From Actinocorallia herbida (GTDB lineage: Bacteria; Actinomycetota; Actinomycetes; Streptosporangiales; Streptosporangiaceae), in the NCBI RefSeq assembly GCF_003751225.1, contig NZ_RJKE01000001.1, forward strand, positions 9,672,001-9,736,000: 64,000 bases of DNA. Reading direction: 5' to 3'. Numbering within the stretch: position 1 is the first letter of the stretch; every line of letters begins with the position of its first letter. The notes under the pieces were generated by a model. The model saw only the letters and a list, made by a program, of their open reading frames with translations, made no database searches and was not told the origin of the DNA. Below, piece by piece: positions 1-64,000 of this stretch. The position numbers were made by a program, and so were the translations under genes.

Positions 1-1
1 C

Positions 2-334
2 GCGGTCGGCCACGGGCTGCGCGACCGCGCAGCGGCCCGGACGGCCTGGGCGATGGACGCCTGCCGCCTCACCGACCACGCCGACGTCAGCCCCTACAAG
101 CTCAGCAGGGGCCTGCGCCAGCTCCTCGGCATCGCCGCCGTCCTGATCCCCGAGGAGACCCGCCTGCTCCTCCTGGACGAGCCGGAACGACACCTCGACG
201 CCCGGGCCCGCGCCTGGCTGGTCGACACCCTCACCGCACGGCGCGCCTCGGGGACCGCCATCCTGGCGGCCACCCACAGCCCCGAACTCCTCGCCGCAGC
301 CTCCACGACCATCGACCTCGGAGATCCCGGATGA
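2..334 (+). CDS. ABC transporter ATP-binding protein, C-terminal part (cut by window edge)
   Basis: The reading frame is open from the first bases, so this is the last 110 residues of a longer nucleotide-binding protein. A degenerate signature motif (KLSRGLRQ) is followed by a canonical Walker B (LLLLDEP) with its catalytic glutamate, a D-loop (HLDAR) and an H-loop histidine (AATHSPE). This is the expected order for the helical and second half of an ABC ATPase. Its TGA overlaps the next gene's start in ATGA, so it is translationally coupled to a multi-pass membrane protein that is probably its permease. The substrate cannot be read from the sequence. Confidence 0.85.
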   Translation, partial: AVGHGLRDRAAARTAWAMDACRLTDHADVSPYKLSRGLRQLLGIAAVLIPEETRLLLLDEPERHLDARARAWLVDTLTARRASGTAILAATHSPELLAAASTTIDLGDPG

Positions 335-1854
335 CCCCGCCCGCGTTGGATGAGACGAGGGCGGTGCTCGCGCTGGTGCGCGGCGGGCGCAGGCGGGCGC
401 GGCGAGGCGGCGTCGCCTACCAGGTCTATGTGGGCGTGCTCGTGGCGGCGGTCGCAGGGCCGACGGCGTGGGCCTCGGTCCGGGACGCGCTGGAGAGCAC
501 GGCGGATCCTGGGCGGGCCGTGGCGCTGGCGCCCTTCGCGGTGGCCGTGACGGCACTGGCCGTGCTCTGGGGATCGGTGCGCGAGGGCGTCCTGCGCGGG
601 CCCGTCTCGGTGGACGCGGCGGTGATCGACTGGGTGCTGCCGTCGCCCGTCCGGTGGGAGACGGTGCTCGGTTCGGCGTTCGCCCGGGGCGTCGCCGTGC
701 GCGCCGCGGCGGGCGCGGCCTTGTGCCTCATCGTGCTCTTCGTCCTGTGGCGGACGGTTCTACCGCTGCCTCCGGTGCCGGGAGCGGCCCTGGCCACCAG
801 CGCGCTCGCGGGAGCTCTCCTTGGCACCCTGAGCGCGGCGCTCAGAGCGTCGGGGCCGACCTGGATACGACGCTCCTGGTACGCGGCGCTGCTCCTGTTG
901 CTCGCCAGTGCAGCGGCCCTCGCGTGGAAGGGCGTGCCCGGCGCGTCCGGCGCTCTGTGGTCGGGTCCCTGGGGCTGGGCGGCGCAGGGCGTCGTCGGGG
1001 AGCCGTCCGCCTGGGCGGGGCTCGCCGCACTGGCCGTCGTGACGGTCTGCGCGCTCGTCTTCGCGGCGCGGCGCCTTTCGTCGCGCACCTTCGGTGAGCT
1101 GAGGCGGGGCGCCGAGCTGACGGGCGGACTCAAGGCCGGGTTGTGGCTGGTCGACCCCGGTTGGGCCGCGGGGACCGGAGAGACGGCGCGCGCCGACTTC
1201 TCGGCCTCCGTCCGGGTTCCGCTGCCGACGCTGCCTGTGCTCGCCCCGGCCTGGCGCGATCTCGTCACGCTCCTTCGGGACGTCGACCGGCTGCTCAGGT
1301 CGGCGGTCCTGACCGTGCTCGCGCTCCTCGCGGCGCAGTCGCCGGGGCCGGCGGGCGTCGCCGCGTCCTGCGGGCTGCTCTACCTCGCGGTGTCGGCGCT
1401 GACGGAGGGGGCGCGGTCCTGCGCGGGGGACCCCGGCCGCACCAGATACCTGCCGCTGCGTCCAGAAACATTGGCGCTGGCCTTCGGGCTGACCCCGCTG
1501 GCCGTCGCCGGGACGCTGACCGCGGTCGGCGCGGCCGCCCTGGCGGGCCTGGGCGCGGATCCGGCCGGGCTCGCCCGTGTCGCCCTCCTGCTCCCGGCCG
1601 CGGTGGCGACCGCCCTGGCCGGGGCCTACCGAGGCTTCCTCCCTCAGGCCGCCTTGACGGGGATCGACACCCCCTTCGGCAACAGCGTCCCTTTCCAGGT
1701 CGCGTTCTGGCATGGCGCGGGGCCGGTCACGCTCACGGTGATCGCCCTCGTCGCGCTGCCCGGCGGCCCCGCGGGCGCGGCCTGGCTCGCGGCCGGCACC
1801 GCGCTCGCGGCGCTCTGGGCAGCGCGCCGCGGCGCCCGAGCGCTCACCGCCTGA
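331..1854 (+). CDS. Multi-pass membrane protein, likely ABC permease partner (DUF6297-like)
   Basis: This 507-residue protein begins in an ATGA overlap with the upstream ATPase. At least ten hydrophobic segments are spread along its length, for example around residues 30-50, 68-85, 125-145, 155-170, 180-200, 330-350, 375-395 and 480-500. The loops are rich in arginine and alanine. I see no enzyme motif. The length, topology and coupling to an ATPase fit the actinobacterial putative permeases annotated DUF6297; that family name is from memory and not proven here. The pair probably forms an exporter of unknown substrate. Confidence 0.7.
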   Translation: MTPPALDETRAVLALVRGGRRRARRGGVAYQVYVGVLVAAVAGPTAWASVRDALESTADPGRAVALAPFAVAVTALAVLWGSVREGVLRGPVSVDAAVIDWVLPSPVRWETVLGSAFARGVAVRAAAGAALCLIVLFVLWRTVLPLPPVPGAALATSALAGALLGTLSAALRASGPTWIRRSWYAALLLLLASAAALAWKGVPGASGALWSGPWGWAAQGVVGEPSAWAGLAALAVVTVCALVFAARRLSSRTFGELRRGAELTGGLKAGLWLVDPGWAAGTGETARADFSASVRVPLPTLPVLAPAWRDLVTLLRDVDRLLRSAVLTVLALLAAQSPGPAGVAASCGLLYLAVSALTEGARSCAGDPGRTRYLPLRPETLALAFGLTPLAVAGTLTAVGAAALAGLGADPAGLARVALLLPAAVATALAGAYRGFLPQAALTGIDTPFGNSVPFQVAFWHGAGPVTLTVIALVALPGGPAGAAWLAAGTALAALWAARRGARALTA

Positions 1855-1952
1855 CCGCCGCCGTCGGGCGGACCACCCCGCGTGCGGCCTGACCTGGTGG
1901 GGGATCGGGGAGTTGCCCACAGGGCCTGAAGCGTGGGTTGCGGTGTTCGGCA

Positions 1953-1958
1953 TAGCAT
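1953..1958 (+). promoter_or_regulatory. -10-like hexamer of kdpD (leaderless start)
   Basis: TAGCAT ends 6 nt before the ATG at 1965. No Shine-Dalgarno sequence lies in that gap, so transcription probably begins at or next to the start codon. Confidence 0.45.
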
Positions 1959-1964
1959 TTCGGC

Positions 1965-4826
1965 ATGGCCAGGGGGCAGTTGCGGATCTTTCTGGGCGCC
2001 GCTCCCGGGGTGGGCAAGACCTACGCGATGCTCGCGGAGGGGCGGCGCAGGCTTGAGAGGGGGACCGATGTCGTCATCGGGTATCTGGAAGGGCACGACA
2101 GGCCTCGCACGCTCGCGATGGCCGAAGGGCTCGAAGTCGTCCCGCGCCGCGAGGTGGGGTACCGCGGCGCCGTATTGAGCGAGATGGACGTCGCGGCGGT
2201 CATCGCGCGGGCGCCCCGGGTGGCGCTGGTCGACGAGTTGGCGCACACGAACGTGCCGGGCGCCGGAGCCGCGAAGCGGTGGCAGGACGTCGAGCGGATC
2301 CTCGAGGCGGGGATCGACGTGGTGACCACCGTGAACATCCAGCATCTGGAGTCGATGAACGATGTCGTCGCGCAGATCACGGGGGTGGCGCAGCACGAGA
2401 CGGTGCCGGACGAGGTGGTGCGCCGGGCCGATCAGATCGACCTCGTCGACATGGCGCCGGAGGCGCTCCGGCGCAGGATGGCGCACGGGGAGATCTACGC
2501 CCCGGAGAACGTCGACGCGGCCCTGTCGAACTACTTCCGTGTCGGGAACCTGACGGCGCTGCGCGAGCTCGCGCTGCTGTGGCTCGCGGGCAAGGTCGAC
2601 GAGCAGCTGGCCGGATACCGGGCGGCCCACGGCATCGGCGGTACCTGGGAGGCGCGTGAACGGGTCGTCGTGGCGCTCACCGGAGGGCCGGAGGGCGAGA
2701 CGCTGATCCGGCGCGCCGCGCGTATCGCCGCGCGCGGCAAGGGCGCCGATCTGCTGGCCGTGCACGTCACCCGGGGAGACGGCCTCGCGGGGGCCGGGCC
2801 CGCCTCCCTGACACGGCTGCGGGAGCTGGCCGAGAGCATGGGGGCGACCTACCACCAGGTCGTGGGAGACGACGTGCCACGCGCGCTGCTGGACTTCGCG
2901 CGGGCGGTGAACGCGACCCAGCTCGTGCTGGGCGTGTCACGGCGCGGCAGGTTCGCGCAGCTCCTGTCGCCGGGCGTCGGGGTGACCACCACCTCGCTGT
3001 CGGGGCCGATCGACGTGCACATGGTCACGCACGAGCACGTCGGCCGCAGCCGTCCAAGGGCCGCCCCGGCCGGGCTCGCGCCGGGCCGGAAGGCGCTGGG
3101 GTTCCTGCTGGCGCTGGTGGGACTGCCCCTGCTGACCTGGGGCCTGTCCGCGCTGCGCGGGTCGCTGGGGCTGCCGAGCGACATCCTCTTCTACCTCGCG
3201 GCGGTCGTGGCGGTGGCGCTGACGGGTGGGCTGTGGCCCGCGCTGTTCGCCGCCGTCGGCGGGTTCGGCCTGCTCACCTACTACTTCACCGAGCCGTTCC
3301 ACGCCCCGGGAATCGCCGACCCGGACGATCTCATCGCGCTCGTGGTGTTCATCCTCGTCGCGGTCGGCGTCAGCACGGTCGTCCACCTGGCGGCCCGGCG
3401 CTCCCGCGAGGCCGCCCGTCTCGGCGCGGACGCCGAGCTCCTGTCCACCCTCGCCGGAGACGTCCTGCGCGGAGAGCACGCCGTCGGCCTCCTCCTGCAC
3501 CGCCTCCGCGAGACCTTCTCCCTGGAGTCCGCCACGCTCCTGGAACGCGTCCCCGAACCCGCCCCCACCCACCGCGGCCCCACCTCTCCCACACCCGAGC
3601 CGCCGATCCGTCCATCGCCACGAGACGCACCGAACCCGCCCACCACGCCGACGCCTCCCTCCACGACGGACGGCCCGAGCACTCCCCACGCCGGCCCGCC
3701 GAACGCGCAGGACGGGTCGGCGGGCGCTCCTGCGGAGGTCCGCCCAAGCGAGCCCGAGGTCGGGCCGGTGTCTTCGGGTGGGGCGACGAAGGCGTCAGCC
3801 GGGTCTGTGGGGGGCCGTCCCAGCGCGGTCGAGGTCGGGCTGGCGGATTCGGGTGGGGTGACAGGCTTTGATGGGGTTTCGGGTGGGGGGCGGGGGTGGC
3901 GGGTGGTGGCCACGGATGGGGGGAGGCCGTGTACGGAGCCGGGGGAGGCGGATACGGAGGTGGTGGTGGAGGAGGGGCTGGTGCTGGCGTTGCGGGGGCG
4001 GATCCTGCCTGCGGGGGATCGGCGGATCCTTGAGGCGTTCGCGGTGCAGACGGGGGCCGCTTTGCGAAGGCGGAGGCTGGAGGCCGAGGCCGAGCGGGCC
4101 CGGCCCCTGGAGGCGGTCGACCGGATGCGCTCGGCCCTGCTCAACGCCGTCAGCCACGACCTGCGCACCCCGCTGGCCTCGGCGAAGGCAGCGGTGGAGA
4201 GCCTGCGCTCGCCGACCGTGGTGTGGACGGACGAGGAACGGGCCGAACTCGCCGACACCGCCGCCGCGTCACTCGACCGCCTCGACCGGCTGGTGGCGAA
4301 CCTGCTGGACATGAGCAGGCTCCAGGCGGGCGCGCTCGGGATGATGGTCGGTCCCGTGGCGCTGGAGGACGCGGTGCCCCGCGCGCTGGACGAACTCGGT
4401 GCGCCACCGGGCGTCGTGCGCGTCGGCCTGCCCGCGGACCTGCCCGAGGTCCTCGCGGACCCGTCCCTGCTGGCGCGGATCCTGGTGAACCTCGTGGCGA
4501 ACGCGCTGCGGTACAGCCCACCGGACGCCCCCGTGCTGATCACCGCGGGGACGATCCGGGACCGGGTGGAGCTGCGCGTCGCCGACCGGGGCCCGGGTCT
4601 GCCCGCCGCCGACAGGGAACGTGTCTTCCTTCCGTTCCAGCGGCTCGACGACCGCGGCGGCGGCGATCACCGGGGCGTCGGCCTCGGTCTCGCGCTGTCC
4701 CGCGGCCTGGCCGAGGCGATGGGCGGCGCCCTCATCCCCGAGGACACTCCGGGCGGCGGCCTCACCATGATCGTCTCTCTCCCGGCGATCTCCCCACCCC
4801 CACCCCACGACACCGCCGTCACCTGA
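1965..4826 (+). CDS. kdpD: KdpD-type sensor histidine kinase with an extra low-complexity insert
   Basis: This 953-residue membrane sensor kinase of the KdpD family normally controls the K+ ATPase operon kdpFABC. Residues 1-210 are the KdpD domain with Walker A (APGVGKTYAM) and Walker B (VALVDELAHTN). A UspA-like domain spans about 227-350, four transmembrane helices (DUF4118) 370-480, a GAF-like region about 490-690, the phospho-acceptor H731 in SHDLRTPL, and an HATPase domain with N-box NLVANALRYSP. Residues about 529-640 are a Pro/Gly/Ser-rich insert splitting the GAF region and containing a 25-residue tandem duplication (75 bp unit, 3741-3890). That makes the protein longer than the usual 840-900 residues. 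kdpE follows, but no kdpFABC genes are in the window. Confidence 0.93.
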   Translation: MARGQLRIFLGAAPGVGKTYAMLAEGRRRLERGTDVVIGYLEGHDRPRTLAMAEGLEVVPRREVGYRGAVLSEMDVAAVIARAPRVALVDELAHTNVPGAGAAKRWQDVERILEAGIDVVTTVNIQHLESMNDVVAQITGVAQHETVPDEVVRRADQIDLVDMAPEALRRRMAHGEIYAPENVDAALSNYFRVGNLTALRELALLWLAGKVDEQLAGYRAAHGIGGTWEARERVVVALTGGPEGETLIRRAARIAARGKGADLLAVHVTRGDGLAGAGPASLTRLRELAESMGATYHQVVGDDVPRALLDFARAVNATQLVLGVSRRGRFAQLLSPGVGVTTTSLSGPIDVHMVTHEHVGRSRPRAAPAGLAPGRKALGFLLALVGLPLLTWGLSALRGSLGLPSDILFYLAAVVAVALTGGLWPALFAAVGGFGLLTYYFTEPFHAPGIADPDDLIALVVFILVAVGVSTVVHLAARRSREAARLGADAELLSTLAGDVLRGEHAVGLLLHRLRETFSLESATLLERVPEPAPTHRGPTSPTPEPPIRPSPRDAPNPPTTPTPPSTTDGPSTPHAGPPNAQDGSAGAPAEVRPSEPEVGPVSSGGATKASAGSVGGRPSAVEVGLADSGGVTGFDGVSGGGRGWRVVATDGGRPCTEPGEADTEVVVEEGLVLALRGRILPAGDRRILEAFAVQTGAALRRRRLEAEAERARPLEAVDRMRSALLNAVSHDLRTPLASAKAAVESLRSPTVVWTDEERAELADTAAASLDRLDRLVANLLDMSRLQAGALGMMVGPVALEDAVPRALDELGAPPGVVRVGLPADLPEVLADPSLLARILVNLVANALRYSPPDAPVLITAGTIRDRVELRVADRGPGLPAADRERVFLPFQRLDDRGGGDHRGVGLGLALSRGLAEAMGGALIPEDTPGGGLTMIVSLPAISPPPPHDTAVT
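3741..3890 (+). repeat. Imperfect 75-bp tandem duplication inside kdpD
   Basis: Two adjacent 75-bp units (3741-3815 and 3816-3890) align without gaps. They share AGCG..., GAGGTCGGG and TTCGGGTGGGG blocks and encode two diverged 25-residue units with a common PS..EVG...SGG pattern. The duplication lies in the linker of the sensor kinase. Being an exact multiple of three, it keeps the frame. Confidence 0.75.
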
Positions 4827-4998
4827 CGGTCCACCCACGGGGAGATACAGGCAGGCGGCGATTCTGTGGTCTCTCCCTCGATCCGCCGCAGCGCCGGGCG
4901 GTCCGCCCGCTCGCAAAGCCGGGCGGATGCGGAGTGGGGGTGCGATGGGGCGGGGAATAAGGTGAGGTGGCGGGGGATTTGCGGGTGGGGGAGGGGCC

Positions 4999-5673
4999 AT
5001 GACGCGGGTGCTGGTGGTGGATGACGAGCCGCAGCTGGTGCGGGCGCTGCGGATCAATCTGCGGGCGCGGGGGTTCGAGGTGGAGACGGCCGAGGACGGG
5101 ACGGGGGCGCTGCGGCTGGCGGGCACGTTCGAGCCGGATCTCGTGGTGCTGGACCTGGGCCTGCCCGACCTCGACGGGGTCGAGGTGATCCACGGTCTGC
5201 GGGGGTGGACCGACGTGCCGGTGATCGTGCTGTCGGGGAGGTCGGGGAGCCGCGACAAGGTCGACGCGCTGGAGGCGGGGGCCGACGACTATGTGACCAA
5301 GCCGTTCAACATCGAGGAGCTGATCGCGCGGATCCGCGCGGTGACCCGGCGGACCGCGCAGGGGGAGACCGCGGCGCGCGCCCGCATCGGGAACGTGGAG
5401 GTCGACCTCGCGGACAAGACCGCGGCGGGCCCGGACGGGGCGGTGCGGCTCACTCCCACCGAATGGCACCTGCTGGAGGTCCTGCTCCGCAATCCCGGCA
5501 AGCTGGTCACCCAGCAGCATCTGCTCAAGACCGTCTGGGGCCCTTCGTACCTGCGGGAGACGCACTACCTGCGGCAGTACATGGTCCAGCTCCGCCGCAA
5601 GCTCGAACCGGACCCGGCCCACCCCCGGCACCTCCTCACCGAACCGGGCATGGGCTACCGCTACCAGCCCTGA
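4999..5673 (+). CDS. kdpE: KdpE-type response regulator (OmpR family)
   Basis: This 224-residue DNA-binding response regulator is the partner of the upstream kinase. The receiver domain (1-115) shows the acidic pair D8/D9, phospho-acceptor D52 in VVLDLGLP, and the conserved lysine in YVTKPF. A winged-helix OmpR/PhoB output domain follows (about 130-224; LTPTEWHLLEVL, GPSYLRETHYLRQY, GMGYRY). In characterised systems KdpE activates kdpFABC; here its targets lie outside the window. A 172-bp gap containing no further gene separates it from kdpD. GGGAGGGG sits just before the ATG. Confidence 0.95.
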   Translation: MTRVLVVDDEPQLVRALRINLRARGFEVETAEDGTGALRLAGTFEPDLVVLDLGLPDLDGVEVIHGLRGWTDVPVIVLSGRSGSRDKVDALEAGADDYVTKPFNIEELIARIRAVTRRTAQGETAARARIGNVEVDLADKTAAGPDGAVRLTPTEWHLLEVLLRNPGKLVTQQHLLKTVWGPSYLRETHYLRQYMVQLRRKLEPDPAHPRHLLTEPGMGYRYQP

Positions 5674-5736
5674 CCCGTCAGCGCCCGTCTCCGGTGTCCG
5701 GTGTCCGGCCCGAGTGGAGGTCGGGTTCGGGGGAGG

Positions 5737-6630
5737 TCAGGAGTGGTGGGCGGGGATGGGGAGGATGCCTTCGGACAGCTGGCGGGTGCGGGAGGCGGTC
5801 CAGAGGCGGTGCCAGCGGGCGTCGAGGTAGCGGTCCAGGCGGGAGGAAGGGGGCCTGGGGTTGCCGGGGAAGGAGTGGGAGCGGGAGAACTCCTTGGCGA
5901 GGCGGTCCGGGTCGAGGACGTGGGCGGCCCAGACGGCGGCCGTCTCGGGGTCGTGGACGAGCTCCTCGTAGTCGAGGAAGGCGACGCGGTCGAGGGGGAG
6001 GCGGGCGGTGGCGCGCAGCATGCCGAAGACGCGCAGGCGCAGGTTCCAGCGGCCGAGGAAGGAGAGGAAGGCGGCGCCCGGACGGGTGAGCTGGGCGCGG
6101 ATGGCGAGGCGCACGAACAGGCTGCGGTCGGTGAGCGCCATGCCGTAGGCGGTGCTGCGGGCGCCGCGGGCGAGGGCGCGGTCGGCGCTGCCGTAGATTC
6201 CGGAGAGGGGGCGGCGGGACAGGATGATCTTCGCGTCGGGGAAGCTTTCGAGCAGCAGCGCCTCACGCCCGGTGTCGGACGGGTTCTTCAGCACCGCGAC
6301 GCCCGCGCGCTCCTCGATCTCCGCGGCGATCCGGCGCAGCAGGCCGGCGCCGCGCGGATGGAAGCGCGAGGTGAGGCGCGAGGAGACCTTCTGGTCGACG
6401 AGAAGCCAGCCGTACTCCTCGGGCGTGGCGCCGGTGACGGGCCTGGCGTCGACGCCCCGGTCGACGGGTTCCGGCGCCTCCACGAGGGCGGTCAATCGCG
6501 AGGACAGGCCGGGGGAGCCGTGCCGGATGAGGTCGCCGACGGTGAAGGGTGTCCCTCCGGACGCGGCCGCGACCGCCTCCAGCAGCACCGTGGTGCCGCT
6601 GCGGTTGAAGCCGCTGACAAAGATGATCAA
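5737..6630 (-). CDS. Sulfotransferase family protein
   Basis: This 297-residue protein starts with the PAPS-binding 5'-phosphosulfate loop GFNRSGTT right after a short hydrophobic strand, as in P-loop sulfotransferases. A second conserved region (about 100-125; KNPSDTGREALLLESFPDAKIILSRRP) matches the 3'-phosphate binding strand-loop with its Arg and Ser. The acceptor cannot be deduced. The start is a TTG supported by GGAGG five bases upstream; no ATG alternative keeps the P-loop. It is transcribed away from an AT-rich 190-bp region with a perfect inverted repeat. The neighbours give no pathway. Confidence 0.8.
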   Translation of the reverse strand: MIIFVSGFNRSGTTVLLEAVAAASGGTPFTVGDLIRHGSPGLSSRLTALVEAPEPVDRGVDARPVTGATPEEYGWLLVDQKVSSRLTSRFHPRGAGLLRRIAAEIEERAGVAVLKNPSDTGREALLLESFPDAKIILSRRPLSGIYGSADRALARGARSTAYGMALTDRSLFVRLAIRAQLTRPGAAFLSFLGRWNLRLRVFGMLRATARLPLDRVAFLDYEELVHDPETAAVWAAHVLDPDRLAKEFSRSHSFPGNPRPPSSRLDRYLDARWHRLWTASRTRQLSEGILPIPAHHS

Positions 6631-6765
6631 GTAGGCCTCCGGATGTGTGGTGCGGGCACACGGGGGAGCGCGCGAGGAGACTTCGCGTCGTGATCATCAA
6701 ATCTCGGATGCCGGACGCCGGTCTAGCCACGTTACTGATAAATTTCACACTATTACGACGCGGTT

Positions 6766-6796
6766 CGTTTGACATGTTGTGGTTAATTGTCAAACG
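6766..6796. promoter_or_regulatory. Perfect 9-bp inverted repeat in AT-rich intergenic DNA
   Basis: CGTTTGACA and TGTCAAACG are separated by 13 nt. The surrounding 6690-6800 is markedly AT-rich for this window. It lies between the exported-protein gene (ending at 6824) and the sulfotransferase gene (starting at 6630), both on the minus strand. It could be an operator or promoter element of the sulfotransferase gene, since it contains TTGACA on the minus strand, or a weak terminator of the upstream gene. No U-tract follows. Confidence 0.5.
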
Positions 6797-6823
6797 TCCG
6801 GTTTCCGGGCCGTCCGTATCGGC

Positions 6824-7378
6824 CTATGAGACCCGGTTTCTGGAGCAACCTTCCTTCGGCCGGTCCGCGTTCTCGGCGATCGCGTGATAAACGGTCATCT
6901 TCCCGTGCAGTTCCATCGCGACCGCGCACTTCACGGGAAGGCCGCGCAGCCCGTGGACCGGGGTGCCGACGGGCACGAACGGCGCGGACCCATCGGGATA
7001 AGGGTGCGGCTCCATGGCGAGATCGGCGGATCCCGTCGACGGCACGCTGCACGTGATCTCGCCGAGTGCCCCCGACACTCGCCCGGGCTCGACGAGTTCG
7101 AGCTTTCCTTCCGGTCCCCACGCCGTGTACTGCCGCCCGTCGAACCACAGGAACGGCACCCAGTCGATCTGCGCGTCGCCCACGCCCGTCGGGCAGCCCC
7201 GTGCGTCGAGGATCGGCGGGCTCAGCGCCTCCGGCCACCCGAGCGGGCGCGGGACCAGATCGGCCCGCACACCCCCGGCGAACCCGCCCGCGGCCACCAG
7301 GGGCACCGCCGCCGCCACCGCGGCCCACCGCCGCCAGGACCACCGGCGGAACGACCTTGCCCGGCGCGCTGCCGCCAT
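6824..7378 (-). CDS. Putative exported or membrane-anchored protein, unknown function
   Basis: This 184-residue protein has a strongly basic N-terminus (RRARSFRRWSWRRW) followed by one hydrophobic segment (about residues 18-34), giving a signal peptide or membrane anchor, and then a soluble domain. Three cysteines (in ARGCPTG, ITCSV and VKCAV) lie in the extracytoplasmic part, with another near the C-terminus, so disulfides are possible. The ATG at 7378 is preferred over the GTG nine bases upstream because a near-perfect GGGAGGTGATC Shine-Dalgarno sits about 8 nt before it. I do not recognise the family. A divergent CBS-domain gene begins at 7572. Confidence 0.65.
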   Translation of the reverse strand: MAAARRARSFRRWSWRRWAAVAAAVPLVAAGGFAGGVRADLVPRPLGWPEALSPPILDARGCPTGVGDAQIDWVPFLWFDGRQYTAWGPEGKLELVEPGRVSGALGEITCSVPSTGSADLAMEPHPYPDGSAPFVPVGTPVHGLRGLPVKCAVAMELHGKMTVYHAIAENADRPKEGCSRNRVS

Positions 7379-7571
7379 GACGATCACCTCCCGCTTCTGG
7401 GACGGAATCCGGCGCCCCGGGCGTTGCAGAAGACGGACGATCAGTCGTAACCACGAGGGGCGACCGTCCGTTTATCCTGGGCAGCGAGACAACATGGAGA
7501 GGAGGGCTGGTGTCCGTGGACTCGGACCCCGGTCATAGACGGGGGCGGCCGAAGGCTCGGGAGGTGGGCCG

Positions 7572-8885
7572 GTGACGGTCGCGCTCGGTCTTCTCGCGGT
7601 CGTCCTGCTGACCGCAGCCACGGGGTACTTCGTGGCCCAGGAGTTCGCTTACGTCACCGCCGACAGGCTCGCCCTGCAAGAGGCGGCCAGGGAAGGTGAC
7701 AAGAAGGCGGCGAGAGCCGTCAAGGTGCTCGAGCACCTGTCGTTCATGCTGTCGGGCGCCCAGCTCGGCATCACGGTGACGACGCTGGTGGTCGGCTTCA
7801 TCGCCAAGCCCGCGATCGCCGGAGTGATCGAACCGCTGCTCGGCCCGCTCGGGGTGCCCGAGGCGATGGCCGCCGGGATCTCCCTGGGCATCGCGTTCGT
7901 GCTCGCCATCGTCGTCCAGATGATCCTCGGCGAGCTCTTCCCCAAGAACCTCTCCCTCGCCAAGCCCGAGACGCTGGCCAGGGTCCTCGCGCCCTCGACG
8001 CTGGTGTACCTCAAGCTGGCCCGCCCGGTGATCGTGCTGTTCGACTCCGCGGCGAACCGGCTCCTGCGCGCGGTCGGCATCGAGCCCGTCGAGGAACTGC
8101 ACCACGGCGCGACGCTGGAGGAGCTGGGGCACATCATCGGCGAGTCCGAGAAGCATCTCGCGCACGATCACGTGGACCTGCTGGAGCGGGCGCTGGTCTT
8201 CTCCGACCGGACCGCGAGCAACGCGATGGTCCCGCGCGTCGACGTCACCACGATCGAGGCGTCGGCGACCATCTCGGAGATCACCGAGGTGATCGCCAGA
8301 CAGGGCCACACCCACTATCCGGTCGTCGGCGAGCGCGTCGACGACATCGTCGGAGTCATCGGGCTGCCGGAGCTGATGCCGGTGCCCGACGGCGACCCCA
8401 GGCTCGCGGGCGACCTCGCCCGGCCCGCCCTGGTGGTGCCCACCAGCCTGGCGCTCCCCGCGGTCTTCGCCCAGATGCGGGCCTGCGGCGACGAGATCGC
8501 CTGTGTGATCGACGAGTACGGCGGCTTCGCCGGGCTGATCACGCTGGAGGACGTCGCCGAGGAACTGGTCGGCGAGATCTCCGACGAGGACGACGGCGAC
8601 GAGCCGCTCGCCCGGGTGATCAACGGCTGGTGGCACACCGACGCGGGCCTGCGGATCGACGAGATCGCGCAGCTCACCGGGCTGCACCTGCCCGAGGGCG
8701 ACTACGACACCGTGGCCGGCCTGCTCCAGCAGCGGCTCGGCCGGATCGCCGGTCCCGGCGACCTGATCGAGGCGGACGGCCTGGCGATCGAGGTCATCTC
8801 CGTCGACCACCATGTCGCGGAGAAGATCAGACTGCGGTCCGTGCCCGTCGCGGCCGCGGAGCCGGTCAGGGAGGGCGCGCGATGA
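7572..8885 (+). CDS. Hemolysin-family / CNNM transmembrane protein with CBS pair
   Basis: This 437-residue protein of the HlyC/CorC (CNNM/DUF21) family is probably an integral membrane Mg2+/divalent-cation transport or regulatory protein. DUF21 with about four membrane helices spans 1-190 (VAQEFAYV, LSGAQLGITVTTLVVG, ILGELFPKNLSLAKPE). A CBS pair follows at about 205-335 (NAMVPRVDV, HTHYPVVGE, DEYGGFAGLITLEDV). A C-terminal CorC_HlyC domain ends the protein (about 345-430, GDYDTVAGLLQQRLGRI). The start is GTG with GGGAGG upstream. It overlaps its paralogue downstream in ATGA, so the two are co-translated. The historical name hemolysin does not imply toxin activity. Confidence 0.9.
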   Translation: MTVALGLLAVVLLTAATGYFVAQEFAYVTADRLALQEAAREGDKKAARAVKVLEHLSFMLSGAQLGITVTTLVVGFIAKPAIAGVIEPLLGPLGVPEAMAAGISLGIAFVLAIVVQMILGELFPKNLSLAKPETLARVLAPSTLVYLKLARPVIVLFDSAANRLLRAVGIEPVEELHHGATLEELGHIIGESEKHLAHDHVDLLERALVFSDRTASNAMVPRVDVTTIEASATISEITEVIARQGHTHYPVVGERVDDIVGVIGLPELMPVPDGDPRLAGDLARPALVVPTSLALPAVFAQMRACGDEIACVIDEYGGFAGLITLEDVAEELVGEISDEDDGDEPLARVINGWWHTDAGLRIDEIAQLTGLHLPEGDYDTVAGLLQQRLGRIAGPGDLIEADGLAIEVISVDHHVAEKIRLRSVPVAAAEPVREGAR

Positions 8886-9898
8886 GCCTCACCACGGGCT
8901 TGGTCCTCACCGTCCTGCTGCTGGCGGGCAACGGCTTCTTCGTCGCCGCCGAGTTCGCGCTGGTGGCGGCGAAGCGGCCCAGACTGGAGCAGGCCGCCGA
9001 AGGCGGCAGCCGGGCCGCGGCGCAGGCCGTCGCGGGCATCCGGGAGCTGTCGCTGATGCTGGCGGGCGCGCAGCTCGGGATCACGATCTGCTCGCTCGGC
9101 CTCGGTGTGGTCGCGGAACCGGTGATCGCCGAGGTGCTCACCCCCGTGTTCCACGACGCGGGGCTGTCCGACGGCGTCGCGCACGTGGTCTCGTTCGTGA
9201 TCGCGCTCGCGCTGGTGACGTTCCTGCACATGGTCGTCGGGGAGATGGCCCCGAAGTCGTGGGCGATCGCGCGGCCGGAGCGTTCCGCGCTGCTGCTCGC
9301 GGTGCCGTTCCGCGGCTTCACGTCGCTGTTCCGGCCGCTGCTCACCGCGCTCAACCATGTGACGAACGGGTTGCTGCGCCTGGTCAGGGTGGAGCCGCGT
9401 GACCAGCTGGAGGTCTCGCGGACCCCCGAGCAGCTCAGGCATCTCGTGGAGGAGTCCCGGCGGCTCGGCCTCATCGAGGAGGCCGACCGCAGCCTCCTCA
9501 GCCGCGCCCTGGACGCGCCCCGGACGGGCCTGGGCGACCTGGTGATCCGGCTGACGGACGCGGTGTCCGTGTCGGCGCACGCGCTGCCGCAGGAGGTGAT
9601 CGACGTGTCGACCCGCTCGGGCGTCACCCGGCTCCTGCTGTGCACCGCGGACGGCGAGGTGACGGGCGTCGTGCACGCGCGGGAGGCCTACCTGGCCAGG
9701 GCCAAGGGCGCGGCACCCGCGGCCGGGACGATGGCGCATCCGATCCCGGTGGTGCGGCACGACATCGCGGTGGCCGACGCCGTCACCGATCTGCGGCTGC
9801 ACCGCAGCCAGCTCGCGCTGGTCCGGGACGAGGCGGGCGAGATCACCGGCATGATCAGCCTGGACGACCTGCTCACCCGGCTGCTCGCGCCGGCCTAG
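8882..9898 (+). CDS. Second CNNM/DUF21 membrane protein with CBS domains
   Basis: This 338-residue paralogue of the preceding gene has the same DUF21 membrane domain (AAEFALVAAKRPRLEQ, MLAGAQLGITICSLGLG, VVGEMAPKSWAIARPE) and a CBS pair ending at ITGMISLDDLLTRLL. It lacks the C-terminal CorC_HlyC domain that its neighbour has. The start is set by the ATGA overlap at 8882, which fits the usual N-terminus, although the frame is open further upstream. Adjacent long/short CNNM pairs are common in actinobacteria, and the two may work as a heterodimer (inference). Confidence 0.9.
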   Translation: MSLTTGLVLTVLLLAGNGFFVAAEFALVAAKRPRLEQAAEGGSRAAAQAVAGIRELSLMLAGAQLGITICSLGLGVVAEPVIAEVLTPVFHDAGLSDGVAHVVSFVIALALVTFLHMVVGEMAPKSWAIARPERSALLLAVPFRGFTSLFRPLLTALNHVTNGLLRLVRVEPRDQLEVSRTPEQLRHLVEESRRLGLIEEADRSLLSRALDAPRTGLGDLVIRLTDAVSVSAHALPQEVIDVSTRSGVTRLLLCTADGEVTGVVHAREAYLARAKGAAPAAGTMAHPIPVVRHDIAVADAVTDLRLHRSQLALVRDEAGEITGMISLDDLLTRLLAPA

Positions 9899-9901
9899 CC
9901 G

Positions 9902-10732
9902 TCACGGCTTGCGGGCCGCCCCGCCGATCATGAACCCCGGCTCGGCGGCCCGCGCGGCCAGCGGGTTGTCCGGCCGCCAGTGCGGCAGGTGCACCAGGCC
10001 GGGCTCGACGGGTTCGAGCCCGTCGAAGTAGCGGAGCACGTCCGCGGTGGTGCGGGCGCCGGGCTCCTCGGTGGACAGGACCGCCTGGTAGATCTGCACG
10101 ATCGGCTCGGCGAGGTCGGGCCGGCCGTCGAAGACGACGTGTGACAGGCCGAGGTGGCTGCCGGACGGCATGGCCGCCATCAGCGTGTGGACGCCGTCGA
10201 GCGGCCCGTCCACGTCGGGGATGAACTGGAGGGTGCCGAGCGCCAGCACCCCGACGGGTTCGCCGCCTTCCAGCAGGCAGCCGACCGCGGGCTCGGAGAG
10301 CAGGTCGCGGGGGCGTACGACGGAGCCGTCCACGACCGCGGTGCCCGCGGCGCCGCCGAGCAGCGCGCGGGCGTGCGCGAGGACGACGAGGTCGTCGTTG
10401 ACGTAGACGACGCGGGCCGACGGGTCGACCGAGTGGGCGATCTGGTGGGTGGCGTCCCGGGTGGGCAGCCCGGAGCCCAAGTCGAGGAAGCGGCGGACGC
10501 CCGCGGCGAGCAGGTGCCGGACGAGGCGGCGGCGGAAGTCCTGCATCTCCTCGGCCATCGGCTTGATCTCCGGGGCGAGGGCGAGCAGCGCGTCGGCGGT
10601 CTCCCGGTCGACGGCGAAGTTGTCCTTGCCGCCGAGGAAGTAGTCGTTCATCCGGGCGATGTTCGCGGTCGCGCGGTCGAGATCTCGCGCGGCTCGCTTT
10701 TCGTTCACCTCTTCGTCGACCATCTCTCGCAC
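9902..10732 (-). CDS. SAM-dependent methyltransferase, DUF574 type
   Basis: This 276-residue protein carries the hallmark of the actinobacterial DUF574 / methyltransferase_19 family: DYFLGGKDNFAVDRE near residue 31, then the SAM-binding glycine motif FLDLGSGLPT and a DP..RVVYVNDDLVVLAHA segment that would hold the ribose-binding acidic residues. Its substrate is unknown; members are numerous in actinomycetes and often stand alone, as here. The GTG at 10732 has GGAGAC a few bases upstream; an ATG nine bases in is the alternative. It converges on the CBS gene with only 3 bp between the stops. Confidence 0.88.
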   Translation of the reverse strand: MREMVDEEVNEKRAARDLDRATANIARMNDYFLGGKDNFAVDRETADALLALAPEIKPMAEEMQDFRRRLVRHLLAAGVRRFLDLGSGLPTRDATHQIAHSVDPSARVVYVNDDLVVLAHARALLGGAAGTAVVDGSVVRPRDLLSEPAVGCLLEGGEPVGVLALGTLQFIPDVDGPLDGVHTLMAAMPSGSHLGLSHVVFDGRPDLAEPIVQIYQAVLSTEEPGARTTADVLRYFDGLEPVEPGLVHLPHWRPDNPLAARAAEPGFMIGGAARKP

Positions 10733-11119
10733 CCCCGTCTCCTAGCGCAGTACCGCAACCTATAACGAACCATCCGACTCTCCGCAGACGTGGCCGGTTC
10801 GCGCCACATCACGTTGACAACCGGAAAGCGCCGGGTCGGAGAGCGCCGCGACCGAGTGCGCCGCGCCCGGGATCGCCGCGGACCCGCGTCGTCCGCAGCA
10901 TCAGAAGAATCCCGATATACAACGCCGAATTCCAGCATGGCGACCTGGGTTCCACCTGCGTCGACGGTTTCCGGATGGATCAACCACCAATTCGGTGACC
11001 GCGCCCGCAATGACCCTCCTATAGGGCAGTGCTTTTCTTATCGTCGGGTAAATCGACGGTCGCGGAACACCGCCTGTACTAGGTTTCTGCGGGCATGCCA
11101 TCCGACGGAGGGGGACGTT
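10733..11119. other. Non-coding stretch between divergent genes
   Basis: This 387-bp region has no credible gene: the open frames here have no coding-like composition. On the minus strand TATAGGTT lies about 35 bp upstream of the methyltransferase start and may be its -10 region. On the plus strand TCGACG (11053-11058), an 18-bp spacer and TACTAG (11077-11082) form a plausible promoter for the secreted-protein gene at 11120. Confidence 0.4.
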
Positions 11120-11701
11120 TTGTTCGGACATGTTGTGCGCGGGGCAGCGATCGCGGCGGTGGCGGCCGGTGCGATCGCGGGAGTGCCGGGGGGCGCCTCG
11201 GCGGCCGCGAAGGCGTGCGCCATCGGTGAATGGACGATGGTGAAGCACGCTTTCACCGCCAAGGGGGAGGGCTACGACTTCACCGGGACGGGCGGCAAGG
11301 GGGTGCGGCTGAAGGTCGCCAAGAAGTCCCTGGCGTGGGACTTCCGCGGCTCCAAGCCCCTGACCAGCAAGGGCACCCGCAACGGCGCGGCGGTCGCCAT
11401 GTGGAGCCGGTACACGGGACGGCTGACCGTCCCGTCGTCCGTCAAGGGCAACAGGAAGGGCCTGCTGCAGGCCGACGTGCGCAAGGCCAGGGGCGACGCG
11501 AGCGCCCGCACGGGCAAGGCCGGGAGGAGCACTCCGGACGCGACGTACCCGCTGGCCCCGAACTACCAGAAGGGCAAGCCCGAGACCATCGCCCTCGGTT
11601 CCGGCGCCTTCACCTGCACCGGCAAGACCCTTCACCTCGTCCTGGCGACGAAGTCCGCGACGGACTCGTCGAGGTTCGACACCTGGTTCCGGCGTTCCTG
11701 A
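11120..11701 (+). CDS. Secreted small protein A (novel tandem family)
   Basis: This 193-residue protein has a clear Sec signal peptide (hydrophobic stretch AAIAAVAAGAIAGVPGG, cleavage likely after ASA). The mature domain is basic, rich in Gly, Lys and Thr, and begins with ACAIGEWTMVKH. Two cysteines in the mature part (ACAIG and FTCTG) are both conserved in the downstream paralogue and probably form a disulfide. Alternating short hydrophobic stretches suggest a beta-rich fold. The start is TTG at 11120, with GGAGG eight bases upstream. I recognise no family. A long GC hairpin follows at 11755. About 40-45% identity to the next gene is apparent by eye. Confidence 0.75.
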   Translation: MFGHVVRGAAIAAVAAGAIAGVPGGASAAAKACAIGEWTMVKHAFTAKGEGYDFTGTGGKGVRLKVAKKSLAWDFRGSKPLTSKGTRNGAAVAMWSRYTGRLTVPSSVKGNRKGLLQADVRKARGDASARTGKAGRSTPDATYPLAPNYQKGKPETIALGSGAFTCTGKTLHLVLATKSATDSSRFDTWFRRS

Positions 11702-11754
11702 CCGGCGGCCACGACAAAAGGCGACACACGACGACGCGAACACGACGCGACGTC

Positions 11755-11786
11755 CGACGGCCGCCCCCGCCCGGGGGCGGCCGTCG
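11755..11786 (+). terminator. Strong GC hairpin after secreted protein A
   Basis: A perfect 14-bp stem (CGACGGCCGCCCCC and its complement) encloses a GCCC loop. There is no U-tract, which is common for actinomycete terminators. It lies 54 bp past the stop codon. Confidence 0.75.
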
Positions 11787-11821
11787 TCGTCCGGCGAGGC
11801 AGAAGTCACGCAATGTTCAGT

Positions 11822-11840
11822 AGTGAAAAGTGCGTTCACT
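11822..11840. promoter_or_regulatory. Inverted repeat in the promoter region of secreted protein B
   Basis: AGTGAA and TTCACT flank a 7-nt spacer in an AT-rich segment. GGTAGTAAAT (around 11851-11860) just downstream looks like a -10 region. The position about 60-80 bp before the ATG suits an operator. No regulator is identified. Confidence 0.35.
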
Positions 11841-11900
11841 GACATAAAACGGTAGTAAATTCCCTCCGGATACTTTCCCCCCGGATCCTGGAGGTTCGCC

Positions 11901-12476
11901 ATGCTCGCAAAACTCGGTCAGGTAGGAATCGCCGTGGCGCTCGTCGCCGGTGGCGTCGTCGCGGCGCCCGGTGCGGCGTCGGCCGCGCCCAAGGCGTGCG
12001 CGCTCGGCACGTGGACGCTCACCAAGCACACCTTCTCCGGCACCGACGACGGCTTCAGCCTCAAGGGCTCGGGCGGCAAGGGCACGAAGCTGACGGTGAA
12101 GGCCGGTTCGGTCAAGTACGACTTCGCCAAGTCCGCGAAGGTCAACGCGACAGGCAAGTTCGACGACGGCGAGGTGTCCATCTGGGCCCAGTACAAGAAG
12201 TCGTTCACTCTCAACGGCGCCTTCAAGGGCAAGAAGAGCGGCACCTTCGGATACAAGGGCTCCTCCGCCAAGGGCACCGCGACCGCCACCAGCGGTGCCA
12301 AGGGCGTGCCCGGTTCTGACACCTACAAGCTGGTGCCGGCCTACAAGAAGAACGAGGCCGAGCCGATCGCGCCGCTGGCCGGCAAGTTCACCTGCGGCAC
12401 GAAGTCGCTGCACCTCTGGTTCACGCTCAAGGACGAGACCGGCTCGCTGAAGGCCGACATCTGGTACAAGCGCTAG
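11901..12476 (+). CDS. Secreted small protein B (paralogue of A)
   Basis: This 191-residue secreted protein has a signal peptide with hydrophobic core VGIAVALVAGGVVAAPGAA and likely cleavage after ASA. The mature chain ACALGTWTLTKH... aligns with protein A along its full length: a shared GGKG..L.VK block, W..Y....T, KG...G, SDTYKL.P.Y.K (DATYPLAPNYQK in A), G.FTC..K.LHL and a terminal D.W..R. Both cysteines are conserved. GGAGG sits 9-10 bp before the ATG. The protein is lysine-rich and has no catalytic motif I can name; a binding, cell-envelope or secreted effector role is possible but unproven. A hairpin terminator follows. Confidence 0.8.
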   Translation: MLAKLGQVGIAVALVAGGVVAAPGAASAAPKACALGTWTLTKHTFSGTDDGFSLKGSGGKGTKLTVKAGSVKYDFAKSAKVNATGKFDDGEVSIWAQYKKSFTLNGAFKGKKSGTFGYKGSSAKGTATATSGAKGVPGSDTYKLVPAYKKNEAEPIAPLAGKFTCGTKSLHLWFTLKDETGSLKADIWYKR

Positions 12477-12483
12477 AACGTTC

Positions 12484-12515
12484 GGCGCGGGATCCGTCAC
12501 GGCGGGTCCCGCGCC
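12484..12515 (+). terminator. Hairpin terminator after secreted protein B
   Basis: A 12-bp stem (GGCGCGGGATCC against GGGTCCCGCGCC, one G-T pair) encloses an 8-nt loop, beginning 8 bp past the stop. No U-tract is present. Confidence 0.65.
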
Positions 12516-12968
12516 GGATCTCGAAGTCACCTGCGGCGGGAGGCCGCCGCACCTGCTCGTTCTCCGGCGAGAACGGTGACAGCGGTGTCATCGAATTCGA
12601 CGTCCGATTCAAGCTCTGACGGCGCGGGTTCCCGGCGTGTCGCGGCGCGGCGGTCCCGTCGCGAGGGGGTCACCTCCTCCCCCTGCCGGACGCGGCCAGA
12701 AGCGGCTTCTGGAACGTGGCAAGTCCAGGTTACTGAGGAGTATTTACGAAAAGTCCCTATCGAGTGGGGCGCAAGCGTTGATATCCGGGCGAAGCATGGC
12801 AATCATGGCGTGGCGAGATGCGTCTGTAACACCCTGAGCCAGAGTTGTCCGCGGTTGCCTCGCTGGTCCACACAGGTCGGTCGGGTGCGGCACCGTACGG
12901 CCGTGGGCGAGCGGCAGGGGAGATGACCGACGCCCTCCGGCGACCGAGCACTACGACGGGCAGGAACC
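12516..12968. other. Non-coding stretch before the roadblock gene
   Basis: About 450 bp without a convincing gene. A minus-strand frame could encode a 48-residue peptide with an acidic tail (SELESDVEFDD), but its GTG abuts the ribosome-binding-like purines with no spacing, so I do not call it. AT-richer DNA at 12730-12760 may hold a promoter for the downstream trio. Confidence 0.35.
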
Positions 12969-13394
12969 ATGACCCACCCCGAATCCACCGCCAAGCTCAA
13001 CTGGCTCCTCGACGACCTGGTGGAGCGTGTCGAGCAGGTGCACCAGGCGGTCCTGCTCTCCCGTGACGGCCTGATGATGGGCGCGTCCCGCGGTGTCTCC
13101 AGGGCCGACGCGGAATTCCTCTCCGCGCTCTCGGCGGGCTTCAACAGCCTCGCCAACGGAGCCCGCGACCACTTCAAGGCGCGCCAGGTCCGGCAGGCCG
13201 TGATCGAGATCGACGACAAGCTCTTCTTCGTCGTCCCGGCGGGCAGCGGAAGCTGCCTCGCCGTCTTGGCCGGCGCCGGGCAGAACGCGGGCCTGGTGGC
13301 CTACGAGATGGCGATGCTCATCAAGCGCGTCCGCCAGCACCTCGCCGCGGCGCCCCGCGTCCAAGAGCACCGCCCGGCCGCGGGCTACAGGTAG
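12969..13394 (+). CDS. Roadblock/LC7 domain protein (CvnB-like)
   Basis: This 141-residue Roadblock/LC7 (MglB-like) protein contains LNWLLDDLVERV near residue 8, the central LLSRDGLMMGAS strand-turn-strand and a C-terminal amphipathic helix. Such proteins dimerise and act as regulators or GTPase-activating partners of small Ras-like GTPases. It is the first gene of a tight trio (roadblock, DUF742, GTPase) corresponding to cvnB-C-D of Streptomyces conservons. The usual first member, a membrane sensor kinase (cvnA), is absent upstream. Confidence 0.9.
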   Translation: MTHPESTAKLNWLLDDLVERVEQVHQAVLLSRDGLMMGASRGVSRADAEFLSALSAGFNSLANGARDHFKARQVRQAVIEIDDKLFFVVPAGSGSCLAVLAGAGQNAGLVAYEMAMLIKRVRQHLAAAPRVQEHRPAAGYR

Positions 13395-13402
13395 GAGGAC
13401 CC

Positions 13403-13798
13403 ATGGACGGTCCGAGAGAACGCGGCCCCAAGGAGCGCTGGGTCGGCCGGGACGCCGGCCCGCTCGTGCGCCCGTACACCATCACGAGAGGCAGGACCAG
13501 GACGTCGGGCATCAGGCTCGACCTGGTGACGATCCTCGTCGCGACCTGGAATCCGGTGCGCGACCACATGCGCCTCACCAGCGAGCAGCACAGGCTGCTC
13601 GCCATGTGCCGCAAGCCCATCACCATCGCGGACCTCGCGTCGGAGATCGACCTTCCCCTGAAGGTCGTCCACGTCCTGCTCGGCGACCTGTGCGAGCACG
13701 GCCTCTTGCAGGAGGTCCCGCAGCAGCAGCAGACCCCCACCGGGCGGCACGACGCCCGGCTACTGATGAGAGTCCTGAATGGCCTACGAGAACTCTGA
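13403..13798 (+). CDS. DUF742 protein (CvnC-like)
   Basis: This 131-residue protein of the DUF742 family has the typical start WVGRDAGPLVRPYTITRGRT and the winged-helix-like MCRKPITIADLASEIDLPLKVVHVLLGDL followed by HGLLQE. DUF742 proteins occur almost only in roadblock/GTPase operons and are probably adaptor or DNA-binding-like proteins. It starts 8 bp after the roadblock stop, and its 3' end overlaps the GTPase start by 20 bp. Confidence 0.9.
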   Translation: MDGPRERGPKERWVGRDAGPLVRPYTITRGRTRTSGIRLDLVTILVATWNPVRDHMRLTSEQHRLLAMCRKPITIADLASEIDLPLKVVHVLLGDLCEHGLLQEVPQQQQTPTGRHDARLLMRVLNGLREL

Positions 13799-14393
13799 GC
13801 CGGGCGGCGCCGACGACCCGCGCGTGGCGCTGAAGATCCTCGTCGCGGGTGGCTTCGGCGTCGGCAAGACCACCCTCGTCGGCGCGGTCAGCGAGATCCG
13901 TCCGCTGCGCACCGAGGAGGACCTCACCGACGTCGGCTCAGGCGTCGACGACCTCACCGGCGTCGAACGCAAGACCACCACCACCGTCGCGATGGACTTC
14001 GGCCGACTCACCTTCGCCGACGGCCTCAGGCTGTACCTGTTCGGCACCCCGGGCCAGGAACGCTTCTGGTTCATGTGGGACGAGATCGCCTTCGGCGCGG
14101 TCGGCGCGGTCGTCCTCGCCGACACCCGGCGCCTGGAGGACTGCTTCGGCGCGATCGACTTCTTCGAGCACCGGGGCATCCCGTTCGTCGTCGCCGCGAA
14201 CTGTTTCGACGGCGCGGCCAGGCATTCGCCCGACGACATCCGCGACGCCCTCGACATCGACGCCAAGGTCCCCGTCGTCCCCTGCGACGTCCGCCGCCGC
14301 GAGTCCGTCAAGGAGGTCCTGATCGCCCTCATCGAGCTCGCGATCCAGGACGCCGGCGCCGCCCAACCCACCCCCGCCCTCCCGCCTTACTGA
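13779..14393 (+). CDS. Ras-like GTPase (CvnD-like)
   Basis: This 204-residue small GTPase has a P-loop (GGFGVGKTTLVGAVSEI), a switch-I region with KTTTTVAMDFG, Walker B/G3 LFGTPGQERF (PGQ where Ras has AGQ) and base-recognition VVAANCFD in place of NKxD. This is the conservon CvnD signature. In this family the GTPase works with roadblock and DUF742 partners to relay a signal. The ATG lies inside the end of the DUF742 gene, so translation is coupled. A perfect palindromic terminator follows. Confidence 0.92.
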   Translation: MAYENSEPGGADDPRVALKILVAGGFGVGKTTLVGAVSEIRPLRTEEDLTDVGSGVDDLTGVERKTTTTVAMDFGRLTFADGLRLYLFGTPGQERFWFMWDEIAFGAVGAVVLADTRRLEDCFGAIDFFEHRGIPFVVAANCFDGAARHSPDDIRDALDIDAKVPVVPCDVRRRESVKEVLIALIELAIQDAGAAQPTPALPPY

Positions 14394-14405
14394 CCAGCTA
14401 TGAGG

Positions 14406-14435
14406 ACGCCCCCCGCGCGATCGCGCGGGGGGCGT
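14406..14435 (+). terminator. Perfect 30-bp palindrome downstream of the GTPase gene
   Basis: Two 15-bp arms (ACGCCCCCCGCGCGA and its complement) meet with no spacer, 12 bp past the stop. It would fold into a very stable hairpin and separates the trio from the trehalose transporter genes. Confidence 0.7.
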
Positions 14436-14514
14436 TCGGCGTTCCGGAGGTTTGCCGCGGGGGCCGAGCGGTCAAGGTAAGCGCGACGACACGCTCGGTG
14501 ACCTCGGGGGTGGG

Positions 14515-15759
14515 ATGCGCTGGGGAAGGCGGAGCCGCGCCGTCCTGTGCGCGGTGCTCGCGGCGGGGGCCGCGGGGTGCGGGGGCGGCTCTGGCGGGGT
14601 GCCCGTGGTGAACCTTTACAACGCGCCGCAGGAGAACCTCGCGGTGATCGTCGAACGGTGCGACCGGGAGGCGAAGGGGGCGTACCGGATCGCGTTGAAC
14701 ACGCTGCCGCGCGGGGCGGACGACCAGCGGGAGCAGCTCGTGCGGCGGCTCGCGGCCGGGGATCCCGGGCTCGACGTGCTCGGGCTCGACGTGACGTGGA
14801 CCGCCGAGCTCGCGGAGGCGGGGTGGATCAGGGAGTGGAAGGGCGCCCACGCGGAGCAGGCCGCGCAGGGGACCCTGAAACAGCCGCTGGAGACCGCGCG
14901 CTGGCACGGCGCGCTCTACGCCGCGCCGTACACGACGAACGTGCAACTGCTCTGGTACCGGTCCGACCTCATGCCGGAACCCCCCGCCACCTGGGACGGG
15001 CTGATGAAGGAGTCCGCACGGCTGGCCGGCGAAGGCAAGCCGCACTACGGAGAGGTGACGGGCGCGCAGTACGAGGGCCTCGTCGTCTGGTTCAACAGCC
15101 TGGTGGAGTCCGCCGGAGGCAGCATCCTCAGTCCGGACGGCGAGCAGGTCGCGCTGGGCCCGCCCGCGGAACGGGCGCTAGGGGTGATGCGCGCCTTCGC
15201 CCGGTCGAAAGCGGCCGACCCTTCGCTGTCCAACACCAAGGAGGACGACGCGCGGCTCGCGGTCGAAGGCGGGCGCGCGGCTTACGAGCTGAACTGGCCG
15301 TTCGTGTACGCCGCGATGGCCGCCGACCGCCCCGAGATGGTGAAGCACTTCAAGTGGGCGCCTTACCCGGGCCTCGACGGGCCGGGGAGGGCGCCGCTCG
15401 GCGGGGCCAACTTCGCCGTCAGCAGGTTCTCGGCGCATCCGGAGGCGGCGTTCGCGGCGGCGCTGTGCCTGCGCGATCCGGAGAGCCAGCGGATCGCCGC
15501 GACGAAGGACGGCCTCCCGCCGACGATCGAGGCCGTGTACCGGGCGGAAGGGATGGCCGAGGCCTATCCGATGCGCGACGCGATCCTGAAGGCGCTGCGG
15601 ACGGCGGCCCCGCGCCCGAAGACGCCGACCTACCAGAACGTCTCGACGGTGACCGCGGTGACGCTCTCGCCGCCCGCGGCGATCGACCCGCCGCGCACCC
15701 TGGCGACGCTCAAGGAGCTCATCGGGGACGCGCTGCAGAGCAAGGGGGTGCTTCCGTGA
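14515..15759 (+). CDS. lpqY: Trehalose-type solute-binding lipoprotein (LpqY-like)
   Basis: This 414-residue extracellular solute-binding lipoprotein has a signal peptide ending in a lipobox at AAGC with lipidated C22. The segment LPRGADDQREQLVRRLAAGD followed by LDVLGLDVTWTAEFAEAG-like sequence (here TAELAEAG) closely resembles mycobacterial LpqY, the binding protein of the LpqY-SugABC trehalose importer. Two permeases and an ATPase follow in the same order as in that system. The ATG at 14515 gives a proper signal peptide; upstream in-frame codons do not. Trehalose as ligand is inferred from family resemblance. Confidence 0.85.
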   Translation: MRWGRRSRAVLCAVLAAGAAGCGGGSGGVPVVNLYNAPQENLAVIVERCDREAKGAYRIALNTLPRGADDQREQLVRRLAAGDPGLDVLGLDVTWTAELAEAGWIREWKGAHAEQAAQGTLKQPLETARWHGALYAAPYTTNVQLLWYRSDLMPEPPATWDGLMKESARLAGEGKPHYGEVTGAQYEGLVVWFNSLVESAGGSILSPDGEQVALGPPAERALGVMRAFARSKAADPSLSNTKEDDARLAVEGGRAAYELNWPFVYAAMAADRPEMVKHFKWAPYPGLDGPGRAPLGGANFAVSRFSAHPEAAFAAALCLRDPESQRIAATKDGLPPTIEAVYRAEGMAEAYPMRDAILKALRTAAPRPKTPTYQNVSTVTAVTLSPPAAIDPPRTLATLKELIGDALQSKGVLP

Positions 15760-16691
15760 GCGAAGGCGGCATCGCGGAGGGGGATGCGAGAGAAGTCGTC
15801 AGTAAGGGCCGGGCCGTACTGGGCGAAGGGCAGCGCGCCGAGCGCAGGCTCGGCCTATGGCTGTGCGCGCCCGCCGCGCTGGTGATGCTGCTGGTGGCCG
15901 CCTGGCCCGTCGTGTACTCGGTGCTGCTGTCGTTCCAGCGCTACGACCTGCGCTTCCCCGGCGAGAAGGCGTGGATCGGCCTCGCCAACTACGGGACGGT
16001 CCTGGCCAGCCCGTTCTGGTGGAACGCCCTGGGCGTCACCCTGCTCGTCACGGTCGTGAGCGTCGCGCTGGAGCTCGTGCTCGGCATGGCCCTGGCATTG
16101 GTGATGTACCGGACGCTCCTGGGCCGCGGGCTCGTCCGGACCGTCGTGCTCATCCCGTACGGGATCGTCACCGTCGCCGCGGCCTACGGCTGGAAGTACG
16201 CCTGGACGCCCGGCACCGGCTGGCTCGCAGGGCTGCTGCCCGAGGGGTCGGCGCCGCTCACGCAGCACTGGCCCGCGCTCGGGGTCATCATTCTGGCCGA
16301 GGTGTGGAAGACCACCCCGTTCATGGCGCTGCTGCTGATGGCCGGGCTCGCGCTCGTGCCGGAGGACGCGCTGCGCGCCGCCGCGATGGACGGGGCGGGC
16401 CCGTGGCAGCGGTTCCGGCTCGTCACCCTGCCGCTGATGCGGCCCGCGATCGTCGCGGCCCTGCTGTTCCGGGTGCTCGACGCGTTCCGGGTCTTCGACA
16501 ACATCTACGTGCTCACCAACGGGGCGCAGGACACGAGCTCGGTGTCAGTGATCGCTTATCACAATCTGATCGGGGGACTGAACCTCGGCATCGGCTCGAC
16601 GATGTCGGTGCTGATCTTCGGTGTCGTCGCGCTCGTCGCGTTCGTGTTCGTCAAGGGGCTCGGCGCGAGCGCGCCAGGGGAGGTGCGCTGA
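15756..16691 (+). CDS. sugA: ABC sugar permease, SugA-like
   Basis: This 311-residue inner-membrane permease of the MalF/SugA class has six helices. The EAA coupling motif is visible as [19 protein letters not shown], followed by LPLMRPAIV. It starts at a GTG that overlaps the binding-protein stop (GTGA) and shares one base with the next permease (TGATG). With SugB it would form the membrane channel of the trehalose importer. Confidence 0.9.
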
Positions 16692-17506
16692 TGGGGCGCG
16701 GCGGGTGGGCGGCGCTGAACGCCCTCGTGCTGCTCTACGCGCTGGTCCCGGTCGCGTGGATCGTCTCGCTGTCGGGCAAGGACCCCGCGACGGTCACCGA
16801 CGGCTCGTTCTGGCCGACCCGGTGGACCTGGGACAACTACCGCGGCATCTTCGCCGACGGCGAGTTCACGCGCGGCCTCGCCAACTCGATCGGGATCGGG
16901 CTCATCTCGACCGCCATCGCGATCGTCATCGGGACCATGGCCGCCTACGCGGTGGCCCGGCTGGCGTTCCCGGGGCGGGCCGCGGTGCTCGGCGTGTCGC
17001 TGCTCGTCTCGATGTTCCCGCAGATCTCGCTGGTGACGCCGCTGTTCCAGATCGAACGGTCGCTCGGCCTGTTCGACACCTGGCCGGGCCTGATCCTCCC
17101 GTACATCACGTTCGCGCTCCCGCTGACGATCTTCACGCTCGCCACGTTCTTCCGGGAGATCCCCTGGGATCTGGAGAAGGCGGCGAAAATTGATGGAGCC
17201 ACCCCTTTCCAGGCATTCCGGCTGGTCATCGCGCCGCTGGCCATGCCGGGCGTGGTGACGACCGCGATCCTCGCGTTCATCGTCTGCTGGAACGACTTCC
17301 TGTTCGCGATCTCCCTGACGTCCTCCAGCAGGGCCCGCACCGCGCCCGCGACGATCTCGTTCTTCACCGGCGCGTCCCAGTTCGAGGACCCGACCGGATC
17401 GATCGCCGCGGCGGCCGTCGTCATCACCATTCCGATCGTGGTCTTCGTCCTGTTCTTCCAGCGCCGGATCGTCTCGGGGCTGACGTCCGGCGCGGTGAAG
17501 GGATAG
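16691..17506 (+). CDS. sugB: ABC sugar permease, SugB-like
   Basis: This 271-residue permease of the MalG/SugB class has six helices and the EAA loop [17 protein letters not shown] before PLAMPGVVT. It is the second membrane subunit of the importer. The ATG overlaps the sugA stop by one base, so the genes are co-translated. The ATPase gene begins 6 bp after its stop. Confidence 0.9.
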
Positions 17507-17512
17507 GCCGTC

Positions 17513-18646
17513 GTGGCAGAGATCGTCCTTGACGGGGTCACCAAGCGGTTCGCGGACGGCACGGTCGCCGTCCAGGCGCTCGACCTCCGGATCGCCGACG
17601 GCGAGTTCGTCATCCTCGTGGGGCCGTCGGGGTGCGGGAAGTCCACGACGCTGAACATGATCGCGGGGCTGGAGCCGATCTCGGACGGCGAGCTGCGCAT
17701 CGACGGGACCCGCGTGAACGAGCGGGCGCCGCGCGACCGGGACATCGCCATGGTCTTCCAGTCCTACGCGCTGTATCCGCACCTGACCGTCCGGGAGAAC
17801 ATCGGGTTCCCGCTCCGCCTGGCCAAGACCGACAAGGCGGAGGCGGCGCGGCGGATCGCGGAGGCCGCCCGCATCCTGGACATCTCAGATCTGCTCGACC
17901 GTCGGCCCGCGCACCTGTCGGGCGGCCAGCGCCAGCGCGTCGCGATGGGCCGCGCGATCGTCCGCGACCCCAAGGCGTTCCTCATGGACGAGCCGCTGTC
18001 CAACCTGGACGCCAAACTCCGCGTCCAGATGCGCACCATGATCTCCCGCCTCCAGAACCGCCTCGGCACCACCACCGTCTACGTCACCCACGACCAGACC
18101 GAGGCCATGACCCTGGCCGACCGCATAGTGCTGCTCGACAAGGGCGAGGTACAGCAGATCGGCACCCCCGACGAGCTGTACCGGACTCCCGTCAACCTCT
18201 TCACCGCGGGCTTCATCGGCTCTCCCGCCATGAACCTCCTTCCGGCTCACGTAGAAGCCGGAGCCCTGCACTCGCCTCTGGGTGAGATCCCCCTCACCTC
18301 TCGCCTCCATGCCGCCCTGGACGCGCACAGGGCCTCGCGCGAGGTGGTTCTGGGCATCCGCCCGGAGGCTTTTGAGGACGCCCGGATCTCCCGGCCTTCC
18401 CAGCAGGGCGAGCTCCTGTCCTTCACCGCCCGCACCGACATCGTCGAATCCCTGGGCGCGGAGAAATTCGCCTACCTGAACCTCCCCGACACCCGCAAGG
18501 CCGACCTCTTCCAGTCGGCCGCGCCCCAACTCGTCGCAAGGCTGGACGCGGACTCCCCGGCCCGCGAGAACGAACCCCTGGACCTCGTCTACGACCCCGA
18601 CGCCCTGCACCTGTTCGCCCCCGACACCGGCCGCTCCCTCACCTGA
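17513..18646 (+). CDS. sugC: ABC sugar importer ATPase, SugC/MsmX-like
   Basis: This 377-residue ATPase has all motifs intact: Walker A GPSGCGKST, Q-loop VFQSYALYPH, signature LSGGQRQRV, Walker B AFLMDEPLSNLD and H-loop VTHDQTEA. A C-terminal MalK-type regulatory beta domain (about 240-377) contains VLGIRPEAFEDA. It energises the LpqY-SugAB complex from the cytoplasm. The start is GTG at 17513. The gene ends 3 bp from a convergent gene. Confidence 0.92.
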   Translation: MAEIVLDGVTKRFADGTVAVQALDLRIADGEFVILVGPSGCGKSTTLNMIAGLEPISDGELRIDGTRVNERAPRDRDIAMVFQSYALYPHLTVRENIGFPLRLAKTDKAEAARRIAEAARILDISDLLDRRPAHLSGGQRQRVAMGRAIVRDPKAFLMDEPLSNLDAKLRVQMRTMISRLQNRLGTTTVYVTHDQTEAMTLADRIVLLDKGEVQQIGTPDELYRTPVNLFTAGFIGSPAMNLLPAHVEAGALHSPLGEIPLTSRLHAALDAHRASREVVLGIRPEAFEDARISRPSQQGELLSFTARTDIVESLGAEKFAYLNLPDTRKADLFQSAAPQLVARLDADSPARENEPLDLVYDPDALHLFAPDTGRSLT

Positions 18647-18649
18647 CCG

Positions 18650-19276
18650 TCAGGCAGCCGCCCGCCGTCCCCGGACCCGCCCGCCGAACCGGACGAGAAG
18701 GCCCGGACGACGCGGCCCGGGGTCGCGCCGTGCCGGAACGCCGGGCCAGTAGTCATCGGTGCCGAGGGAGTTCGGGACCGGAACGGCCCGGCGCGAAGCC
18801 GACGCGGGAGGAACGGGTGCGTCGGCGCCGCACACGGGGGGTTCCGGCAGGGCGGGGACGGTCCCCACCGAAGCGACGGGACGCCCGCCCGCCGCGGACC
18901 GGGGCGGGGCGCTGAGCCGGTGGCGGCCGCGCAGCAGCGCCCACAGCGCGTTTCCGAGCCGGTCGAGCGTCTCGCCGATGGCCCACGTGTCGAGCCCGTC
19001 GACGTGGACGAGCGCCCGCCACACGCAGGTGGCCTTGCCCCACCAGATGCTGACGACCTCGGGGTACGACCGGCGCAGGATCCCGACCGTGACGGGCTGC
19101 GCGCGACCCCGTCCCATCGCGACGACCTTCCCGAGCGGAGCATCGGCCGAGATCCACGACCCGGAGCGGCCGACGGCCATCGGCGCCCGAAGCGGAGGCG
19201 TCGGCATGGACACGGGACGGCTCGGCCCCGCCTGCCCGAGCCGTGCGTCGCCGGTTGCGGTACTACGATCGTGCAT
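18650..19276 (-). CDS. Hypothetical protein
   Basis: This 208-residue protein has G/C-rich third positions consistent with real coding. A compact central region (about 40-125; GSWISADAPLGKVVAMGRG, YPEVVSIWWGKATCVWRALV, ETLDRLGNALWALLRG) looks like a small globular domain, followed by a proline/arginine-rich tail with no predicted structure. No signal peptide or membrane segment is seen. I do not recognise it. The ATG at 19276 is uncertain; an internal ATG about 24 codons in (MPTPPLRAPM) is equally plausible. It follows the frameshifted ATP-binding gene on the same strand. Confidence 0.5.
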   Translation of the reverse strand: MHDRSTATGDARLGQAGPSRPVSMPTPPLRAPMAVGRSGSWISADAPLGKVVAMGRGRAQPVTVGILRRSYPEVVSIWWGKATCVWRALVHVDGLDTWAIGETLDRLGNALWALLRGRHRLSAPPRSAAGGRPVASVGTVPALPEPPVCGADAPVPPASASRRAVPVPNSLGTDDYWPGVPARRDPGPRRPGLLVRFGGRVRGRRAAA

Positions 19277-19373
19277 GAGTCAGGCCCTTTCCGGCCGATG
19301 CCCCGGAGCACCCGCTGTCGCAGCAGCGGCCGGGGCCGTTTTCCGTTGATGTGGGGCGCGACGTCGCAGCGCG

Positions 19374-19870
19374 CTACGCGCACGCCGGGGCGTCGATCTC
19401 GAACCAGACCACGGTCCCTTGCCGTTCGCCCTGCGGTCATGGCCCCAGGCACGCGCGAGCGCGTCGAGGAGGAAGAGCCCCCGCCCGTCCTCGTCTCCCT
19501 CGGCCGCACTCCGGGGTGCCGGGGTTCCGTCGCCGTCGTTGGTGACCTCGACGCGCAGCCCCTGCGGGCAGGTCAGCAATGCCACCCGGACGATGCCTGT
19601 GGCGAAGCCGTGCTGTAGCGCGTTCGTGGCGAGTTCGGACGTTAGGAGTCGCAGTGTGTCGAGCACGTCCGTCGCCACGCGCGATGCGGCCACACCCGTC
19701 ACCCAGTCCCGGGCCCGCTTCGGCATCTGGTTGCCCGGCTTCAGCCGGGCGAACGCGACGAAGGATCGTCCGGGCTGTTCGGCATTCGACAAAGCGTCGG
19801 AGGCCGCCTGCTCAGTCTGCACGGTCACGCACCGCCAATCTGCGGGCACAGTTTGGAAAGCTGTGCGCAT
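19374..19870 (-). pseudogene. HATPase-type ATP-binding regulator with a C-terminal frameshift
   Basis: This is a single-domain GHKL ATPase of the anti-sigma-factor (RsbW-like) type common in actinomycetes. The N-box LLTSELATNALQHG and the GRGLFLLDALARAWGHDRRANGKG block are in frame. Immediately after NGKG the expected VVWFEID strand is found only in another frame: one G appears missing at 19416-19418 (AAGGGACC where AAGGGGACC would restore it). The restored frame reads TVVWFEIDAPACA and stops at 19374. Uncorrected, the frame runs on to 19280 with an arginine-rich non-coding-looking tail. The ATG at 19870 is preferred; one at 19900 lies inside an operator-like repeat. Confidence 0.7.
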
Positions 19871-19905
19871 AGCTTGCGAGCGGTGTGTACAGCTTGTCAA
19901 GCTGT
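19848..19905. promoter_or_regulatory. Array of operator-like 7-3-7 inverted repeats between divergent genes
   Basis: ACAGTTT-GGA-AAGCTGT (19848-19864) and ACAGCTT-GTC-AAGCTGT (19889-19905, perfect) flank a weaker middle copy with TAGCTT (about 19868-19884). Their centres are spaced about 21 and 20 bp, two helical turns each. The array lies directly upstream of the GntR-family gene and over the start of the divergent ATP-binding gene, so autoregulation by the GntR protein is likely. Confidence 0.65.
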
Positions 19906-19936
19906 GGCGACAAACCCGTTCGGATCGGAGAGAGCC

Positions 19937-20680
19937 GTGGTTCAGCCCGCGTATCAGCGCATCGCCGATGAACTGCGGGAGCGGATCGTGTCCGGGGAGC
20001 TGGAGCCCGGGGCCCGGCTGCCTTCACGGGCCGCTCTCGCGGCCGAGTACCGGGTGGCCGACAGTGTCGCTCTGCAGGCTTTGCGGCTTCTCGCGTCCGA
20101 GGGGCTGGTCGTCGGGAGGTCCGGGAGCGGGACCTACGTGCGGGAGAAGCCGGAGCTTCGCCGTCTCACGAGGAGCTGGTACCGGGAGTCGCGGGATGGG
20201 TCGCCCTTCCGGGCGGATATGGCCGCGCAGCGCAAGAGCGGCGGCTGGCGCGCGGCGTCGGAGACGGCCGAGGCGCCGCCGGCCATCGCCGAACGGCTGG
20301 CGATCGCGCAGGGGGACGCGGTCATGCGGACCCGTTACACCTTCCTCGCCGACGACGAGCCCGTCATGCTCTCCACGAGCTGGGAACCTCTCGCCCTCAC
20401 CGGCGGCACCGACGTCATGCTTCCCGAGGACGGCCCCTATGCGGGCAGAGGAGTGACCGAACGCATGCGCGCCATCGGCGTCAACGTGGACGTCGCCACC
20501 GAGGTCGTCACCGCACGCGCCGCCCTCACCGCGGAGGCCACCGAACTCGGCATCCCCACCGGCGCCCTCGTCATCGTCATCCAGCGCACCTACACCGGTG
20601 ATCGCCCCGTCGAAACCGCCGACATCATCGTCCCCGTGGACCGCTACGAACTCGCCTACGTCATCCCCGTCGAACCCTGA
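19937..20680 (+). CDS. GntR-family (HutC/UTRA-type) transcriptional regulator
   Basis: This 247-residue regulator has an N-terminal GntR winged helix-turn-helix (IADELRERIVSGELEPGARLPSRAAL, then ALQALRLLASEGLV and SGSGTYVR) and a C-terminal UTRA ligand-binding domain (about 85-247; TRYTFLADDEPVMLSTSWEP, VTARAALTAEATELGIPTGALVI). The ligand is unknown. The GTG at 19937 has GGAG six bases upstream and fits the family N-terminus; upstream in-frame codons would run through the operator array. It is divergent from the frameshifted ATP-binding gene. Confidence 0.9.
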   Translation: MVQPAYQRIADELRERIVSGELEPGARLPSRAALAAEYRVADSVALQALRLLASEGLVVGRSGSGTYVREKPELRRLTRSWYRESRDGSPFRADMAAQRKSGGWRAASETAEAPPAIAERLAIAQGDAVMRTRYTFLADDEPVMLSTSWEPLALTGGTDVMLPEDGPYAGRGVTERMRAIGVNVDVATEVVTARAALTAEATELGIPTGALVIVIQRTYTGDRPVETADIIVPVDRYELAYVIPVEP

Positions 20681-20784
20681 ACCACCTGCCCCCTTTCGCG
20701 ATAAGGCCGACAAGACCGCCCAAACCCCTCAGACCCCGGTGCCGCATATGTTCAGTATCTGCCGGGAGGTCTGTAGAGCTGGGT

Positions 20785-20898
20785 GTGCCGGGCGAACGCC
20801 GCATGGCCGTTCGCGACAGCAAGAACCCCGGGGGCTCGAAGCTCTCCTTCTCGAAGCGCGGGTGGGCGACCTTCGCGGGTCGGCTCAAGCGCCGCTGA
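20785..20898 (+). pseudogene. DUF397 gene remnant (C-terminal half)
   Basis: The frame ending at 20898 encodes MAVRDSKNPGGSKLSFSKRG followed by WATFAGRLKRR, the unmistakable C-terminal half of a DUF397 protein. The normal N-terminal half (a W.KSSYS motif and the CVEVA strand) is missing; only VELG, where CVEVA is expected, remains upstream, with a serine codon in place of cysteine. DUF397 genes usually sit beside XRE-type regulators and single-domain ATP-binding proteins. Both types occur within 1.6 kb here, so this is probably the relic of such a set. Confidence 0.7.
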
Positions 20899-20970
20899 AC
20901 CCCGCCTCGTCGAAGACATTCGGGTGTCTCGGCGCGGCGGGCGTGCCGAGGGTAGGGGAGAGGTCGTCGG

Positions 20971-21294
20971 TCAGCCGGCGAGGAGGTCGATGGGGTCGGC
21001 TTGGGAGTCGCCCACAGAGATCACGAACCGGACCCCCATGGCTCGGCCGATGCGGTCGAGCATGTCGAGGGTGGGCACGCCTCCGCCGAGTTCGATGCGG
21101 GACAGCGCCGGCTGGGTGATTCCGGCGTTCTTGGCGACTTCAGCCTGTGTCAGATTCCTGCTGGTGCGGATCTCGCGGAGTTTGTTTCCGAGGTCGATAT
21201 CGCGGACGGCCTGGGTGTACTCCGGGTGTTCTTGGGCGGCTTCCCCCCGGAGCCGCTTGGCTTTGAGCGTGTCCCAGGTGCTGTGTCCGGCCAT
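20971..21294 (-). CDS. XRE-family antitoxin (HigA-like)
   Basis: This 107-residue protein has a helix-turn-helix of the Cro/XRE type: LREIRTSRNLTQAEVAKNAG, then ITQPALSRIELGGGVPTLDML and RIGRAMGVRF. The length and the position directly behind a RelE/HigB-like frame (ATGA overlap at 21292-21296) mark it as a HigA-type antitoxin that would also repress its own operon. The protein looks intact while its toxin partner does not. It is the only real part of a very long minus-strand frame that continues antisense to other genes. Confidence 0.8.
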   Translation of the reverse strand: MAGHSTWDTLKAKRLRGEAAQEHPEYTQAVRDIDLGNKLREIRTSRNLTQAEVAKNAGITQPALSRIELGGGVPTLDMLDRIGRAMGVRFVISVGDSQADPIDLLAG

Positions 21295-21597
21295 CACGAT
21301 CTCCTGTCGAAAGTGTGGGTGACGGTCATGTCGTGTTCCGTCTGACAGATTCTCTTGGCCTTGACGGCTCGGTTCACGTCGTCGTGCTGGGGTCCGTTGC
21401 GGGCCTTGGCGAAGACCGTGAGCAGCACGATCGCCGGGCTGCCCGGCTTCCAGAAGGTGATCCGCGTGGTCGCCATCGGCCACCCCGCCTTTCTCCACGA
21501 GGTAGAGGTCGACCTTGGCCATCACTCGTTGGAAGTGCCCGAACGGCAGCCCCTCCAACCACGTCTCCACCGCAGGCTCCAGAGCGATCTCGAACAT
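21294..21597 (-). pseudogene. Degenerate HigB/RelE-type toxin gene
   Basis: The start MFEIALEPAVETWLEGLPFG and following VDLYLVEKGG are typical of the N-terminal third of HigB-like (phage-derived Gp49-like) toxins. The C-terminal part, TRITFWKPGSPAIVLLTVFA followed by KAR and ending CQTEHD, is also typical but lies in another frame. The roughly 25 residues that normally join them, with the KLRELR stretch, are missing. A deletion with frameshift near 21476 therefore inactivated it. The remaining frame keeps the ATGA overlap with the antitoxin. The join depends on family memory. Confidence 0.65.
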
Positions 21598-21686
21598 ACC
21601 GTCAAAGATATATACCCTCGATGGTAAGTCGGATGGATTGAGAAAACCAGCCCGGGTGACGGGGAGCGGATGGGCTCGGTGAGGGG

Positions 21687-22973
21687 TCAGGTCAGGGGGT
21701 GGGCTTTCTCGTCGGTGGGGAGGCGGCCGGCGAGGACGGCGATCACGGCGAAGACGGGGGGTAGGAGGCCTGCGAATAGGAAGATCACGGGGACGGGGAC
21801 GATCTGGGCCAGGGGGCCTGCCAGGGCTATCGACAAGGGGAGGAAGGCCAGGGAGACGAAGAAATCCAGGCTGGCTATGCGGCCGAGCATGTGCGGGGGG
21901 ACCCGGCGTTGGAGGAGGGTGCCCCAGATGACCATGCAGCAGCCGTCGGTGAGGCCGGCGACGAAGAGGGCGGCCGCCATCAGCCAGAAGGAGTCGGTGT
22001 AGCCGAGGACGGCCAGAGGGAGGTTGCCCAGACCCCAGCCGAGGATCATGGTGGTCAGGTAGCGGCGGGGGAGGCGCCATGACGAAACCGCGAGGGAGCC
22101 TAGGACGGCGCCTGTGCCGAAGGCGGTGAGGAGCAGGCCGTACATGCGCTCGCCGTCGGCGAAGGAGTCGCGGGCCAGGAACGGGAGCAGGACTTCCACC
22201 GGGCCCATGACGACCATGACGGCCAGGCACGCGAACAGCAGCGTCCAGAGCAGCCAGGGGGTGCGCAGGGTGAAGGCGAAGCCCTCGCGCAGTTCGCCGA
22301 AGATGCTCGGTTTCCCCGCATCGCCTTTCCCGGGCTTCGCCGGAGGCTCCTTCGGGAGGAAGAGGACGAGGACGAAGGCCGCCGCGTACAAGGCGGTGAC
22401 GATCACGGCTCCGGCGGTCGGCGAATAGGTGCCGACCAGGATTCCGGCGAGTGCCGGGCCGCCCGCTTGCTGGAGGGCCGGGCGCAGGGCGCCTTCGAGG
22501 CCGTTCGCGGCCAGGAGGTCGCCTTCCCGCAGGATCGACGGGAGGTAGGCCGTGTAAGCCGGGTAATAGAACGCCGTCGCCGCGCCGAGCACCACCGACG
22601 CCAGGGCGAGATGCCACAGCCTGATCGTGCCGGTCAGCGACAGCACGGCGATCGCCGCGGTGGCCGCTGTGTTCAGCGCCTGCACCGCCACGAGCACCGC
22701 GCGCTTGGACAGCCGGTCGGCGGCGATCCCGCCCGCCAGCGAGAAGACGAGCATCCCCGCGGTGAGGCCCGGCGCGACCGCCGACAGCGCGAGCGCGCTG
22801 TCGCTGATCGCGATCACCTGGAAGACCAGGACGACGGCCCACATTCCCGCCGCGCCGAGGGACAGCGCCACCGAGCCGATCAGAGGCCGGTAGGCGGGGG
22901 TGCGCAGGGGGGCGAGGGCGCGCCAAGACGCCCCCGACTCGACGTTCGCCGGAGACGAGAGCGGATCGGACAT
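21687..22973 (-). CDS. MFS transporter (multidrug-efflux type)
   Basis: This 428-residue transporter has 12 predicted helices and the MFS loop-2/3 signature as GGIAADRLSKRAVLVAVQ after helix 2. The general layout, with FYYPAYTAYLPSILREGDLLAANGL in helix 4-5, matches the MFS_3 / enterobactin-exporter-like group. The substrate is unknown. There is no adjacent dedicated regulator: the upstream neighbour is coaA on the same strand, 130 bp away. Confidence 0.85.
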   Translation of the reverse strand: MSDPLSSPANVESGASWRALAPLRTPAYRPLIGSVALSLGAAGMWAVVLVFQVIAISDSALALSAVAPGLTAGMLVFSLAGGIAADRLSKRAVLVAVQALNTAATAAIAVLSLTGTIRLWHLALASVVLGAATAFYYPAYTAYLPSILREGDLLAANGLEGALRPALQQAGGPALAGILVGTYSPTAGAVIVTALYAAAFVLVLFLPKEPPAKPGKGDAGKPSIFGELREGFAFTLRTPWLLWTLLFACLAVMVVMGPVEVLLPFLARDSFADGERMYGLLLTAFGTGAVLGSLAVSSWRLPRRYLTTMILGWGLGNLPLAVLGYTDSFWLMAAALFVAGLTDGCCMVIWGTLLQRRVPPHMLGRIASLDFFVSLAFLPLSIALAGPLAQIVPVPVIFLFAGLLPPVFAVIAVLAGRLPTDEKAHPLT

Positions 22974-23102
22974 CGTCCCTTCGTAGCAGGGCGGTCGCGA
23001 TCGGGGCCAACCTTTTTCCGGCCGCCCGCGTCGTAGAAGGCAGAGGGGGAAGGGCCCGGCCGGGCCGTCCGCGAACAGCCGTCCCAGGGGTGGGAGACGG
23101 GC

Positions 23103-24044
23103 TCAGATCCGCCTGAGGCGGATGCGCTGGACGGCGTGGTCGGGCCCCTTGTGCAGCACGAGGGTCGCGCGGGCGCGCGTGGGGAGGATGTTCTCGGTGA
23201 GATTGCGTTCGTTGGTCTCGCGCCAGATGCTCTGCGCGAACGCGACGGCCTCCGGGTCGCTCTGCGCCCTGGCCTGCGCGTGGAAGTAGGAGCGCGGGTC
23301 GGAGAACCGGGTGCGGCGCAGCGCGAGGAAGCGCTCGACGTACCACTCGCGGATGTGCTCGACCTTGGCGTCGACGTAGATCGAGAAGTCGAAGTAGTCC
23401 GAGACGCTGAGCGAGCCCGTCGGCGGGACCTGGAGGACGTTGATGCCCTCGAAGATCAGGATGTCGGGGGTGCGGACCGTCTGCCGCTCGCCCTTCAGGA
23501 TGTCGTACTCCAGATGGGAGTAGACGGGGATCGACTGCTCCTTGGCCCCGGCCTTGATCCGGGAGATGAAGCGCAGCAGGGCGCGCCGGTCGTAGGACTC
23601 GGGGAAGCCCTTGCGGGTCATCAGCCCGCGCCGCAGCAGTTCGGCGTTGGGGTAGAGGAAGTTGTCGGTGGTGACCAACTCCACACGGGGGTGCTCGGGC
23701 CAGCGCGCGAGCAGCGCCTGGAGGAGCCGCGCAACCGTCGACTTGCCCACCGCGACGCTCCCCGCGACCCCGATGACGAACGGGGTGGGCCGCACCGACT
23801 CGTTGAGGAACGTGCTCAGGGCGTCCCGCAGGCCGCTGTCCCCGGTGAAGAAGAGGTTCAGCAGCCGGGTCAGCGGCAGGTAGACGTCCTCGACCTCGTC
23901 GATGCCGATGGGATCGCGGAGGCCGCGCAGCTCGTCGACGTCGGATTGGGTCAGGGTGAGCGGGGTGTTCGCCCTGAGCTGTCTCCATGCCTCCCGGGAG
24001 AACTCGACGTAGGGGCTGGGGATCGGTTCCCAGGGCGCGTTCAT
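23103..24044 (-). CDS. coaA: Type I pantothenate kinase
   Basis: This 313-residue kinase phosphorylates pantothenate in the first step of coenzyme A synthesis. The P-loop [12 protein letters not shown] is near residue 95; YDRRALLRF and LEYDI follow, then FEGINVLQ and SIYVDAK. The length matches bacterial CoaA (about 310). It is divergent from glmS across 83 bp. A TACCCT hexamer 8 nt upstream of the ATG, with no Shine-Dalgarno, suggests a leaderless mRNA. Confidence 0.96.
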
Positions 24045-24052
24045 GGGTGACG

Positions 24053-24058
24053 AGGGTA
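24053..24058 (-). promoter_or_regulatory. -10-like hexamer of coaA
   Basis: TACCCT on the minus strand, 8 nt before the coaA ATG. It fits the leaderless pattern seen repeatedly in this window. Confidence 0.45.
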
Positions 24059-24114
24059 ACCAGAGGGGTCGCCGTCGCAGGTCGGCGGGCTCCAGTCTTT
24101 GACGGATCGACAGA

Positions 24115-24120
24115 TAGTGT
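24115..24120 (+). promoter_or_regulatory. -10-like hexamer of glmS
   Basis: TAGTGT lies 7 nt before the glmS ATG at 24128. A TTGACG at 24099 is only 10 bp upstream of it, too close to be its -35. No ribozyme or long leader is possible in the 83-bp gap. Confidence 0.5.
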
Positions 24121-24127
24121 GGCGTTC

Positions 24128-25969
24128 ATGTGCGGAATCGTGGGTTACGTCGGTGGTCAGCAGGCCGAGCAGGTCGTCGTTGACGGACTGGCGCGGCTTG
24201 AGTACCGGGGATACGACTCGGCGGGCATCGCGCTCGTCGTGGAGGGGCGGCTCGCCACGGCCAAGAAGGCCGGGAAGCTGATCAACCTCCGCAAGGTGCT
24301 GGAGGAAGAGCCCCCGCCCGCCTCCACGGTGGGGCTCGGGCACACCCGGTGGGCCACCCACGGCGCGCCGAACGACGTCAACGCCCACCCGCACGTCGAC
24401 TGCGCCGGGCGGGTCGCGGTGATCCACAACGGGATCATCGAGAACTTCGCGCAGCTGCGCGCCGAGCTGACCGAGCGCGGGCACGTGTTCGAGTCCGAGA
24501 CCGACACCGAGGTCGTCGCGCACCTTCTGGAGGAGGAGGTGGGCGAGCACGGCCTGGCCGAGGCCATGCGCCGCGTCTGCCGCCGCCTGGAGGGCGCCTA
24601 CACCCTGGTCGCGGTCGACGCCCAGGACCCGGACGTGGTCGTCGGGGCCCGCCGGAACTCGCCCCTGGTCGTCGGCAAGGGCGTCGGGGAGAACTTCCTG
24701 GCCTCCGACGTCGCGGCGTTCATCGAGCACACCCGCGACGCGATCGAGCTGGGCCAGGACCAGGTGGTGGAGCTGCGCCGCGAGGGCGTCACCGTCACCG
24801 ACTACGACGGCCGCCCGGCCGAGGTCCGCGAGTACCACGTCGACTGGGACGTGTCGGCCGCAGAGAAGGGCGGCTACGACGCGTTCATGCTCAAGGAGAT
24901 CGCCGAGCAGCCGCGCGCCGTCGCCGACACCCTGCTGGGCCGGATCGGCGCCGACGGCCGCCTGCACCTCGACGAGATGCACATCACCGACGAGCAGCTC
25001 CGCGAGATCGACAAGATCATCATCATCGCGTGCGGCACGTCCTATCACGCCGGCATGATCGCCAAGTACGCGATCGAGCACTGGGCCGGGGTGCCGTGCG
25101 AGGTGGAGTTCGCCAGCGAGTTCCGCTACCGCGACCCGATCCTCACCAAGAGCACCCTGGTGATCGCGATCTCCCAGTCGGGCGAGTCGATGGACACGCT
25201 CATGGCGGTCCGGCACGCGCGCGAGCAGAAGGCCCGCGTGCTGTGCATCTGCAACGTCAACGGCTCCACGATGCCGCGTGAGTGCGACGGCGTCCTGTAC
25301 ACCCACGCCGGCCCGGAGGTCGGCGTCGCGGCGACCAAGACCTTCCTGACCCAGCTCGTCGCGGTCTACCTGATCGCCCTGTACATCGCGCAGGTGCGCG
25401 GCACCAAGTGGGGCGACGAGGTCTTCGCCATGGTCCAGCTGCTGGGCTCCATGCCGGAGAAGGTGGAGAAGGTCCTGGAGACCATGGAGCCGGTCCGCGA
25501 GCTGGCCCGCTCCCTGGCGGACGAGAAGTCCGTGCTGTTCCTCGGACGCCATGTGGGCTTCCCGGTCGCCCTGGAGGGCGCGCTGAAGCTCAAGGAGCTC
25601 GCCTACATGCACGCCGAGGGCTTCGCCGCCGGTGAGCTGAAGCACGGGCCGATCGCGCTCATCGAGGACGGCCTGCCGGTGATCGTGGTGGTGCCGCCGC
25701 GTGCCCGCGACGTGCTGCACGACAAGATCGTCTCCAACATCCAGGAGATCCGCGCCCGGGGCGCCCGCACGATCGTCATCGCCGAAGAGGGCGACGACTC
25801 CGTGGCCCCCTACGCCGACACGCTGATCGAGGTCCCTGCGGTGCCGACGTTGCTCCAGCCGCTGGTCACCACGATCCCGCTCCAGGTGTTCTCCTGCGAG
25901 CTGGCGACGGCCAAGGGCCACGACGTGGACCAGCCGCGCAACCTGGCCAAGTCCGTCACCGTGGAGTAG
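24128..25969 (+). CDS. glmS: Glutamine-fructose-6-phosphate aminotransferase (isomerizing)
   Basis: This 613-residue enzyme makes glucosamine-6-phosphate, the first step toward UDP-GlcNAc and peptidoglycan. The N-terminal class II glutamine amidotransferase domain has the catalytic cysteine at position 2 (MCGIVGY), RWATHGAPN and HNGIIENF. Two SIS domains follow (ACGTSYHAGM, AISQSGESMDT, LGRHVGFPVALEGALKLKE) and the C-terminus DVDQPRNLAKSVTVE is typical. The ATG at 24128 is fixed by the cysteine. acpS, nnr and alr lie downstream, separated by the ABC cluster. Confidence 0.98.
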   Translation: MCGIVGYVGGQQAEQVVVDGLARLEYRGYDSAGIALVVEGRLATAKKAGKLINLRKVLEEEPPPASTVGLGHTRWATHGAPNDVNAHPHVDCAGRVAVIHNGIIENFAQLRAELTERGHVFESETDTEVVAHLLEEEVGEHGLAEAMRRVCRRLEGAYTLVAVDAQDPDVVVGARRNSPLVVGKGVGENFLASDVAAFIEHTRDAIELGQDQVVELRREGVTVTDYDGRPAEVREYHVDWDVSAAEKGGYDAFMLKEIAEQPRAVADTLLGRIGADGRLHLDEMHITDEQLREIDKIIIIACGTSYHAGMIAKYAIEHWAGVPCEVEFASEFRYRDPILTKSTLVIAISQSGESMDTLMAVRHAREQKARVLCICNVNGSTMPRECDGVLYTHAGPEVGVAATKTFLTQLVAVYLIALYIAQVRGTKWGDEVFAMVQLLGSMPEKVEKVLETMEPVRELARSLADEKSVLFLGRHVGFPVALEGALKLKELAYMHAEGFAAGELKHGPIALIEDGLPVIVVVPPRARDVLHDKIVSNIQEIRARGARTIVIAEEGDDSVAPYADTLIEVPAVPTLLQPLVTTIPLQVFSCELATAKGHDVDQPRNLAKSVTVE

Positions 25970-25979
25970 ATCACGCCGC

Positions 25980-26049
25980 ACAGAACTTTCCGCGCCCTCC
26001 CGTCATCTGACCCACCACGGTGGATCTTCGACGGGAGGGCGTTCTCATG
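25980..26049 (+). repeat. Duplicated leader, copy 1 (relic of a permease 3' end plus leader)
   Basis: About 70 bp aligning with 26976-27046: ACAGAACTTT, then TCTGACCCA and CACGGTGGATCTTCG followed by CGGGAGGGC are shared almost base for base. In copy 2 the left part encodes the last residues of the upstream permease (QNFSGPSGV and stop). Copy 1 has the same frame and TGA (QNFPRPPVI and stop) but no permease in front of it. Confidence 0.85.
25995..26039 (+). promoter_or_regulatory. Hairpin that would occlude the Shine-Dalgarno of the 26047 gene
   Basis: CCCTCCCGTC (25995-26004) pairs perfectly with GACGGGAGGG (26030-26039), which contains the ribosome binding site of the ATG at 26047. The 25-nt loop holds a nested CCAC/GTGG hairpin. 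This would restrict translation unless opened. Confidence 0.6.
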
Positions 26050-27006
26050 CGCGGGGCGCTGCTCGTGGCCCGACAGGAGCTGGGCGCCAGCGTGCGCAAA
26101 GGCCGCTGGAAGGCCCTGCTGGCAGGCTGGACGCTGGTCGTGGGCCTGCTGGCGACGGTCCTCTACCGGACCTTCGGCGCCGAGGTCGACGGCGCGGATC
26201 TCCACGCCGGGGTGTGCGGGGCGCTGGTGCCCCTCGTCCTCCTGCTGGTCCTGTGCGCCGCGCCGGTGTTCGCCACCCGTCAGGTCGGCGGCGGACGGGG
26301 CTCGGGCTCCCTGCCCGCCCCGGCGCTGGGCGGGCTGCTGACGTCCTGGGGCACGGGCCTCGTCCTCCTGGCGCCGACCGTGCCCTTCCTCGCCGTGTCC
26401 GTGCTCACCGGGGCCGTGGGGCCGTTCCGGGCACTGGCCTGCCTCGTGGTGGCGGGACTGCTCGTCGGCGTGGTCTGCGCGCTCGGCCGGCTCTGCTCGA
26501 CGGCCGGGCGGCGCGGCGTCGCGGCCCTGCTGTCGGCGCTGACGGTCGGCGGGCTGGTCTTCGGCACCGTGCTCGCCTACTTCCTGAGCTTCCTGCTCCA
26601 GCCCCCGGCGGTGCCCGACGAGGGAGAGGGCGGCCCGTGGTGGCTGCTCGCCGCGAACCCGCTGATCGTCCTCGCCGACGCCGCGCCCCTGGACTCCTCG
26701 CGGATCGTCTGCGCGCGGGTGGAACCGAACGTCGAGCACTGCGAGCGGGAGGGCGGCGGCGACCTGCTGTCCCAGATGAGCTTCCTCATGCGCGACCTGA
26801 GGGCCGAAGACCGCTCTTACGAGTCCTACGGCGCCTACGTCGATCTCGACGAAGGGCGGGGAGGCCCCGGCCTGAACCCCGTCTGGCCCTACGGCCTGGG
26901 CATCGATCTGGCCCTCGCCGCCGGCGCGCTCACCCTGACCGTAAGGCGCCTCCGGCGTCCCGTCCGAGCACCGCGACAGAACTTTTCCGGCCCTTCCGGC
27001 GTCTGA
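26047..27006 (+). CDS. ABC-2-like permease A, lacking a cytoplasmic loop
   Basis: This 319-residue membrane protein is paralogous to the 27756-28769 product. Its helices are at about 23-42, 62-80, 105-130, 140-160, 165-190 and 290-308, with a large loop (about 195-285) beginning GPWWLLAANPLIVLADA. Where the paralogue has a conserved cytoplasmic segment (RDTLALLQLTRLTP...LGKLLA), this protein has a shorter Gly/Ser/Pro stretch (GGGRGSGSLPAPALGG). That segment normally contacts the ATPase, so coupling may be lost. The ATG at 26047 is preferred to a GTG at 26020 because GGAGG lies 8 bp upstream of it. Confidence 0.75.
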   Translation: MRGALLVARQELGASVRKGRWKALLAGWTLVVGLLATVLYRTFGAEVDGADLHAGVCGALVPLVLLLVLCAAPVFATRQVGGGRGSGSLPAPALGGLLTSWGTGLVLLAPTVPFLAVSVLTGAVGPFRALACLVVAGLLVGVVCALGRLCSTAGRRGVAALLSALTVGGLVFGTVLAYFLSFLLQPPAVPDEGEGGPWWLLAANPLIVLADAAPLDSSRIVCARVEPNVEHCEREGGGDLLSQMSFLMRDLRAEDRSYESYGAYVDLDEGRGGPGLNPVWPYGLGIDLALAAGALTLTVRRLRRPVRAPRQNFSGPSGV

Positions 27007-27046
27007 CCCAGCACGGTGGATCTTCGGCGGGAGGGCTGCTCGCATG
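26976..27046 (+). repeat. Duplicated leader, copy 2
   Basis: Second copy of the leader described at 25980-26049. It covers the last codons of permease A, its TGA, the spacer and the Shine-Dalgarno/ATG of the ATPase gene. Confidence 0.85.
26991..27035 (+). promoter_or_regulatory. Hairpin over the Shine-Dalgarno of the ATPase gene
   Basis: CCCTTCCG (26991-26998) pairs with CGGGAGGG (27028-27035) through eight pairs, including one G-U; a ninth position is mismatched and the tenth pairs again. The Shine-Dalgarno of the ATG at 27044 is in the right arm, as in copy 1, so the pairing potential is largely preserved despite divergence. Confidence 0.55.
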
Positions 27047-27754
27047 GCGGACATCGGGGTCGGGGTGCGGGCGACCGGGGTCGCGTACGCGTTCGGGAGG
27101 ACCCAGGTCCTCGCCGGGGTGGATCTGAGCGTCCCCTACGGCCGGGTGACCGGCCTCGTCGGGGAGAAGGGCGAGGGAAAGACCACGCTGCTGCTCGTCC
27201 TGGCGACGCTGCTCGCGCCCGACACGGGCCGGGTCGAGATCGCCGGGGTGGACGCCGTGGCCAGGCCGGCCGAGGCGCGGGCGGCACTCGGCTGGCTGCC
27301 CGACACGTTCGGCGTCCACGACAGGCTCACGGTCGTCGAGTACCTCGATCTCTTCGGCGCGGCGCACCGGCTGCACGCCCGCGACGTGGCGGTCCGCACG
27401 GGCGAACTCCTGGCGCTCACGGGGCTCGCCGGCCAGGCGCGTGAGCGCGTCCACGCGCTTCCACGCGGGCAGAGACAGAGGCTCGGGCTCGCCCGCGCGC
27501 TGGTGCACCGGCCGAGGGTGCTGCTACTCGACGAGCCGCTCTCCGGCCTCGACTCCGCAGCTCGGGCGGCCCTGCGCGACCTGCTGCTGCGGCTGGCGGC
27601 AGAGGAGGGCACCGCGATCCTCCTGTCCGGCGGTGCGCTCACCGAGATGGCCGGCCTCGCCGACCGGGTCGTCCTCCTGGACCGGGGCCGCGCGGTGGGT
27701 GAACGGCCGGCCTCCGGCCCGTTCCCGGATCTCGGTCCGCGAGAGGTGCGCTGA
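27044..27754 (+). CDS. ABC transporter ATPase without H-loop histidine
   Basis: This 236-residue ATPase has Walker A GEKGEGKTT (acidic residues replace the usual PNGAG), a degenerate signature LPRGQRQRLGLARAL, Walker B VLLLDEPLSGLD and a D-loop. At the position of the switch histidine (usual pattern SSHILAE) it reads SGGALTEM, so the conserved His is a Gly. That His normally senses the gamma-phosphate, so ATPase activity may be weak. It is flanked by two paralogous permeases and begins behind the duplicated leader. Substrate unknown. Confidence 0.88.
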   Translation: MADIGVGVRATGVAYAFGRTQVLAGVDLSVPYGRVTGLVGEKGEGKTTLLLVLATLLAPDTGRVEIAGVDAVARPAEARAALGWLPDTFGVHDRLTVVEYLDLFGAAHRLHARDVAVRTGELLALTGLAGQARERVHALPRGQRQRLGLARALVHRPRVLLLDEPLSGLDSAARAALRDLLLRLAAEEGTAILLSGGALTEMAGLADRVVLLDRGRAVGERPASGPFPDLGPREVR

Positions 27755-27755
27755 A

Positions 27756-28769
27756 ATGCCGAGTGCACGGGGAGTACTGCTGGTCGCCGGGCTGGACACG
27801 CGCGCCAGAATGCGTTCGGTCCGCTGGAGGTGGCTGCTCGCCCTCTGGACCGCGGGCGTGGGGCTCACCGCCTTCGTCCTGCACCGGGCCCTCGCCGGCG
27901 AGATCGACGCCGCCGATCTCGACCGCGCGTTCTCAGGCACGCTGCTCTTCCTCGTCCTGCTGCCGGTCCTGTGCGCCGCGTCGGCGCTCGGTGCCCGGTC
28001 GGTCAACGGGAAGCACAAAAGGGACACGCTGGCGCTGCTCCAGCTCACCCGGCTGACTCCCGCGGACCTCGCGCTGGGCAAGCTGCTGGCGTCCTGGGGC
28101 AGCGGTGTGCTGCTGCTCTCGCTGACCGCGCCGTTCCTCGCCCGGCCCCTGGTCCAGGACGGTTTCGGAGGGCTCCGCGCGCTCGTGTCCTTCGGGTCGA
28201 GCGCGCTTCTCATCGGCGTGGTGTGCGCGATCGGCCAGTTCTTCTCCGCCGTCGCCGCGCGGACGGTCACCGCGGTCCTGCTGTCCTGTCTGACGGTCTT
28301 CGGGCTGGTCTTCGGCACGTTGATCGCCTACTGGCCGACCTCCGCGTTCCGGCCCCTGACGCCGGGGGATCCGGGCGACCAGGACGACGGGGGCGCCTGG
28401 TGGCTGCTCGCGGCGAATCCGTTCGTCACCGTCGCCGACGCCGTGCCCAAGGAGAAGAGCCGCATGCTCTGCGTGCCCGCCGGACCCGGTCTGAGCATCG
28501 ACCGCTGCGCCCAGCAGGAGCCGGACCTCGACCTCCTCGCGATGATCAGCTTCGACGTCCGCGACCTGGCGGCCGACGAGGTGATCTACGACGCCTACAG
28601 CGAGGCGGCCTCGGCCGACGAGGGGACTCCGGGCGGCGAAGGGCTGAAGCCGGTCTGGCACTACGGCCTGGGCTTCGACCTGGTGCTCGCCGCGGGCGCG
28701 GTCGCCCTGACCGTCCGCAGGTTGCGCCTGCCGATGCGCGATCCCGCCCCGAGGACCCGCCTGCCCTGA
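27756..28769 (+). CDS. ABC-2-like permease B
   Basis: This 337-residue paralogue of permease A has about six helices and an extracytoplasmic loop beginning GAWWLLAANPFVTVADA. The putative ATPase-contact segment (KRDTLALLQLTRLTP, then LALGKLLASWG) is intact, unlike in A. GAGAGG lies nine bases before the ATG at 27756, which is one base past the ATPase stop region; the frame is open further upstream inside the ATPase gene but without a plausible start. Two cysteine-containing loop segments (MLCVPAG, IDRCAQQ) match positions in A (IVCARVE, EHCERE). Confidence 0.85.
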   Translation: MPSARGVLLVAGLDTRARMRSVRWRWLLALWTAGVGLTAFVLHRALAGEIDAADLDRAFSGTLLFLVLLPVLCAASALGARSVNGKHKRDTLALLQLTRLTPADLALGKLLASWGSGVLLLSLTAPFLARPLVQDGFGGLRALVSFGSSALLIGVVCAIGQFFSAVAARTVTAVLLSCLTVFGLVFGTLIAYWPTSAFRPLTPGDPGDQDDGGAWWLLAANPFVTVADAVPKEKSRMLCVPAGPGLSIDRCAQQEPDLDLLAMISFDVRDLAADEVIYDAYSEAASADEGTPGGEGLKPVWHYGLGFDLVLAAGAVALTVRRLRLPMRDPAPRTRLP

Positions 28770-28775
28770 GATCGG

Positions 28776-28781
28776 TACGCT
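28776..28781 (+). promoter_or_regulatory. -10-like hexamer of acpS
   Basis: TACGCT lies 6 nt before the GTG start at 28788, consistent with a leaderless mRNA. It marks a transcription unit boundary after the ABC cluster. Confidence 0.4.
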
Positions 28782-28787
28782 CGGGGG

Positions 28788-29141
28788 GTGATCGTGGGCG
28801 TGGGGATCGACGTGGTGGACGTGGCGCGGTTCGGGGCGGCGCTGGCGCGGACGCCGAAGCTGCGGGAGCGGCTGTTCACCGAGGGTGAGCGGGATCTTCC
28901 GGTGCGGTCCCTGGCCGCGCGGTTCGCGGCCAAGGAGGCGCTGGCCAAGGCGCTGGGCGCACCGGGCGGGCTGCTGTGGACCGACGCGGAGATCCGGCGG
29001 GGCGCGGCGGGCCGGCCGTCCCTGCACGTCACGGGCACGATCTCGGCGGTCGCCGACCCGCTCGGGATCACCGCCTGGCATGTGTCGCTCAGCCACGACG
29101 GCGGGATCGCGACCGCGATGGTGATCGCCGAGGCGGGCTGA
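28788..29141 (+). CDS. acpS: Holo-[acyl-carrier-protein] synthase
   Basis: This 117-residue phosphopantetheinyl transferase attaches 4'-phosphopantetheine from CoA to the acyl carrier protein. The N-terminal [12 protein letters not shown] holds the Mg2+-binding Asp. [12 protein letters not shown] holds the Glu/Lys pair, and the C-terminal [19 protein letters not shown] is typical. The length matches AcpS (115-125). The start is GTG. It heads the block continuing with nnr and alr. Confidence 0.95.
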
Positions 29142-29209
29142 GCGGGTAGGACGCCGGAGACGGGCCCACGGGCGAGACATCCCTTCATCCCTTTTCGCAG
29201 GAGGCGGCG

Positions 29210-30754
29210 GTGCGGTACGCGCACGCGGTGGACGAGGTACGGGCCGCTGAGGCGGCGCTCATGGCACGGCTGCCGGAGGGCACGCTGATGCAGCGGGCCG
29301 CGGCGGGGCTCGCCGCCGTGTGCGCGCAGCTGCTCGGCGGCCTCTACGGCTCCCGCGTGCTGCTGCTCGTCGGCAGCGGGGACAACGGAGGCGACGCCCT
29401 GTACGCGGGCGCGCGCCTGGCGCGCAGGGGCGCCCACGTGACGGCCGCGCTGGCCGCGCAGAAGACGCATCCCGAAGGGCTCGCCGATTTCAGGGCGGCT
29501 GGAGGCCGCGTCCTGGATTACGCCCGTTTGGAGTCCCTGCTGTCCCCGGGAGAAGGCTCCGCGCCCTCCTCGGCGGCCAGGCGGGCCTTCGAAGGCACCG
29601 ACCTGGTGATCGACGGCCTTACCGGCATCGGAGGCCGGGGCGCCCTGCGCGGCCTGTACGGGGCACTCGTCAGGGCCCTGCCCGAGGAGGCCGCGGTGGT
29701 GGCGTGCGACATCCCGAGCGGGGTCGACGCCGACACCGGCGAGGTCGCCGACACCGCGGTCCGGGCCGACGTGACGGTCACGTTCGGCACGCTCAAGCCC
29801 GGCCTGCTCATCGATCCGGGGGCCGCGCACGCGGGGGTCGTCGAACTCGTCGACATCGGCCTCACCGGGCTGCCCGAGCCCGCCGTCATCGCCCCGGCCA
29901 CCGCGGACGTCAGGCCGCCCCGCCCGGAGGCGGAGACCGACAAGTACCGGCGCGGCGTCGTAGGGGTGATCGCCGGGGGCGCGCGGTTCACCGGGGCCGC
30001 GCTGCTCTCGGTCGGCGCGGCGCTGCGCGGCGGCGCGGGCATGGTCCGGTTCGCCTCGGCCGCCCGGGTGGTCGCGCTGGTCGACGCGCGCTGGCCGGAG
30101 ACCGTCACCACGGTCCTGCCCGAGGCGGCCCCGGGCGACGACACGGAGCCCGATCTCGACGCCGTCGGCCGGGTCCAGGCCTGGGTGGTCGGCCCCGGCC
30201 TCGGCGTCGACGCGCGAGGAGAACGCCTGGTCAAGGCCACCCTGCGCAGCGAGGTGCCCGTGCTCGTCGACGCCGACGGGCTCACCGTCCTCGCGGGGCT
30301 CCCGGCCGGGGTGCGCCGCGCCCTGCTGGACCGCCGGGCCCCGACGCTGCTCACCCCGCACGCGGGCGAGCTGTCCCGGCTGCTGAACGTCGGCCGCGAT
30401 CAGATCGAGGCGCGCAGGCTCGTCCATGTCCGCGCCGCGGCCGCCGGCCTCGGTGTGACGGTCCTGCTCAAGGGCTCCACGACGCTCGTCGCCGATCCGG
30501 GCGGCCAGGTCCGGGCCAATCTCACGGGCACGCCCTGGCTGGCCACCGCGGGCTCCGGAGACGTCCTGTCGGGCCTCGCCGGGGCGCTGCTCGCGCAGGG
30601 CGTCGACGCCGCCGACGCCGGGGCCTGGGCCGCCCACCTGCACGGACTGGCCGCCCGGATCGCCGCGGCGCCCCGGCGCGGCCTCGCGCCCGCGCCGATC
30701 ACCGCGGAGGACGTTCTCGCCGCGCTGCCAGAGGCGTTCGCGCAACTGTCCTGA
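29210..30754 (+). CDS. nnr: Bifunctional NAD(P)H-hydrate epimerase / ADP-dependent dehydratase
   Basis: This 514-residue fusion repairs hydrated NADH and NADPH. The N-terminal YjeF epimerase domain (about 1-215) has VGSGDNGGDALYAGARLARRG and ACDIPSGVDADTG. The C-terminal carbohydrate-kinase-like dehydratase domain (about 225-505) has KYRRGVVGVIAGG, RGGAGMVRF and the nucleotide-binding TAGSGDVLSGLAGALLAQG. The start is GTG with GGAGGCGG upstream. alr follows after 63 bp; this order is common in actinobacteria. Confidence 0.95.
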   Translation: MRYAHAVDEVRAAEAALMARLPEGTLMQRAAAGLAAVCAQLLGGLYGSRVLLLVGSGDNGGDALYAGARLARRGAHVTAALAAQKTHPEGLADFRAAGGRVLDYARLESLLSPGEGSAPSSAARRAFEGTDLVIDGLTGIGGRGALRGLYGALVRALPEEAAVVACDIPSGVDADTGEVADTAVRADVTVTFGTLKPGLLIDPGAAHAGVVELVDIGLTGLPEPAVIAPATADVRPPRPEAETDKYRRGVVGVIAGGARFTGAALLSVGAALRGGAGMVRFASAARVVALVDARWPETVTTVLPEAAPGDDTEPDLDAVGRVQAWVVGPGLGVDARGERLVKATLRSEVPVLVDADGLTVLAGLPAGVRRALLDRRAPTLLTPHAGELSRLLNVGRDQIEARRLVHVRAAAAGLGVTVLLKGSTTLVADPGGQVRANLTGTPWLATAGSGDVLSGLAGALLAQGVDAADAGAWAAHLHGLAARIAAAPRRGLAPAPITAEDVLAALPEAFAQLS

Positions 30755-30803
30755 GCTGCGCCGACCCGCGCGCGGTCTTGCCCGAGCTCCCCGCCGGGTG
30801 CGG

Positions 30804-30809
30804 CAGACT
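30804..30809 (+). promoter_or_regulatory. -10-like hexamer of alr
   Basis: CAGACT lies 8 nt before the alr ATG at 30818. The gap TGGGGACC is not a good Shine-Dalgarno at this distance, so a leaderless start is possible. Confidence 0.3.
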
Positions 30810-30817
30810 TGGGGACC

Positions 30818-31930
30818 ATGACGCATCCGACGCGCGCGCTGGTCGACCTCTCGGCCATCCGGGACAATGTGCGGCTGCTCGCCGAGGCCGCGGGCCGGCC
30901 CGTGATGGCGATGGTCAAGGCCGACGCCTACGGGCACGGGGCCGTCCCGGTGGCGAAGGCCGCATTGGAGGCCGGCGCGTCCTGGCTCGGCGTCGCGTTC
31001 GCCGACGAGGCCCTGGCGCTGCGCGCGGCGGGGATCACCGCCCCGGTGCTCGCCGGGGTCTGCCCGCCGGACACCGACTTCGCCGCGGCGATCGCGGGCG
31101 GGGTCGACCTGGGCGTCGGCTCGGTCGGGCTGGTCCGCGCGGTCGCGGCGGCCGCCGCCGCGAAGGGCGTCCCCGCCCGGATCCATCTGAAGGCCGACAC
31201 CGGGATGTCGCGCGGCGGGCAGACCCGCGACGGCTGGCCCGCGCTGGTCGAGGCCGCGTTGAAGGCCGAGGCCGAGGGGGCCGTCCGGATCATCGGGCTC
31301 TGGTCGCACATGGCCTGCTCCGACGAGCCGGAGCACCCGTCGGTGGCCCGGCAGACGGCGGCCTTCGCCGAGATGGTCGGCTACGCCGAGCGCGCGGGCG
31401 TCCGGCCCGAGCTACGGCATCTGGCGAACTCCTCGGCGGCCCTGCACCTGCCCGAGACGCGCTGGGACCTCATCCGTCCCGGCCTGGCGATCTACGGGCT
31501 GAACCCCGCGCCCGCGCTGCCCGATCCCGGCCTGCGCCCCGCGATGACCCTCACCTCCACGGTGACGGTCGCCAAGCGCGTCCCCGCAGGGTCGGGCGTG
31601 TCTTACGGCCACCTCTACATCACCGACCGGGAGACGACGGTCGCACTGGTCCCCGCCGGGTACGCCGACGGCGTCCCGCGCTCGGGCAGCAACGTGCTGG
31701 AGGTCCTGGCGGCAGGCCGCCGCCGGAAGATCGCCGGACGGGTCTGCATGGACCAGTTCGTGCTGGACGTCGGCGACGATCCGATCGAGGAGGGCGACGA
31801 GGTCGTCCTGTTCGGCCCCGGTGACCGCGGCGAGGCCACCGCGACGGACTGGGCCGACGCCGTCGGCACGGTCTCCTACGAGATCGTGACCCGGCTGGGC
31901 GGCCGGGTCCCGCGCGTGCACACCGACTGA
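30818..31930 (+). CDS. alr: Alanine racemase
   Basis: This 370-residue PLP enzyme interconverts L- and D-alanine for peptidoglycan. K34 in MVKADAYGHG forms the internal aldimine. The C-terminal domain carries the catalytic tyrosine in SYGHLY and the RVCMDQFVLDVG strand. The length matches the family. The ATG at 30818 is preferred over a TTG nine bases earlier. The alpha/beta-hydrolase, tsaE and tsaB genes follow on the same strand. Confidence 0.97.
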   Translation: MTHPTRALVDLSAIRDNVRLLAEAAGRPVMAMVKADAYGHGAVPVAKAALEAGASWLGVAFADEALALRAAGITAPVLAGVCPPDTDFAAAIAGGVDLGVGSVGLVRAVAAAAAAKGVPARIHLKADTGMSRGGQTRDGWPALVEAALKAEAEGAVRIIGLWSHMACSDEPEHPSVARQTAAFAEMVGYAERAGVRPELRHLANSSAALHLPETRWDLIRPGLAIYGLNPAPALPDPGLRPAMTLTSTVTVAKRVPAGSGVSYGHLYITDRETTVALVPAGYADGVPRSGSNVLEVLAAGRRRKIAGRVCMDQFVLDVGDDPIEEGDEVVLFGPGDRGEATATDWADAVGTVSYEIVTRLGGRVPRVHTD

Positions 31931-31985
31931 CCGCCGCGGCCTGAGCCCGCGGCCTTCCGTACCCAGCCCCGCAGGGAGGACGACT

Positions 31986-33110
31986 TTGGACGGACGGAGC
32001 AAGAGAAGACTCGGGATCGCCGGAGCCGTCGCCGGGGTGGGCGCGGCCGGCGTGGGCGCCGTGGTCGCGGCCCGCCAGTACGCGGTCGGCCGGGTCAGGG
32101 CCCAGCCGGACCCGGAGGCCGCCGAGCCTTTCGGGGAGCCGCGCGGAGACGCCCTGACCGTCCTCGCCGACGACGGGCTGCCCCTGTACGTCGAGGTGGA
32201 GGAGCCCGAGACGCCTCCGGCGCCGGGCACCCCGACCCTGGTGTTCTGCCACGGCTACTGCCTGAACCTGCACACCTGGCACTACCAGCGGCGCGATCTC
32301 ACGGGGTTCCGGCGGATCACCTGGGACCAGCGCAGCCACGGCAGGTCCGGGCGCAGCGACCCGCGCCGGGCGACCATCGACCAGACCGGCGCGGACCTCG
32401 CCGCGGTGCTGCGCGCGACGGTCGGCCGGGACGAGCCCGTGGTGCTCGTCGGGCACTCCATGGGCGGGATGACGCTGATGGCGTTCGCCGAGCGCCATCC
32501 GGAGGAGTTCGGCGGCAGGGTGCGCGGGGTCGCGCTGGTCAACACCTCGATGGGCGACATCCAGCAGATGACGCTCGGGTTGCCGCTGATCCTGGCCAAG
32601 GTGGCGCAGCCGCTCGCGCCGCGGGTCATCCGCGGGCTGGGCCGCCGGGGCGCGCTGGTGGACTCCTCCCGCGCGATCGGCGCGGATCTGGCGTTCTGGG
32701 TGATCCGCCGTATGGGCTTCGCCGACCGGACGATCAGCCCGACCGTGGTGGACTTCGTGGAGCGGATGGTCCGCGCGACCCCGTTCGAGGTGATCGCGGA
32801 GTTCTACCCGACCCTGATCGGGCACGACAAGCGCGCCGCCCTGGCCGTCCTGGACCGGGTTCCGGCGCTGGTGATGACGGGCGACGCGGATCTGCTGACC
32901 CCGGCGGCGCACGGCGCGGAGATCGCGGCGGGCCTGACGGACGTGGTGTACGTGGCGGTCGAGCCCGCGGGGCATCTGCTGCCGATGGAGCACCACGCGC
33001 GGGTGACCGAGGCGGTCCGGGCGCTCGCGGGACGGGTCACGGCGGCCCCGCCCCGGGTGCCGGGGCCCGCGCGGGGCGTCGAGGACGAGCCGGTGAAGGA
33101 GGAGCGGTGA
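31986..33110 (+). CDS. Alpha/beta hydrolase with N-terminal hydrophobic anchor
   Basis: This 374-residue protein has an N-terminal basic stretch and hydrophobic helix (about 9-30), a signal anchor, then an alpha/beta-hydrolase fold: oxyanion region FCHGYCLNLHTW, nucleophile elbow GHSMGG (Ser as nucleophile), the acid in GDADLLTP and the catalytic His in AGHLLPMEH. The substrate is unknown; lipase/esterase-like enzymes at this position between alr and tsaE are conserved in actinobacteria. The start is TTG with GGGAGG six bases upstream. The tsaE start overlaps its TGA. Confidence 0.88.
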   Translation: MDGRSKRRLGIAGAVAGVGAAGVGAVVAARQYAVGRVRAQPDPEAAEPFGEPRGDALTVLADDGLPLYVEVEEPETPPAPGTPTLVFCHGYCLNLHTWHYQRRDLTGFRRITWDQRSHGRSGRSDPRRATIDQTGADLAAVLRATVGRDEPVVLVGHSMGGMTLMAFAERHPEEFGGRVRGVALVNTSMGDIQQMTLGLPLILAKVAQPLAPRVIRGLGRRGALVDSSRAIGADLAFWVIRRMGFADRTISPTVVDFVERMVRATPFEVIAEFYPTLIGHDKRAALAVLDRVPALVMTGDADLLTPAAHGAEIAAGLTDVVYVAVEPAGHLLPMEHHARVTEAVRALAGRVTAAPPRVPGPARGVEDEPVKEER

Positions 33111-33568
33111 GGATAGACACGGCGGAGCGGATGCACTCCCTGGGCCTGGCCCTGGGCGGGCTGCTACGCGCGGGGGACCTCGTGGTCCTGACGGGGGGTC
33201 TCGGCGCGGGCAAGACCACGCTGACCCGGGGCATCGGGGAGGGCCTCGGGGTGCGCGGCCCGGTGACATCGCCCACTTTCGTCATCGCGCGGGTGCACCC
33301 GCCGCTGGCCGGGGGGCCGCCGCTGGTCCATGTGGACGCCTACCGGCTCGGCGGGTTCGCCGAGGTCGACGATCTCGACCTGGACGCCGACCTCGCGGCC
33401 GCGGTCACCGTGGTGGAGTGGGGCGAGGGCCTGGTCGAGGGCCTTGCCGAAGATCGTCTCGAAGTGCGGATGAGCCGGGTCGGCGACACCGAGTCCCGCG
33501 ACGTGACGATCACCGGCGTGGGGGGCCGCTGGGCCGGGTCTGAACTGAACGGGATCGTTCCAGATTAG
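33107..33568 (+). CDS. tsaE: tRNA t6A biosynthesis ATPase TsaE
   Basis: This 153-residue P-loop ATPase is required, with TsaB and TsaD, for N6-threonylcarbamoyladenosine at position 37 of ANN-decoding tRNAs. It shows Walker A GGLGAGKTTLTRG, SPTFVIARV and HVDAYRLGG, then VEWGEGL. The GTG start overlaps the hydrolase stop by 4 bp. tsaB, rimI and tsaD follow after the exported-protein gene. Confidence 0.95.
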   Translation: MRIDTAERMHSLGLALGGLLRAGDLVVLTGGLGAGKTTLTRGIGEGLGVRGPVTSPTFVIARVHPPLAGGPPLVHVDAYRLGGFAEVDDLDLDADLAAAVTVVEWGEGLVEGLAEDRLEVRMSRVGDTESRDVTITGVGGRWAGSELNGIVPD

Positions 33569-33678
33569 ATAGGTATGCCCTGGTACTCGCAGTTTCTCGT
33601 TTGCGTGCCGTAACCTCTAGCGAACATCTTTGGTAAGAGCGCACTTTCCCGGGACAAGACGGGTATAGGAGTCCTCCA

Positions 33679-34389
33679 GTGGGTGGTCAGAGGCGTAGAA
33701 GCACCGGTTCTGAGCGGAGTATGGCGATCCTGCTCGCCGGTGCGCTCACCGGCGTGCTCGTGGTCTGCGCGATAGCCGGTCTGTTCATCCTGCGTAACGC
33801 GAGCGGAGACCCCACGCAACTAGCGCCGGGCACGAACCATCAGGCGGCCCCGTCGGGCGCCGAGGACGGCGGGTTCGTCCCGCTGGAGGGCCCGCCGGAC
33901 GCGTGCTCCGTCCTCGCCGACGCCCCCGAGAAGCTCGTCCCCGGCGGCGAGCCCACCCCGGCGTCGGCCACCGACACCGACACCTCGGTCCGCTGCACCT
34001 GGGGAGACGTGGGGCTCGGCGACGATCCCCGCGAGCTGTCCCTGGAGCTGCGCAGCGTCCCCGGCGCCGACCCGGTGGCCGACGCCGAGGGGATGTTCAC
34101 CGAGGAGCACGAGAGCGACAAGTCCGGCGACAACCTCCTGCCGAGCCAGCGCCTGCGCGACTTCGACGATCTCGACGAGGTCGGCGATCAGGCCTACGTG
34201 CTGTACTTCACCGAGACCGCGTTCTCCCAGGCCGTCGTCAACGCCCGTGTCGGCAACGTCCTCGTGACCGTCTCCTACGGCGGGAGCAAGGACGACGACA
34301 CGCCGCTGGACCAGGGCGACTGCGTGGACGGGGCGACCGAGGCGGCGACGAAGGCCATCGAGGCGATCAAGAAGATGGGATCGGCCTGA
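33679..34389 (+). CDS. Membrane-anchored extracytoplasmic protein, DUF3558-like
   Basis: This 236-residue protein has a single N-terminal membrane helix (about 15-37; SMAILLAGALTGVLVVCAIAG) and then an acidic extracytoplasmic domain. DACSVLADAPEKLVPGG followed by VRCTWGD resembles the paired-cysteine core of actinobacterial DUF3558 lipoproteins (PC.LL...CTW), but no lipobox is present. The C-terminus has a further cysteine and an amphipathic helix. It starts with GTG and is preceded by a 110-bp gap, so it may have its own promoter. Function unknown. Confidence 0.75.
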   Translation: MGGQRRRSTGSERSMAILLAGALTGVLVVCAIAGLFILRNASGDPTQLAPGTNHQAAPSGAEDGGFVPLEGPPDACSVLADAPEKLVPGGEPTPASATDTDTSVRCTWGDVGLGDDPRELSLELRSVPGADPVADAEGMFTEEHESDKSGDNLLPSQRLRDFDDLDEVGDQAYVLYFTETAFSQAVVNARVGNVLVTVSYGGSKDDDTPLDQGDCVDGATEAATKAIEAIKKMGSA

Positions 34390-34402
34390 CCCGGCCTCCG
34401 TA

Positions 34403-34408
34403 TAGGCT
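34403..34408 (+). promoter_or_regulatory. -10-like hexamer of tsaB
   Basis: TAGGCT (with TA before it) lies 8 nt before the GTG at 34417. The same hexamer and spacing precede serC. Confidence 0.5.
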
Positions 34409-34416
34409 TGACGGTC

Positions 34417-35097
34417 GTGCTGGTACTGGCTTTCGACACCGCGACCTCGGCGGTCACCGCGGCTCTCTACGAGTGGTTCCCTGGCGCCGCCGCCCGGCCC
34501 GTGGCGGTCGTCGCCGGGGTGGACCGGCAGCGCCACGCCGAGGTGCTGTCCCCGTCGATCTCCCGCGTCCTCGCCGAGGCCGGGGCGTCCCCGGGCGACC
34601 TCGACGCGATCGCGGTCGGCGTCGGCCCCGGCCCCTACACGGGACTGCGGGTCGGCCTGGCGACCGCCGACGCCCTGGGCAACGCGCTGCGCCTCCCCGT
34701 CCACGGGGTCTGCACGCTCGACGCCCTCGCCTGGGCGAGCCGCCGCACCCAGCCCTTCGTGGTGGCCTCCGACGCGCGCCGCAAAGAGGTCTACTGGGCG
34801 CGCTACGACTCCTTCGAGCGGCGGGTGACCGAGCCGTCGGTCGGCCCGGCCGCCGATGCCGCGGCCTCCGGGCTGCCCGCGATCGGCGAGGGCGCCGCGC
34901 TGTACTCCGCGGTGTTCGAGGAGCGGGAAGGTCCCGCTGACCGGGCGCCGCTCCTGCCGTCGGCGGGGGCGATCGCGGAGATCGCGATCAGCAGGCTGTC
35001 GGGCCGCGCCGGACTGCCGCTGCTGCCGCCAGAACCGCTCTACCTGCGCCGCCCCGACGCCCAGGAGATCGGCGCACGGAAGAAGGCGAGCCAATGA
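34417..35097 (+). CDS. tsaB: tRNA t6A biosynthesis protein TsaB
   Basis: This 226-residue ASKHA-fold protein is partner and activator of TsaD in tRNA t6A synthesis. It begins VLAFDTATSAVTAAL and has the conserved VGVGPGPYTGLRVGLATADALG region and VASDARRKEVYWARY. The GTG at 34417 is preferred over the TTG nine bases upstream because a TAGGCT hexamer sits 8 nt before it and no Shine-Dalgarno is present. rimI overlaps its stop in ATGA. Confidence 0.94.
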   Translation: MLVLAFDTATSAVTAALYEWFPGAAARPVAVVAGVDRQRHAEVLSPSISRVLAEAGASPGDLDAIAVGVGPGPYTGLRVGLATADALGNALRLPVHGVCTLDALAWASRRTQPFVVASDARRKEVYWARYDSFERRVTEPSVGPAADAAASGLPAIGEGAALYSAVFEEREGPADRAPLLPSAGAIAEIAISRLSGRAGLPLLPPEPLYLRRPDAQEIGARKKASQ

Positions 35098-35549
35098 GCG
35101 ACACCGGGATCCGGCCGATGTCGACCGCGGACCTGCCCGCGGCGATGGTGCTGGAGCACGAGCTGTTCGGCGACGAGTCCTGGACCGAGGGCATGCTCCG
35201 CGAGGAGCTCGCCGCGATGCCGGGGACCCGGCACTACATCGTGCTGGAGGAGAACGGCTCGGTCGTCGGCTACGCGGGCCTGGCCGCCGTCGGCGGTGAC
35301 GGCGACGTGCAGACGATCGGCGTCTCGGCCGCCAGCCAGGGCCGGGGCCTCGGCGCCGCCCTGCTGACCGAGCTGCTGGCCGAGGCGGTCCGGCGCGGGT
35401 GCCGCAGGGTGTTCCTGGAGGTGCGGGCCGACAACGAGCCGGCCCAGAGGCTGTACGAGCGGTTCGGCTTCGTCCGGATCGGCGTGCGCAAGCGCTACTA
35501 CCAGCCGTCCGGCGTGGACGCGATCATGATGCGGAGGGACGAGCCGTGA
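35094..35549 (+). CDS. rimI: Ribosomal-protein N-acetyltransferase RimI-like (GNAT)
   Basis: This 151-residue GNAT acetyltransferase has the acetyl-CoA loop motif as [18 protein letters not shown] (Q/RxxGxG/A pattern) and [20 protein letters not shown], then [14 protein letters not shown], the RimI C-terminus. In bacteria RimI acetylates the N-terminal alanine of ribosomal protein S18. The tsaB-rimI-tsaD order is conserved widely. The start overlaps tsaB (ATGA) and its end overlaps tsaD (GTGA). Confidence 0.93.
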
Positions 35550-36574
35550 CCGAACCCCTGGTGCTGGGCATCGAGACCTCCTGCGACGAGACGGGCATCG
35601 GCATCGTCCGCGGGCACACCCTGCTCGCCGACACGGTGGCCTCCAGCGTCGACGAGCACGTCCGCTTCGGCGGGGTCGTGCCCGAGGTCGCCAGCCGCGC
35701 CCACCTCGAGGCGATGACCCCGACGATCGAGCGGGCCCTGGCCGAGGCCGGGGTGGCGCTCAGCGACCTCGACGCCATCGCGGTCACCGCGGGCCCCGGG
35801 CTCGCGGGCGCGCTGATGGTCGGCGTCGCCGCCGCCAAGGCGTACGCCCTCGCGCTCGGCAAGCCCCTGTACGGGGTGAACCACCTGGCCGCCCATGTGG
35901 CGGTCGACCAGCTGGAGCACGGGCCGCTGCCCAAGCCGTGCGTGTCGCTGCTGGTCTCCGGCGGGCACTCCTCGCTGCTGCTGGTCCCCGACGTGGCCCG
36001 GGACGTCCGCTCGCTGGGCTCGACCGTCGACGACGCGGCGGGCGAGGCGTTCGACAAGGTCGCCAGGGTCCTCGACCTGGGCTTCCCCGGCGGTCCGATC
36101 ATCGACCGGAGGGCCAGGGAGGGCGACCCGCGCGCGATCGCGTTCCCGCGCGGCAAGATCGACGACGGGACCTACGACTTCTCCTTCTCCGGCCTGAAGT
36201 CCGCCGTGGCGCGCTGGGTCGAGGCGAAGGAGCGGGCCGGGGAGTCCGTGCCGATCGCCGACGTGGCCGCGTCCTTCCAGGAGGCCGTGGTCGACGTGCT
36301 GACGCGGAAGGCGATCGCGGTCTGCAAGGACAACGGGGTCGACCACCTCCAGATCGGCGGGGGCGTCGCGGCGAACTCGCGGCTCAGGGAGATGGCCGCG
36401 CAGCGCTGCGAGAAGGCGGGCGTCCGGCTGCGGGTGCCCCGGCCCGGTCTGTGCACCGACAACGGCGCGATGGTCGCGGCGCTCGGCGCGGAACTCGTCG
36501 CGGCGGGTCTGGAGGACTCGCGGCTGGACATTCCCGCCGATTCCTCGCTGCCCGTGACGACGGTCCGGCTCTAG
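35546..36574 (+). CDS. tsaD: tRNA N6-adenosine threonylcarbamoyltransferase
   Basis: This 342-residue enzyme transfers the threonylcarbamoyl group to A37 of tRNA. It starts [14 protein letters not shown] and has the metal-binding HxxxH in [42 protein letters not shown] and the C-terminal metal Asp in CTDNGAMVA. The GTG start overlaps the rimI stop. Its TAG shares the tetranucleotide CTAG with the stop codon of the convergent phosphatase gene. Confidence 0.97.
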
Positions 36575-38076
36575 ACGCCCAGCTCGAACCAGACGATCTT
36601 GCCGGAGGCGGTGCGGGTCGCCCCCCACCGCCGGGCGAGGCGCGACACGAGCTGGAGGCCGCGGCCGCCCTCGTCGTCCTCGTGCGCGTCCCGCAGGACC
36701 GGCAGCGTGTACTCGTCGTCCATCACCTCGACCAGCAGATGCTCGGTCTGCACGAGCCGCAGCTCGATCGGCCGGGTGGCGAACCGGACGGCGTTGGTGA
36801 CGACCTCGGTGGCCAGCAGCTCGGTGATCTCGATCTGGTCGGCGAGGTCCCAGGCCTTGAGGGTCGCGCGGATGAGCCGCCGGATGCGCGACGGCGTGGT
36901 CCGGCGCGGCTCCAGCATCCACCGGGCGACGTTCGCGGCCGGAATGCCGGTGAGATCGGCCATGAGGACCGCCACGTCGTCGCTCCGGTCGTCGATCTGG
37001 AGGTTGCGCAGGACGTCGTCGCATTGGGCGTCGAGGGTGAGGCGGCGGCAGTCGAGCGTGGCGCGGAGCTGCTCCAGGCCCTCGGTGATGTCCTGGCCGC
37101 GGACCTCCACGAGCCCGTCGGTGCACAGGACGAGCCGGTCGCCGTCGTGGACGGGCACCTCCATCGGCTCGAACGCGACGCCGCCGACGCCGATCGGCAC
37201 CCCTTCGGGCACTTCGAGGAGTTCGGCGCGGCCGTCGGCGTGGACGAGGATCGGCGGCAGGTGCCCGGCGTTGGCGAACGTGCAGCGCCGGGCCACCGGG
37301 TCGTAGACGGCGTACATGCAGGTGGCGAGGTGGTTCTCGCCGAGGCCCTGGGCCAGCCCGTCGAGCTGGCGCAGCACCTGGTCGGGCGGCAGGTCGAGGG
37401 CGGCGAGGGTCTGCACCGACGTGCGGAGCTGGCCCATGATCGCGGCGGAGCGCATCCCGTGCCCCATGACGTCGCCGACGACGAGCGCGACCCGGCTGCC
37501 GGGCAGCCCGATCGCGTCGAACCAGTCGCCGCCGACCCTGGCGTGATCGCTGGCAGGCAGGTAGCGGTGGGTGATCTCGACCCCGGCGAAGCGCGGCAGC
37601 CGGTTGGGCAGCATGCTGCGCTGGAGCGTGTCGGCGGCGGCCGCCTCCTGCCGGTACCTGTGCGCGTTGTCGGCGGCCAGGGCGGCCTGGGCGACGAGCT
37701 GCTCGGTCATCAGCGCGTCGATCTCGTCGGCGCCGGGGGCCTCGAGCAGGACGGCGCCCAGTGTCCTGCCGCGGACCCGCAGCGGCAGGGCCACCAGCCG
37801 CCCTTCGTGCACCGCGGCGCCGAACGCCACGGCCCGCTGAGCCGCCTCCTCGGGCTGCTTGGGTCCGGCGACCAGGCGAAGGTCGTCGCCGAACTCCGCG
37901 CGCTGGCCGAACAGGCTCTCGGCGAAGTAGACGGTCGCGCTGCTCGCGAGTCGGGGCACCAGCGCGCCGACCAGCGCCCGCGCGGTCTCGGCGGGGTCCA
38001 GCCGGGTGCCGATGCGCGCGGCGGCGGCACCGAGGAACGCCAGGCGCTCCTTGAGGCTCTCGGCGGTCTCGCTCAC
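36571..38076 (-). CDS. SpoIIE-type serine phosphatase fused to an ATP-binding domain
   Basis: This 501-residue regulator has a GAF-like domain (about 15-145), a PP2C SpoIIE phosphatase domain (about 165-365; [50 protein letters not shown]) and a C-terminal HATPase anti-sigma-like domain (about 375-500; [40 protein letters not shown]). Such proteins set the balance of anti-sigma and anti-anti-sigma factors. None of its partners is identifiable in the window. It starts one base after the upstream methyltransferase stop, so the two are probably co-transcribed. Confidence 0.92.
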
Positions 38077-38077
38077 G

Positions 38078-38707
38078 TCACACCCGGCGGCAGTTGTAGA
38101 AGAGCTGGATCTCCGGGACGGCCTGGGTCGTGGCCGGCGCGTAGCTGAGCACGTTCTCTTCCTCGATCTCGAACCCGGCGGACTCGACCGCCTCGCGCAG
38201 CTCGTCGCGCAGCAGCCCGGAGACGAGCAGTTCCTGGCCGAGGAACGGGATCGGGAACTCCTCGAGGTCGGCCTCGACCATCGAGAGGCAGAACAGCCCG
38301 CCCGGCTTGAGGAGGCGGTGGATCAGTTCCAGCGATCGGGGGATGCCGGGCACCGGCAGCATGAGCAGTACGAAGAACGCGACGACGGCGTCGAACTCGC
38401 CGGTGACGTCGCGCAGGTCGTCCTGCCGGAACTCGCCCTCGGGCACGTTCAGTCCGGCGATCCTGACCATCTCGGCGCTGAGGTCGACGCCGGTGACCCG
38501 GTGCCCGCCCGCGGCGATCTGCGCGGCGGACGGCAGGCCCGTCCCGCAGCCGAGGTCGAGGACGTGCGAGCCGGGGGAGAGGCGGTCCAGGAGCCAGGAG
38601 CCTGCGGCGAGCTGCCCCTCCTTGTGCGGGAAGGCCTCGTCGTACCGGGCGCCGATGACGTCGAAGGCCGCGGCGTGGCGTCTTTCTCGTTCAGCCCACT
38701 TGGTCAC
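38078..38707 (-). CDS. Class I SAM-dependent methyltransferase
   Basis: This 209-residue methyltransferase has motif I HVLDLGCGTGLPSA, then VTGVDLSAEMVRIA (ribose-binding acid), FRQDDLRD and a post-motif FDAVVAFFVLLMLP. The remainder (LLKPGGLFCLSMVE) matches the Methyltransf_11/25 fold. The substrate is unknown. It is the first gene of a two-gene minus-strand unit with the phosphatase. Confidence 0.88.
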   Translation of the reverse strand: MTKWAERERRHAAAFDVIGARYDEAFPHKEGQLAAGSWLLDRLSPGSHVLDLGCGTGLPSAAQIAAGGHRVTGVDLSAEMVRIAGLNVPEGEFRQDDLRDVTGEFDAVVAFFVLLMLPVPGIPRSLELIHRLLKPGGLFCLSMVEADLEEFPIPFLGQELLVSGLLRDELREAVESAGFEIEEENVLSYAPATTQAVPEIQLFYNCRRV

Positions 38708-38837
38708 GGTGCGGGGTCCCTGGGTCGGCTCGGGTGACGGGTGATCTGGGTGGACACTTTAGAGGTCTTTGTAGCCAATAGGGAGAAGTTCCCGAATCGC
38801 CCTTATGTGATGTGGCTTTCTTGCGAAGATTCCCAAA

Positions 38838-38856
38838 GTGGATCTTCCTAGGGAGG
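38838..38856 (+). promoter_or_regulatory. GTGGATCTTC + GGGAGG leader motif
   Basis: The 5' leader of the oxidoreductase gene contains GTGGATCTTC (38838-38847) and GGGAGG (38851-38856), the same string and order as in the two ABC-cluster leaders (26020 and 27016). Here GAAGAT eleven bases upstream can pair with ATCTTC. The ATG is at 38865. Confidence 0.45.
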
Positions 38857-38864
38857 CTTCTCCA

Positions 38865-40319
38865 ATGCAGGAACGCGAATCTCACGCCATCAGCCGCCGT
38901 TCGATCATGACCGGGCTGGTCGCGGGCGCCCTGGTCGTCGGGCTCGACCCCGTCAGCCGGAACTGGGTGACCGCGGCGCACGCCGGCGGCCCCTTCGACG
39001 CCATCCCGTCCCTCGACGGCACGCTCCGCACCGACGCCGCGTCTTTGGCTGCCGCGGCCGACGACTTCGGACACATCGTCAGCCGCACCCCCCTCGCCGT
39101 CCTCGAACCGGGCTCGGTCGGCGACATCGCCAAGATGGTGAAGTTCTGCCGGGCGCGCGGCCTCAAGGTGGCCGGACGTGGACAGGGCCACACCACCAAC
39201 GGGCAGTCCCAGGTGGCCGGGGGCCTCGTCATCGAGACCGCGCCGCTCGACGGGATCCGGATCCGCGCCGACCGGGCCGTCGTCGGCGGCGGCGTCCTGT
39301 GGGGAGCGCTGGTCCAGGCCGCGCTCGCCCAGGGACTCACCCCGCCGACCCTCACCGACTACCTCGGCCTGTCCGTCGGCGGCACCCTGTCGGCGGGCGG
39401 GGTGGGCGGCGCGGTCATCCACCACGGCGCCCAGGTCGACAACGTGCTGGAACTCCAGGTCGTCACCGGCAAGGGCGACGTGCTGCGCTGCTCGCCGACC
39501 CTGCGCAAGGACCTCTTCGACGCCGCCCGCAGCGGCCTCGGCCAGGTCGGCATCATCACCGAGGCGGTCGTGCGGCTCGTCCCGGCGCCCGCCACGGTCC
39601 GCCGCTACAACCTCTACTACGGCAGCGTCGCCGACCTCACCGCCGCGCAGATCGCGATGGCCGAGGACGGGCGGTTCGACTACCTGGAAGGCTCGCTCGC
39701 CGTCGTCGAGGGCGGCCACACCTTCATGATGGAGGCCGTCGCCTTCGACGCGACCCCCGCCGACGACGCCGCCCTCATCGGCGACCTCACCCATACGTCC
39801 GTCACGATCGACGACCTCACCTACTGGGACTTCGCCGACCGGATCACCCCGATCGTGGGGATCCTCCAGGCCATCGGGGAGTGGCAGCGGCCCCACCCGT
39901 GGCTGGACAGCATCGTCGCGGCCTCGGCCGTCGACGAGCTGGTCACCGCCGCGCTGCCCGGCCTCACCCCCGCGAACATCGGGCTCAGCGCCGTCCTGCT
40001 GCTCTACCCCATCCCGACCGCCAAGGTGAAGGCCCCGCTGCTGCGGCTCGGCTCGGCGGGGGAGGAGCACGCCTTCCTGTTCTCCCTGCTGCGCACCTCG
40101 TCGCCCGGCTCGGCCGACCCCGCCGCGATGACCGCGCTCAACCGCGCCTTCTACGAGCAGACCCGGGCGCGCGGCGGCGGCTGGTACCCGATCGGGTCCA
40201 ACCCGATGAGCAAGGCCGACTGGAAGGCCCATTTCGGGCCCGCCTGGCCCGCGTTCAAGGCGGCCAAGACCAAGTACGACCCGTCGAAGATCCTCGCCCC
40301 CGGCCAGGGCGTCTTCTAG
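38865..40319 (+). CDS. Tat-exported FAD-binding oxidoreductase, cytokinin-dehydrogenase-like
   Basis: This 484-residue protein has a twin-arginine signal (SRRSIMTGLVAGALVVG) ending near AHAGG. The FAD_binding_4 (VAO/PCMH) domain has the pyrophosphate loop as GRGQGHTTNGQ, whose His could carry covalent FAD as in cytokinin dehydrogenases, then GGGVLWGALV and LGLSVGGTLSAGGVGG. The C-terminal part resembles the substrate domain of cytokinin dehydrogenase and ends KYDPSKILAPGQG. The natural substrate is unknown. The ATG at 38865 has GGGAGG upstream; the GTG at 38838 is less likely. MFS and GlxA-type genes follow. Confidence 0.88.
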   Translation: MQERESHAISRRSIMTGLVAGALVVGLDPVSRNWVTAAHAGGPFDAIPSLDGTLRTDAASLAAAADDFGHIVSRTPLAVLEPGSVGDIAKMVKFCRARGLKVAGRGQGHTTNGQSQVAGGLVIETAPLDGIRIRADRAVVGGGVLWGALVQAALAQGLTPPTLTDYLGLSVGGTLSAGGVGGAVIHHGAQVDNVLELQVVTGKGDVLRCSPTLRKDLFDAARSGLGQVGIITEAVVRLVPAPATVRRYNLYYGSVADLTAAQIAMAEDGRFDYLEGSLAVVEGGHTFMMEAVAFDATPADDAALIGDLTHTSVTIDDLTYWDFADRITPIVGILQAIGEWQRPHPWLDSIVAASAVDELVTAALPGLTPANIGLSAVLLLYPIPTAKVKAPLLRLGSAGEEHAFLFSLLRTSSPGSADPAAMTALNRAFYEQTRARGGGWYPIGSNPMSKADWKAHFGPAWPAFKAAKTKYDPSKILAPGQGVF

Positions 40320-40327
40320 CCGGCGCG

Positions 40328-40356
40328 GGCGGGGCGCCCGGGGTGGGCGCCCCGCC
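40328..40356. terminator. Bidirectional GC hairpin between convergent genes
   Basis: A perfect 12-bp stem (GGCGGGGCGCCC and its complement) with a 5-nt loop fills the 40-bp gap between the oxidoreductase stop and the MFS stop, so it can serve both. Confidence 0.75.
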
Positions 40357-40359
40357 TCG

Positions 40360-41655
40360 TCAGGCGTCCGTGAGCGCCTTGCCGTCGGGGTCCTCCTCGG
40401 GGGCCAGGCCGGGAGCCGCGCGCTTGGCCCGCAGCGCGGCCGAGACACCCGCCGCCAGCAGGCAGAGGATCGCCGATCCGTACCAGGCCGCGTCGTAGGC
40501 CCCGAGTTCGTCCCGGAGGACGCCCGCGGCGACGGCCGCCGCCGCAGCGCCGATCATGTGCGAGGCGAACACCCAGCCGAAGACGATCGCGCCGTCCGCG
40601 CCGAAGAGCCGGGCGCACAGCGCGACGGTCGGCGGCACCGTGGCCACCCAGTCGAGCCCGTACAGGACGATGAACAGGACGATCCCGGGCGAGGTCGCGC
40701 TCGGCGGGTTCCCGGACGCCAGCAGGGTCGGGAAGACGAGCAGGGACAGCCCGCGCAGCCCGTAGTAGACGAGCAGCAGCTTGGCCGGGTCGAACCTGTC
40801 GGTGAGCCAGCCGCTGAAGATGGTGCCCGCCACGTCGAAGATCCCGATGACCGCCAGCAGGCCCGCCGCGGCCTGCTCGGGCATGCCGTGGTCGTGCGCG
40901 GCCGGGATGAAGTGGGTGCCGATCAGGCCGTTCGTGCTCGCCCCGCACACGAAGAACCCGATCGCGAGGTACCAGAAGCCGCGGTGCCGGGCGGCCTCGC
41001 GCAGCGTGCGCAGGGCGTGCCCGGCCGCGCCCTCCCGCCTGACCCGGGTGACGGGGACGTCGGTGCCGTAGGCGGTGAGCCCGACCTCTTCGGGGGAGTC
41101 CCGCAGCAGGAACCAGACGAACGGGACCACGGCCAGCGCGGCGAGCGACACCACGACGGAGGCGGTCCGCCATCCGGGGCCCTCGGCGAGCGCGGCGAGG
41201 AGCGGCAGGAAGACGAGCTGCCCGGTCGCACCGCCCGCGGTGAGGACGCCCATCACCAGGCCCTTGCGGCGGGTGAACCAGCGGTCGGTCAGGGTCGCGG
41301 CGAACACCAGGGCCATCGACCCCGTGCCGAGGCCGACCAGCACCCCCCAGAGGGCGACGAGCTGCCAGCTCTCGGTCATCCAGACCGTCAGGCCGCTGCC
41401 CGCGGCGATGAGCGCGAGCGCCGCGGCGACGACCCGGCGCATCCCGAAGCGGTCCATGAGCGAGGCGGCGAACGGCGCGGTGACCCCGTACAGCACGAGG
41501 TTCACCGAGACGGCGAGCGAGACCGTCCCGCTGGACCAGCCGAACTCCTCGCGCAGCGGGTTGATCATGACGCCGGGGGTGGCGCGGAACCCCGCCGCGC
41601 CCATGATCGCGACGAGGGCGACGCCTCCGACGATCCACGCTCTGTGCAACTTCAT
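40360..41655 (-). CDS. MFS transporter, oxalate/formate-antiporter-like
   Basis: This 431-residue transporter has 12 helices. The sequence GVMINPLREEFGWSSGTVSLAVSVNLVLYG, then FAASLMDRFGMRR (loop 2-3) and DRWFTRRKGLVMGVLTAG, is typical of the OFA/monocarboxylate-like MFS branch. The ATG at 41655 (MKLHRAWIVGG) gives the usual N-terminus; an upstream codon would add 15 polar residues. It is divergent from the GlxA-type regulator 86 bp away, which may control it. Confidence 0.85.
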   Translation of the reverse strand: MKLHRAWIVGGVALVAIMGAAGFRATPGVMINPLREEFGWSSGTVSLAVSVNLVLYGVTAPFAASLMDRFGMRRVVAAALALIAAGSGLTVWMTESWQLVALWGVLVGLGTGSMALVFAATLTDRWFTRRKGLVMGVLTAGGATGQLVFLPLLAALAEGPGWRTASVVVSLAALAVVPFVWFLLRDSPEEVGLTAYGTDVPVTRVRREGAAGHALRTLREAARHRGFWYLAIGFFVCGASTNGLIGTHFIPAAHDHGMPEQAAAGLLAVIGIFDVAGTIFSGWLTDRFDPAKLLLVYYGLRGLSLLVFPTLLASGNPPSATSPGIVLFIVLYGLDWVATVPPTVALCARLFGADGAIVFGWVFASHMIGAAAAAVAAGVLRDELGAYDAAWYGSAILCLLAAGVSAALRAKRAAPGLAPEEDPDGKALTDA

Positions 41656-41728
41656 GCGGGAAGTCTCGCCGACCCGGGCGGATGCCCGTGAGTGTCCCAA
41701 AGGACAACTAACGCAAGATTCGGGACAG

Positions 41729-41734
41729 TAAGAT
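41729..41734 (+). promoter_or_regulatory. -10-like hexamer of the GlxA-type regulator gene
   Basis: TAAGAT lies 7 nt before the ATG at 41742, with no Shine-Dalgarno, in keeping with a leaderless transcript. Confidence 0.5.
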
Positions 41735-41741
41735 CTGCGGC

Positions 41742-42680
41742 ATGCCCCATCGTGTCGCGGTACTGGTCATGGACGACTTCGCCACCCTCGACGTCGGGGT
41801 GCCGGGACAGGTCTTCTGGGCGGCCCGGGGGCCGGCCGACTACGAGGTCCTGACCTGCACCGACGGCGGTCGCCCGGTGCGGTGCCAGGCCGGATACGCC
41901 ATCGTCCCCGACCACGATCTGTCCCTGCTCGCGACCGCCGACACGGTCGTCGTCCCCGGAGTGCACGGGGGCGCGGTGATGGACGGGGTCATCTCCGAAC
42001 CCGTCAGGGACGCGCTGCGGGGGAGCTCCGCCCGGATCATGTCGATCTGCACGGGGGCCTTCGTGCTCGCCGCCGCGGGCCTCCTCGACGGTCTCCGGGC
42101 CACCACCCACTGGCGGAACGCCGCCCGGCTCGCGGAGCTGTTCCCCGCCGTCGAGGTGGATCCCGACGTGCTGTTCGTCGACGAGGGGGACATCCTCACC
42201 TCCGCCGGCGTCGCCTCCGGGATCGACCTGTGCCTGCACGTCATCCGGCGCGACCACGGCGCCGACGTCGCCAACCGGACCGCCCGGCGCTGCGTCACCG
42301 CCCCCATGCGCGACGGCGGCCAGGCCCAGTTCATCGAACGCCCCATCCCGGAGCCGTCCGGCACGTCCACCGCCCCCGCCCGCACCTGGGCGCTGCACCA
42401 CCTCGCGCGCCCCGTCTCGGTCCCCGACCTCGCCGCCCGCGCCGGCATGGGCCCCCGCACCTTCACCCGCCGCTTCCGCGACGAGACCGGCATGAGCCCC
42501 GCCCGCTGGCTCACCCAGCAGCGCCTGGCCCACGCCCGCGAACTCCTCGAAGCCACCGACCTCCCCATCGAAGAGGTGGCCCGCCTCTCCGGCTTCACCA
42601 CCCCCGTGACCCTCCGCCAGCACCTCCACACCGCCGTAGGCCTCTCCCCCCTCTCTTACCGCCGCTCCTTCCGCCACTGA
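41742..42680 (+). CDS. GlxA-family AraC-type transcriptional regulator
   Basis: This 312-residue regulator has an N-terminal DJ-1/PfpI domain (1-170; FATLDVGVPGQVF, nucleophile-elbow-like MSICTGAFVLAAAGLLDG) and a C-terminal AraC/XylS DNA-binding domain (about 215-312) with two helix-turn-helices (SVPDLAARAGMGPRTFTRRFRDE, DLPIEEVARLSGFTTPVTLRQH). It belongs to the GlxA group. The effector is unknown; the divergent MFS transporter is the likeliest target. Confidence 0.92.
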   Translation: MPHRVAVLVMDDFATLDVGVPGQVFWAARGPADYEVLTCTDGGRPVRCQAGYAIVPDHDLSLLATADTVVVPGVHGGAVMDGVISEPVRDALRGSSARIMSICTGAFVLAAAGLLDGLRATTHWRNAARLAELFPAVEVDPDVLFVDEGDILTSAGVASGIDLCLHVIRRDHGADVANRTARRCVTAPMRDGGQAQFIERPIPEPSGTSTAPARTWALHHLARPVSVPDLAARAGMGPRTFTRRFRDETGMSPARWLTQQRLAHARELLEATDLPIEEVARLSGFTTPVTLRQHLHTAVGLSPLSYRRSFRH

Positions 42681-42691
42681 GCCTTTCGGCA

Positions 42692-44332
42692 TCAGATGTC
42701 GTCGGCGTCGGTGATGCGGTAGGCGTAGCCCTGTTCGGCGAGGAAGCGCTGGCGGTGGGCGGCGAAGTCCTGGTCCAGGGTGTCGCGGGCCACCACGGAG
42801 TAGAAGCGGGCGGTCTTGCCGGAGGCCTTGGGGCGCAGGACGCGGCCCAGGCGCTGGGCCTCCTCCTGGCGGGAGCCGAAGGAGCCGGAGACCTGGATGG
42901 CGACGGAGGCCTCGGGGAGGTCGATGGAGAAGTTGGCGACCTTGGAGACGACGAGGCAGGAGATCTCGCCGGTGCGGAACTGCTGGAAGAGCTTCTCGCG
43001 GTCCTTGATCTTCGTCTCGCCCTTGATGACGGGCGCGTCGAGTCGTTCGCCCAGTTCGTCGAGCTGGTCGATGTACTGGCCGATCACCAGGACCTGCTCG
43101 TCGCGATGGGACTCCACGAGCCGCTCGACGACCCGCGTCTTGGTCTCGGTCGTCGCGCAGAAGCGGTAGCGCTCCTCCGGCTCGGCGGTCGCGTAGGCGA
43201 GGCGCTCGGAGTCGGTCAGGGTCACCCGGACCTCGACGCAGTCGGCGGGGGCGATCCAGCCCTGCTGCTCCATCTCCTTCCAAGGCGCGTCGTAGCGCTT
43301 GGGGCCGATGAGGGAGAAGACGTCGCCTTCGCGGCCGTCCTCGCGCACGAGGGTCGCGGTGAGGCCGAGGCGGCGGCGCGCCTGGAGGTCGGCGGTCATC
43401 CGGAAGATCGGCGCGGGCAGCAGGTGCACCTCGTCGTAGATCACCAGGCCCCAGTCGCGGGCGTCGAAGAGCTCGAGGTGCCCGTAGACGCCCTTACGCC
43501 GCGACGTCATGATCTGGTACGTCGCGATGGTGACCGGCCTGATCTCCTTCTTGGAGCCCGAGTACTCGCCGATCTCCTCCTCGGTCAGGGAGGTCCGGTT
43601 CAGCAGCTCCTGCTTCCACTGGTGCACGCTGACGGTGTTCGTCACCAGGATCAGGGTGGTCGCGCCCGCGTGGGCCATCGCCGCGGCGCCCACGGTGGTC
43701 TTGCCCGCCCCGCAGGGCAGCACGACGACGCCGGATCCGCCCTGCCAGAACGCCTCCGCGGCGTCCTTCTGGTAGTTGCGCAGGGTCCAGCCGTCCTCGG
43801 CGAGGTCGATCTTGTGCGCTTCGCCGTCGACGTATCCGGCGAGGTCCTCGGCGGGCCAGCCGATCTTGAGCAGCGCCTGCTTGAGCGAGCCGCGTTCGGA
43901 GGGGTGGACGACCACGGTGTCCTCGGCGACCCGGTCGCCGAGCATCGGCTTGATCTTGCGGGACCGCAGCACCTCCTCCAGGACGGCCCGGTCGGTGGAG
44001 ATCACGACGAGGCCGTGCACCGGGTGCTTCTCCAGCCGGAGCCTTCCGTAGCGGCCCATGGTGTCCGCCACGTCCACCAGGAGGGCGTGCGGGACGGGGT
44101 AGCGGGAGAACTCGATCAGGGCGTTGACGACCTGCTCGGCGTCGTGCCCGGCGGCGCGGGCGTTCCACAGCGCGAGCGGCGTCACCCGGTAGGTGTGGAT
44201 GTGCTCGGGCGCGCGCTCCAGTTCGCAGAAGGGCGCGATCGCCCGGCGGCAGTCCGCCGCGCGCTCATGATCGACTTCGAGCAGGAGCGTCTTGTCGGAC
44301 TGCACGATCAACGGGCCAGCGTTCATGGGCAT
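42692..44332 (-). CDS. XPB-type DNA repair helicase
   Basis: This 546-residue SF2 helicase of the XPB/Rad25 family has an N-terminal damage-recognition-like domain (about 1-160; LIVQSDKTLLLEVD, GRYGRLRLEKH), a Q-like LRNYQKDAAEAFW, Walker A LPCGAGKTTVG, motif II IYDEVHLLPA (DEVH), motif III GLTATLVREDGREGD and a second RecA lobe with EAQRLGRVLRPK (motif VI). It would unwind DNA in repair or transcription-coupled processes. The start may be six bases later (MNAGPL). Its N-terminal domain is visibly related to part of the 44872-47148 product. Confidence 0.94.
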   Translation of the reverse strand: MPMNAGPLIVQSDKTLLLEVDHERAADCRRAIAPFCELERAPEHIHTYRVTPLALWNARAAGHDAEQVVNALIEFSRYPVPHALLVDVADTMGRYGRLRLEKHPVHGLVVISTDRAVLEEVLRSRKIKPMLGDRVAEDTVVVHPSERGSLKQALLKIGWPAEDLAGYVDGEAHKIDLAEDGWTLRNYQKDAAEAFWQGGSGVVVLPCGAGKTTVGAAAMAHAGATTLILVTNTVSVHQWKQELLNRTSLTEEEIGEYSGSKKEIRPVTIATYQIMTSRRKGVYGHLELFDARDWGLVIYDEVHLLPAPIFRMTADLQARRRLGLTATLVREDGREGDVFSLIGPKRYDAPWKEMEQQGWIAPADCVEVRVTLTDSERLAYATAEPEERYRFCATTETKTRVVERLVESHRDEQVLVIGQYIDQLDELGERLDAPVIKGETKIKDREKLFQQFRTGEISCLVVSKVANFSIDLPEASVAIQVSGSFGSRQEEAQRLGRVLRPKASGKTARFYSVVARDTLDQDFAAHRQRFLAEQGYAYRITDADDI

Positions 44333-44375
44333 TCATCCTGCAACATCTTTGGCCCCACCGGTGTTCCGCACCGCC

Positions 44376-44759
44376 CTAGATCCGCTGACCGCCGTTGTCG
44401 ACCCAATCGCTGCCGCCGCCTTCCGAGAAGCTCGCGAGGAAGAAGACGTAGACGATGACGAGCAGGATGCCGAGCACGATCGCCACGCCGAAGATGATCC
44501 AGCTCGCCGTGGTGAGCTTGCGGGCCGAGACGGGGTCGGTCTGGTACCTGCCCATCGCGATCGCGGCGGTCACGATGCCGGGGATCGCGAACAGCCCGCA
44601 GCAGGTGATGGTGAGGATGATGTTGGCGACGAGCGCGCCGATGGCGGCGCCGTTGCTCGGCGGGGGAGGCGGCGGGCCGTAGCCGCCGTACTGGTTCGGA
44701 TGCCCGGGGATGCCGTAGCCGTAGGAGCCCGGGTCGGGATTGGGATAGCCGTAGCTCAC
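44376..44759 (-). CDS. DUF4190-type membrane protein
   Basis: This 127-residue protein has a Tyr/Pro/Gly-rich cytoplasmic N-terminus (about 1-36) and two membrane helices (IGALVANIILTITCCGLFAI and SWIIFGVAIVLGILLVIVYV) joined by a short loop with MGRYQ. The layout matches the DUF4190 family of actinobacterial small membrane proteins. Function unknown. It lies between the XPB gene and its N-terminal-domain paralogue on the same strand. Confidence 0.8.
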   Translation of the reverse strand: MSYGYPNPDPGSYGYGIPGHPNQYGGYGPPPPPPSNGAAIGALVANIILTITCCGLFAIPGIVTAAIAMGRYQTDPVSARKLTTASWIIFGVAIVLGILLVIVYVFFLASFSEGGGSDWVDNGGQRI

Positions 44760-44871
44760 GGGAGCAGCACCTTCTCGCGTGGACTCAGCGGGGGGAACGC
44801 GGATGGTTCGTTCGCTGAAGGGTCGTTCGGGGGGTTTGACTCTGCAGCGTAGCGGTTGGTTGCGGGAAGTC

Positions 44872-47148
44872 TCACACGTCTTTGATGCCGGTGATGCGGT
44901 GCAGGGTGAACCGCTGCACCGACGCCTTCGTCCGGTCGTAGGCGGTGAGGTAGCCGCCGTCGACCCTGACGGGCTCGATGATCCGGCTCGTGGCCTGTCC
45001 CTGCTGATCCAGGTAGCCGATCCACACCCGGGTGCCGATGGCCGCGCGCAGCCGCTCGATCGTCGCCATCGAGGGGGTCCTGGGCGGCTCGCCGTCGGGC
45101 GCGCCGATGGCGGCGGCCTCCTCGCCCGCGCGGAGCGCGCGCACGGCCGCGATGGCCATCTCGGCGTCGACCGCCTGGTCGTGCTCGAGGGGCGGCCGGG
45201 CGGGCGTCTCGGTGCGGTGCGCGTCGGCCCGGGTGACGACCAGGCCGCCTTCGGCCGACTCGGGGACCGGCGAGAACCCGACCGAGCGCAGCGCCTCCAG
45301 CAGGTCCTGCCGGGACAGCCGGGAGGCCAGGACGGTCGGGGCGAGCCGGTACAGGCGGAGCGTCGCGGCCCTGCGGTCGGCGAGGATCTCGTCGAGGACG
45401 GCGGGGTCGTCGCAGCGCACGTAGGACAGGGCGGTGCCTACCCGGAGCCTTCCGTGCTTGCGGCCGACGTCCTCGATCAGGTACGCGAGCGGCTGCGGGA
45501 CGGGGGTGGCGCTGTGCCTGGTCAGCAGGTCGATCAGTTCCGAGATGGTCCGGCCCGCGTCCATGGCCCGTCGGACGGATTCGGGGGAGAACCGGTAGAC
45601 CGTCGCCCCGCCCGTCGACTCCACGTCGGCGGTGAGGGCGAGTTCGCGGGCCAGGTCTGGCACGAGGGGGCCGGGCGCGACGGCGGTGAGGTCGGCCTGG
45701 AGCAGCACATGGTCGACGGGCTCCGGCAGCAGCGCGGAGAGCGGCTCGGTGACGTCCTTCCCGGCGAGGAGCGCGTCGGTGTAGGACGCCTTGGCGCCGA
45801 ACCCCGTGACGCCGAGGAAGGCGGCCTCGCGCAGGGTCCAGGTGACGAGCCGGGAGTGGAGGCCGCCCGTGCGGCGGGGCGTGCGCCACGCCAGCCGCTC
45901 CAGGACGGACTCCTCGGTGGCCGCGACGCCCTCGGCCAGCGCGGCGAGGGTCTCCCGGCGGACGCGCGGCGCGTGGGTCCTGATCGATTCGTCGGACAGC
46001 GCGTTGACGGTCTTGTCGCGATCGTCCTTGCCGCCGGCGAGTCCGGCCACCCGGTCGGTGTCCAGCCAGGCCCCCGCGAGGTCGGCCCAGCGCTCGGCGG
46101 CGCCGCGCAGCATCCACAGGTCGTAGGAGCGGGTCGGGGTCCACTCGGCGTCCCTGGCGAGCAGGCCCGCGGCGAGGGCCAGCTCGGCGAGCAGGGCGGC
46201 GTCCTGTTCCGGCACGTCGAGCAGGACGGCGGCGGCCTTGAGGTCGCGCACCCCCAGGCCCCCGCTGCGCAGCACCGGCGGCGGGTTGAGCCCCCACGCG
46301 TCCAGGAGCCCCTCCATCAGGCGCAGCGCGGTGAACGCCTGGCCCGAGGCGATCTGGTCGGTGAGCCGCCGCGCCCGCTCGGGGCCCTGGAGGGGCGGCT
46401 CGGTGAGGACGTCGGCGCGGAACAGCGTGCCGCCGCGCAGGTACAGCCCGACCTCGCGGGGCAGCGTGACGGTCCGCTCGTCGGTCGCGATGAGCAGGCC
46501 GCGGGCGAGCAGCCGCTCGATCGGGCTCGCCGCGGTGTCGAGCCGCACGGTGCGGCGCGCGTTCTCGATCCGCCCCGACGGCGGCCCCCAGACCAGCCGG
46601 TCGAGCGCGGTGCGCGCCTCGGGACCCGCGTCGTCGATGAGCGCGGCGGGGTCGGCGAGCCGCTCCGCGACGACCTCGGCGAGGCCGACCGCGTTGGCGA
46701 ACGAGGTGGACAGGCCGAGATCGGCGGCGAGCGGGACGAGCCTGTCCAGCGGGAGCACCGCGAGGGCCTCGCGGGCGGGCGGCCCGAGCCCCGCGGGCTC
46801 GCGCAGCGCGGCCCGCACCCCGGGCGCGACCTGGTGCGACCTGCGCCGCCCCGGCCACAGCAGCCCGAGCTCCGTCAGCCGGTCGACGACCTCGGGCACC
46901 CGGGGCCCGAGCGCCTTCTTCAGCGCGGTCATGGTCGCGGAGGGAAGCACGATGGCGGCTTCCAGCGTGGCGAGCGCGCCCCGGTCGAGCCGGTCCAGCG
47001 CCCGGGAGACGGAGGTGGGCGCCGCCGCGCGGGCGGCGAGCGCGCCGAGGTCGGCCGGGACCGGCGAGATCAGTTCAGGGCGCGCCCGCACGAGCGCCGC
47101 CAACTCCTCGTCGGTGCGCCCGCGCAGCCAGTCCCCGTAGCTGTCCAC
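44872..47148 (-). CDS. Helicase-associated protein with XPB N-terminal-like domain, no helicase motifs
   Basis: This large protein (758 residues) has no Walker motifs. Residues about 465-650 (VLLQADLTAVAPGP..., then YRFSPESVRRAMDAGRT, HGRLRVGTALSYVRCDD and LSRQDLLEALRSVGFSPV) align by eye with the N-terminal domain of the XPB helicase encoded 2.8 kb further on. The C-terminus (TRIWIGYLDQQGQATSRIIEP-like, then LTAYDRTKASVQRFTLHRI) resembles a WYL-type beta domain. This matches the actinobacterial helicase-associated family (Helicase_C_3). The GTG at 47148 (MDSYGDWLRGRTD) is preferred. Probably an XPB partner; that is inference. Confidence 0.85.
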   Translation of the reverse strand: MDSYGDWLRGRTDEELAALVRARPELISPVPADLGALAARAAAPTSVSRALDRLDRGALATLEAAIVLPSATMTALKKALGPRVPEVVDRLTELGLLWPGRRRSHQVAPGVRAALREPAGLGPPAREALAVLPLDRLVPLAADLGLSTSFANAVGLAEVVAERLADPAALIDDAGPEARTALDRLVWGPPSGRIENARRTVRLDTAASPIERLLARGLLIATDERTVTLPREVGLYLRGGTLFRADVLTEPPLQGPERARRLTDQIASGQAFTALRLMEGLLDAWGLNPPPVLRSGGLGVRDLKAAAVLLDVPEQDAALLAELALAAGLLARDAEWTPTRSYDLWMLRGAAERWADLAGAWLDTDRVAGLAGGKDDRDKTVNALSDESIRTHAPRVRRETLAALAEGVAATEESVLERLAWRTPRRTGGLHSRLVTWTLREAAFLGVTGFGAKASYTDALLAGKDVTEPLSALLPEPVDHVLLQADLTAVAPGPLVPDLARELALTADVESTGGATVYRFSPESVRRAMDAGRTISELIDLLTRHSATPVPQPLAYLIEDVGRKHGRLRVGTALSYVRCDDPAVLDEILADRRAATLRLYRLAPTVLASRLSRQDLLEALRSVGFSPVPESAEGGLVVTRADAHRTETPARPPLEHDQAVDAEMAIAAVRALRAGEEAAAIGAPDGEPPRTPSMATIERLRAAIGTRVWIGYLDQQGQATSRIIEPVRVDGGYLTAYDRTKASVQRFTLHRITGIKDV

Positions 47149-47198
47149 GTCCGTTGCGGTCCCCCGTGCCCCTGCCCCGCCTTGCCTTGCGCGCGTTT

Positions 47199-47801
47199 TC
47201 AGGGCCGTGGCAGCAGGCCCAGGGCCAGCCGCGCCCAGGCCGACGTGAAGCGCTTCTCGTCGGTCTTGATCGGCGCCTCGTAAAGCGACTCGTTGGCCAG
47301 CCAGTAGTTGACGACCGAGCCGCCGAGGATCGCCGCGATGGCGTCCCAGTCCTCGTCGACCCCCGCGAACTCGGGCTGGGCGGAGATCCACTGGGCGATG
47401 CCCTCGTACAGCGGGTTCACGACGCCGTCGCGCATGTCGGCGACGAGGTGGGGGAACTGGTCGAGGTCCCGGAACAGGACCCGCACCAGCTCCTTCTCCT
47501 CGCGCATCTTCTCCAGGCCCGCGACGCAGGTCATGCGCAGCCGCAGCTCCAGCGGCCGGCCCTTGTACTGCTCGGACTCGGCGAGGACCGTGACCACCTG
47601 GTGCCGGGTGCGCTCGATGTGCTCCCGGACGGCGGCGGTCAGCACCTCCTGCTTGGAAGGAAAGTGCCGGTACAGGCCACCGGCGCCCGGTGACAGGCCG
47701 GCCGCGGCCTCGATCTCGGCCACCGAGGTCGCCGCGTATCCGCGCTCGGCGAAGAGACGCAGCGCTTCGGCCACGATCCGCTCGCGCGTCGATGTGCTCA
47801 T
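47199..47801 (-). CDS. TetR-family transcriptional regulator
   Basis: This 200-residue regulator has the TetR helix-turn-helix in its first 55 residues (RERIVAEALRLFAERGYAAT, SVAEIEAAAGLSPGAGGLYR, HFPSKQEVL), followed by an all-helical ligand domain. The ligand is unknown. It lies upstream of the helicase-associated gene on the same strand (50 bp gap). A short CCCTA...TAGGG inverted repeat (47815-47830) upstream of the ATG may be its operator. Confidence 0.92.
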   Translation of the reverse strand: MSTSTRERIVAEALRLFAERGYAATSVAEIEAAAGLSPGAGGLYRHFPSKQEVLTAAVREHIERTRHQVVTVLAESEQYKGRPLELRLRMTCVAGLEKMREEKELVRVLFRDLDQFPHLVADMRDGVVNPLYEGIAQWISAQPEFAGVDEDWDAIAAILGGSVVNYWLANESLYEAPIKTDEKRFTSAWARLALGLLPRP

Positions 47802-47814
47802 GCCTTAGATCCTC

Positions 47815-47830
47815 CCCTAAAAGCCTAGGG
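47815..47830. promoter_or_regulatory. Short inverted repeat upstream of the TetR gene
   Basis: CCCTA and TAGGG flank 6 nt in the 33-bp gap between the TetR start and the cold-shock stop. It could be a TetR operator; the arms are short, so support is weak. Confidence 0.3.
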
Positions 47831-47834
47831 CAGG

Positions 47835-48230
47835 TCAGACGTCGATGTCGTCGGCCACGGCGCGCAGCACCGTCGCGATCTTCTTCGCCTCCGCACTTGA
47901 CGGGTGCTTGCCGCGCCGATACGTCTCCGAGACGTGGTCGAGGAGCTTGATCAGGTCCTCGGTGATGTTCACCATGTCGTCGGGCTTCTTGCGCTTGGCC
48001 TTCGCGATCGTCTTCTCCACCGAAGGCGGGGTGTCCAGTACGCGCACCGACAACGCCTGCTGCCCCCTGCGGCCCTCCACCACGCCGAACTCGACCCGCT
48101 GGCCCTGCTTCAACGTCGTGGCGCCCGAGGGGAGTGCGGAGGAGTGGACGAACACCTCACCGCCGTCATCGCGGGTGAGGAAGCCGAAACCCTTGTCGGT
48201 GTCATACCACTTGACCTTGCCAGTGGGCAC
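47835..48230 (-). CDS. Cold-shock domain protein with C-terminal extension
   Basis: This 131-residue protein has a CspA-type OB fold in residues 1-67, with RNP1 GKVKWYDTDKGFGFL and RNP2 VFVHSSAL, so it binds single-stranded RNA or DNA. A 60-residue lysine-rich helical extension (PPSVEKTIAKAKRKKPDDMV, ending TVLRAVADDIDV) follows, as in the longer actinobacterial cold-shock proteins. The start is GTG at 48230. Confidence 0.93.
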   Translation of the reverse strand: MPTGKVKWYDTDKGFGFLTRDDGGEVFVHSSALPSGATTLKQGQRVEFGVVEGRRGQQALSVRVLDTPPSVEKTIAKAKRKKPDDMVNITEDLIKLLDHVSETYRRGKHPSSAEAKKIATVLRAVADDIDV

Positions 48231-48340
48231 GGTTGACCTCTGTGTCTTGGCTGCGGGTGCTTGGGATCTCCAAGGTTAATGCCTTACAGCGAAAGGGCGA
48301 TACACCTTATCGGCCGATCCTTCCCCTCGCCGGAGCCCTC

Positions 48341-48943
48341 TCAACGCGCGGCGAACCAGGCGGGGAACGACGTCAGGTCGGGGAGGACGTGATCGGCTCC
48401 GTAGGCCGTCAGGGCCTCGGCGGTGAAAGGGCCGGTGGCGACGGCGAGGCTGAACGCCCCGGCCGTGCGGGCGGCGTCGACGTCGGCGGTGTGGTCGCCG
48501 ACATAGGTGTGCGCGCCGTGCTCGCGCAGGGCCGCGCCCTTGGCCGACGACCAGAGCCCGCCCACGACCAGGTCGGCCTCCAGCCCGAGGTGGGCCAGGG
48601 TCGCGACGGCGTGGGGCCGGTTCTTGGCGGTGACGACGAGGACCCCGGCTCCGGCGGCGCGCACCGCCTGGACGGCTTCGGCGGCGCCCGTCATCGGATC
48701 GGTCGCCGGAATGGCAAGGTCGGGGTAGAGGGCGCGGAACCTTTCCACCATTTCCGGGATGTGCTCGGCCGGGAACCAGTGGGCGAGCTCCATGTCCAGG
48801 GGCGGCCCGAGCCGCGCGGTCACCACGGGGACGTCGATGGCGACGCCGGTCTCGGCGGCCAGGGCGGCGTAGACCGCGCCGATGCCCCGGCGGGTGTCCG
48901 CCAGGGTCATGTCGAGATCGAACCCGATCATTCCCGTCGTCAT
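48341..48943 (-). CDS. HAD-superfamily hydrolase
   Basis: This protein of about 200 residues has HAD motif I FDLDMTLADTR (DxDxT), motif II VVTAKN, motif III lysine in SSAKGAALREHG, and motif IV YVGDHTADVDAA. A helical cap lies between motifs I and II. It resembles phosphoglycolate-phosphatase-like enzymes, but the substrate is undetermined. The ATG at 48943 (MTTGMIGFDLD) is preferred over one seven codons upstream. Confidence 0.88.
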   Translation of the reverse strand: MTTGMIGFDLDMTLADTRRGIGAVYAALAAETGVAIDVPVVTARLGPPLDMELAHWFPAEHIPEMVERFRALYPDLAIPATDPMTGAAEAVQAVRAAGAGVLVVTAKNRPHAVATLAHLGLEADLVVGGLWSSAKGAALREHGAHTYVGDHTADVDAARTAGAFSLAVATGPFTAEALTAYGADHVLPDLTSFPAWFAAR

Positions 48944-49046
48944 CCCGTCATAGCCCACCCTCATAACGCGTCAGCATAGGCGGCGCGGCCGACTCCGACG
49001 GCGGGCGCGTGCACGGCCATACCTCGGGATGAGCGACAATCGGTGT

Positions 49047-49946
49047 GTGACCTCTCTCCACCCCGCCGCTTCCCGCCGCAGCCGCACCCCTGCCGCTGAC
49101 ACGGCATGTGTGCAGGCCGTCGAGCCAGCTCTGGAGGCGGCGAAAGAGACGGCCAAGCCTTCGGAGGTCGGCGAGCACCTCGGCTGGGCGGTGGAAGGCG
49201 ACCGTGTGGTCACCCACTACTTCGCCTGCACCGACTCCGGCTACAGGGGCTGGCGCTGGGCCGTCACGGTCACCCGTGCGTCCCGCGCCAAGAACATCAC
49301 GATCTCCGAGACCGCCCTCATGCCGGGCGACGAGGCGATCATGCCGCCTCCCTGGGTGCCCTGGCTGGAGCGGCTGCGCCCCGGCGACATGGGCCCCGGC
49401 GACCTCCTGCCCACCGCCGAGGACGACGCGCGCCTGGCGCCCGGCTTCACCGAGGCCGACGAGGTCGACGGCGACGTCGAGGCGCAGTGGGAGCTCGGCC
49501 TCGGCCGGGCCCGCGTGCTGTCCGCAGAGGGCCGCGACCAGGCCGCGGAGCGCTGGTACGAGGGCACCGCGGGCCCCGCCGCGCCGATCGCCGCCGCCGC
49601 GCCCGCGCCGTGCAGCACCTGCGGCTTCTTCATCCCGCTGTCGGGTGAGCTGCGCCTGCTGTTCGGGGTCTGCGCCAACGCCTACGTGCCCGACGACGGC
49701 CGCGTCGTCGCCGCCGACCACGGCTGCGGCGGCCACTCCGAGGCCGTGCACGTGCCGTCGGCCGCCGAGGCCCCGCCGCTGATCCTCGACGAGCTGAGCT
49801 TCGACTCCATGCCCAACTTCACTCCCGGGGCCGAGACGGCACTCGCGGTGGCGGCCGCGCAGGTGGCCGAGGACGAGGACGAGCCCGCCGAGCCGGAAGC
49901 CGCCGACGCGCCGCCCGCCGCGGCGGAGCGGGACGGCGACGGCTGA
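49047..49946 (+). CDS. DUF3027 family protein
   Basis: This 299-residue protein has the DUF3027 core: VGEHLGWAVEGDRVVTHYFA, then YRGWRWAVTVTRASRAKNIT and PPPWVPWLERLRPGDMGPGD. A later zinc-ribbon-like region with CSTCGFF, GVCANAYVPDDG and GCGGHSE could bind metal through Cys/His. The C-terminus is acidic and disordered-looking. Function unknown. The GTG at 49047 (MTSLHPA...) is preferred; GACAAT lies 6 nt upstream, another leaderless-type start. It is followed after 8 bp by the sacsin-like gene, with which it is commonly paired. Confidence 0.85.
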   Translation: MTSLHPAASRRSRTPAADTACVQAVEPALEAAKETAKPSEVGEHLGWAVEGDRVVTHYFACTDSGYRGWRWAVTVTRASRAKNITISETALMPGDEAIMPPPWVPWLERLRPGDMGPGDLLPTAEDDARLAPGFTEADEVDGDVEAQWELGLGRARVLSAEGRDQAAERWYEGTAGPAAPIAAAAPAPCSTCGFFIPLSGELRLLFGVCANAYVPDDGRVVAADHGCGGHSEAVHVPSAAEAPPLILDELSFDSMPNFTPGAETALAVAAAQVAEDEDEPAEPEAADAPPAAAERDGDG

Positions 49947-49954
49947 GGGCCGGG

Positions 49955-52915
49955 ATGACCGACCCCGCCGCGGAAGCCGGCGCCACCACCCCGGCCGATC
50001 CGCTCGACCCGTTCGGCACCGCCGGGATCCGCGCCCGCGTCCTCGCCGCGTGGACCGCGTCCCCGGCGCGCTTCCGGGAGGACGCCAACACCGAGGAGGA
50101 CCACGCGCTCGGCGGCTACCGCGACCGCGTGGTGATCGAACTCGCGCAGAACGCCGCCGACGCGGCGGTCCGCGCGGGCGTGCCCGGCGAGCTGCACCTG
50201 ACCTTGAACGCGGGCGTCCTCACCGCGGCCAACACCGGCGCGCCGCTCACCGCGGCGGCCGTCGAGTCTTTGTCCACGCTGCGCGCCTCCACGAAGACCC
50301 CCGCTCAGGGCGGCGTCCCGGAAAGCGGCGAAGACGCCCTGCGCGCGACCGCCGGGCGGTTCGGCGTGGGCTTCGCCGCGGTCGTCTCGGTCTGCGACCG
50401 GCCGTCGATCTCCTCGCTGACGGGTTCGGTGGCCTGGTCGGCGGAGGAGACCCTCCAGCTCGTCGAGGTGGTCCCCGAACTCGCCGAGGAGATCGCCCGG
50501 CGCGGGAACCAGGTGCCGGTGCTGCGGCTGCCCTTCGCGTCGTCGGCCCCGCCGCCCGAGGGCCACACGACCCAGGTGACGCTCCCGCTGCGCGACGAGG
50601 CCGCCGAGCGGAGCGTCCGCGCCGGGCTCGAGGAGTTCGGCCCCGAGCTGATGCTCGGCCTGCCCGCGCTCGGCATGGTCACGGTGACCGTGGACGGGCG
50701 CAGCCGGGTCCTCCAGGCGTCCGAGGCGGGCGACGGCCTCGTGGTGATCGTGGAGACCGGCGGGGAAGGCTCGTCGGTCACCGAGTGGCGCACCGTGGCG
50801 CACCAGGGCGGCATCCCGCCCGAGCTGCTGGCCGACCGCCCCACCGAAGAGCGGGCCCGGCCCTACTGGTCGGTGCGCTGGGCGGTGCGCGCCGAGCCGC
50901 GCGGGCCGCTGGACGGCCCGCCGAAGGGCCCCGGCGTGCTGTACGCGCCCACTCCGAGCGACGAGGGCCTCGACCTTCCCGCCCTGCTCATCGCGGGCTT
51001 CCCGCTCGCGCCGGACCGGCGGCACGTCCAGCCGGGACCGCTCACCGACTTCCTCGTGGCCCGCGCCGCCGAGGCGTACACCGAGCTCGTCGGAGGCGCG
51101 ACCGGCCCCGAGGCGCTGGATCTCGTGCCCGGCCCCGTCGGCGCGTCGGCCCTGGACGGGGCACTGCGCGCCGCCGTCCTCGCCGCGCTGCCCGACCGGC
51201 CGCTGCTGCCGCTCGCCGAGGACGGCCGCGCCCGGGTCAGGGGCCGTGACGCCGTCGTGGTGGACGCGCCCCCGCCCGTCGTGGCGGCGCTGACGGGCGT
51301 GGTCCCCGGGCTGCTGCCGACGGGCTGGCCCGCGGGGCACCGGGCGCTGCGCGCGCTCGGGGTGCGCCGGATGGGCCTCGCCGACGTCGCCGACGCGCTC
51401 GCCGCGGTCGAGCGCGAGCCGTCCTGGTGGCGGCAGATCTACACCGCGCTGGCCTCGGCCGACGCCGGAGAACTCGGCGCGCTGCCGGTCCCGCTCAGCG
51501 ACGGTCGGCTGGTCAGGGGCCCCAGGGGCGTGCTGCTGGGCCGCGACCTGCCTTCGCCGGAGCACCTTGAGGTGCTGGGCCTGCGCGTCGCCGATCCCGA
51601 GGCCGAGCACCCGCTCCTGCTGCGCCTGGGCGCGGTCGAGGCGGGGCCGCGGCAGGTGCTCGCCGACCCCGCGGTGCGCGCCGCGGTGGAGGGCTCGATG
51701 GACGCCGAGGATCCCGAGGCCGTCGCCGACGCGGTCCTGTCCCTGGCCAGGGGCCTGATCACGCCGGGTGAGCCGTGGCTGGCCGAGCTGGCGCTGCCCG
51801 CGGAAGACGGAGAGCTGTATCCGGCGGGTGAGCTGATGTTCCCCGACGCCCCGCTCCGCGACGTCATGGGCGAGGACTCGCCTTTCGGGGTCGTGGCCGC
51901 CGAGCTGATCGAGGAGTACGGCGAGGACGCACTGGCGGCCGTGGGCGTGCTGCGGGGCTTCGCCCTCCTGCGCGCGCAGGACGCCGATCCCGAAGACCTC
52001 GATCTCGACGGTGCAGAAGACTGGGACCTGCCTGCCGGGCACATTCCGGAGCTGGTGGCGGTCCGCGACCTCGAACTCGTCAAGGACTGGGAGGCGGCTC
52101 TCACGCTGCTGTCCCGGCCGCCCTACCGCGAGGCGATCATCGAGCCCGTGCGGTTCATGGACGGGCAGACCGCGCCGTCCTACACCGCCTGGTGGCTCGC
52201 CGAGCACGAGGTGCTCGGCGGGCCGCGCCGGACCGAGGACGCCGATCCCCTCCTCGACGGCCTATATGCGCCCGCGCCTCCCGGTCTCGATGCCGGGTTC
52301 GCCCGCGCGCTAGGAGTCCGGGCCGCCCTTGCCGATGTGCCTCCGGACGAGCTGCTCGACCGGCTCGCCGACCCCGCCCTGCCCGTCACCCGGCCGCAGT
52401 TGCGCGCCCTCTGGGCGTGGCTCGCCGGGACCGAGGGGGCGGCGCCGCCTTCGCAGGTCCGCGCCCTGTCCGGGGGAGTGCCCGAGGTCGTCCCGGCCGA
52501 GGACGCGATCGTCGTCGACGTGCCCTACGCGCTTCCGCTGCTGGAGGGCCAGCCGCTGGTCCTGCTGCCGCTGGACCGGGCCGCGGCCCTGGCCGACCTG
52601 CTGGATCTCGGCGTGGCGTCGGAGGAGATCCCCGGGGAGATCGCGGGCGAGGGCGTCGAGCGGGAGGTGCCGGGCCATGTCCGGGCGCTGTTCCCCGAGG
52701 CGCCGGAGACCTACCTGCACCATGACGCACTGGTCGTCGACGGGCGTGCGGTGGCGTGGTGGTACGACGGCGCGCCGCACGCGGCGACCCCGCAGGGCCT
52801 GGCCCGCGCGATCGCCTGGGAGATGGGCCGCTGGGGCGACAGGCTGCTGCTCGCCGCGCTGCTCACCGCGCCGGAGGAGGCGGGCGACCTGCTCGCCGAG
52901 GCCGACCTGGACTGA
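49955..52915 (+). CDS. Sacsin/Hsp90-like GHKL ATPase domain protein
   Basis: This 986-residue protein has an N-terminal GHKL ATP-binding domain of the sacsin/Hsp90 type: the N-box IELAQNAADAA with catalytic E62 and Asn66, LTAANTGAPL, and the glycine lid GRFGVGFAAVVS. The remaining 700 residues are alanine- and proline-rich with no motif I can name. It could be a chaperone-like ATPase, as predicted for this actinobacterial family, but no experimental function is known to me. It directly follows DUF3027. It is not an HtpG: no Hsp90 middle domain is recognisable. Confidence 0.85.
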   Translation: MTDPAAEAGATTPADPLDPFGTAGIRARVLAAWTASPARFREDANTEEDHALGGYRDRVVIELAQNAADAAVRAGVPGELHLTLNAGVLTAANTGAPLTAAAVESLSTLRASTKTPAQGGVPESGEDALRATAGRFGVGFAAVVSVCDRPSISSLTGSVAWSAEETLQLVEVVPELAEEIARRGNQVPVLRLPFASSAPPPEGHTTQVTLPLRDEAAERSVRAGLEEFGPELMLGLPALGMVTVTVDGRSRVLQASEAGDGLVVIVETGGEGSSVTEWRTVAHQGGIPPELLADRPTEERARPYWSVRWAVRAEPRGPLDGPPKGPGVLYAPTPSDEGLDLPALLIAGFPLAPDRRHVQPGPLTDFLVARAAEAYTELVGGATGPEALDLVPGPVGASALDGALRAAVLAALPDRPLLPLAEDGRARVRGRDAVVVDAPPPVVAALTGVVPGLLPTGWPAGHRALRALGVRRMGLADVADALAAVEREPSWWRQIYTALASADAGELGALPVPLSDGRLVRGPRGVLLGRDLPSPEHLEVLGLRVADPEAEHPLLLRLGAVEAGPRQVLADPAVRAAVEGSMDAEDPEAVADAVLSLARGLITPGEPWLAELALPAEDGELYPAGELMFPDAPLRDVMGEDSPFGVVAAELIEEYGEDALAAVGVLRGFALLRAQDADPEDLDLDGAEDWDLPAGHIPELVAVRDLELVKDWEAALTLLSRPPYREAIIEPVRFMDGQTAPSYTAWWLAEHEVLGGPRRTEDADPLLDGLYAPAPPGLDAGFARALGVRAALADVPPDELLDRLADPALPVTRPQLRALWAWLAGTEGAAPPSQVRALSGGVPEVVPAEDAIVVDVPYALPLLEGQPLVLLPLDRAAALADLLDLGVASEEIPGEIAGEGVEREVPGHVRALFPEAPETYLHHDALVVDGRAVAWWYDGAPHAATPQGLARAIAWEMGRWGDRLLLAALLTAPEEAGDLLAEADLD

Positions 52916-52941
52916 GCCGAGGACCGGCCCGGCCGCGGGGG

Positions 52942-53211
52942 TCAGCCGGACGCGCCCTCGGGCGGGTCGGCGTCGGCGGTCTCGGCGCGGGGCGAGGTGC
53001 GCTTGCGCTCGAACCGCGGCAGGTACGCGCAGGCGAAGCCGCCGATGACGGTGCCCATCACGCACACCCACAGCCACCAGCGGTGTTCCTCGGGCAGCCG
53101 GACGATCAGCAGCACCACGAACGCGACGACCCAGGCGACCGTGCCCGCGGCGGCGATCCGGACGTTGTCCGTCGTGATCGGCTCCGGTTGCGGCGGGTGC
53201 GGGCGTGACAT
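52942..53211 (-). CDS. DUF2530 membrane protein
   Basis: This 89-residue protein has two membrane helices (VRIAAAGTVAWVVAFVVLLI and WWLWVCVMGTVIGGFACAYL) and a basic/acidic C-terminal tail. The size and sequence (PEPITTDNVRI...WWLWVCVMGTVIGG) match DUF2530. Function unknown. It is divergent from the MarR gene and convergent with the sacsin-like gene. Confidence 0.85.
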   Translation of the reverse strand: MSRPHPPQPEPITTDNVRIAAAGTVAWVVAFVVLLIVRLPEEHRWWLWVCVMGTVIGGFACAYLPRFERKRTSPRAETADADPPEGASG

Positions 53212-53277
53212 GCGGTCAGACTATCCGGGAAAGCCGTCCACCCCCCTCTTGGGGGAATCGCCGGGAGAGGAGTATCG

Positions 53278-53303
53278 TTAGCAAGAGTAATGACTTTTGC
53301 TAA
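53278..53303. promoter_or_regulatory. 26-bp near-perfect palindrome, candidate MarR operator
   Basis: The left arm TTAGCAAGAGTAA and the right arm, read on the other strand as TTAGCAAAAGTCA, differ at two positions. It overlaps the likely transcription start: TATCGT at 53273-53278 with TTGGGG about 18 bp upstream. It ends at the MarR start codon, so the regulator would block its own operon. Confidence 0.7.
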
Positions 53304-53749
53304 TGATGTTGACGATGGAACCAACGAAGACGACCGACTTCGCCGGGCTGGCCGCGGAACTGCGGATCTCGGTGGCCCGGCTGTCCAGGCGACTGCGCCG
53401 ACAGGCCGGGAGCGAGTTGTCGCTCACCCAGTTCTCGACGCTCGCGACCCTGGGCAAGCACGGGGAGATGACCCCGCGTGCGCTGGCCGAGCACGAGCAC
53501 GTGAAACCGCCGTCGATGACGCGGACCGTCGCGTCGCTGGAGTCCGCGGGGCTCGTCGCGCGGCGGGCGCATCCGACCGACGGACGCCAGGTGGTGCTCG
53601 CCCTCACCGATTCCGGGCGCTCCTTGCTCGTCGAGCACCGCAGGCTGAAGGAGGCCTGGCTGGCGCAGCGGCTGGCGGAGCTCACGCCGGGGGAGCGGGC
53701 GGCGCTGGAACAGGCGGCACCGGTCCTGGACAAGCTCAGCCGGAGCTGA
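53303..53749 (+). CDS. MarR-family transcriptional regulator
   Basis: This regulator of about 148 residues has a winged helix-turn-helix of the MarR type: LTQFSTLATLGKHGEMTPRA, then ALAEHEHVKPPSMTRTVASL, ESAGLVARRAHPTDGRQVVL and ALTDSGR. The start is uncertain among ATGs at 53303, 53306 and 53315, as no good Shine-Dalgarno lies near. It is followed after 38 bp by an MFS exporter gene that it probably controls. A 26-bp palindrome covers its promoter. Confidence 0.9.
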   Translation: MMLTMEPTKTTDFAGLAAELRISVARLSRRLRRQAGSELSLTQFSTLATLGKHGEMTPRALAEHEHVKPPSMTRTVASLESAGLVARRAHPTDGRQVVLALTDSGRSLLVEHRRLKEAWLAQRLAELTPGERAALEQAAPVLDKLSRS

Positions 53750-53787
53750 CGGCACCGGAGCCGAAGCGGCGGGCGCCGCGGGCCGGG

Positions 53788-55017
53788 ATGTTCCGCAGCC
53801 TGCGCAACCGCAACTACCGGTACTTCCTGTCCGGGCAGGTGATCTCCAACACCGGCACCTGGATGCAGCGCATCGCCCAGGACTGGCTGGTCCTCCAGCT
53901 GACCCACGGCAGCGGCACCGCCCTGGGCATCACCACCGCGCTCCAGTTCCTGCCGATGCTGCTGTTCGGGCTCTGGGGCGGCGTGGTCGCCGACCGCATC
54001 CCGCGCCGCAAGCTCATCGCCGCCACCCAGGTCGGCCTGGCGCTGCCCGCGCTGGTACTCGGCCTGCTCGACGTCGGGGGAATCGCCCAGGTCTGGCATG
54101 TGTACGTCCTGGCGTTCGGGCTCGGCGTGGCCACGGTGTTCGACAACCCGGCCCGCCAGGCGTTCGTGAGCGAGCTCGTCGGCAAGGACGACCTGCCCAA
54201 CGCCGTCGCCCTGAACAGCGCGACCTTCAACGGCGCCCGGGTCGTCGGACCCGCCGTCGCGGGCGTGCTCATCGCGATGATCGGCACCGGCCCGGTCTTC
54301 CTGATCAACTTCGCGTCGTTCGGCGCGGTCCTCTACGGGCTGTGGCGGATGCGCGAGAGCGAGCTGCACACCCATCCACCCGTCCCCCGGCAGAAGGGCC
54401 AGCTCCGCGAGGGACTGCGCTATGTCCGCAACCGGCCGGATCTGGTGATGATCCTCGTCACCATCGCGCTGGTCGCCGGATTCGCGATGAACTTCCAGAT
54501 CACCACGGCGCTGGTGGCCACCAAGGACTTCGGCATGGGCGCGTCCCAGTTCGGCCTGGCCAGCACCGCGATGGCGGTCGGCTCGGTCACCGGCGCGCTG
54601 CTCGCGGCCCGGCGGGTGCGCCCCAACGACCGGCTGCTCTACGGCTCGGTCCTGCTGTTCGGCGTCGCCGCGGTCCTCGTCGGGATCATGCCGACCTGGC
54701 CCCTGTTCCTGGCGATGCTGGTGCCGACCGGCGTCCTGCTCATGACCTTCACCACCGCCGCCAACGCGACGATGCAGCTCGGCGTCGCCGCCGACATGCG
54801 CGGCCGGGTGATGGGCCTGTACATGCTGGTCTTCATGGGTGTGAACCCGATCACCGCGCCGTTCGTCGGCTGGATGGCCGGCGAGTTCGGCGGCCGGGTC
54901 TCGATCGTCTTCGGCGGCACCGTGGCGGTGCTCACGGGGTTCGCGGCGATCCTGCTGCGCCGCGGGGCTGCGGAAGATGCGGAGATCGAGAAGGAAACCG
55001 TCGGTGCCAACGCATAG
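53788..55017 (+). CDS. MFS transporter (multidrug/enterobactin-exporter-like)
   Basis: This 409-residue transporter has 12 helices. It begins MFRSLRNRNYRYFLSGQVIS and has NTGTWMQRIAQDWLVLQL, GLWGGVVADRIPRRKLI (loop 2-3) and FDNPARQAFVSELV, the pattern of MFS_3 exporters. The ATG at 53788 gives the family N-terminus. The same frame happens to stay open back through the MarR gene, but that part is not coding. Probably repressed by the upstream MarR protein; substrate unknown. Confidence 0.9.
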   Translation: MFRSLRNRNYRYFLSGQVISNTGTWMQRIAQDWLVLQLTHGSGTALGITTALQFLPMLLFGLWGGVVADRIPRRKLIAATQVGLALPALVLGLLDVGGIAQVWHVYVLAFGLGVATVFDNPARQAFVSELVGKDDLPNAVALNSATFNGARVVGPAVAGVLIAMIGTGPVFLINFASFGAVLYGLWRMRESELHTHPPVPRQKGQLREGLRYVRNRPDLVMILVTIALVAGFAMNFQITTALVATKDFGMGASQFGLASTAMAVGSVTGALLAARRVRPNDRLLYGSVLLFGVAAVLVGIMPTWPLFLAMLVPTGVLLMTFTTAANATMQLGVAADMRGRVMGLYMLVFMGVNPITAPFVGWMAGEFGGRVSIVFGGTVAVLTGFAAILLRRGAAEDAEIEKETVGANA

Positions 55018-55094
55018 TCTCATCAGCCAGGTGACAACCGACCCGGCCGCTTGAAAAGCTGGTCCCGGTGCAGACGCGATGAAGGGGCGGAGCA

Positions 55095-55667
55095 GTGACT
55101 GTTTCCTTGCAGAAAGGCCAGCGGATCTCGCTGAGCAAGCCGGGCGGGGGCGGCCTCACGCTGGTCCGGATGGGCCTCGGCTGGGACGCGATCAAGAAGA
55201 AGGGGTTCTTCGGCTCGCGCGAGCAGGACATCGACCTCGACGCCTCGGTCGTGGTCTTCGCCGACCAGCAGGTCGCCGACGTCGTCTACTTCGGCCAGCT
55301 GACCAGCCGTGACGGCTCCATCCGGCACACCGGCGACAACCTCACCGGCGCGGGCGACGGCGACGACGAGTCGATCATCGTGGACCTCTCCCGGGTGCCG
55401 GTCCACGTCACCTCGCTGGTCTTCACCGTCAGCTCCTTCCAGGGCCAGAACTTCAACCAGGTGCAGAACGCCTTCTGCCGCCTGGTCGACGAGACCTCGG
55501 GCACTGAGCTCGCCCGCTACACCCTCACCGGGGGCGGCGCGCACACCGGCATGGTGATGGCCCGGCTCTACCGGCACGGCCAGGAGTGGAAGCTCGGCGC
55601 GATCGGCGAACCAAGCCAGGGCCGGACCTTCCAGGACATGCTCCCGGCGATCGCGGCGCACGCCTGA
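55095..55667 (+). CDS. TerD-family protein
   Basis: This 190-residue TerD/CABP domain protein starts VSLQKGQRISLSKPGGGGL and has MGLGWDAIKKKGFFG, then DIDLDASVVVF, FGQLTSRDGSIRHTGDNLTG, GDDESIIVDLSRVP and ARYTLTGGGAHTGMVMARLY. Acidic residues in DIDLDAS and DDESI are the usual Ca2+ ligands. TerD proteins are tied to tellurite and stress-response ter systems, but no TerB, TerC or TerE-type genes are nearby. The start is GTG. Two bases after its stop begins a larger TerD-like protein. Confidence 0.95.
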   Translation: MTVSLQKGQRISLSKPGGGGLTLVRMGLGWDAIKKKGFFGSREQDIDLDASVVVFADQQVADVVYFGQLTSRDGSIRHTGDNLTGAGDGDDESIIVDLSRVPVHVTSLVFTVSSFQGQNFNQVQNAFCRLVDETSGTELARYTLTGGGAHTGMVMARLYRHGQEWKLGAIGEPSQGRTFQDMLPAIAAHA

Positions 55668-55669
55668 CA

Positions 55670-57295
55670 GTGACCGCCCTCGTCCGAGGGGCCAACGCCC
55701 CCCTTCGAGCCTCCCGGTTGACCGTCACGCACACCTGCGCGGTCCCGGCCGATCTGAGCGCCCTGCTCGTCGGCCGGGATCTGCGAGTGCGCACCGACGA
55801 CGACCTGGTGTTCTACAACGCCCCGGCCGGTCCCGGGGTGCGGTGGAGCCAGGAGGCCCTGGAGATCGACCTCGCGGCCCTGCCGCGGGATGTGCACGCC
55901 GTGCTCGTCGCGCTCAGCCTGGGCGACGGCGCCCCGTTCGCGACGGTTCCCGCCCCGACCGTCCTGGTGGACGGGCACACGTTCGCGATGGGCGGGCTCG
56001 GTGAGGAGACCGCGCTCGTCGCGCTGGAGCTCTACCGCCGCGCCGGCGAGTGGAAGGTCAGGGCCGTCGGCCAGGGCTACGCCGGGGGACTCGCCGCCCT
56101 GCTCGCCGACCACGGCGTCGAGGTGGCCGACCCCGGTCCGCAGGAGTCCCCGCAGCCGCGTGCGCTGCCCGATCCCGTCATGCCCGATCCCGGCACGCCG
56201 GATCCCGTCGAGTCCGATCCCATCGCGTCCGATCCCTTCGCGTCCGATCCCTTCGGGGGCGCGCCGCAGAACGGGTCGCAGGACGCGCCGCAGGACGGCG
56301 CCGTGCCGTTCGTGGACCGGGTCTGGATGGTCTGGGAGGACGCCAGCCGCTCGCTCGACTCCTACCGGGGCTCGCTGGAGCACGCGCTCGGCGTCCGGGA
56401 CCAGGAGGTCACCGGGCAGGCGCCGCGCGGCCGCGCCCAGGAGCTCATGGACGCCGGGATGGAGCGGCTGACCGCCGACATGGCCCAGCTCGCCACCGAA
56501 CTCGCCGTCCACGAGGGAGTGGTCGGCGCGGAGGTGTCGCCGTTCGCCGGGCCGTCGTGGCTCACCTGGCAGCCTTCGGACCAGGTCGGCCAGGGCCTGC
56601 TCCTCGGCCACCTGGACGCCGACGAGGTGTCCACCCTGCGCATCCCGCTGATCCTTCGGGTGCCGTTCGGCCGTCCGGTGTGGATCGACCGGGGCACCGC
56701 CCCCGGCGACGCCGCGGCCTTCGCCTGGTCGCTGGTCACCCGGTTCCTCGCCGCGGTCCCGCCCGGCGCGGTCGCCCTCGACGTGATCGACCCGACGGGA
56801 CTGTCGGGCGCGGGCTGGCTGAACGGGCTGCCGGGGCCGAGCCGGGACCTCCTGTGCGGCGGCGGCGTCGCGGTCGGCGCAGAGGCGGGAAGACGGCTCG
56901 ACCGGCTGCTCGACCTCGTCGACCTCCGCGCGGTCGGCGGCGAGGAGCAGATGTTCCTCGACGGCGCTCCCCCGGTCCGCCTCGTGGTGGTCTTCGACGT
57001 CGGCGCGGCGCTGGAGGAGCACGGCGACCGGCTGATCCGGCTGGCCACCGAGGGACCTCCCCTCGCCGTCCCGGTCCTGCTCGTGGAGACCGACACGCCC
57101 ACCGACGAGTCGGTCAGGGCGATGCGGATCAAGATGGCCGGGAGCACCCTGCCGCCGTCCGGGGGCACCCTGTCCGACCCGTGGGTGGGCGGCTCCTGGA
57201 CCCTCACCCCCGACCTGCTGCCCGACGGCGCACATGACCGGCCCCCCGCACTGCTCAGCCATGTCCTGAACGCCCACGCCCGGGTGTTCGGCTGA
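55670..57295 (+). CDS. TerD-like domain fused to an FtsK-like region without P-loop
   Basis: This 541-residue protein has residues about 1-150 resembling a diverged TerD domain (FYNAPAGPGVRWSQEALEID, ALELYRRAGEWKVRAVGQGY). A Pro/Asp-Pro repeat linker follows (about 155-205) with an exact 15-bp duplication, then a region (about 300-535) with WLTWQPSDQVGQGLLLGHLD, FLAAVPPGAVALDVIDPTGLSG and LVVVFDVG, which recalls the strand order of FtsK/SpoIIIE-type domains but shows no Walker A lysine. It starts with GTG right after terD. The assignment of the second half is tentative. Confidence 0.7.
   Translation: MTALVRGANAPLRASRLTVTHTCAVPADLSALLVGRDLRVRTDDDLVFYNAPAGPGVRWSQEALEIDLAALPRDVHAVLVALSLGDGAPFATVPAPTVLVDGHTFAMGGLGEETALVALELYRRAGEWKVRAVGQGYAGGLAALLADHGVEVADPGPQESPQPRALPDPVMPDPGTPDPVESDPIASDPFASDPFGGAPQNGSQDAPQDGAVPFVDRVWMVWEDASRSLDSYRGSLEHALGVRDQEVTGQAPRGRAQELMDAGMERLTADMAQLATELAVHEGVVGAEVSPFAGPSWLTWQPSDQVGQGLLLGHLDADEVSTLRIPLILRVPFGRPVWIDRGTAPGDAAAFAWSLVTRFLAAVPPGAVALDVIDPTGLSGAGWLNGLPGPSRDLLCGGGVAVGAEAGRRLDRLLDLVDLRAVGGEEQMFLDGAPPVRLVVVFDVGAALEEHGDRLIRLATEGPPLAVPVLLVETDTPTDESVRAMRIKMAGSTLPPSGGTLSDPWVGGSWTLTPDLLPDGAHDRPPALLSHVLNAHARVFG
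56215..56250 (+). repeat. 15-bp tandem repeat in the linker of the TerD/FtsK-like gene
   Basis: The unit GCGTCCGATCCCTTC is present twice in tandem, preceded by diverged versions (for example GAGTCCGATCCCATC). It encodes a run of SDPFA-like residues. The copy number could vary by slippage without shifting the frame. Confidence 0.65.
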
Positions 57296-57309
57296 TCGCC
57301 GAGGGGAAC

Positions 57310-57870
57310 ATGCGCCTGTTCGCCGCGATCCACCCGCCGTCCGACGTGCTGGACGCCCTGGCCGGGGTCGTCGCCGAGGTCAAGCGCGCCCATCCCGGGC
57401 TGCGCTGGGCCTCGCGCACGCAGTGGCATCTGACCCTCGCCTTCTACGGCGAGGCCGACGACGCGGCGGCCGAGGCGCTGCCCGGGCTGCTGGCCGCGGC
57501 CGTCGCGGCGGGCCCGGCGCCGCGCCTGGAGCTGGCGGGGGCGGGCGCCTTCCCCACCCGCGCGCCCGGCCGAGCCAAGGTCCTGTGGGCGGGCGTCGAA
57601 GGCGATCTCGCGGAGCTGGCCGCCCTGGCCGAGCGCTGCACCGAGGCGGGGACGCGCGCGGGCCTCAAGCCGCAGGGGCACGAGCGGGAGTTCCGTCCGC
57701 ACCTGACGCTGGCCCGCAGCCGCGAACCCCGCGACCTGCGCGGCCACGCCGCTCTGCTGGGCGACTTCGCCGGACGGCCGTGGACCCCCGAGGCCGTCGA
57801 CCTGATGATCAGCCACTTTCCGAGGCCGGGCCACACGCTCCTGCGGGAACTGCCCTTCGCCGACGCCTGA
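57310..57870 (+). CDS. thpR: RNA 2',3'-cyclic phosphodiesterase (2'-5' RNA ligase family)
   Basis: This 186-residue 2H phosphoesterase begins MRLFAAIHPP and has the two HxTx catalytic motifs, HLTLAFYGE near residue 40 and HLTLARSREP near residue 135, about 95 residues apart as in ThpR/LigT. It opens 2',3'-cyclic phosphate ends or ligates tRNA halves in vitro. It follows the TerD genes by 14 bp with GAGGGGA before the ATG, so it is probably co-transcribed with them. Confidence 0.94.
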   Translation: MRLFAAIHPPSDVLDALAGVVAEVKRAHPGLRWASRTQWHLTLAFYGEADDAAAEALPGLLAAAVAAGPAPRLELAGAGAFPTRAPGRAKVLWAGVEGDLAELAALAERCTEAGTRAGLKPQGHEREFRPHLTLARSREPRDLRGHAALLGDFAGRPWTPEAVDLMISHFPRPGHTLLRELPFADA

Positions 57871-57906
57871 TGGCCCCCATCGGGCCCTCAGCGGTTTGTC
57901 AGCGCC

Positions 57907-59769
57907 TCAGATCTCCGGCGGGGGAGCCGCGGACCCCGCGCCGTCGGGCGGGCCCCAAGGCAGCCCGTAGCGCTCGCACGCGCGGCGCAGCTCGGCGAGG
58001 TCGGGCGCGAACGAGACCCGCCGCAGCACCCGGCCCGCGGGGCTCCACACGACGAGCCGCGGAACGCCCTCGCCGGAGTGGTCGATGCCGACCCCGCCGA
58101 CGGTCTCGCGCCGCAGGCTCCAGTCGGTCCTGCCGAGCCGGGTCACCGAGGCGATCCCGTGCATCGACACCCGCAGCTGGGAGCGATTGCGGTCGTAGAA
58201 CCAGGCGCCGAGGAAGCCGACCAGCAGCCCGAGCGGCACCGACCAGGCCATCACCGGCCGGAATCCGAGGATCACCCAGGCGATCGTCACCGTCACCAGG
58301 AGCGCGATCGCCGCGGTCACCCCGTAGGCCCACAGCCGGGCCCGCGGCGTGACGTCGAGCAGCGCGCCCGGCCCGCTCTCGGGGGTCGGCAGCGGCGAGG
58401 GGTCCTCGGCGGCGATCGTGGAGACCGCGCCGTGGAAGGCGGCGCTCAGGTAGGCGTCGTACTCGGCGTCGGTGACGGGCAGGCCCACCGCCCGCGCCTT
58501 CTCGCGCAGATCCGTCCTGGCGATGCGCAGCGCCTTCAGCGGGGCGGCGAGGAACTCCTCGCCATCGGTGTCGTAGACGCGCAGCCACGCGTGGCCGTCC
58601 ACGGTGAGCAGCTCCACCACGCCGATCCTGTCGGCGGGCATCTTGAGCATGACGTCCCCGGCCATGTCGGCCCAGCCGAGCCCGTCCTCGCCGACCACCA
58701 GGCGGCCTCCCGGCACCTGGGAGAAGATCTCCGGGAGCCCGTCGAGGCCGTACTCCGAGGGCCGGATCGCCGCCGGCGCGGTGGACACGACCCGGTAGCC
58801 GTGCTCGTCGAGGGTGTGCGCGAGCTGGAACTCGTCCATGCCGCGCGCGTTGAGCTGGCCGATCACCCGCAGCCTGTGGTCGAAGACGACCGCGGTGAGC
58901 GGCGCGTACTCCGGCTCGCCGCTGAGCGGGTTGAGCTCAGGGCCGGGGCCGAGCAGCAGCGCGCCGATCGTCTCCGCGGGGATGTCCTGGACCGCCTCGT
59001 CGGAGATCGCCCAGTGCACCGGCGAGGTCCGGCGCAGCCGCCGCCGCACGGCCAGGGCGGCGAGCGTGCCGCCGAGCGCCCACAGGCCCGCGCCGAAGCG
59101 CGCCGAGACGCTCTCCACGCCCTGGACGGCCGAGACGATCACCATCAGCCACGCCAGGCAGACCGCGGTGCCGCCGAGCAGCGCGGCGCGCAGCCGCGAC
59201 GCCCCTTCGCTCTGCGACGTCAGGGTCACCGGCCCGCCGGACGGCTCCGCGGCCTCGATCACCGCGGACATCAGGGCCGCCTCGACGTCGAGGTAGTCCT
59301 GCTCCTCGTCGGGGTCGGGCGCGAAGTCGTTGTCCACGACGTGCACGGGGATCCCGGCGCGCCGGGCGGTCACGAAGAACGCGTGCGGCTCGAAGCCCAT
59401 CTCGGGAAGGGTGCCGAGCTGGGTGGTGCCGAACTTGTGGTGCACGGTGAGCACCTGCTCGTCCGCGCTGATCGACAGCTCCTGCACCCGTCCGGGCTCA
59501 TAGGACTGGACGATCCCGCCGTCCCGGCCGATCAGCTGGAGCCCCGCGGGCGACAGCCGCCAGCGGGGTCCGGGGCGCTGGCCGGGCAGCACCAAGGGCA
59601 GCGCGGCCAAGCCGAGCACGAGGGACGCCCACAGCCACGAGGGCTTGAGCGGGATCAGCGCGACGGCGAAGGCCAGCAGGGCGAAGGGCGCGCCGCCGGG
59701 CGGGCGACGGCCCTCGGCCCTCAGGCCGACGAGCTCGTGGTCCACGGAAGGAATAGTGACACGCTCCAC
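57907..59769 (-). CDS. Membrane protein built of repeated TM-hairpin plus beta-domain units
   Basis: This 620-residue protein has three membrane hairpins (about 28-62, 192-238 and 470-520). Each is followed by a beta-rich PH-like module ending in an amphipathic helix (for example RWRLSPAGLQLIGRDGG..., HWAISDEAVQDIPAET... and LRVSMHGIASVTRLGRTD...); a further beta module lies at about 345-430. I recognise no family and no enzyme motif. The GTG at 59769 follows the upstream stop directly. A GTG eight codons later (59745), with CACTAT 7 nt before it, is an alternative leaderless start. Confidence 0.7.
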   Translation of the reverse strand: MERVTIPSVDHELVGLRAEGRRPPGGAPFALLAFAVALIPLKPSWLWASLVLGLAALPLVLPGQRPGPRWRLSPAGLQLIGRDGGIVQSYEPGRVQELSISADEQVLTVHHKFGTTQLGTLPEMGFEPHAFFVTARRAGIPVHVVDNDFAPDPDEEQDYLDVEAALMSAVIEAAEPSGGPVTLTSQSEGASRLRAALLGGTAVCLAWLMVIVSAVQGVESVSARFGAGLWALGGTLAALAVRRRLRRTSPVHWAISDEAVQDIPAETIGALLLGPGPELNPLSGEPEYAPLTAVVFDHRLRVIGQLNARGMDEFQLAHTLDEHGYRVVSTAPAAIRPSEYGLDGLPEIFSQVPGGRLVVGEDGLGWADMAGDVMLKMPADRIGVVELLTVDGHAWLRVYDTDGEEFLAAPLKALRIARTDLREKARAVGLPVTDAEYDAYLSAAFHGAVSTIAAEDPSPLPTPESGPGALLDVTPRARLWAYGVTAAIALLVTVTIAWVILGFRPVMAWSVPLGLLVGFLGAWFYDRNRSQLRVSMHGIASVTRLGRTDWSLRRETVGGVGIDHSGEGVPRLVVWSPAGRVLRRVSFAPDLAELRRACERYGLPWGPPDGAGSAAPPPEI

Positions 59770-60705
59770 TCACTTTCGTCTGCGCCCGAAGAAGACCGCT
59801 GCCATCGTGACGCCAACCAGAAGCAACAATCCGACGCCCTTATTAGTTCCTGAAGTTTCCTTATTGGCGGTTTCAGCCGTCGGGGAGGGTTCAGGGAGGG
59901 CGTCCTCGGGAAGAGGGACCCGCCACACATCGCGGTCGGCGCCCTCGGAACTGATCAGGAGCGCCTTGCCGTCGGGGGTGTAGGTGATGCCCTCGCCCTG
60001 CTCCTGGACGGGCAGCGAGATCCGGTCGACCCGCTCGCCCGGCGCCTTGTAGACGGTCGCCGAGGTGTATCCGCGGATCACGAACGTGCTGCCGTCGGGG
60101 GCGAACGCGCCGTCGGTGGCGAACGAGGGGGCGTCCCCCACGGCCTTGAGGACGTTCATGCCGGTCGTGCGCAGCTTCTTGGGCGCCCTGTACAAGGTGC
60201 CGCCCCCGAGGCGCTTGGAGGCGATGTAGAGGCGGTTGTCGCGGGGGTCGATGAGCAGCGACTCCGCGTCGCGCGGCCCGTCCTCGTAGGTGAACCGGAA
60301 GGCCGTGACGCGGAGGGTCGTGTCGCGCAGCTTCGCGGGCTCGGGGATCCGGAACACCGCGACGTGCGGCCAGGCGCCGTGCAGGTTGTCGCCGATGTCG
60401 GCCAGGTAGAGGGCGGGACGGCCCTTCTCGTCCTTGCCGAGGGCCATCCCCTCCCAGTCGCGGGCGGTGAGGCCCTCGAAGGTCAGGACGGCCTTGGTCG
60501 CGCCGGTCTTCGCGTCGACCGCGTAGACCCGCGCCTCGCCCCCGGAGTCGTTGTGGGTGTAGACGATCCCCGGATGCAGGGTCGAGGCGGCGAGTCCCGA
60601 GGACTCGGTGATCCGGTCGTCGGTGAAGGAGAACTCCACTCGCGCGTCGCCGCCGTTCCCCAGGGGGAGAACGGCGGCGAGCAGCGCGCTGGTGAAAAGG
60701 CTCAC
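59770..60705 (-). CDS. Exported beta-propeller-like protein with C-terminal membrane anchor
   Basis: This 311-residue protein has a signal peptide in the first 20 residues (FTSALLAAVLPLG). The lumenal part has ITESSGLAAS, then YTHNDSGGEARVYAVDAKTG, RDWEGMALG, LYLADIGDN and GAFAPDGSTFVIRGY, typical of esterase-like/WD-type propeller repeats. A C-terminal sorting-type tail with one helix (GVGLLLLVGVTMAAVFFG) ends in RRRK. It is probably a cell-surface protein; ligand unknown. The GTG start overlaps the stop of a 27-residue membrane peptide. Confidence 0.78.
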   Translation of the reverse strand: MSLFTSALLAAVLPLGNGGDARVEFSFTDDRITESSGLAASTLHPGIVYTHNDSGGEARVYAVDAKTGATKAVLTFEGLTARDWEGMALGKDEKGRPALYLADIGDNLHGAWPHVAVFRIPEPAKLRDTTLRVTAFRFTYEDGPRDAESLLIDPRDNRLYIASKRLGGGTLYRAPKKLRTTGMNVLKAVGDAPSFATDGAFAPDGSTFVIRGYTSATVYKAPGERVDRISLPVQEQGEGITYTPDGKALLISSEGADRDVWRVPLPEDALPEPSPTAETANKETSGTNKGVGLLLLVGVTMAAVFFGRRRK

Positions 60706-60785
60706 CGCAGGAACGTACCCAGGACCACCGCAAGGACGAGCAGGATCAGGAGGGTCGGCAGGAGCCAGCGAGTCGGGCGGTACAC
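60702..60785 (-). CDS. 27-residue single-helix membrane peptide
   Basis: This small frame (GTG at 60785, TGA overlapping the next gene's GTG in GTGA) encodes MYRPTRWLLPTLLILLVLAV followed by VLGTFLR. It has a basic N-terminus and one 18-residue membrane helix. A TAGGCT hexamer lies 7 nt upstream of its start, as for other leaderless genes here. The overlap suggests translational coupling to the exported protein. It is too short for routine gene calling; the function could be membrane targeting or regulation of the downstream product. Confidence 0.5.
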   Translation of the reverse strand: MYRPTRWLLPTLLILLVLAVVLGTFLR

Positions 60786-60792
60786 GCCATCG

Positions 60793-60798
60793 AGCCTA
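60793..60798 (-). promoter_or_regulatory. -10-like hexamer upstream of the 27-residue peptide
   Basis: TAGGCT on the minus strand, 7 nt before the GTG at 60785. It is identical to the hexamers of tsaB and serC. Confidence 0.45.
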
Positions 60799-60839
60799 TT
60801 GCCGAGTCCGGGATGCCCTGACCTGGGGTGCCCGGTCCG

Positions 60840-63900
<3,061 letters not shown>

Positions 63901-64000
63901 CCTCGGTGCGACGGCCCGGGCATGCGGGGGTAGTGGTCGGCATGAGGGAGGGGTTCCCGGCGGGCCCGCCACGGGTTCCAATGGCCGGGATGCCGAGCGC
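63901..64000. other. Upstream region of pdxH, to the window end
   Basis: No gene can be assigned in these 100 bases. A plus-strand frame from an ATG at 63942 stays open to the edge but is too short to judge. Confidence 0.3.

Follow-up and report, generated by a model that had tools for sequence, protein, structure and literature searches.

Promoter-like elements ahead of ABC transporter genes in Actinocorallia herbida may carry an anti-Shine-Dalgarno arm directed at read-through RNA

Introduction

Why would two genes of one ABC transporter cluster each be preceded by nearly the same short element, and why would the RNA of this element be able to pair with the Shine-Dalgarno (SD) sequence of the gene that follows? 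The question is raised by a stretch of 64,000 nucleotides of the Actinocorallia herbida genome (the window, to which all coordinates refer). The gene order at the locus is glmS, permA, ABC ATPase, permB and acpS. The glmS gene (24128-25969, plus strand; glutamine--fructose-6-phosphate transaminase, NCBIfam TIGR01135, E 1.9e-249) ends in the stop codon TAG at 25967-25969, and the order is kept in relatives. It is followed on the same strand by permA (26047-27006), an ABC-2-like permease paralogue with 49% identity to permB and no match in Pfam at 1e-3. Next on the plus strand come the gene of a short ABC transporter ATPase of 236 aa (27044-27754; Pfam PF00005, E 7.4e-25) and that of the ABC-2 permease permB (27756-28769; Pfam PF12679, E 1.5e-6).

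An initial annotation of this locus described a duplicated leader whose hairpin hides the ribosome binding site, and suggested a translational switch opened by a ribosome on the upstream gene, by a ligand or by a protein. The analysis reported here leads us, with moderate confidence, to a different reading, in which each copy is an ECF-type promoter nested in a hairpin that would silence read-through RNA.

Materials and Methods

Relatives of the locus were sought with the permease protein, a better probe for this purpose than leader DNA; a similarity search with the leader DNA in 100 related genomes matched only the genome's own two copies. The permease is present in 38 of 341 genomes of the family, and an alignment-based scan of named genomes gave 84 loci, of which the best 80 were kept, whereas scanning with one protein alone gave none. 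Nine permease matches without loci, permA itself among them, were left out of the leader set. The glmS gene precedes the ATPase gene in 41 loci, and 29 distinct leaders remained after duplicates, such as L052 and L037, had been collapsed; no leader was obtained from L051, where the ATPase was absent from the piece, or from L035, where the glmS end was not found. The set of 30 leaders used throughout consists of 28 motif-bearing relatives and both window copies, with 27 distinct spacers, and leaves out L047, the one distinct leader that lacks the promoter motif. A scripted SD rule defined the gene starts of the relatives. For the loci without glmS, the upstream frames in Saccharopolyspora, the helix-length test and the background starts, genes and starts were assigned by simple ORF, GC3 and SD rules. 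Because the leaders are related, leader counts overstate their independence, and the clustered tests give the fairer figures.

Results

The repeated element was first delimited as a direct repeat of 61 nucleotides at 25980-26040 and 26976-27036, with 87% identity and a spacing of 996. The duplicated leader of the initial annotation is confirmed by this repeat, and so are the starts it had assigned to the next genes, ATG at 26047 and ATG at 27044. When the genome was scanned with GAACTTT-N16-TCTGACCCA, both window sites were recovered at 0 mismatches, together with one further, different site at 2. A plasmid search gave no match.

By its sequence, the element reads as a putative promoter of the ECF-sigma type, GAAC-N16/17-C(G/A)TC. 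Copy 1 has a -35-like AGAACT at 25982-25987, whose GAAC is invariant in the 30 aligned leaders, a spacer of 16 nucleotides at 25988-26003 and a -10-like CATCTGA at 26004-26010, where C(A/G)TC is found in all 30. Copy 2 has the same layout on the plus strand, with AGAACT at 26978-26983, a 16-nucleotide spacer at 26984-26999 and CGTCTGA at 27000-27006. A gap of 12 nucleotides separates the glmS stop codon from the -35 of copy 1. Copy 2 begins within the end of permA, so that the permA stop codon TGA (27004-27006) doubles as the final three bases of the -10; the coding end of permA, the promoter and the hairpin region overlap at 27000-27006. A scan of 25500-29300 for housekeeping sigma-70 promoters found none, and such a promoter was rejected as a candidate.

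Both copies can form a hairpin over the SD sequence. The arms of copy 1 at 25993-26004 and 26030-26041 are complementary at 12 of 12 positions and, with G-U pairs counted, extend to 13 contiguous pairs between 25992-26004 and 26030-26042. Most of this left arm is contained in the promoter spacer, and the right arm includes the SD sequence GGGAGGG. In copy 2, 11 contiguous pairs, G-U again counted, join 26988-26998, which lies within the spacer, to 27028-27038, which likewise includes GGGAGGG. The pairing with the SD sequence of the next gene that had been described therefore exists in both copies, while the 10 and 8 pairs ascribed to them were too few (13 and 11). Folding of the two leaders, a check proposed with that description, agreed with it in that the minimum free energy (MFE) folds pair the SD sequence in copy 1 and in copy 2.

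The two copies differ in how far they stand out. Compared with dinucleotide shuffles, the fold energy of copy 1 has a z of -4.59, with 0 of 200 shuffles as good, and that of copy 2 is unremarkable (z -0.88, 40 of 200 as good). The longest helix, compared with shuffled spacers, gave p values of 0.006 and 0.074, respectively. As a background, 134 SD-bearing starts were picked automatically from 20 pieces of this genome, each 20 kb long; one of these starts has a helix of at least 13 pairs in like geometry, and three have one of at least 11. The longest hairpin of this background (L172, minus strand, at about 4964) has at least 15 pairs and no T run, and by eye it resembles a terminator lacking the U tract.

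We examined conservation of the promoter-like motif in the relatives. The pattern [ACGT]GAAC[CT]-N16/17-C[AG]TCNNA is kept in 28 of the 29 distinct glmS-ABC leaders, with a spacer of 16 nucleotides in 26 and of 17 in two (L046 and L070). A conserved GAAC-like -35 and CGTC-like -10 at 16-17 bp, the features by which we recognize the ECF type, are thus found in 28 of 29 leaders and in both window copies. The columns invariant over the 30 leaders are GAAC, one C of the spacer, four letters of the -10 (C, T, C and A), two G close to the SD sequence, and the TG of the start codon. Within the genome itself, GAACY-N16-CRTCNGA occurs at 31 sites versus 6 for the reversed pattern, and GGAACC-N16-CGTCNNA at 10 sites versus 3. 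By eye, some of the motif sites lie directly before start codons and others within genes. The 31 sites (L132-L161), a fivefold excess over the reversed pattern, form a candidate ECF regulon, and genes preceded by a motif site include FhaA-like, CorA-like and DisA-like ones. The genome has 53 Sigma70_r2 matches, and a comparison by eye found no sigma gene autoregulated through the motif.

The consensus letters of Streptomyces sigma-E promoters are GAAC and CGTC. For Streptomyces coelicolor, the part of PMC6767563 that deals with sigma-E gives promoter spacers of 16-17 bp, and about half of the genes found there belong to the cell envelope. The window element resembles the promoters so described in being a putative promoter of ECF type with a spacer within this range. 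As the left arm lies between -35 and -10, a leader transcript started from the element's own promoter should not contain it.

Next, we asked whether the pairing between spacer and SD region is retained across the leader set. The duplex formed by each spacer with its own leader has a mean energy of -35.1 kcal/mol, versus -30.3 (sd 0.67) with permuted partners, and 0 of 10,000 permutations were as good as the own pairs. When one leader was taken from each cluster below 65% spacer identity (about 11 leaders), the swap test gave a median z of -4.4 with a largest p of 0.0055; at less than 60% (about 7 leaders), the values were -3.6 and 0.02. Compared with shuffled spacers, the duplex energies of the 30 leaders have a mean z of -2.36, with z below -2 in 17. 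A control set made of the 31 genome sites minus the window's own two, scored on a fixed 46-nucleotide downstream stretch and probably including sites that are not promoters, gave a mean z of 0.13 (sd 0.99; 1 of 29 below -2). Partner swapping, composition and control sites all indicate that the pairing is selected in the leader set as a whole. The proposal that pairing was kept as the copies diverged thus holds across relatives beyond chance, by the swap and shuffle tests and by the SD-pairing test described below.

Individual leaders contribute unequally to this result. The longest helix reaches p<0.05 against shuffled spacers in 14 of 30 leaders (Fisher p 2.7e-12, a value that ignores relatedness); the other 16 miss this level, window copy 2 (0.074) included. 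Six leaders (L028, L038, L039, L040, L045 and L050) are hardly or no better than shuffled spacers in duplex energy, with z from -1.06 to +0.96. The longest contiguous pairings have 18 pairs in L017, 17 in L032 and L046, 15 in L049 and 14 in L048. The L048 leader measures 82 nucleotides, versus 26-38 elsewhere, and its right arm still adjoins the SD sequence.

The registers of pairing differ between leaders, and for this reason classical covariation is absent: RNAalifold returned 0 consensus pairs on the 30 leaders. A lack of covariation had been named in advance as evidence against the suggested switch. What we found instead of column-wise covariation is complementarity that has been re-registered, as revealed by swapping partners.

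The consequences for two kinds of RNA were then predicted. In read-through RNA, the SD sequence pairs with the promoter stretch with a mean probability of 0.81, versus 0.46 with shuffled spacers. This probability exceeds 0.5 in 27 of 30 leaders and is above the shuffled value in 26, the shuffled value being higher in the other 4. For the window copies, the own values are 1.00 and 0.99 and the shuffled ones 0.89 and 0.71; as the latter are already high, the excess in these copies rests on helix length, not on SD pairing as such. The mean probability of an unpaired SD sequence is 0.17 in read-through RNA and 0.50 in promoter-started RNA, modelled with a start assumed 5 nucleotides past the -10 heptamer, and the promoter-started RNA is the more open in 27 of 30 leaders. 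This contrast is specific only in part, since shuffled spacers give 0.30 in read-through RNA (own value lower in 24 of 30). Openness below 0.1 in read-through RNA is reached by just 11 of 30 leaders. The layout expected of occlusion is found, with the left arm upstream of the own start, as placed from the motif, and the right arm containing the SD sequence.

Finally, we looked at loci that lack a glmS leader. At 60 such loci there was no SD sequestration overall, the probability of an unpaired SD sequence being 0.345 versus 0.330 in the control; the idea that SD hairpins are common to loci without glmS was rejected on this match. The test covered loci with a usable start and left out L011, L020, L021 and L080. 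Five Saccharopolyspora loci without glmS (L059, L063, L066, L071 and L078), chosen by eye after this test and with a pattern likewise fitted by eye, have AACC-N16-CGTC together with pairing between spacer and SD sequence (z -1.60 to -3.68). Their -10 is CGTC in four and CGTC then TTA in L078, and in four of the five GCACTCC pairs with GGAGTGC. In these loci a same-strand reading frame terminates upstream, and Pfam gave no match to its product. The promoter is also present at two Virgisporangium loci, where the pairing is not in excess (z 0.84 and -0.46).

Discussion

Promoter-like elements with conserved spacing, self-complementarity retained over the leader set despite divergence of the sequences, and an SD sequence predicted to be paired in read-through RNA are established here by computation. 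From them we infer a transcription start, a sigma factor that uses it, the existence of read-through RNA and the translational block itself. The spacer of an ECF promoter (-35 GAAC, 16-nucleotide spacer, -10 CRTC) would double as an anti-SD sequence. Polymerase entering from the preceding gene, presumably glmS for copy 1 and permA for copy 2, would make RNA that contains the spacer, which would fold onto the SD sequence, and in some relatives also onto the start codon, and block translation of the ABC gene. This block would probably be combined with some termination of transcription. RNA started by the ECF sigma factor would begin past the spacer and lack the left arm, leaving the SD sequence more open. 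The transporter would in this way be insulated from housekeeping transcription of glmS and be produced chiefly under activity of the sigma factor.

Copy 2 may have an additional property. Its left arm would be read by ribosomes translating permA, and because the permA stop codon (27004-27006) lies 5 nucleotides past this arm, such a ribosome should unfold it. Translation of permA may therefore open the hairpin and couple synthesis of the ATPase to it. The opening by an upstream ribosome put forward in the initial annotation is thus plausible for copy 2; for copy 1, where the glmS stop codon lies 22 nucleotides before the arm, it is not.

The main rival is that the hairpin serves chiefly as the glmS terminator, and that the ECF promoter and the SD sequence overlap it through the shortness of the gap; we give this a lesser but appreciable chance of being right. 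Merely 12 nucleotides lie between the glmS stop codon and the -35 in the window, and terminators without a U tract are common in GC-rich genomes. When the 80 nucleotides after glmS were folded in 22 other relatives (25 loci scanned, none obtained from L206, L208 and L217), four gave z from -3.7 to -8.0 (L201, L203, L204 and L205). These four glmS ends are from genomes without a permease match (G022, G007, G024 and G009), which favours a terminator origin of the hairpin, and additional hairpins further downstream of glmS were seen by eye in relatives. At most other glmS ends, however, the first 80 nucleotides are unremarkable in their fold. The hairpin also has no T run, a scan of 25500-29300 for canonical terminators (a GC-rich stem followed by a T run) having returned 0 sites. 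Over the leader set, moreover, the pairing is aimed at the SD sequence beyond what shuffled spacers achieve (0.81 versus 0.46), and in L048 the right arm adjoins the SD sequence in spite of the 82-nucleotide leader. Termination may also be a partner of occlusion; the two follow one logic at different levels.

A true leader switch, with transcription starting upstream and a ligand, a protein or an upstream ribosome opening the hairpin, appears improbable. It would account for the sequestered SD sequence and for the unfolding of copy 2 expected from permA ribosomes. The letters conserved among leaders are, however, those of promoter, SD sequence and start codon and not those of stems or loops, and a common fold is absent, as is any Rfam match (a search of 25000-29500 with a cut-off of E 1 returned 0). 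A riboswitch is made unlikely by these last two results, and a riboswitch or other known RNA was rejected on them. With the arm placed in the spacer between -35 and -10 as well, the ligand- or protein-opened switch of the initial annotation is left without support. A helix that shifts its register between lineages and matches no Rfam family favours a generic block over a switch read by a ligand or a protein.

Still less probable is that a dimeric regulator binds the inverted repeat in DNA as its operator and so covers the promoter. In copy 1 the arms form a perfect inverted repeat that overlaps the promoter, and the arm GCACTCC is common to four of the five Saccharopolyspora leaders, as an operator might be. 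Among Actinocorallia, Spirillospora and Actinomadura, by contrast, the arms vary in sequence, length and register, and operators of one regulator are normally stable in sequence. Equally improbable is that the complementarity arose by chance, the genome being GC-rich and the SD sequence a common one. The ordinary fold energy of copy 2 (40 of 200 shuffles as good), the 16 of 30 leaders without significant helix length and the SD pairing of shuffled window spacers speak for chance; the swap and shuffle tests on the set and the 29 control sites speak against it.

The promoter-nested hairpin may extend beyond this locus. We tentatively propose, as possible rather than probable, a device that recurs among actinobacteria: the 16-nucleotide ECF spacer would be under selection both for the spacing it gives the DNA and for its action as an anti-SD arm against upstream transcripts. 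Saccharopolyspora would be a second, separate case of it. Under such a device, the arm within the spacer would be free to change, and would therefore re-register and escape ordinary RNA-family searches.

The principle of occlusion is already known; its combination with an ECF promoter, the position in the spacer and the spread in actinobacteria were not found described in the literature searched. This search found no paper joining glmS, an ABC transporter, Actinomadura and a sigma factor, although such a paper may exist outside the literature covered. The transposase gene of IS10 is subject to fold-back inhibition. For the transposase gene of IS200, the relevant part of PMC3196728 describes a structure that stops or silences transcription impinging from outside. 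Both resemble the proposed hairpin in acting against transcripts from outside but are mobile elements, whereas the present case is a chromosomal transporter beside glmS.

Closer in layout are the T4 genes e, soc, 49 and I-TevI, for which sequestration of the SD sequence and/or the start codon in longer transcripts started upstream is described in the portion of PMC3014915 devoted to them. According to the same portion, gene e has late promoters within the DNA for the 5' strand of the structure, and their transcripts, which lack this strand, are well translated; a 100-fold effect is given, and the layout recurs in related phages (PMC3014915). The window element resembles gene e, so described, in having a putative promoter inside the DNA of the 5' strand that would occlude. 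It differs from the T4 cases in that the promoter is a bacterial one of ECF type, not a phage late promoter, and that the anti-SD arm lies in the spacer between -35 and -10. Unlike gene e as portrayed there, it is retained across many species in which the pairing has changed register, and it is known from sequence alone. In Bacillus subtilis, sigG lies behind spoIIGA-sigE, and in the passage of PMC5942855 that treats this arrangement a large hairpin is suggested to keep read-through RNA from being translated; it cannot form in RNA from the own promoter. The likeness is that the hairpin is possible only in read-through RNA; promoter class, genes and phylum are different from those of that account, and homology is not claimed.

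If the proposed mechanism is true, a promoter carries its own insulation against read-through in letters that were thought to be free, and searches for covariation would miss such insulation because the helix shifts its register. The mechanism would then also supply an easy test to apply to other promoters of alternative sigma factors that follow co-directional genes, and a small natural design by which genes could be insulated. In Actinomadura and its relatives, the ABC transporter next to glmS would probably be under the control of an ECF sigma factor, perhaps of one responding to envelope stress.

The history of the locus can be approached through its relatives. L016, L017 and L018 have a single leader in the order glmS, ATPase, permease, with one ATPase and one permease each, whereas the window has one ATPase with two diverged permeases (49% identity) at 26047-28769. 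The simplest history would be a tandem duplication of leader, ATPase and permease, followed by loss of the first ATPase. The remaining ATPase (27044-27754) has GEKGEGKTT as its Walker A motif, where most aligned relatives have GANGAGKTT or GPNGAGKTT. It also lacks the H-loop histidine (SGG versus SSH in relatives) and a C-terminal part of about 70-85 residues. Judged by these features the protein looks worn, and it may be inactive or altered.

Elsewhere in the window, two 58-nucleotide repeats with 78% identity lie side by side at 3730-3787 and 3805-3862, and a direct repeat of 141 nucleotides with 71% identity occurs at 34491-34631 and 35659-35799.
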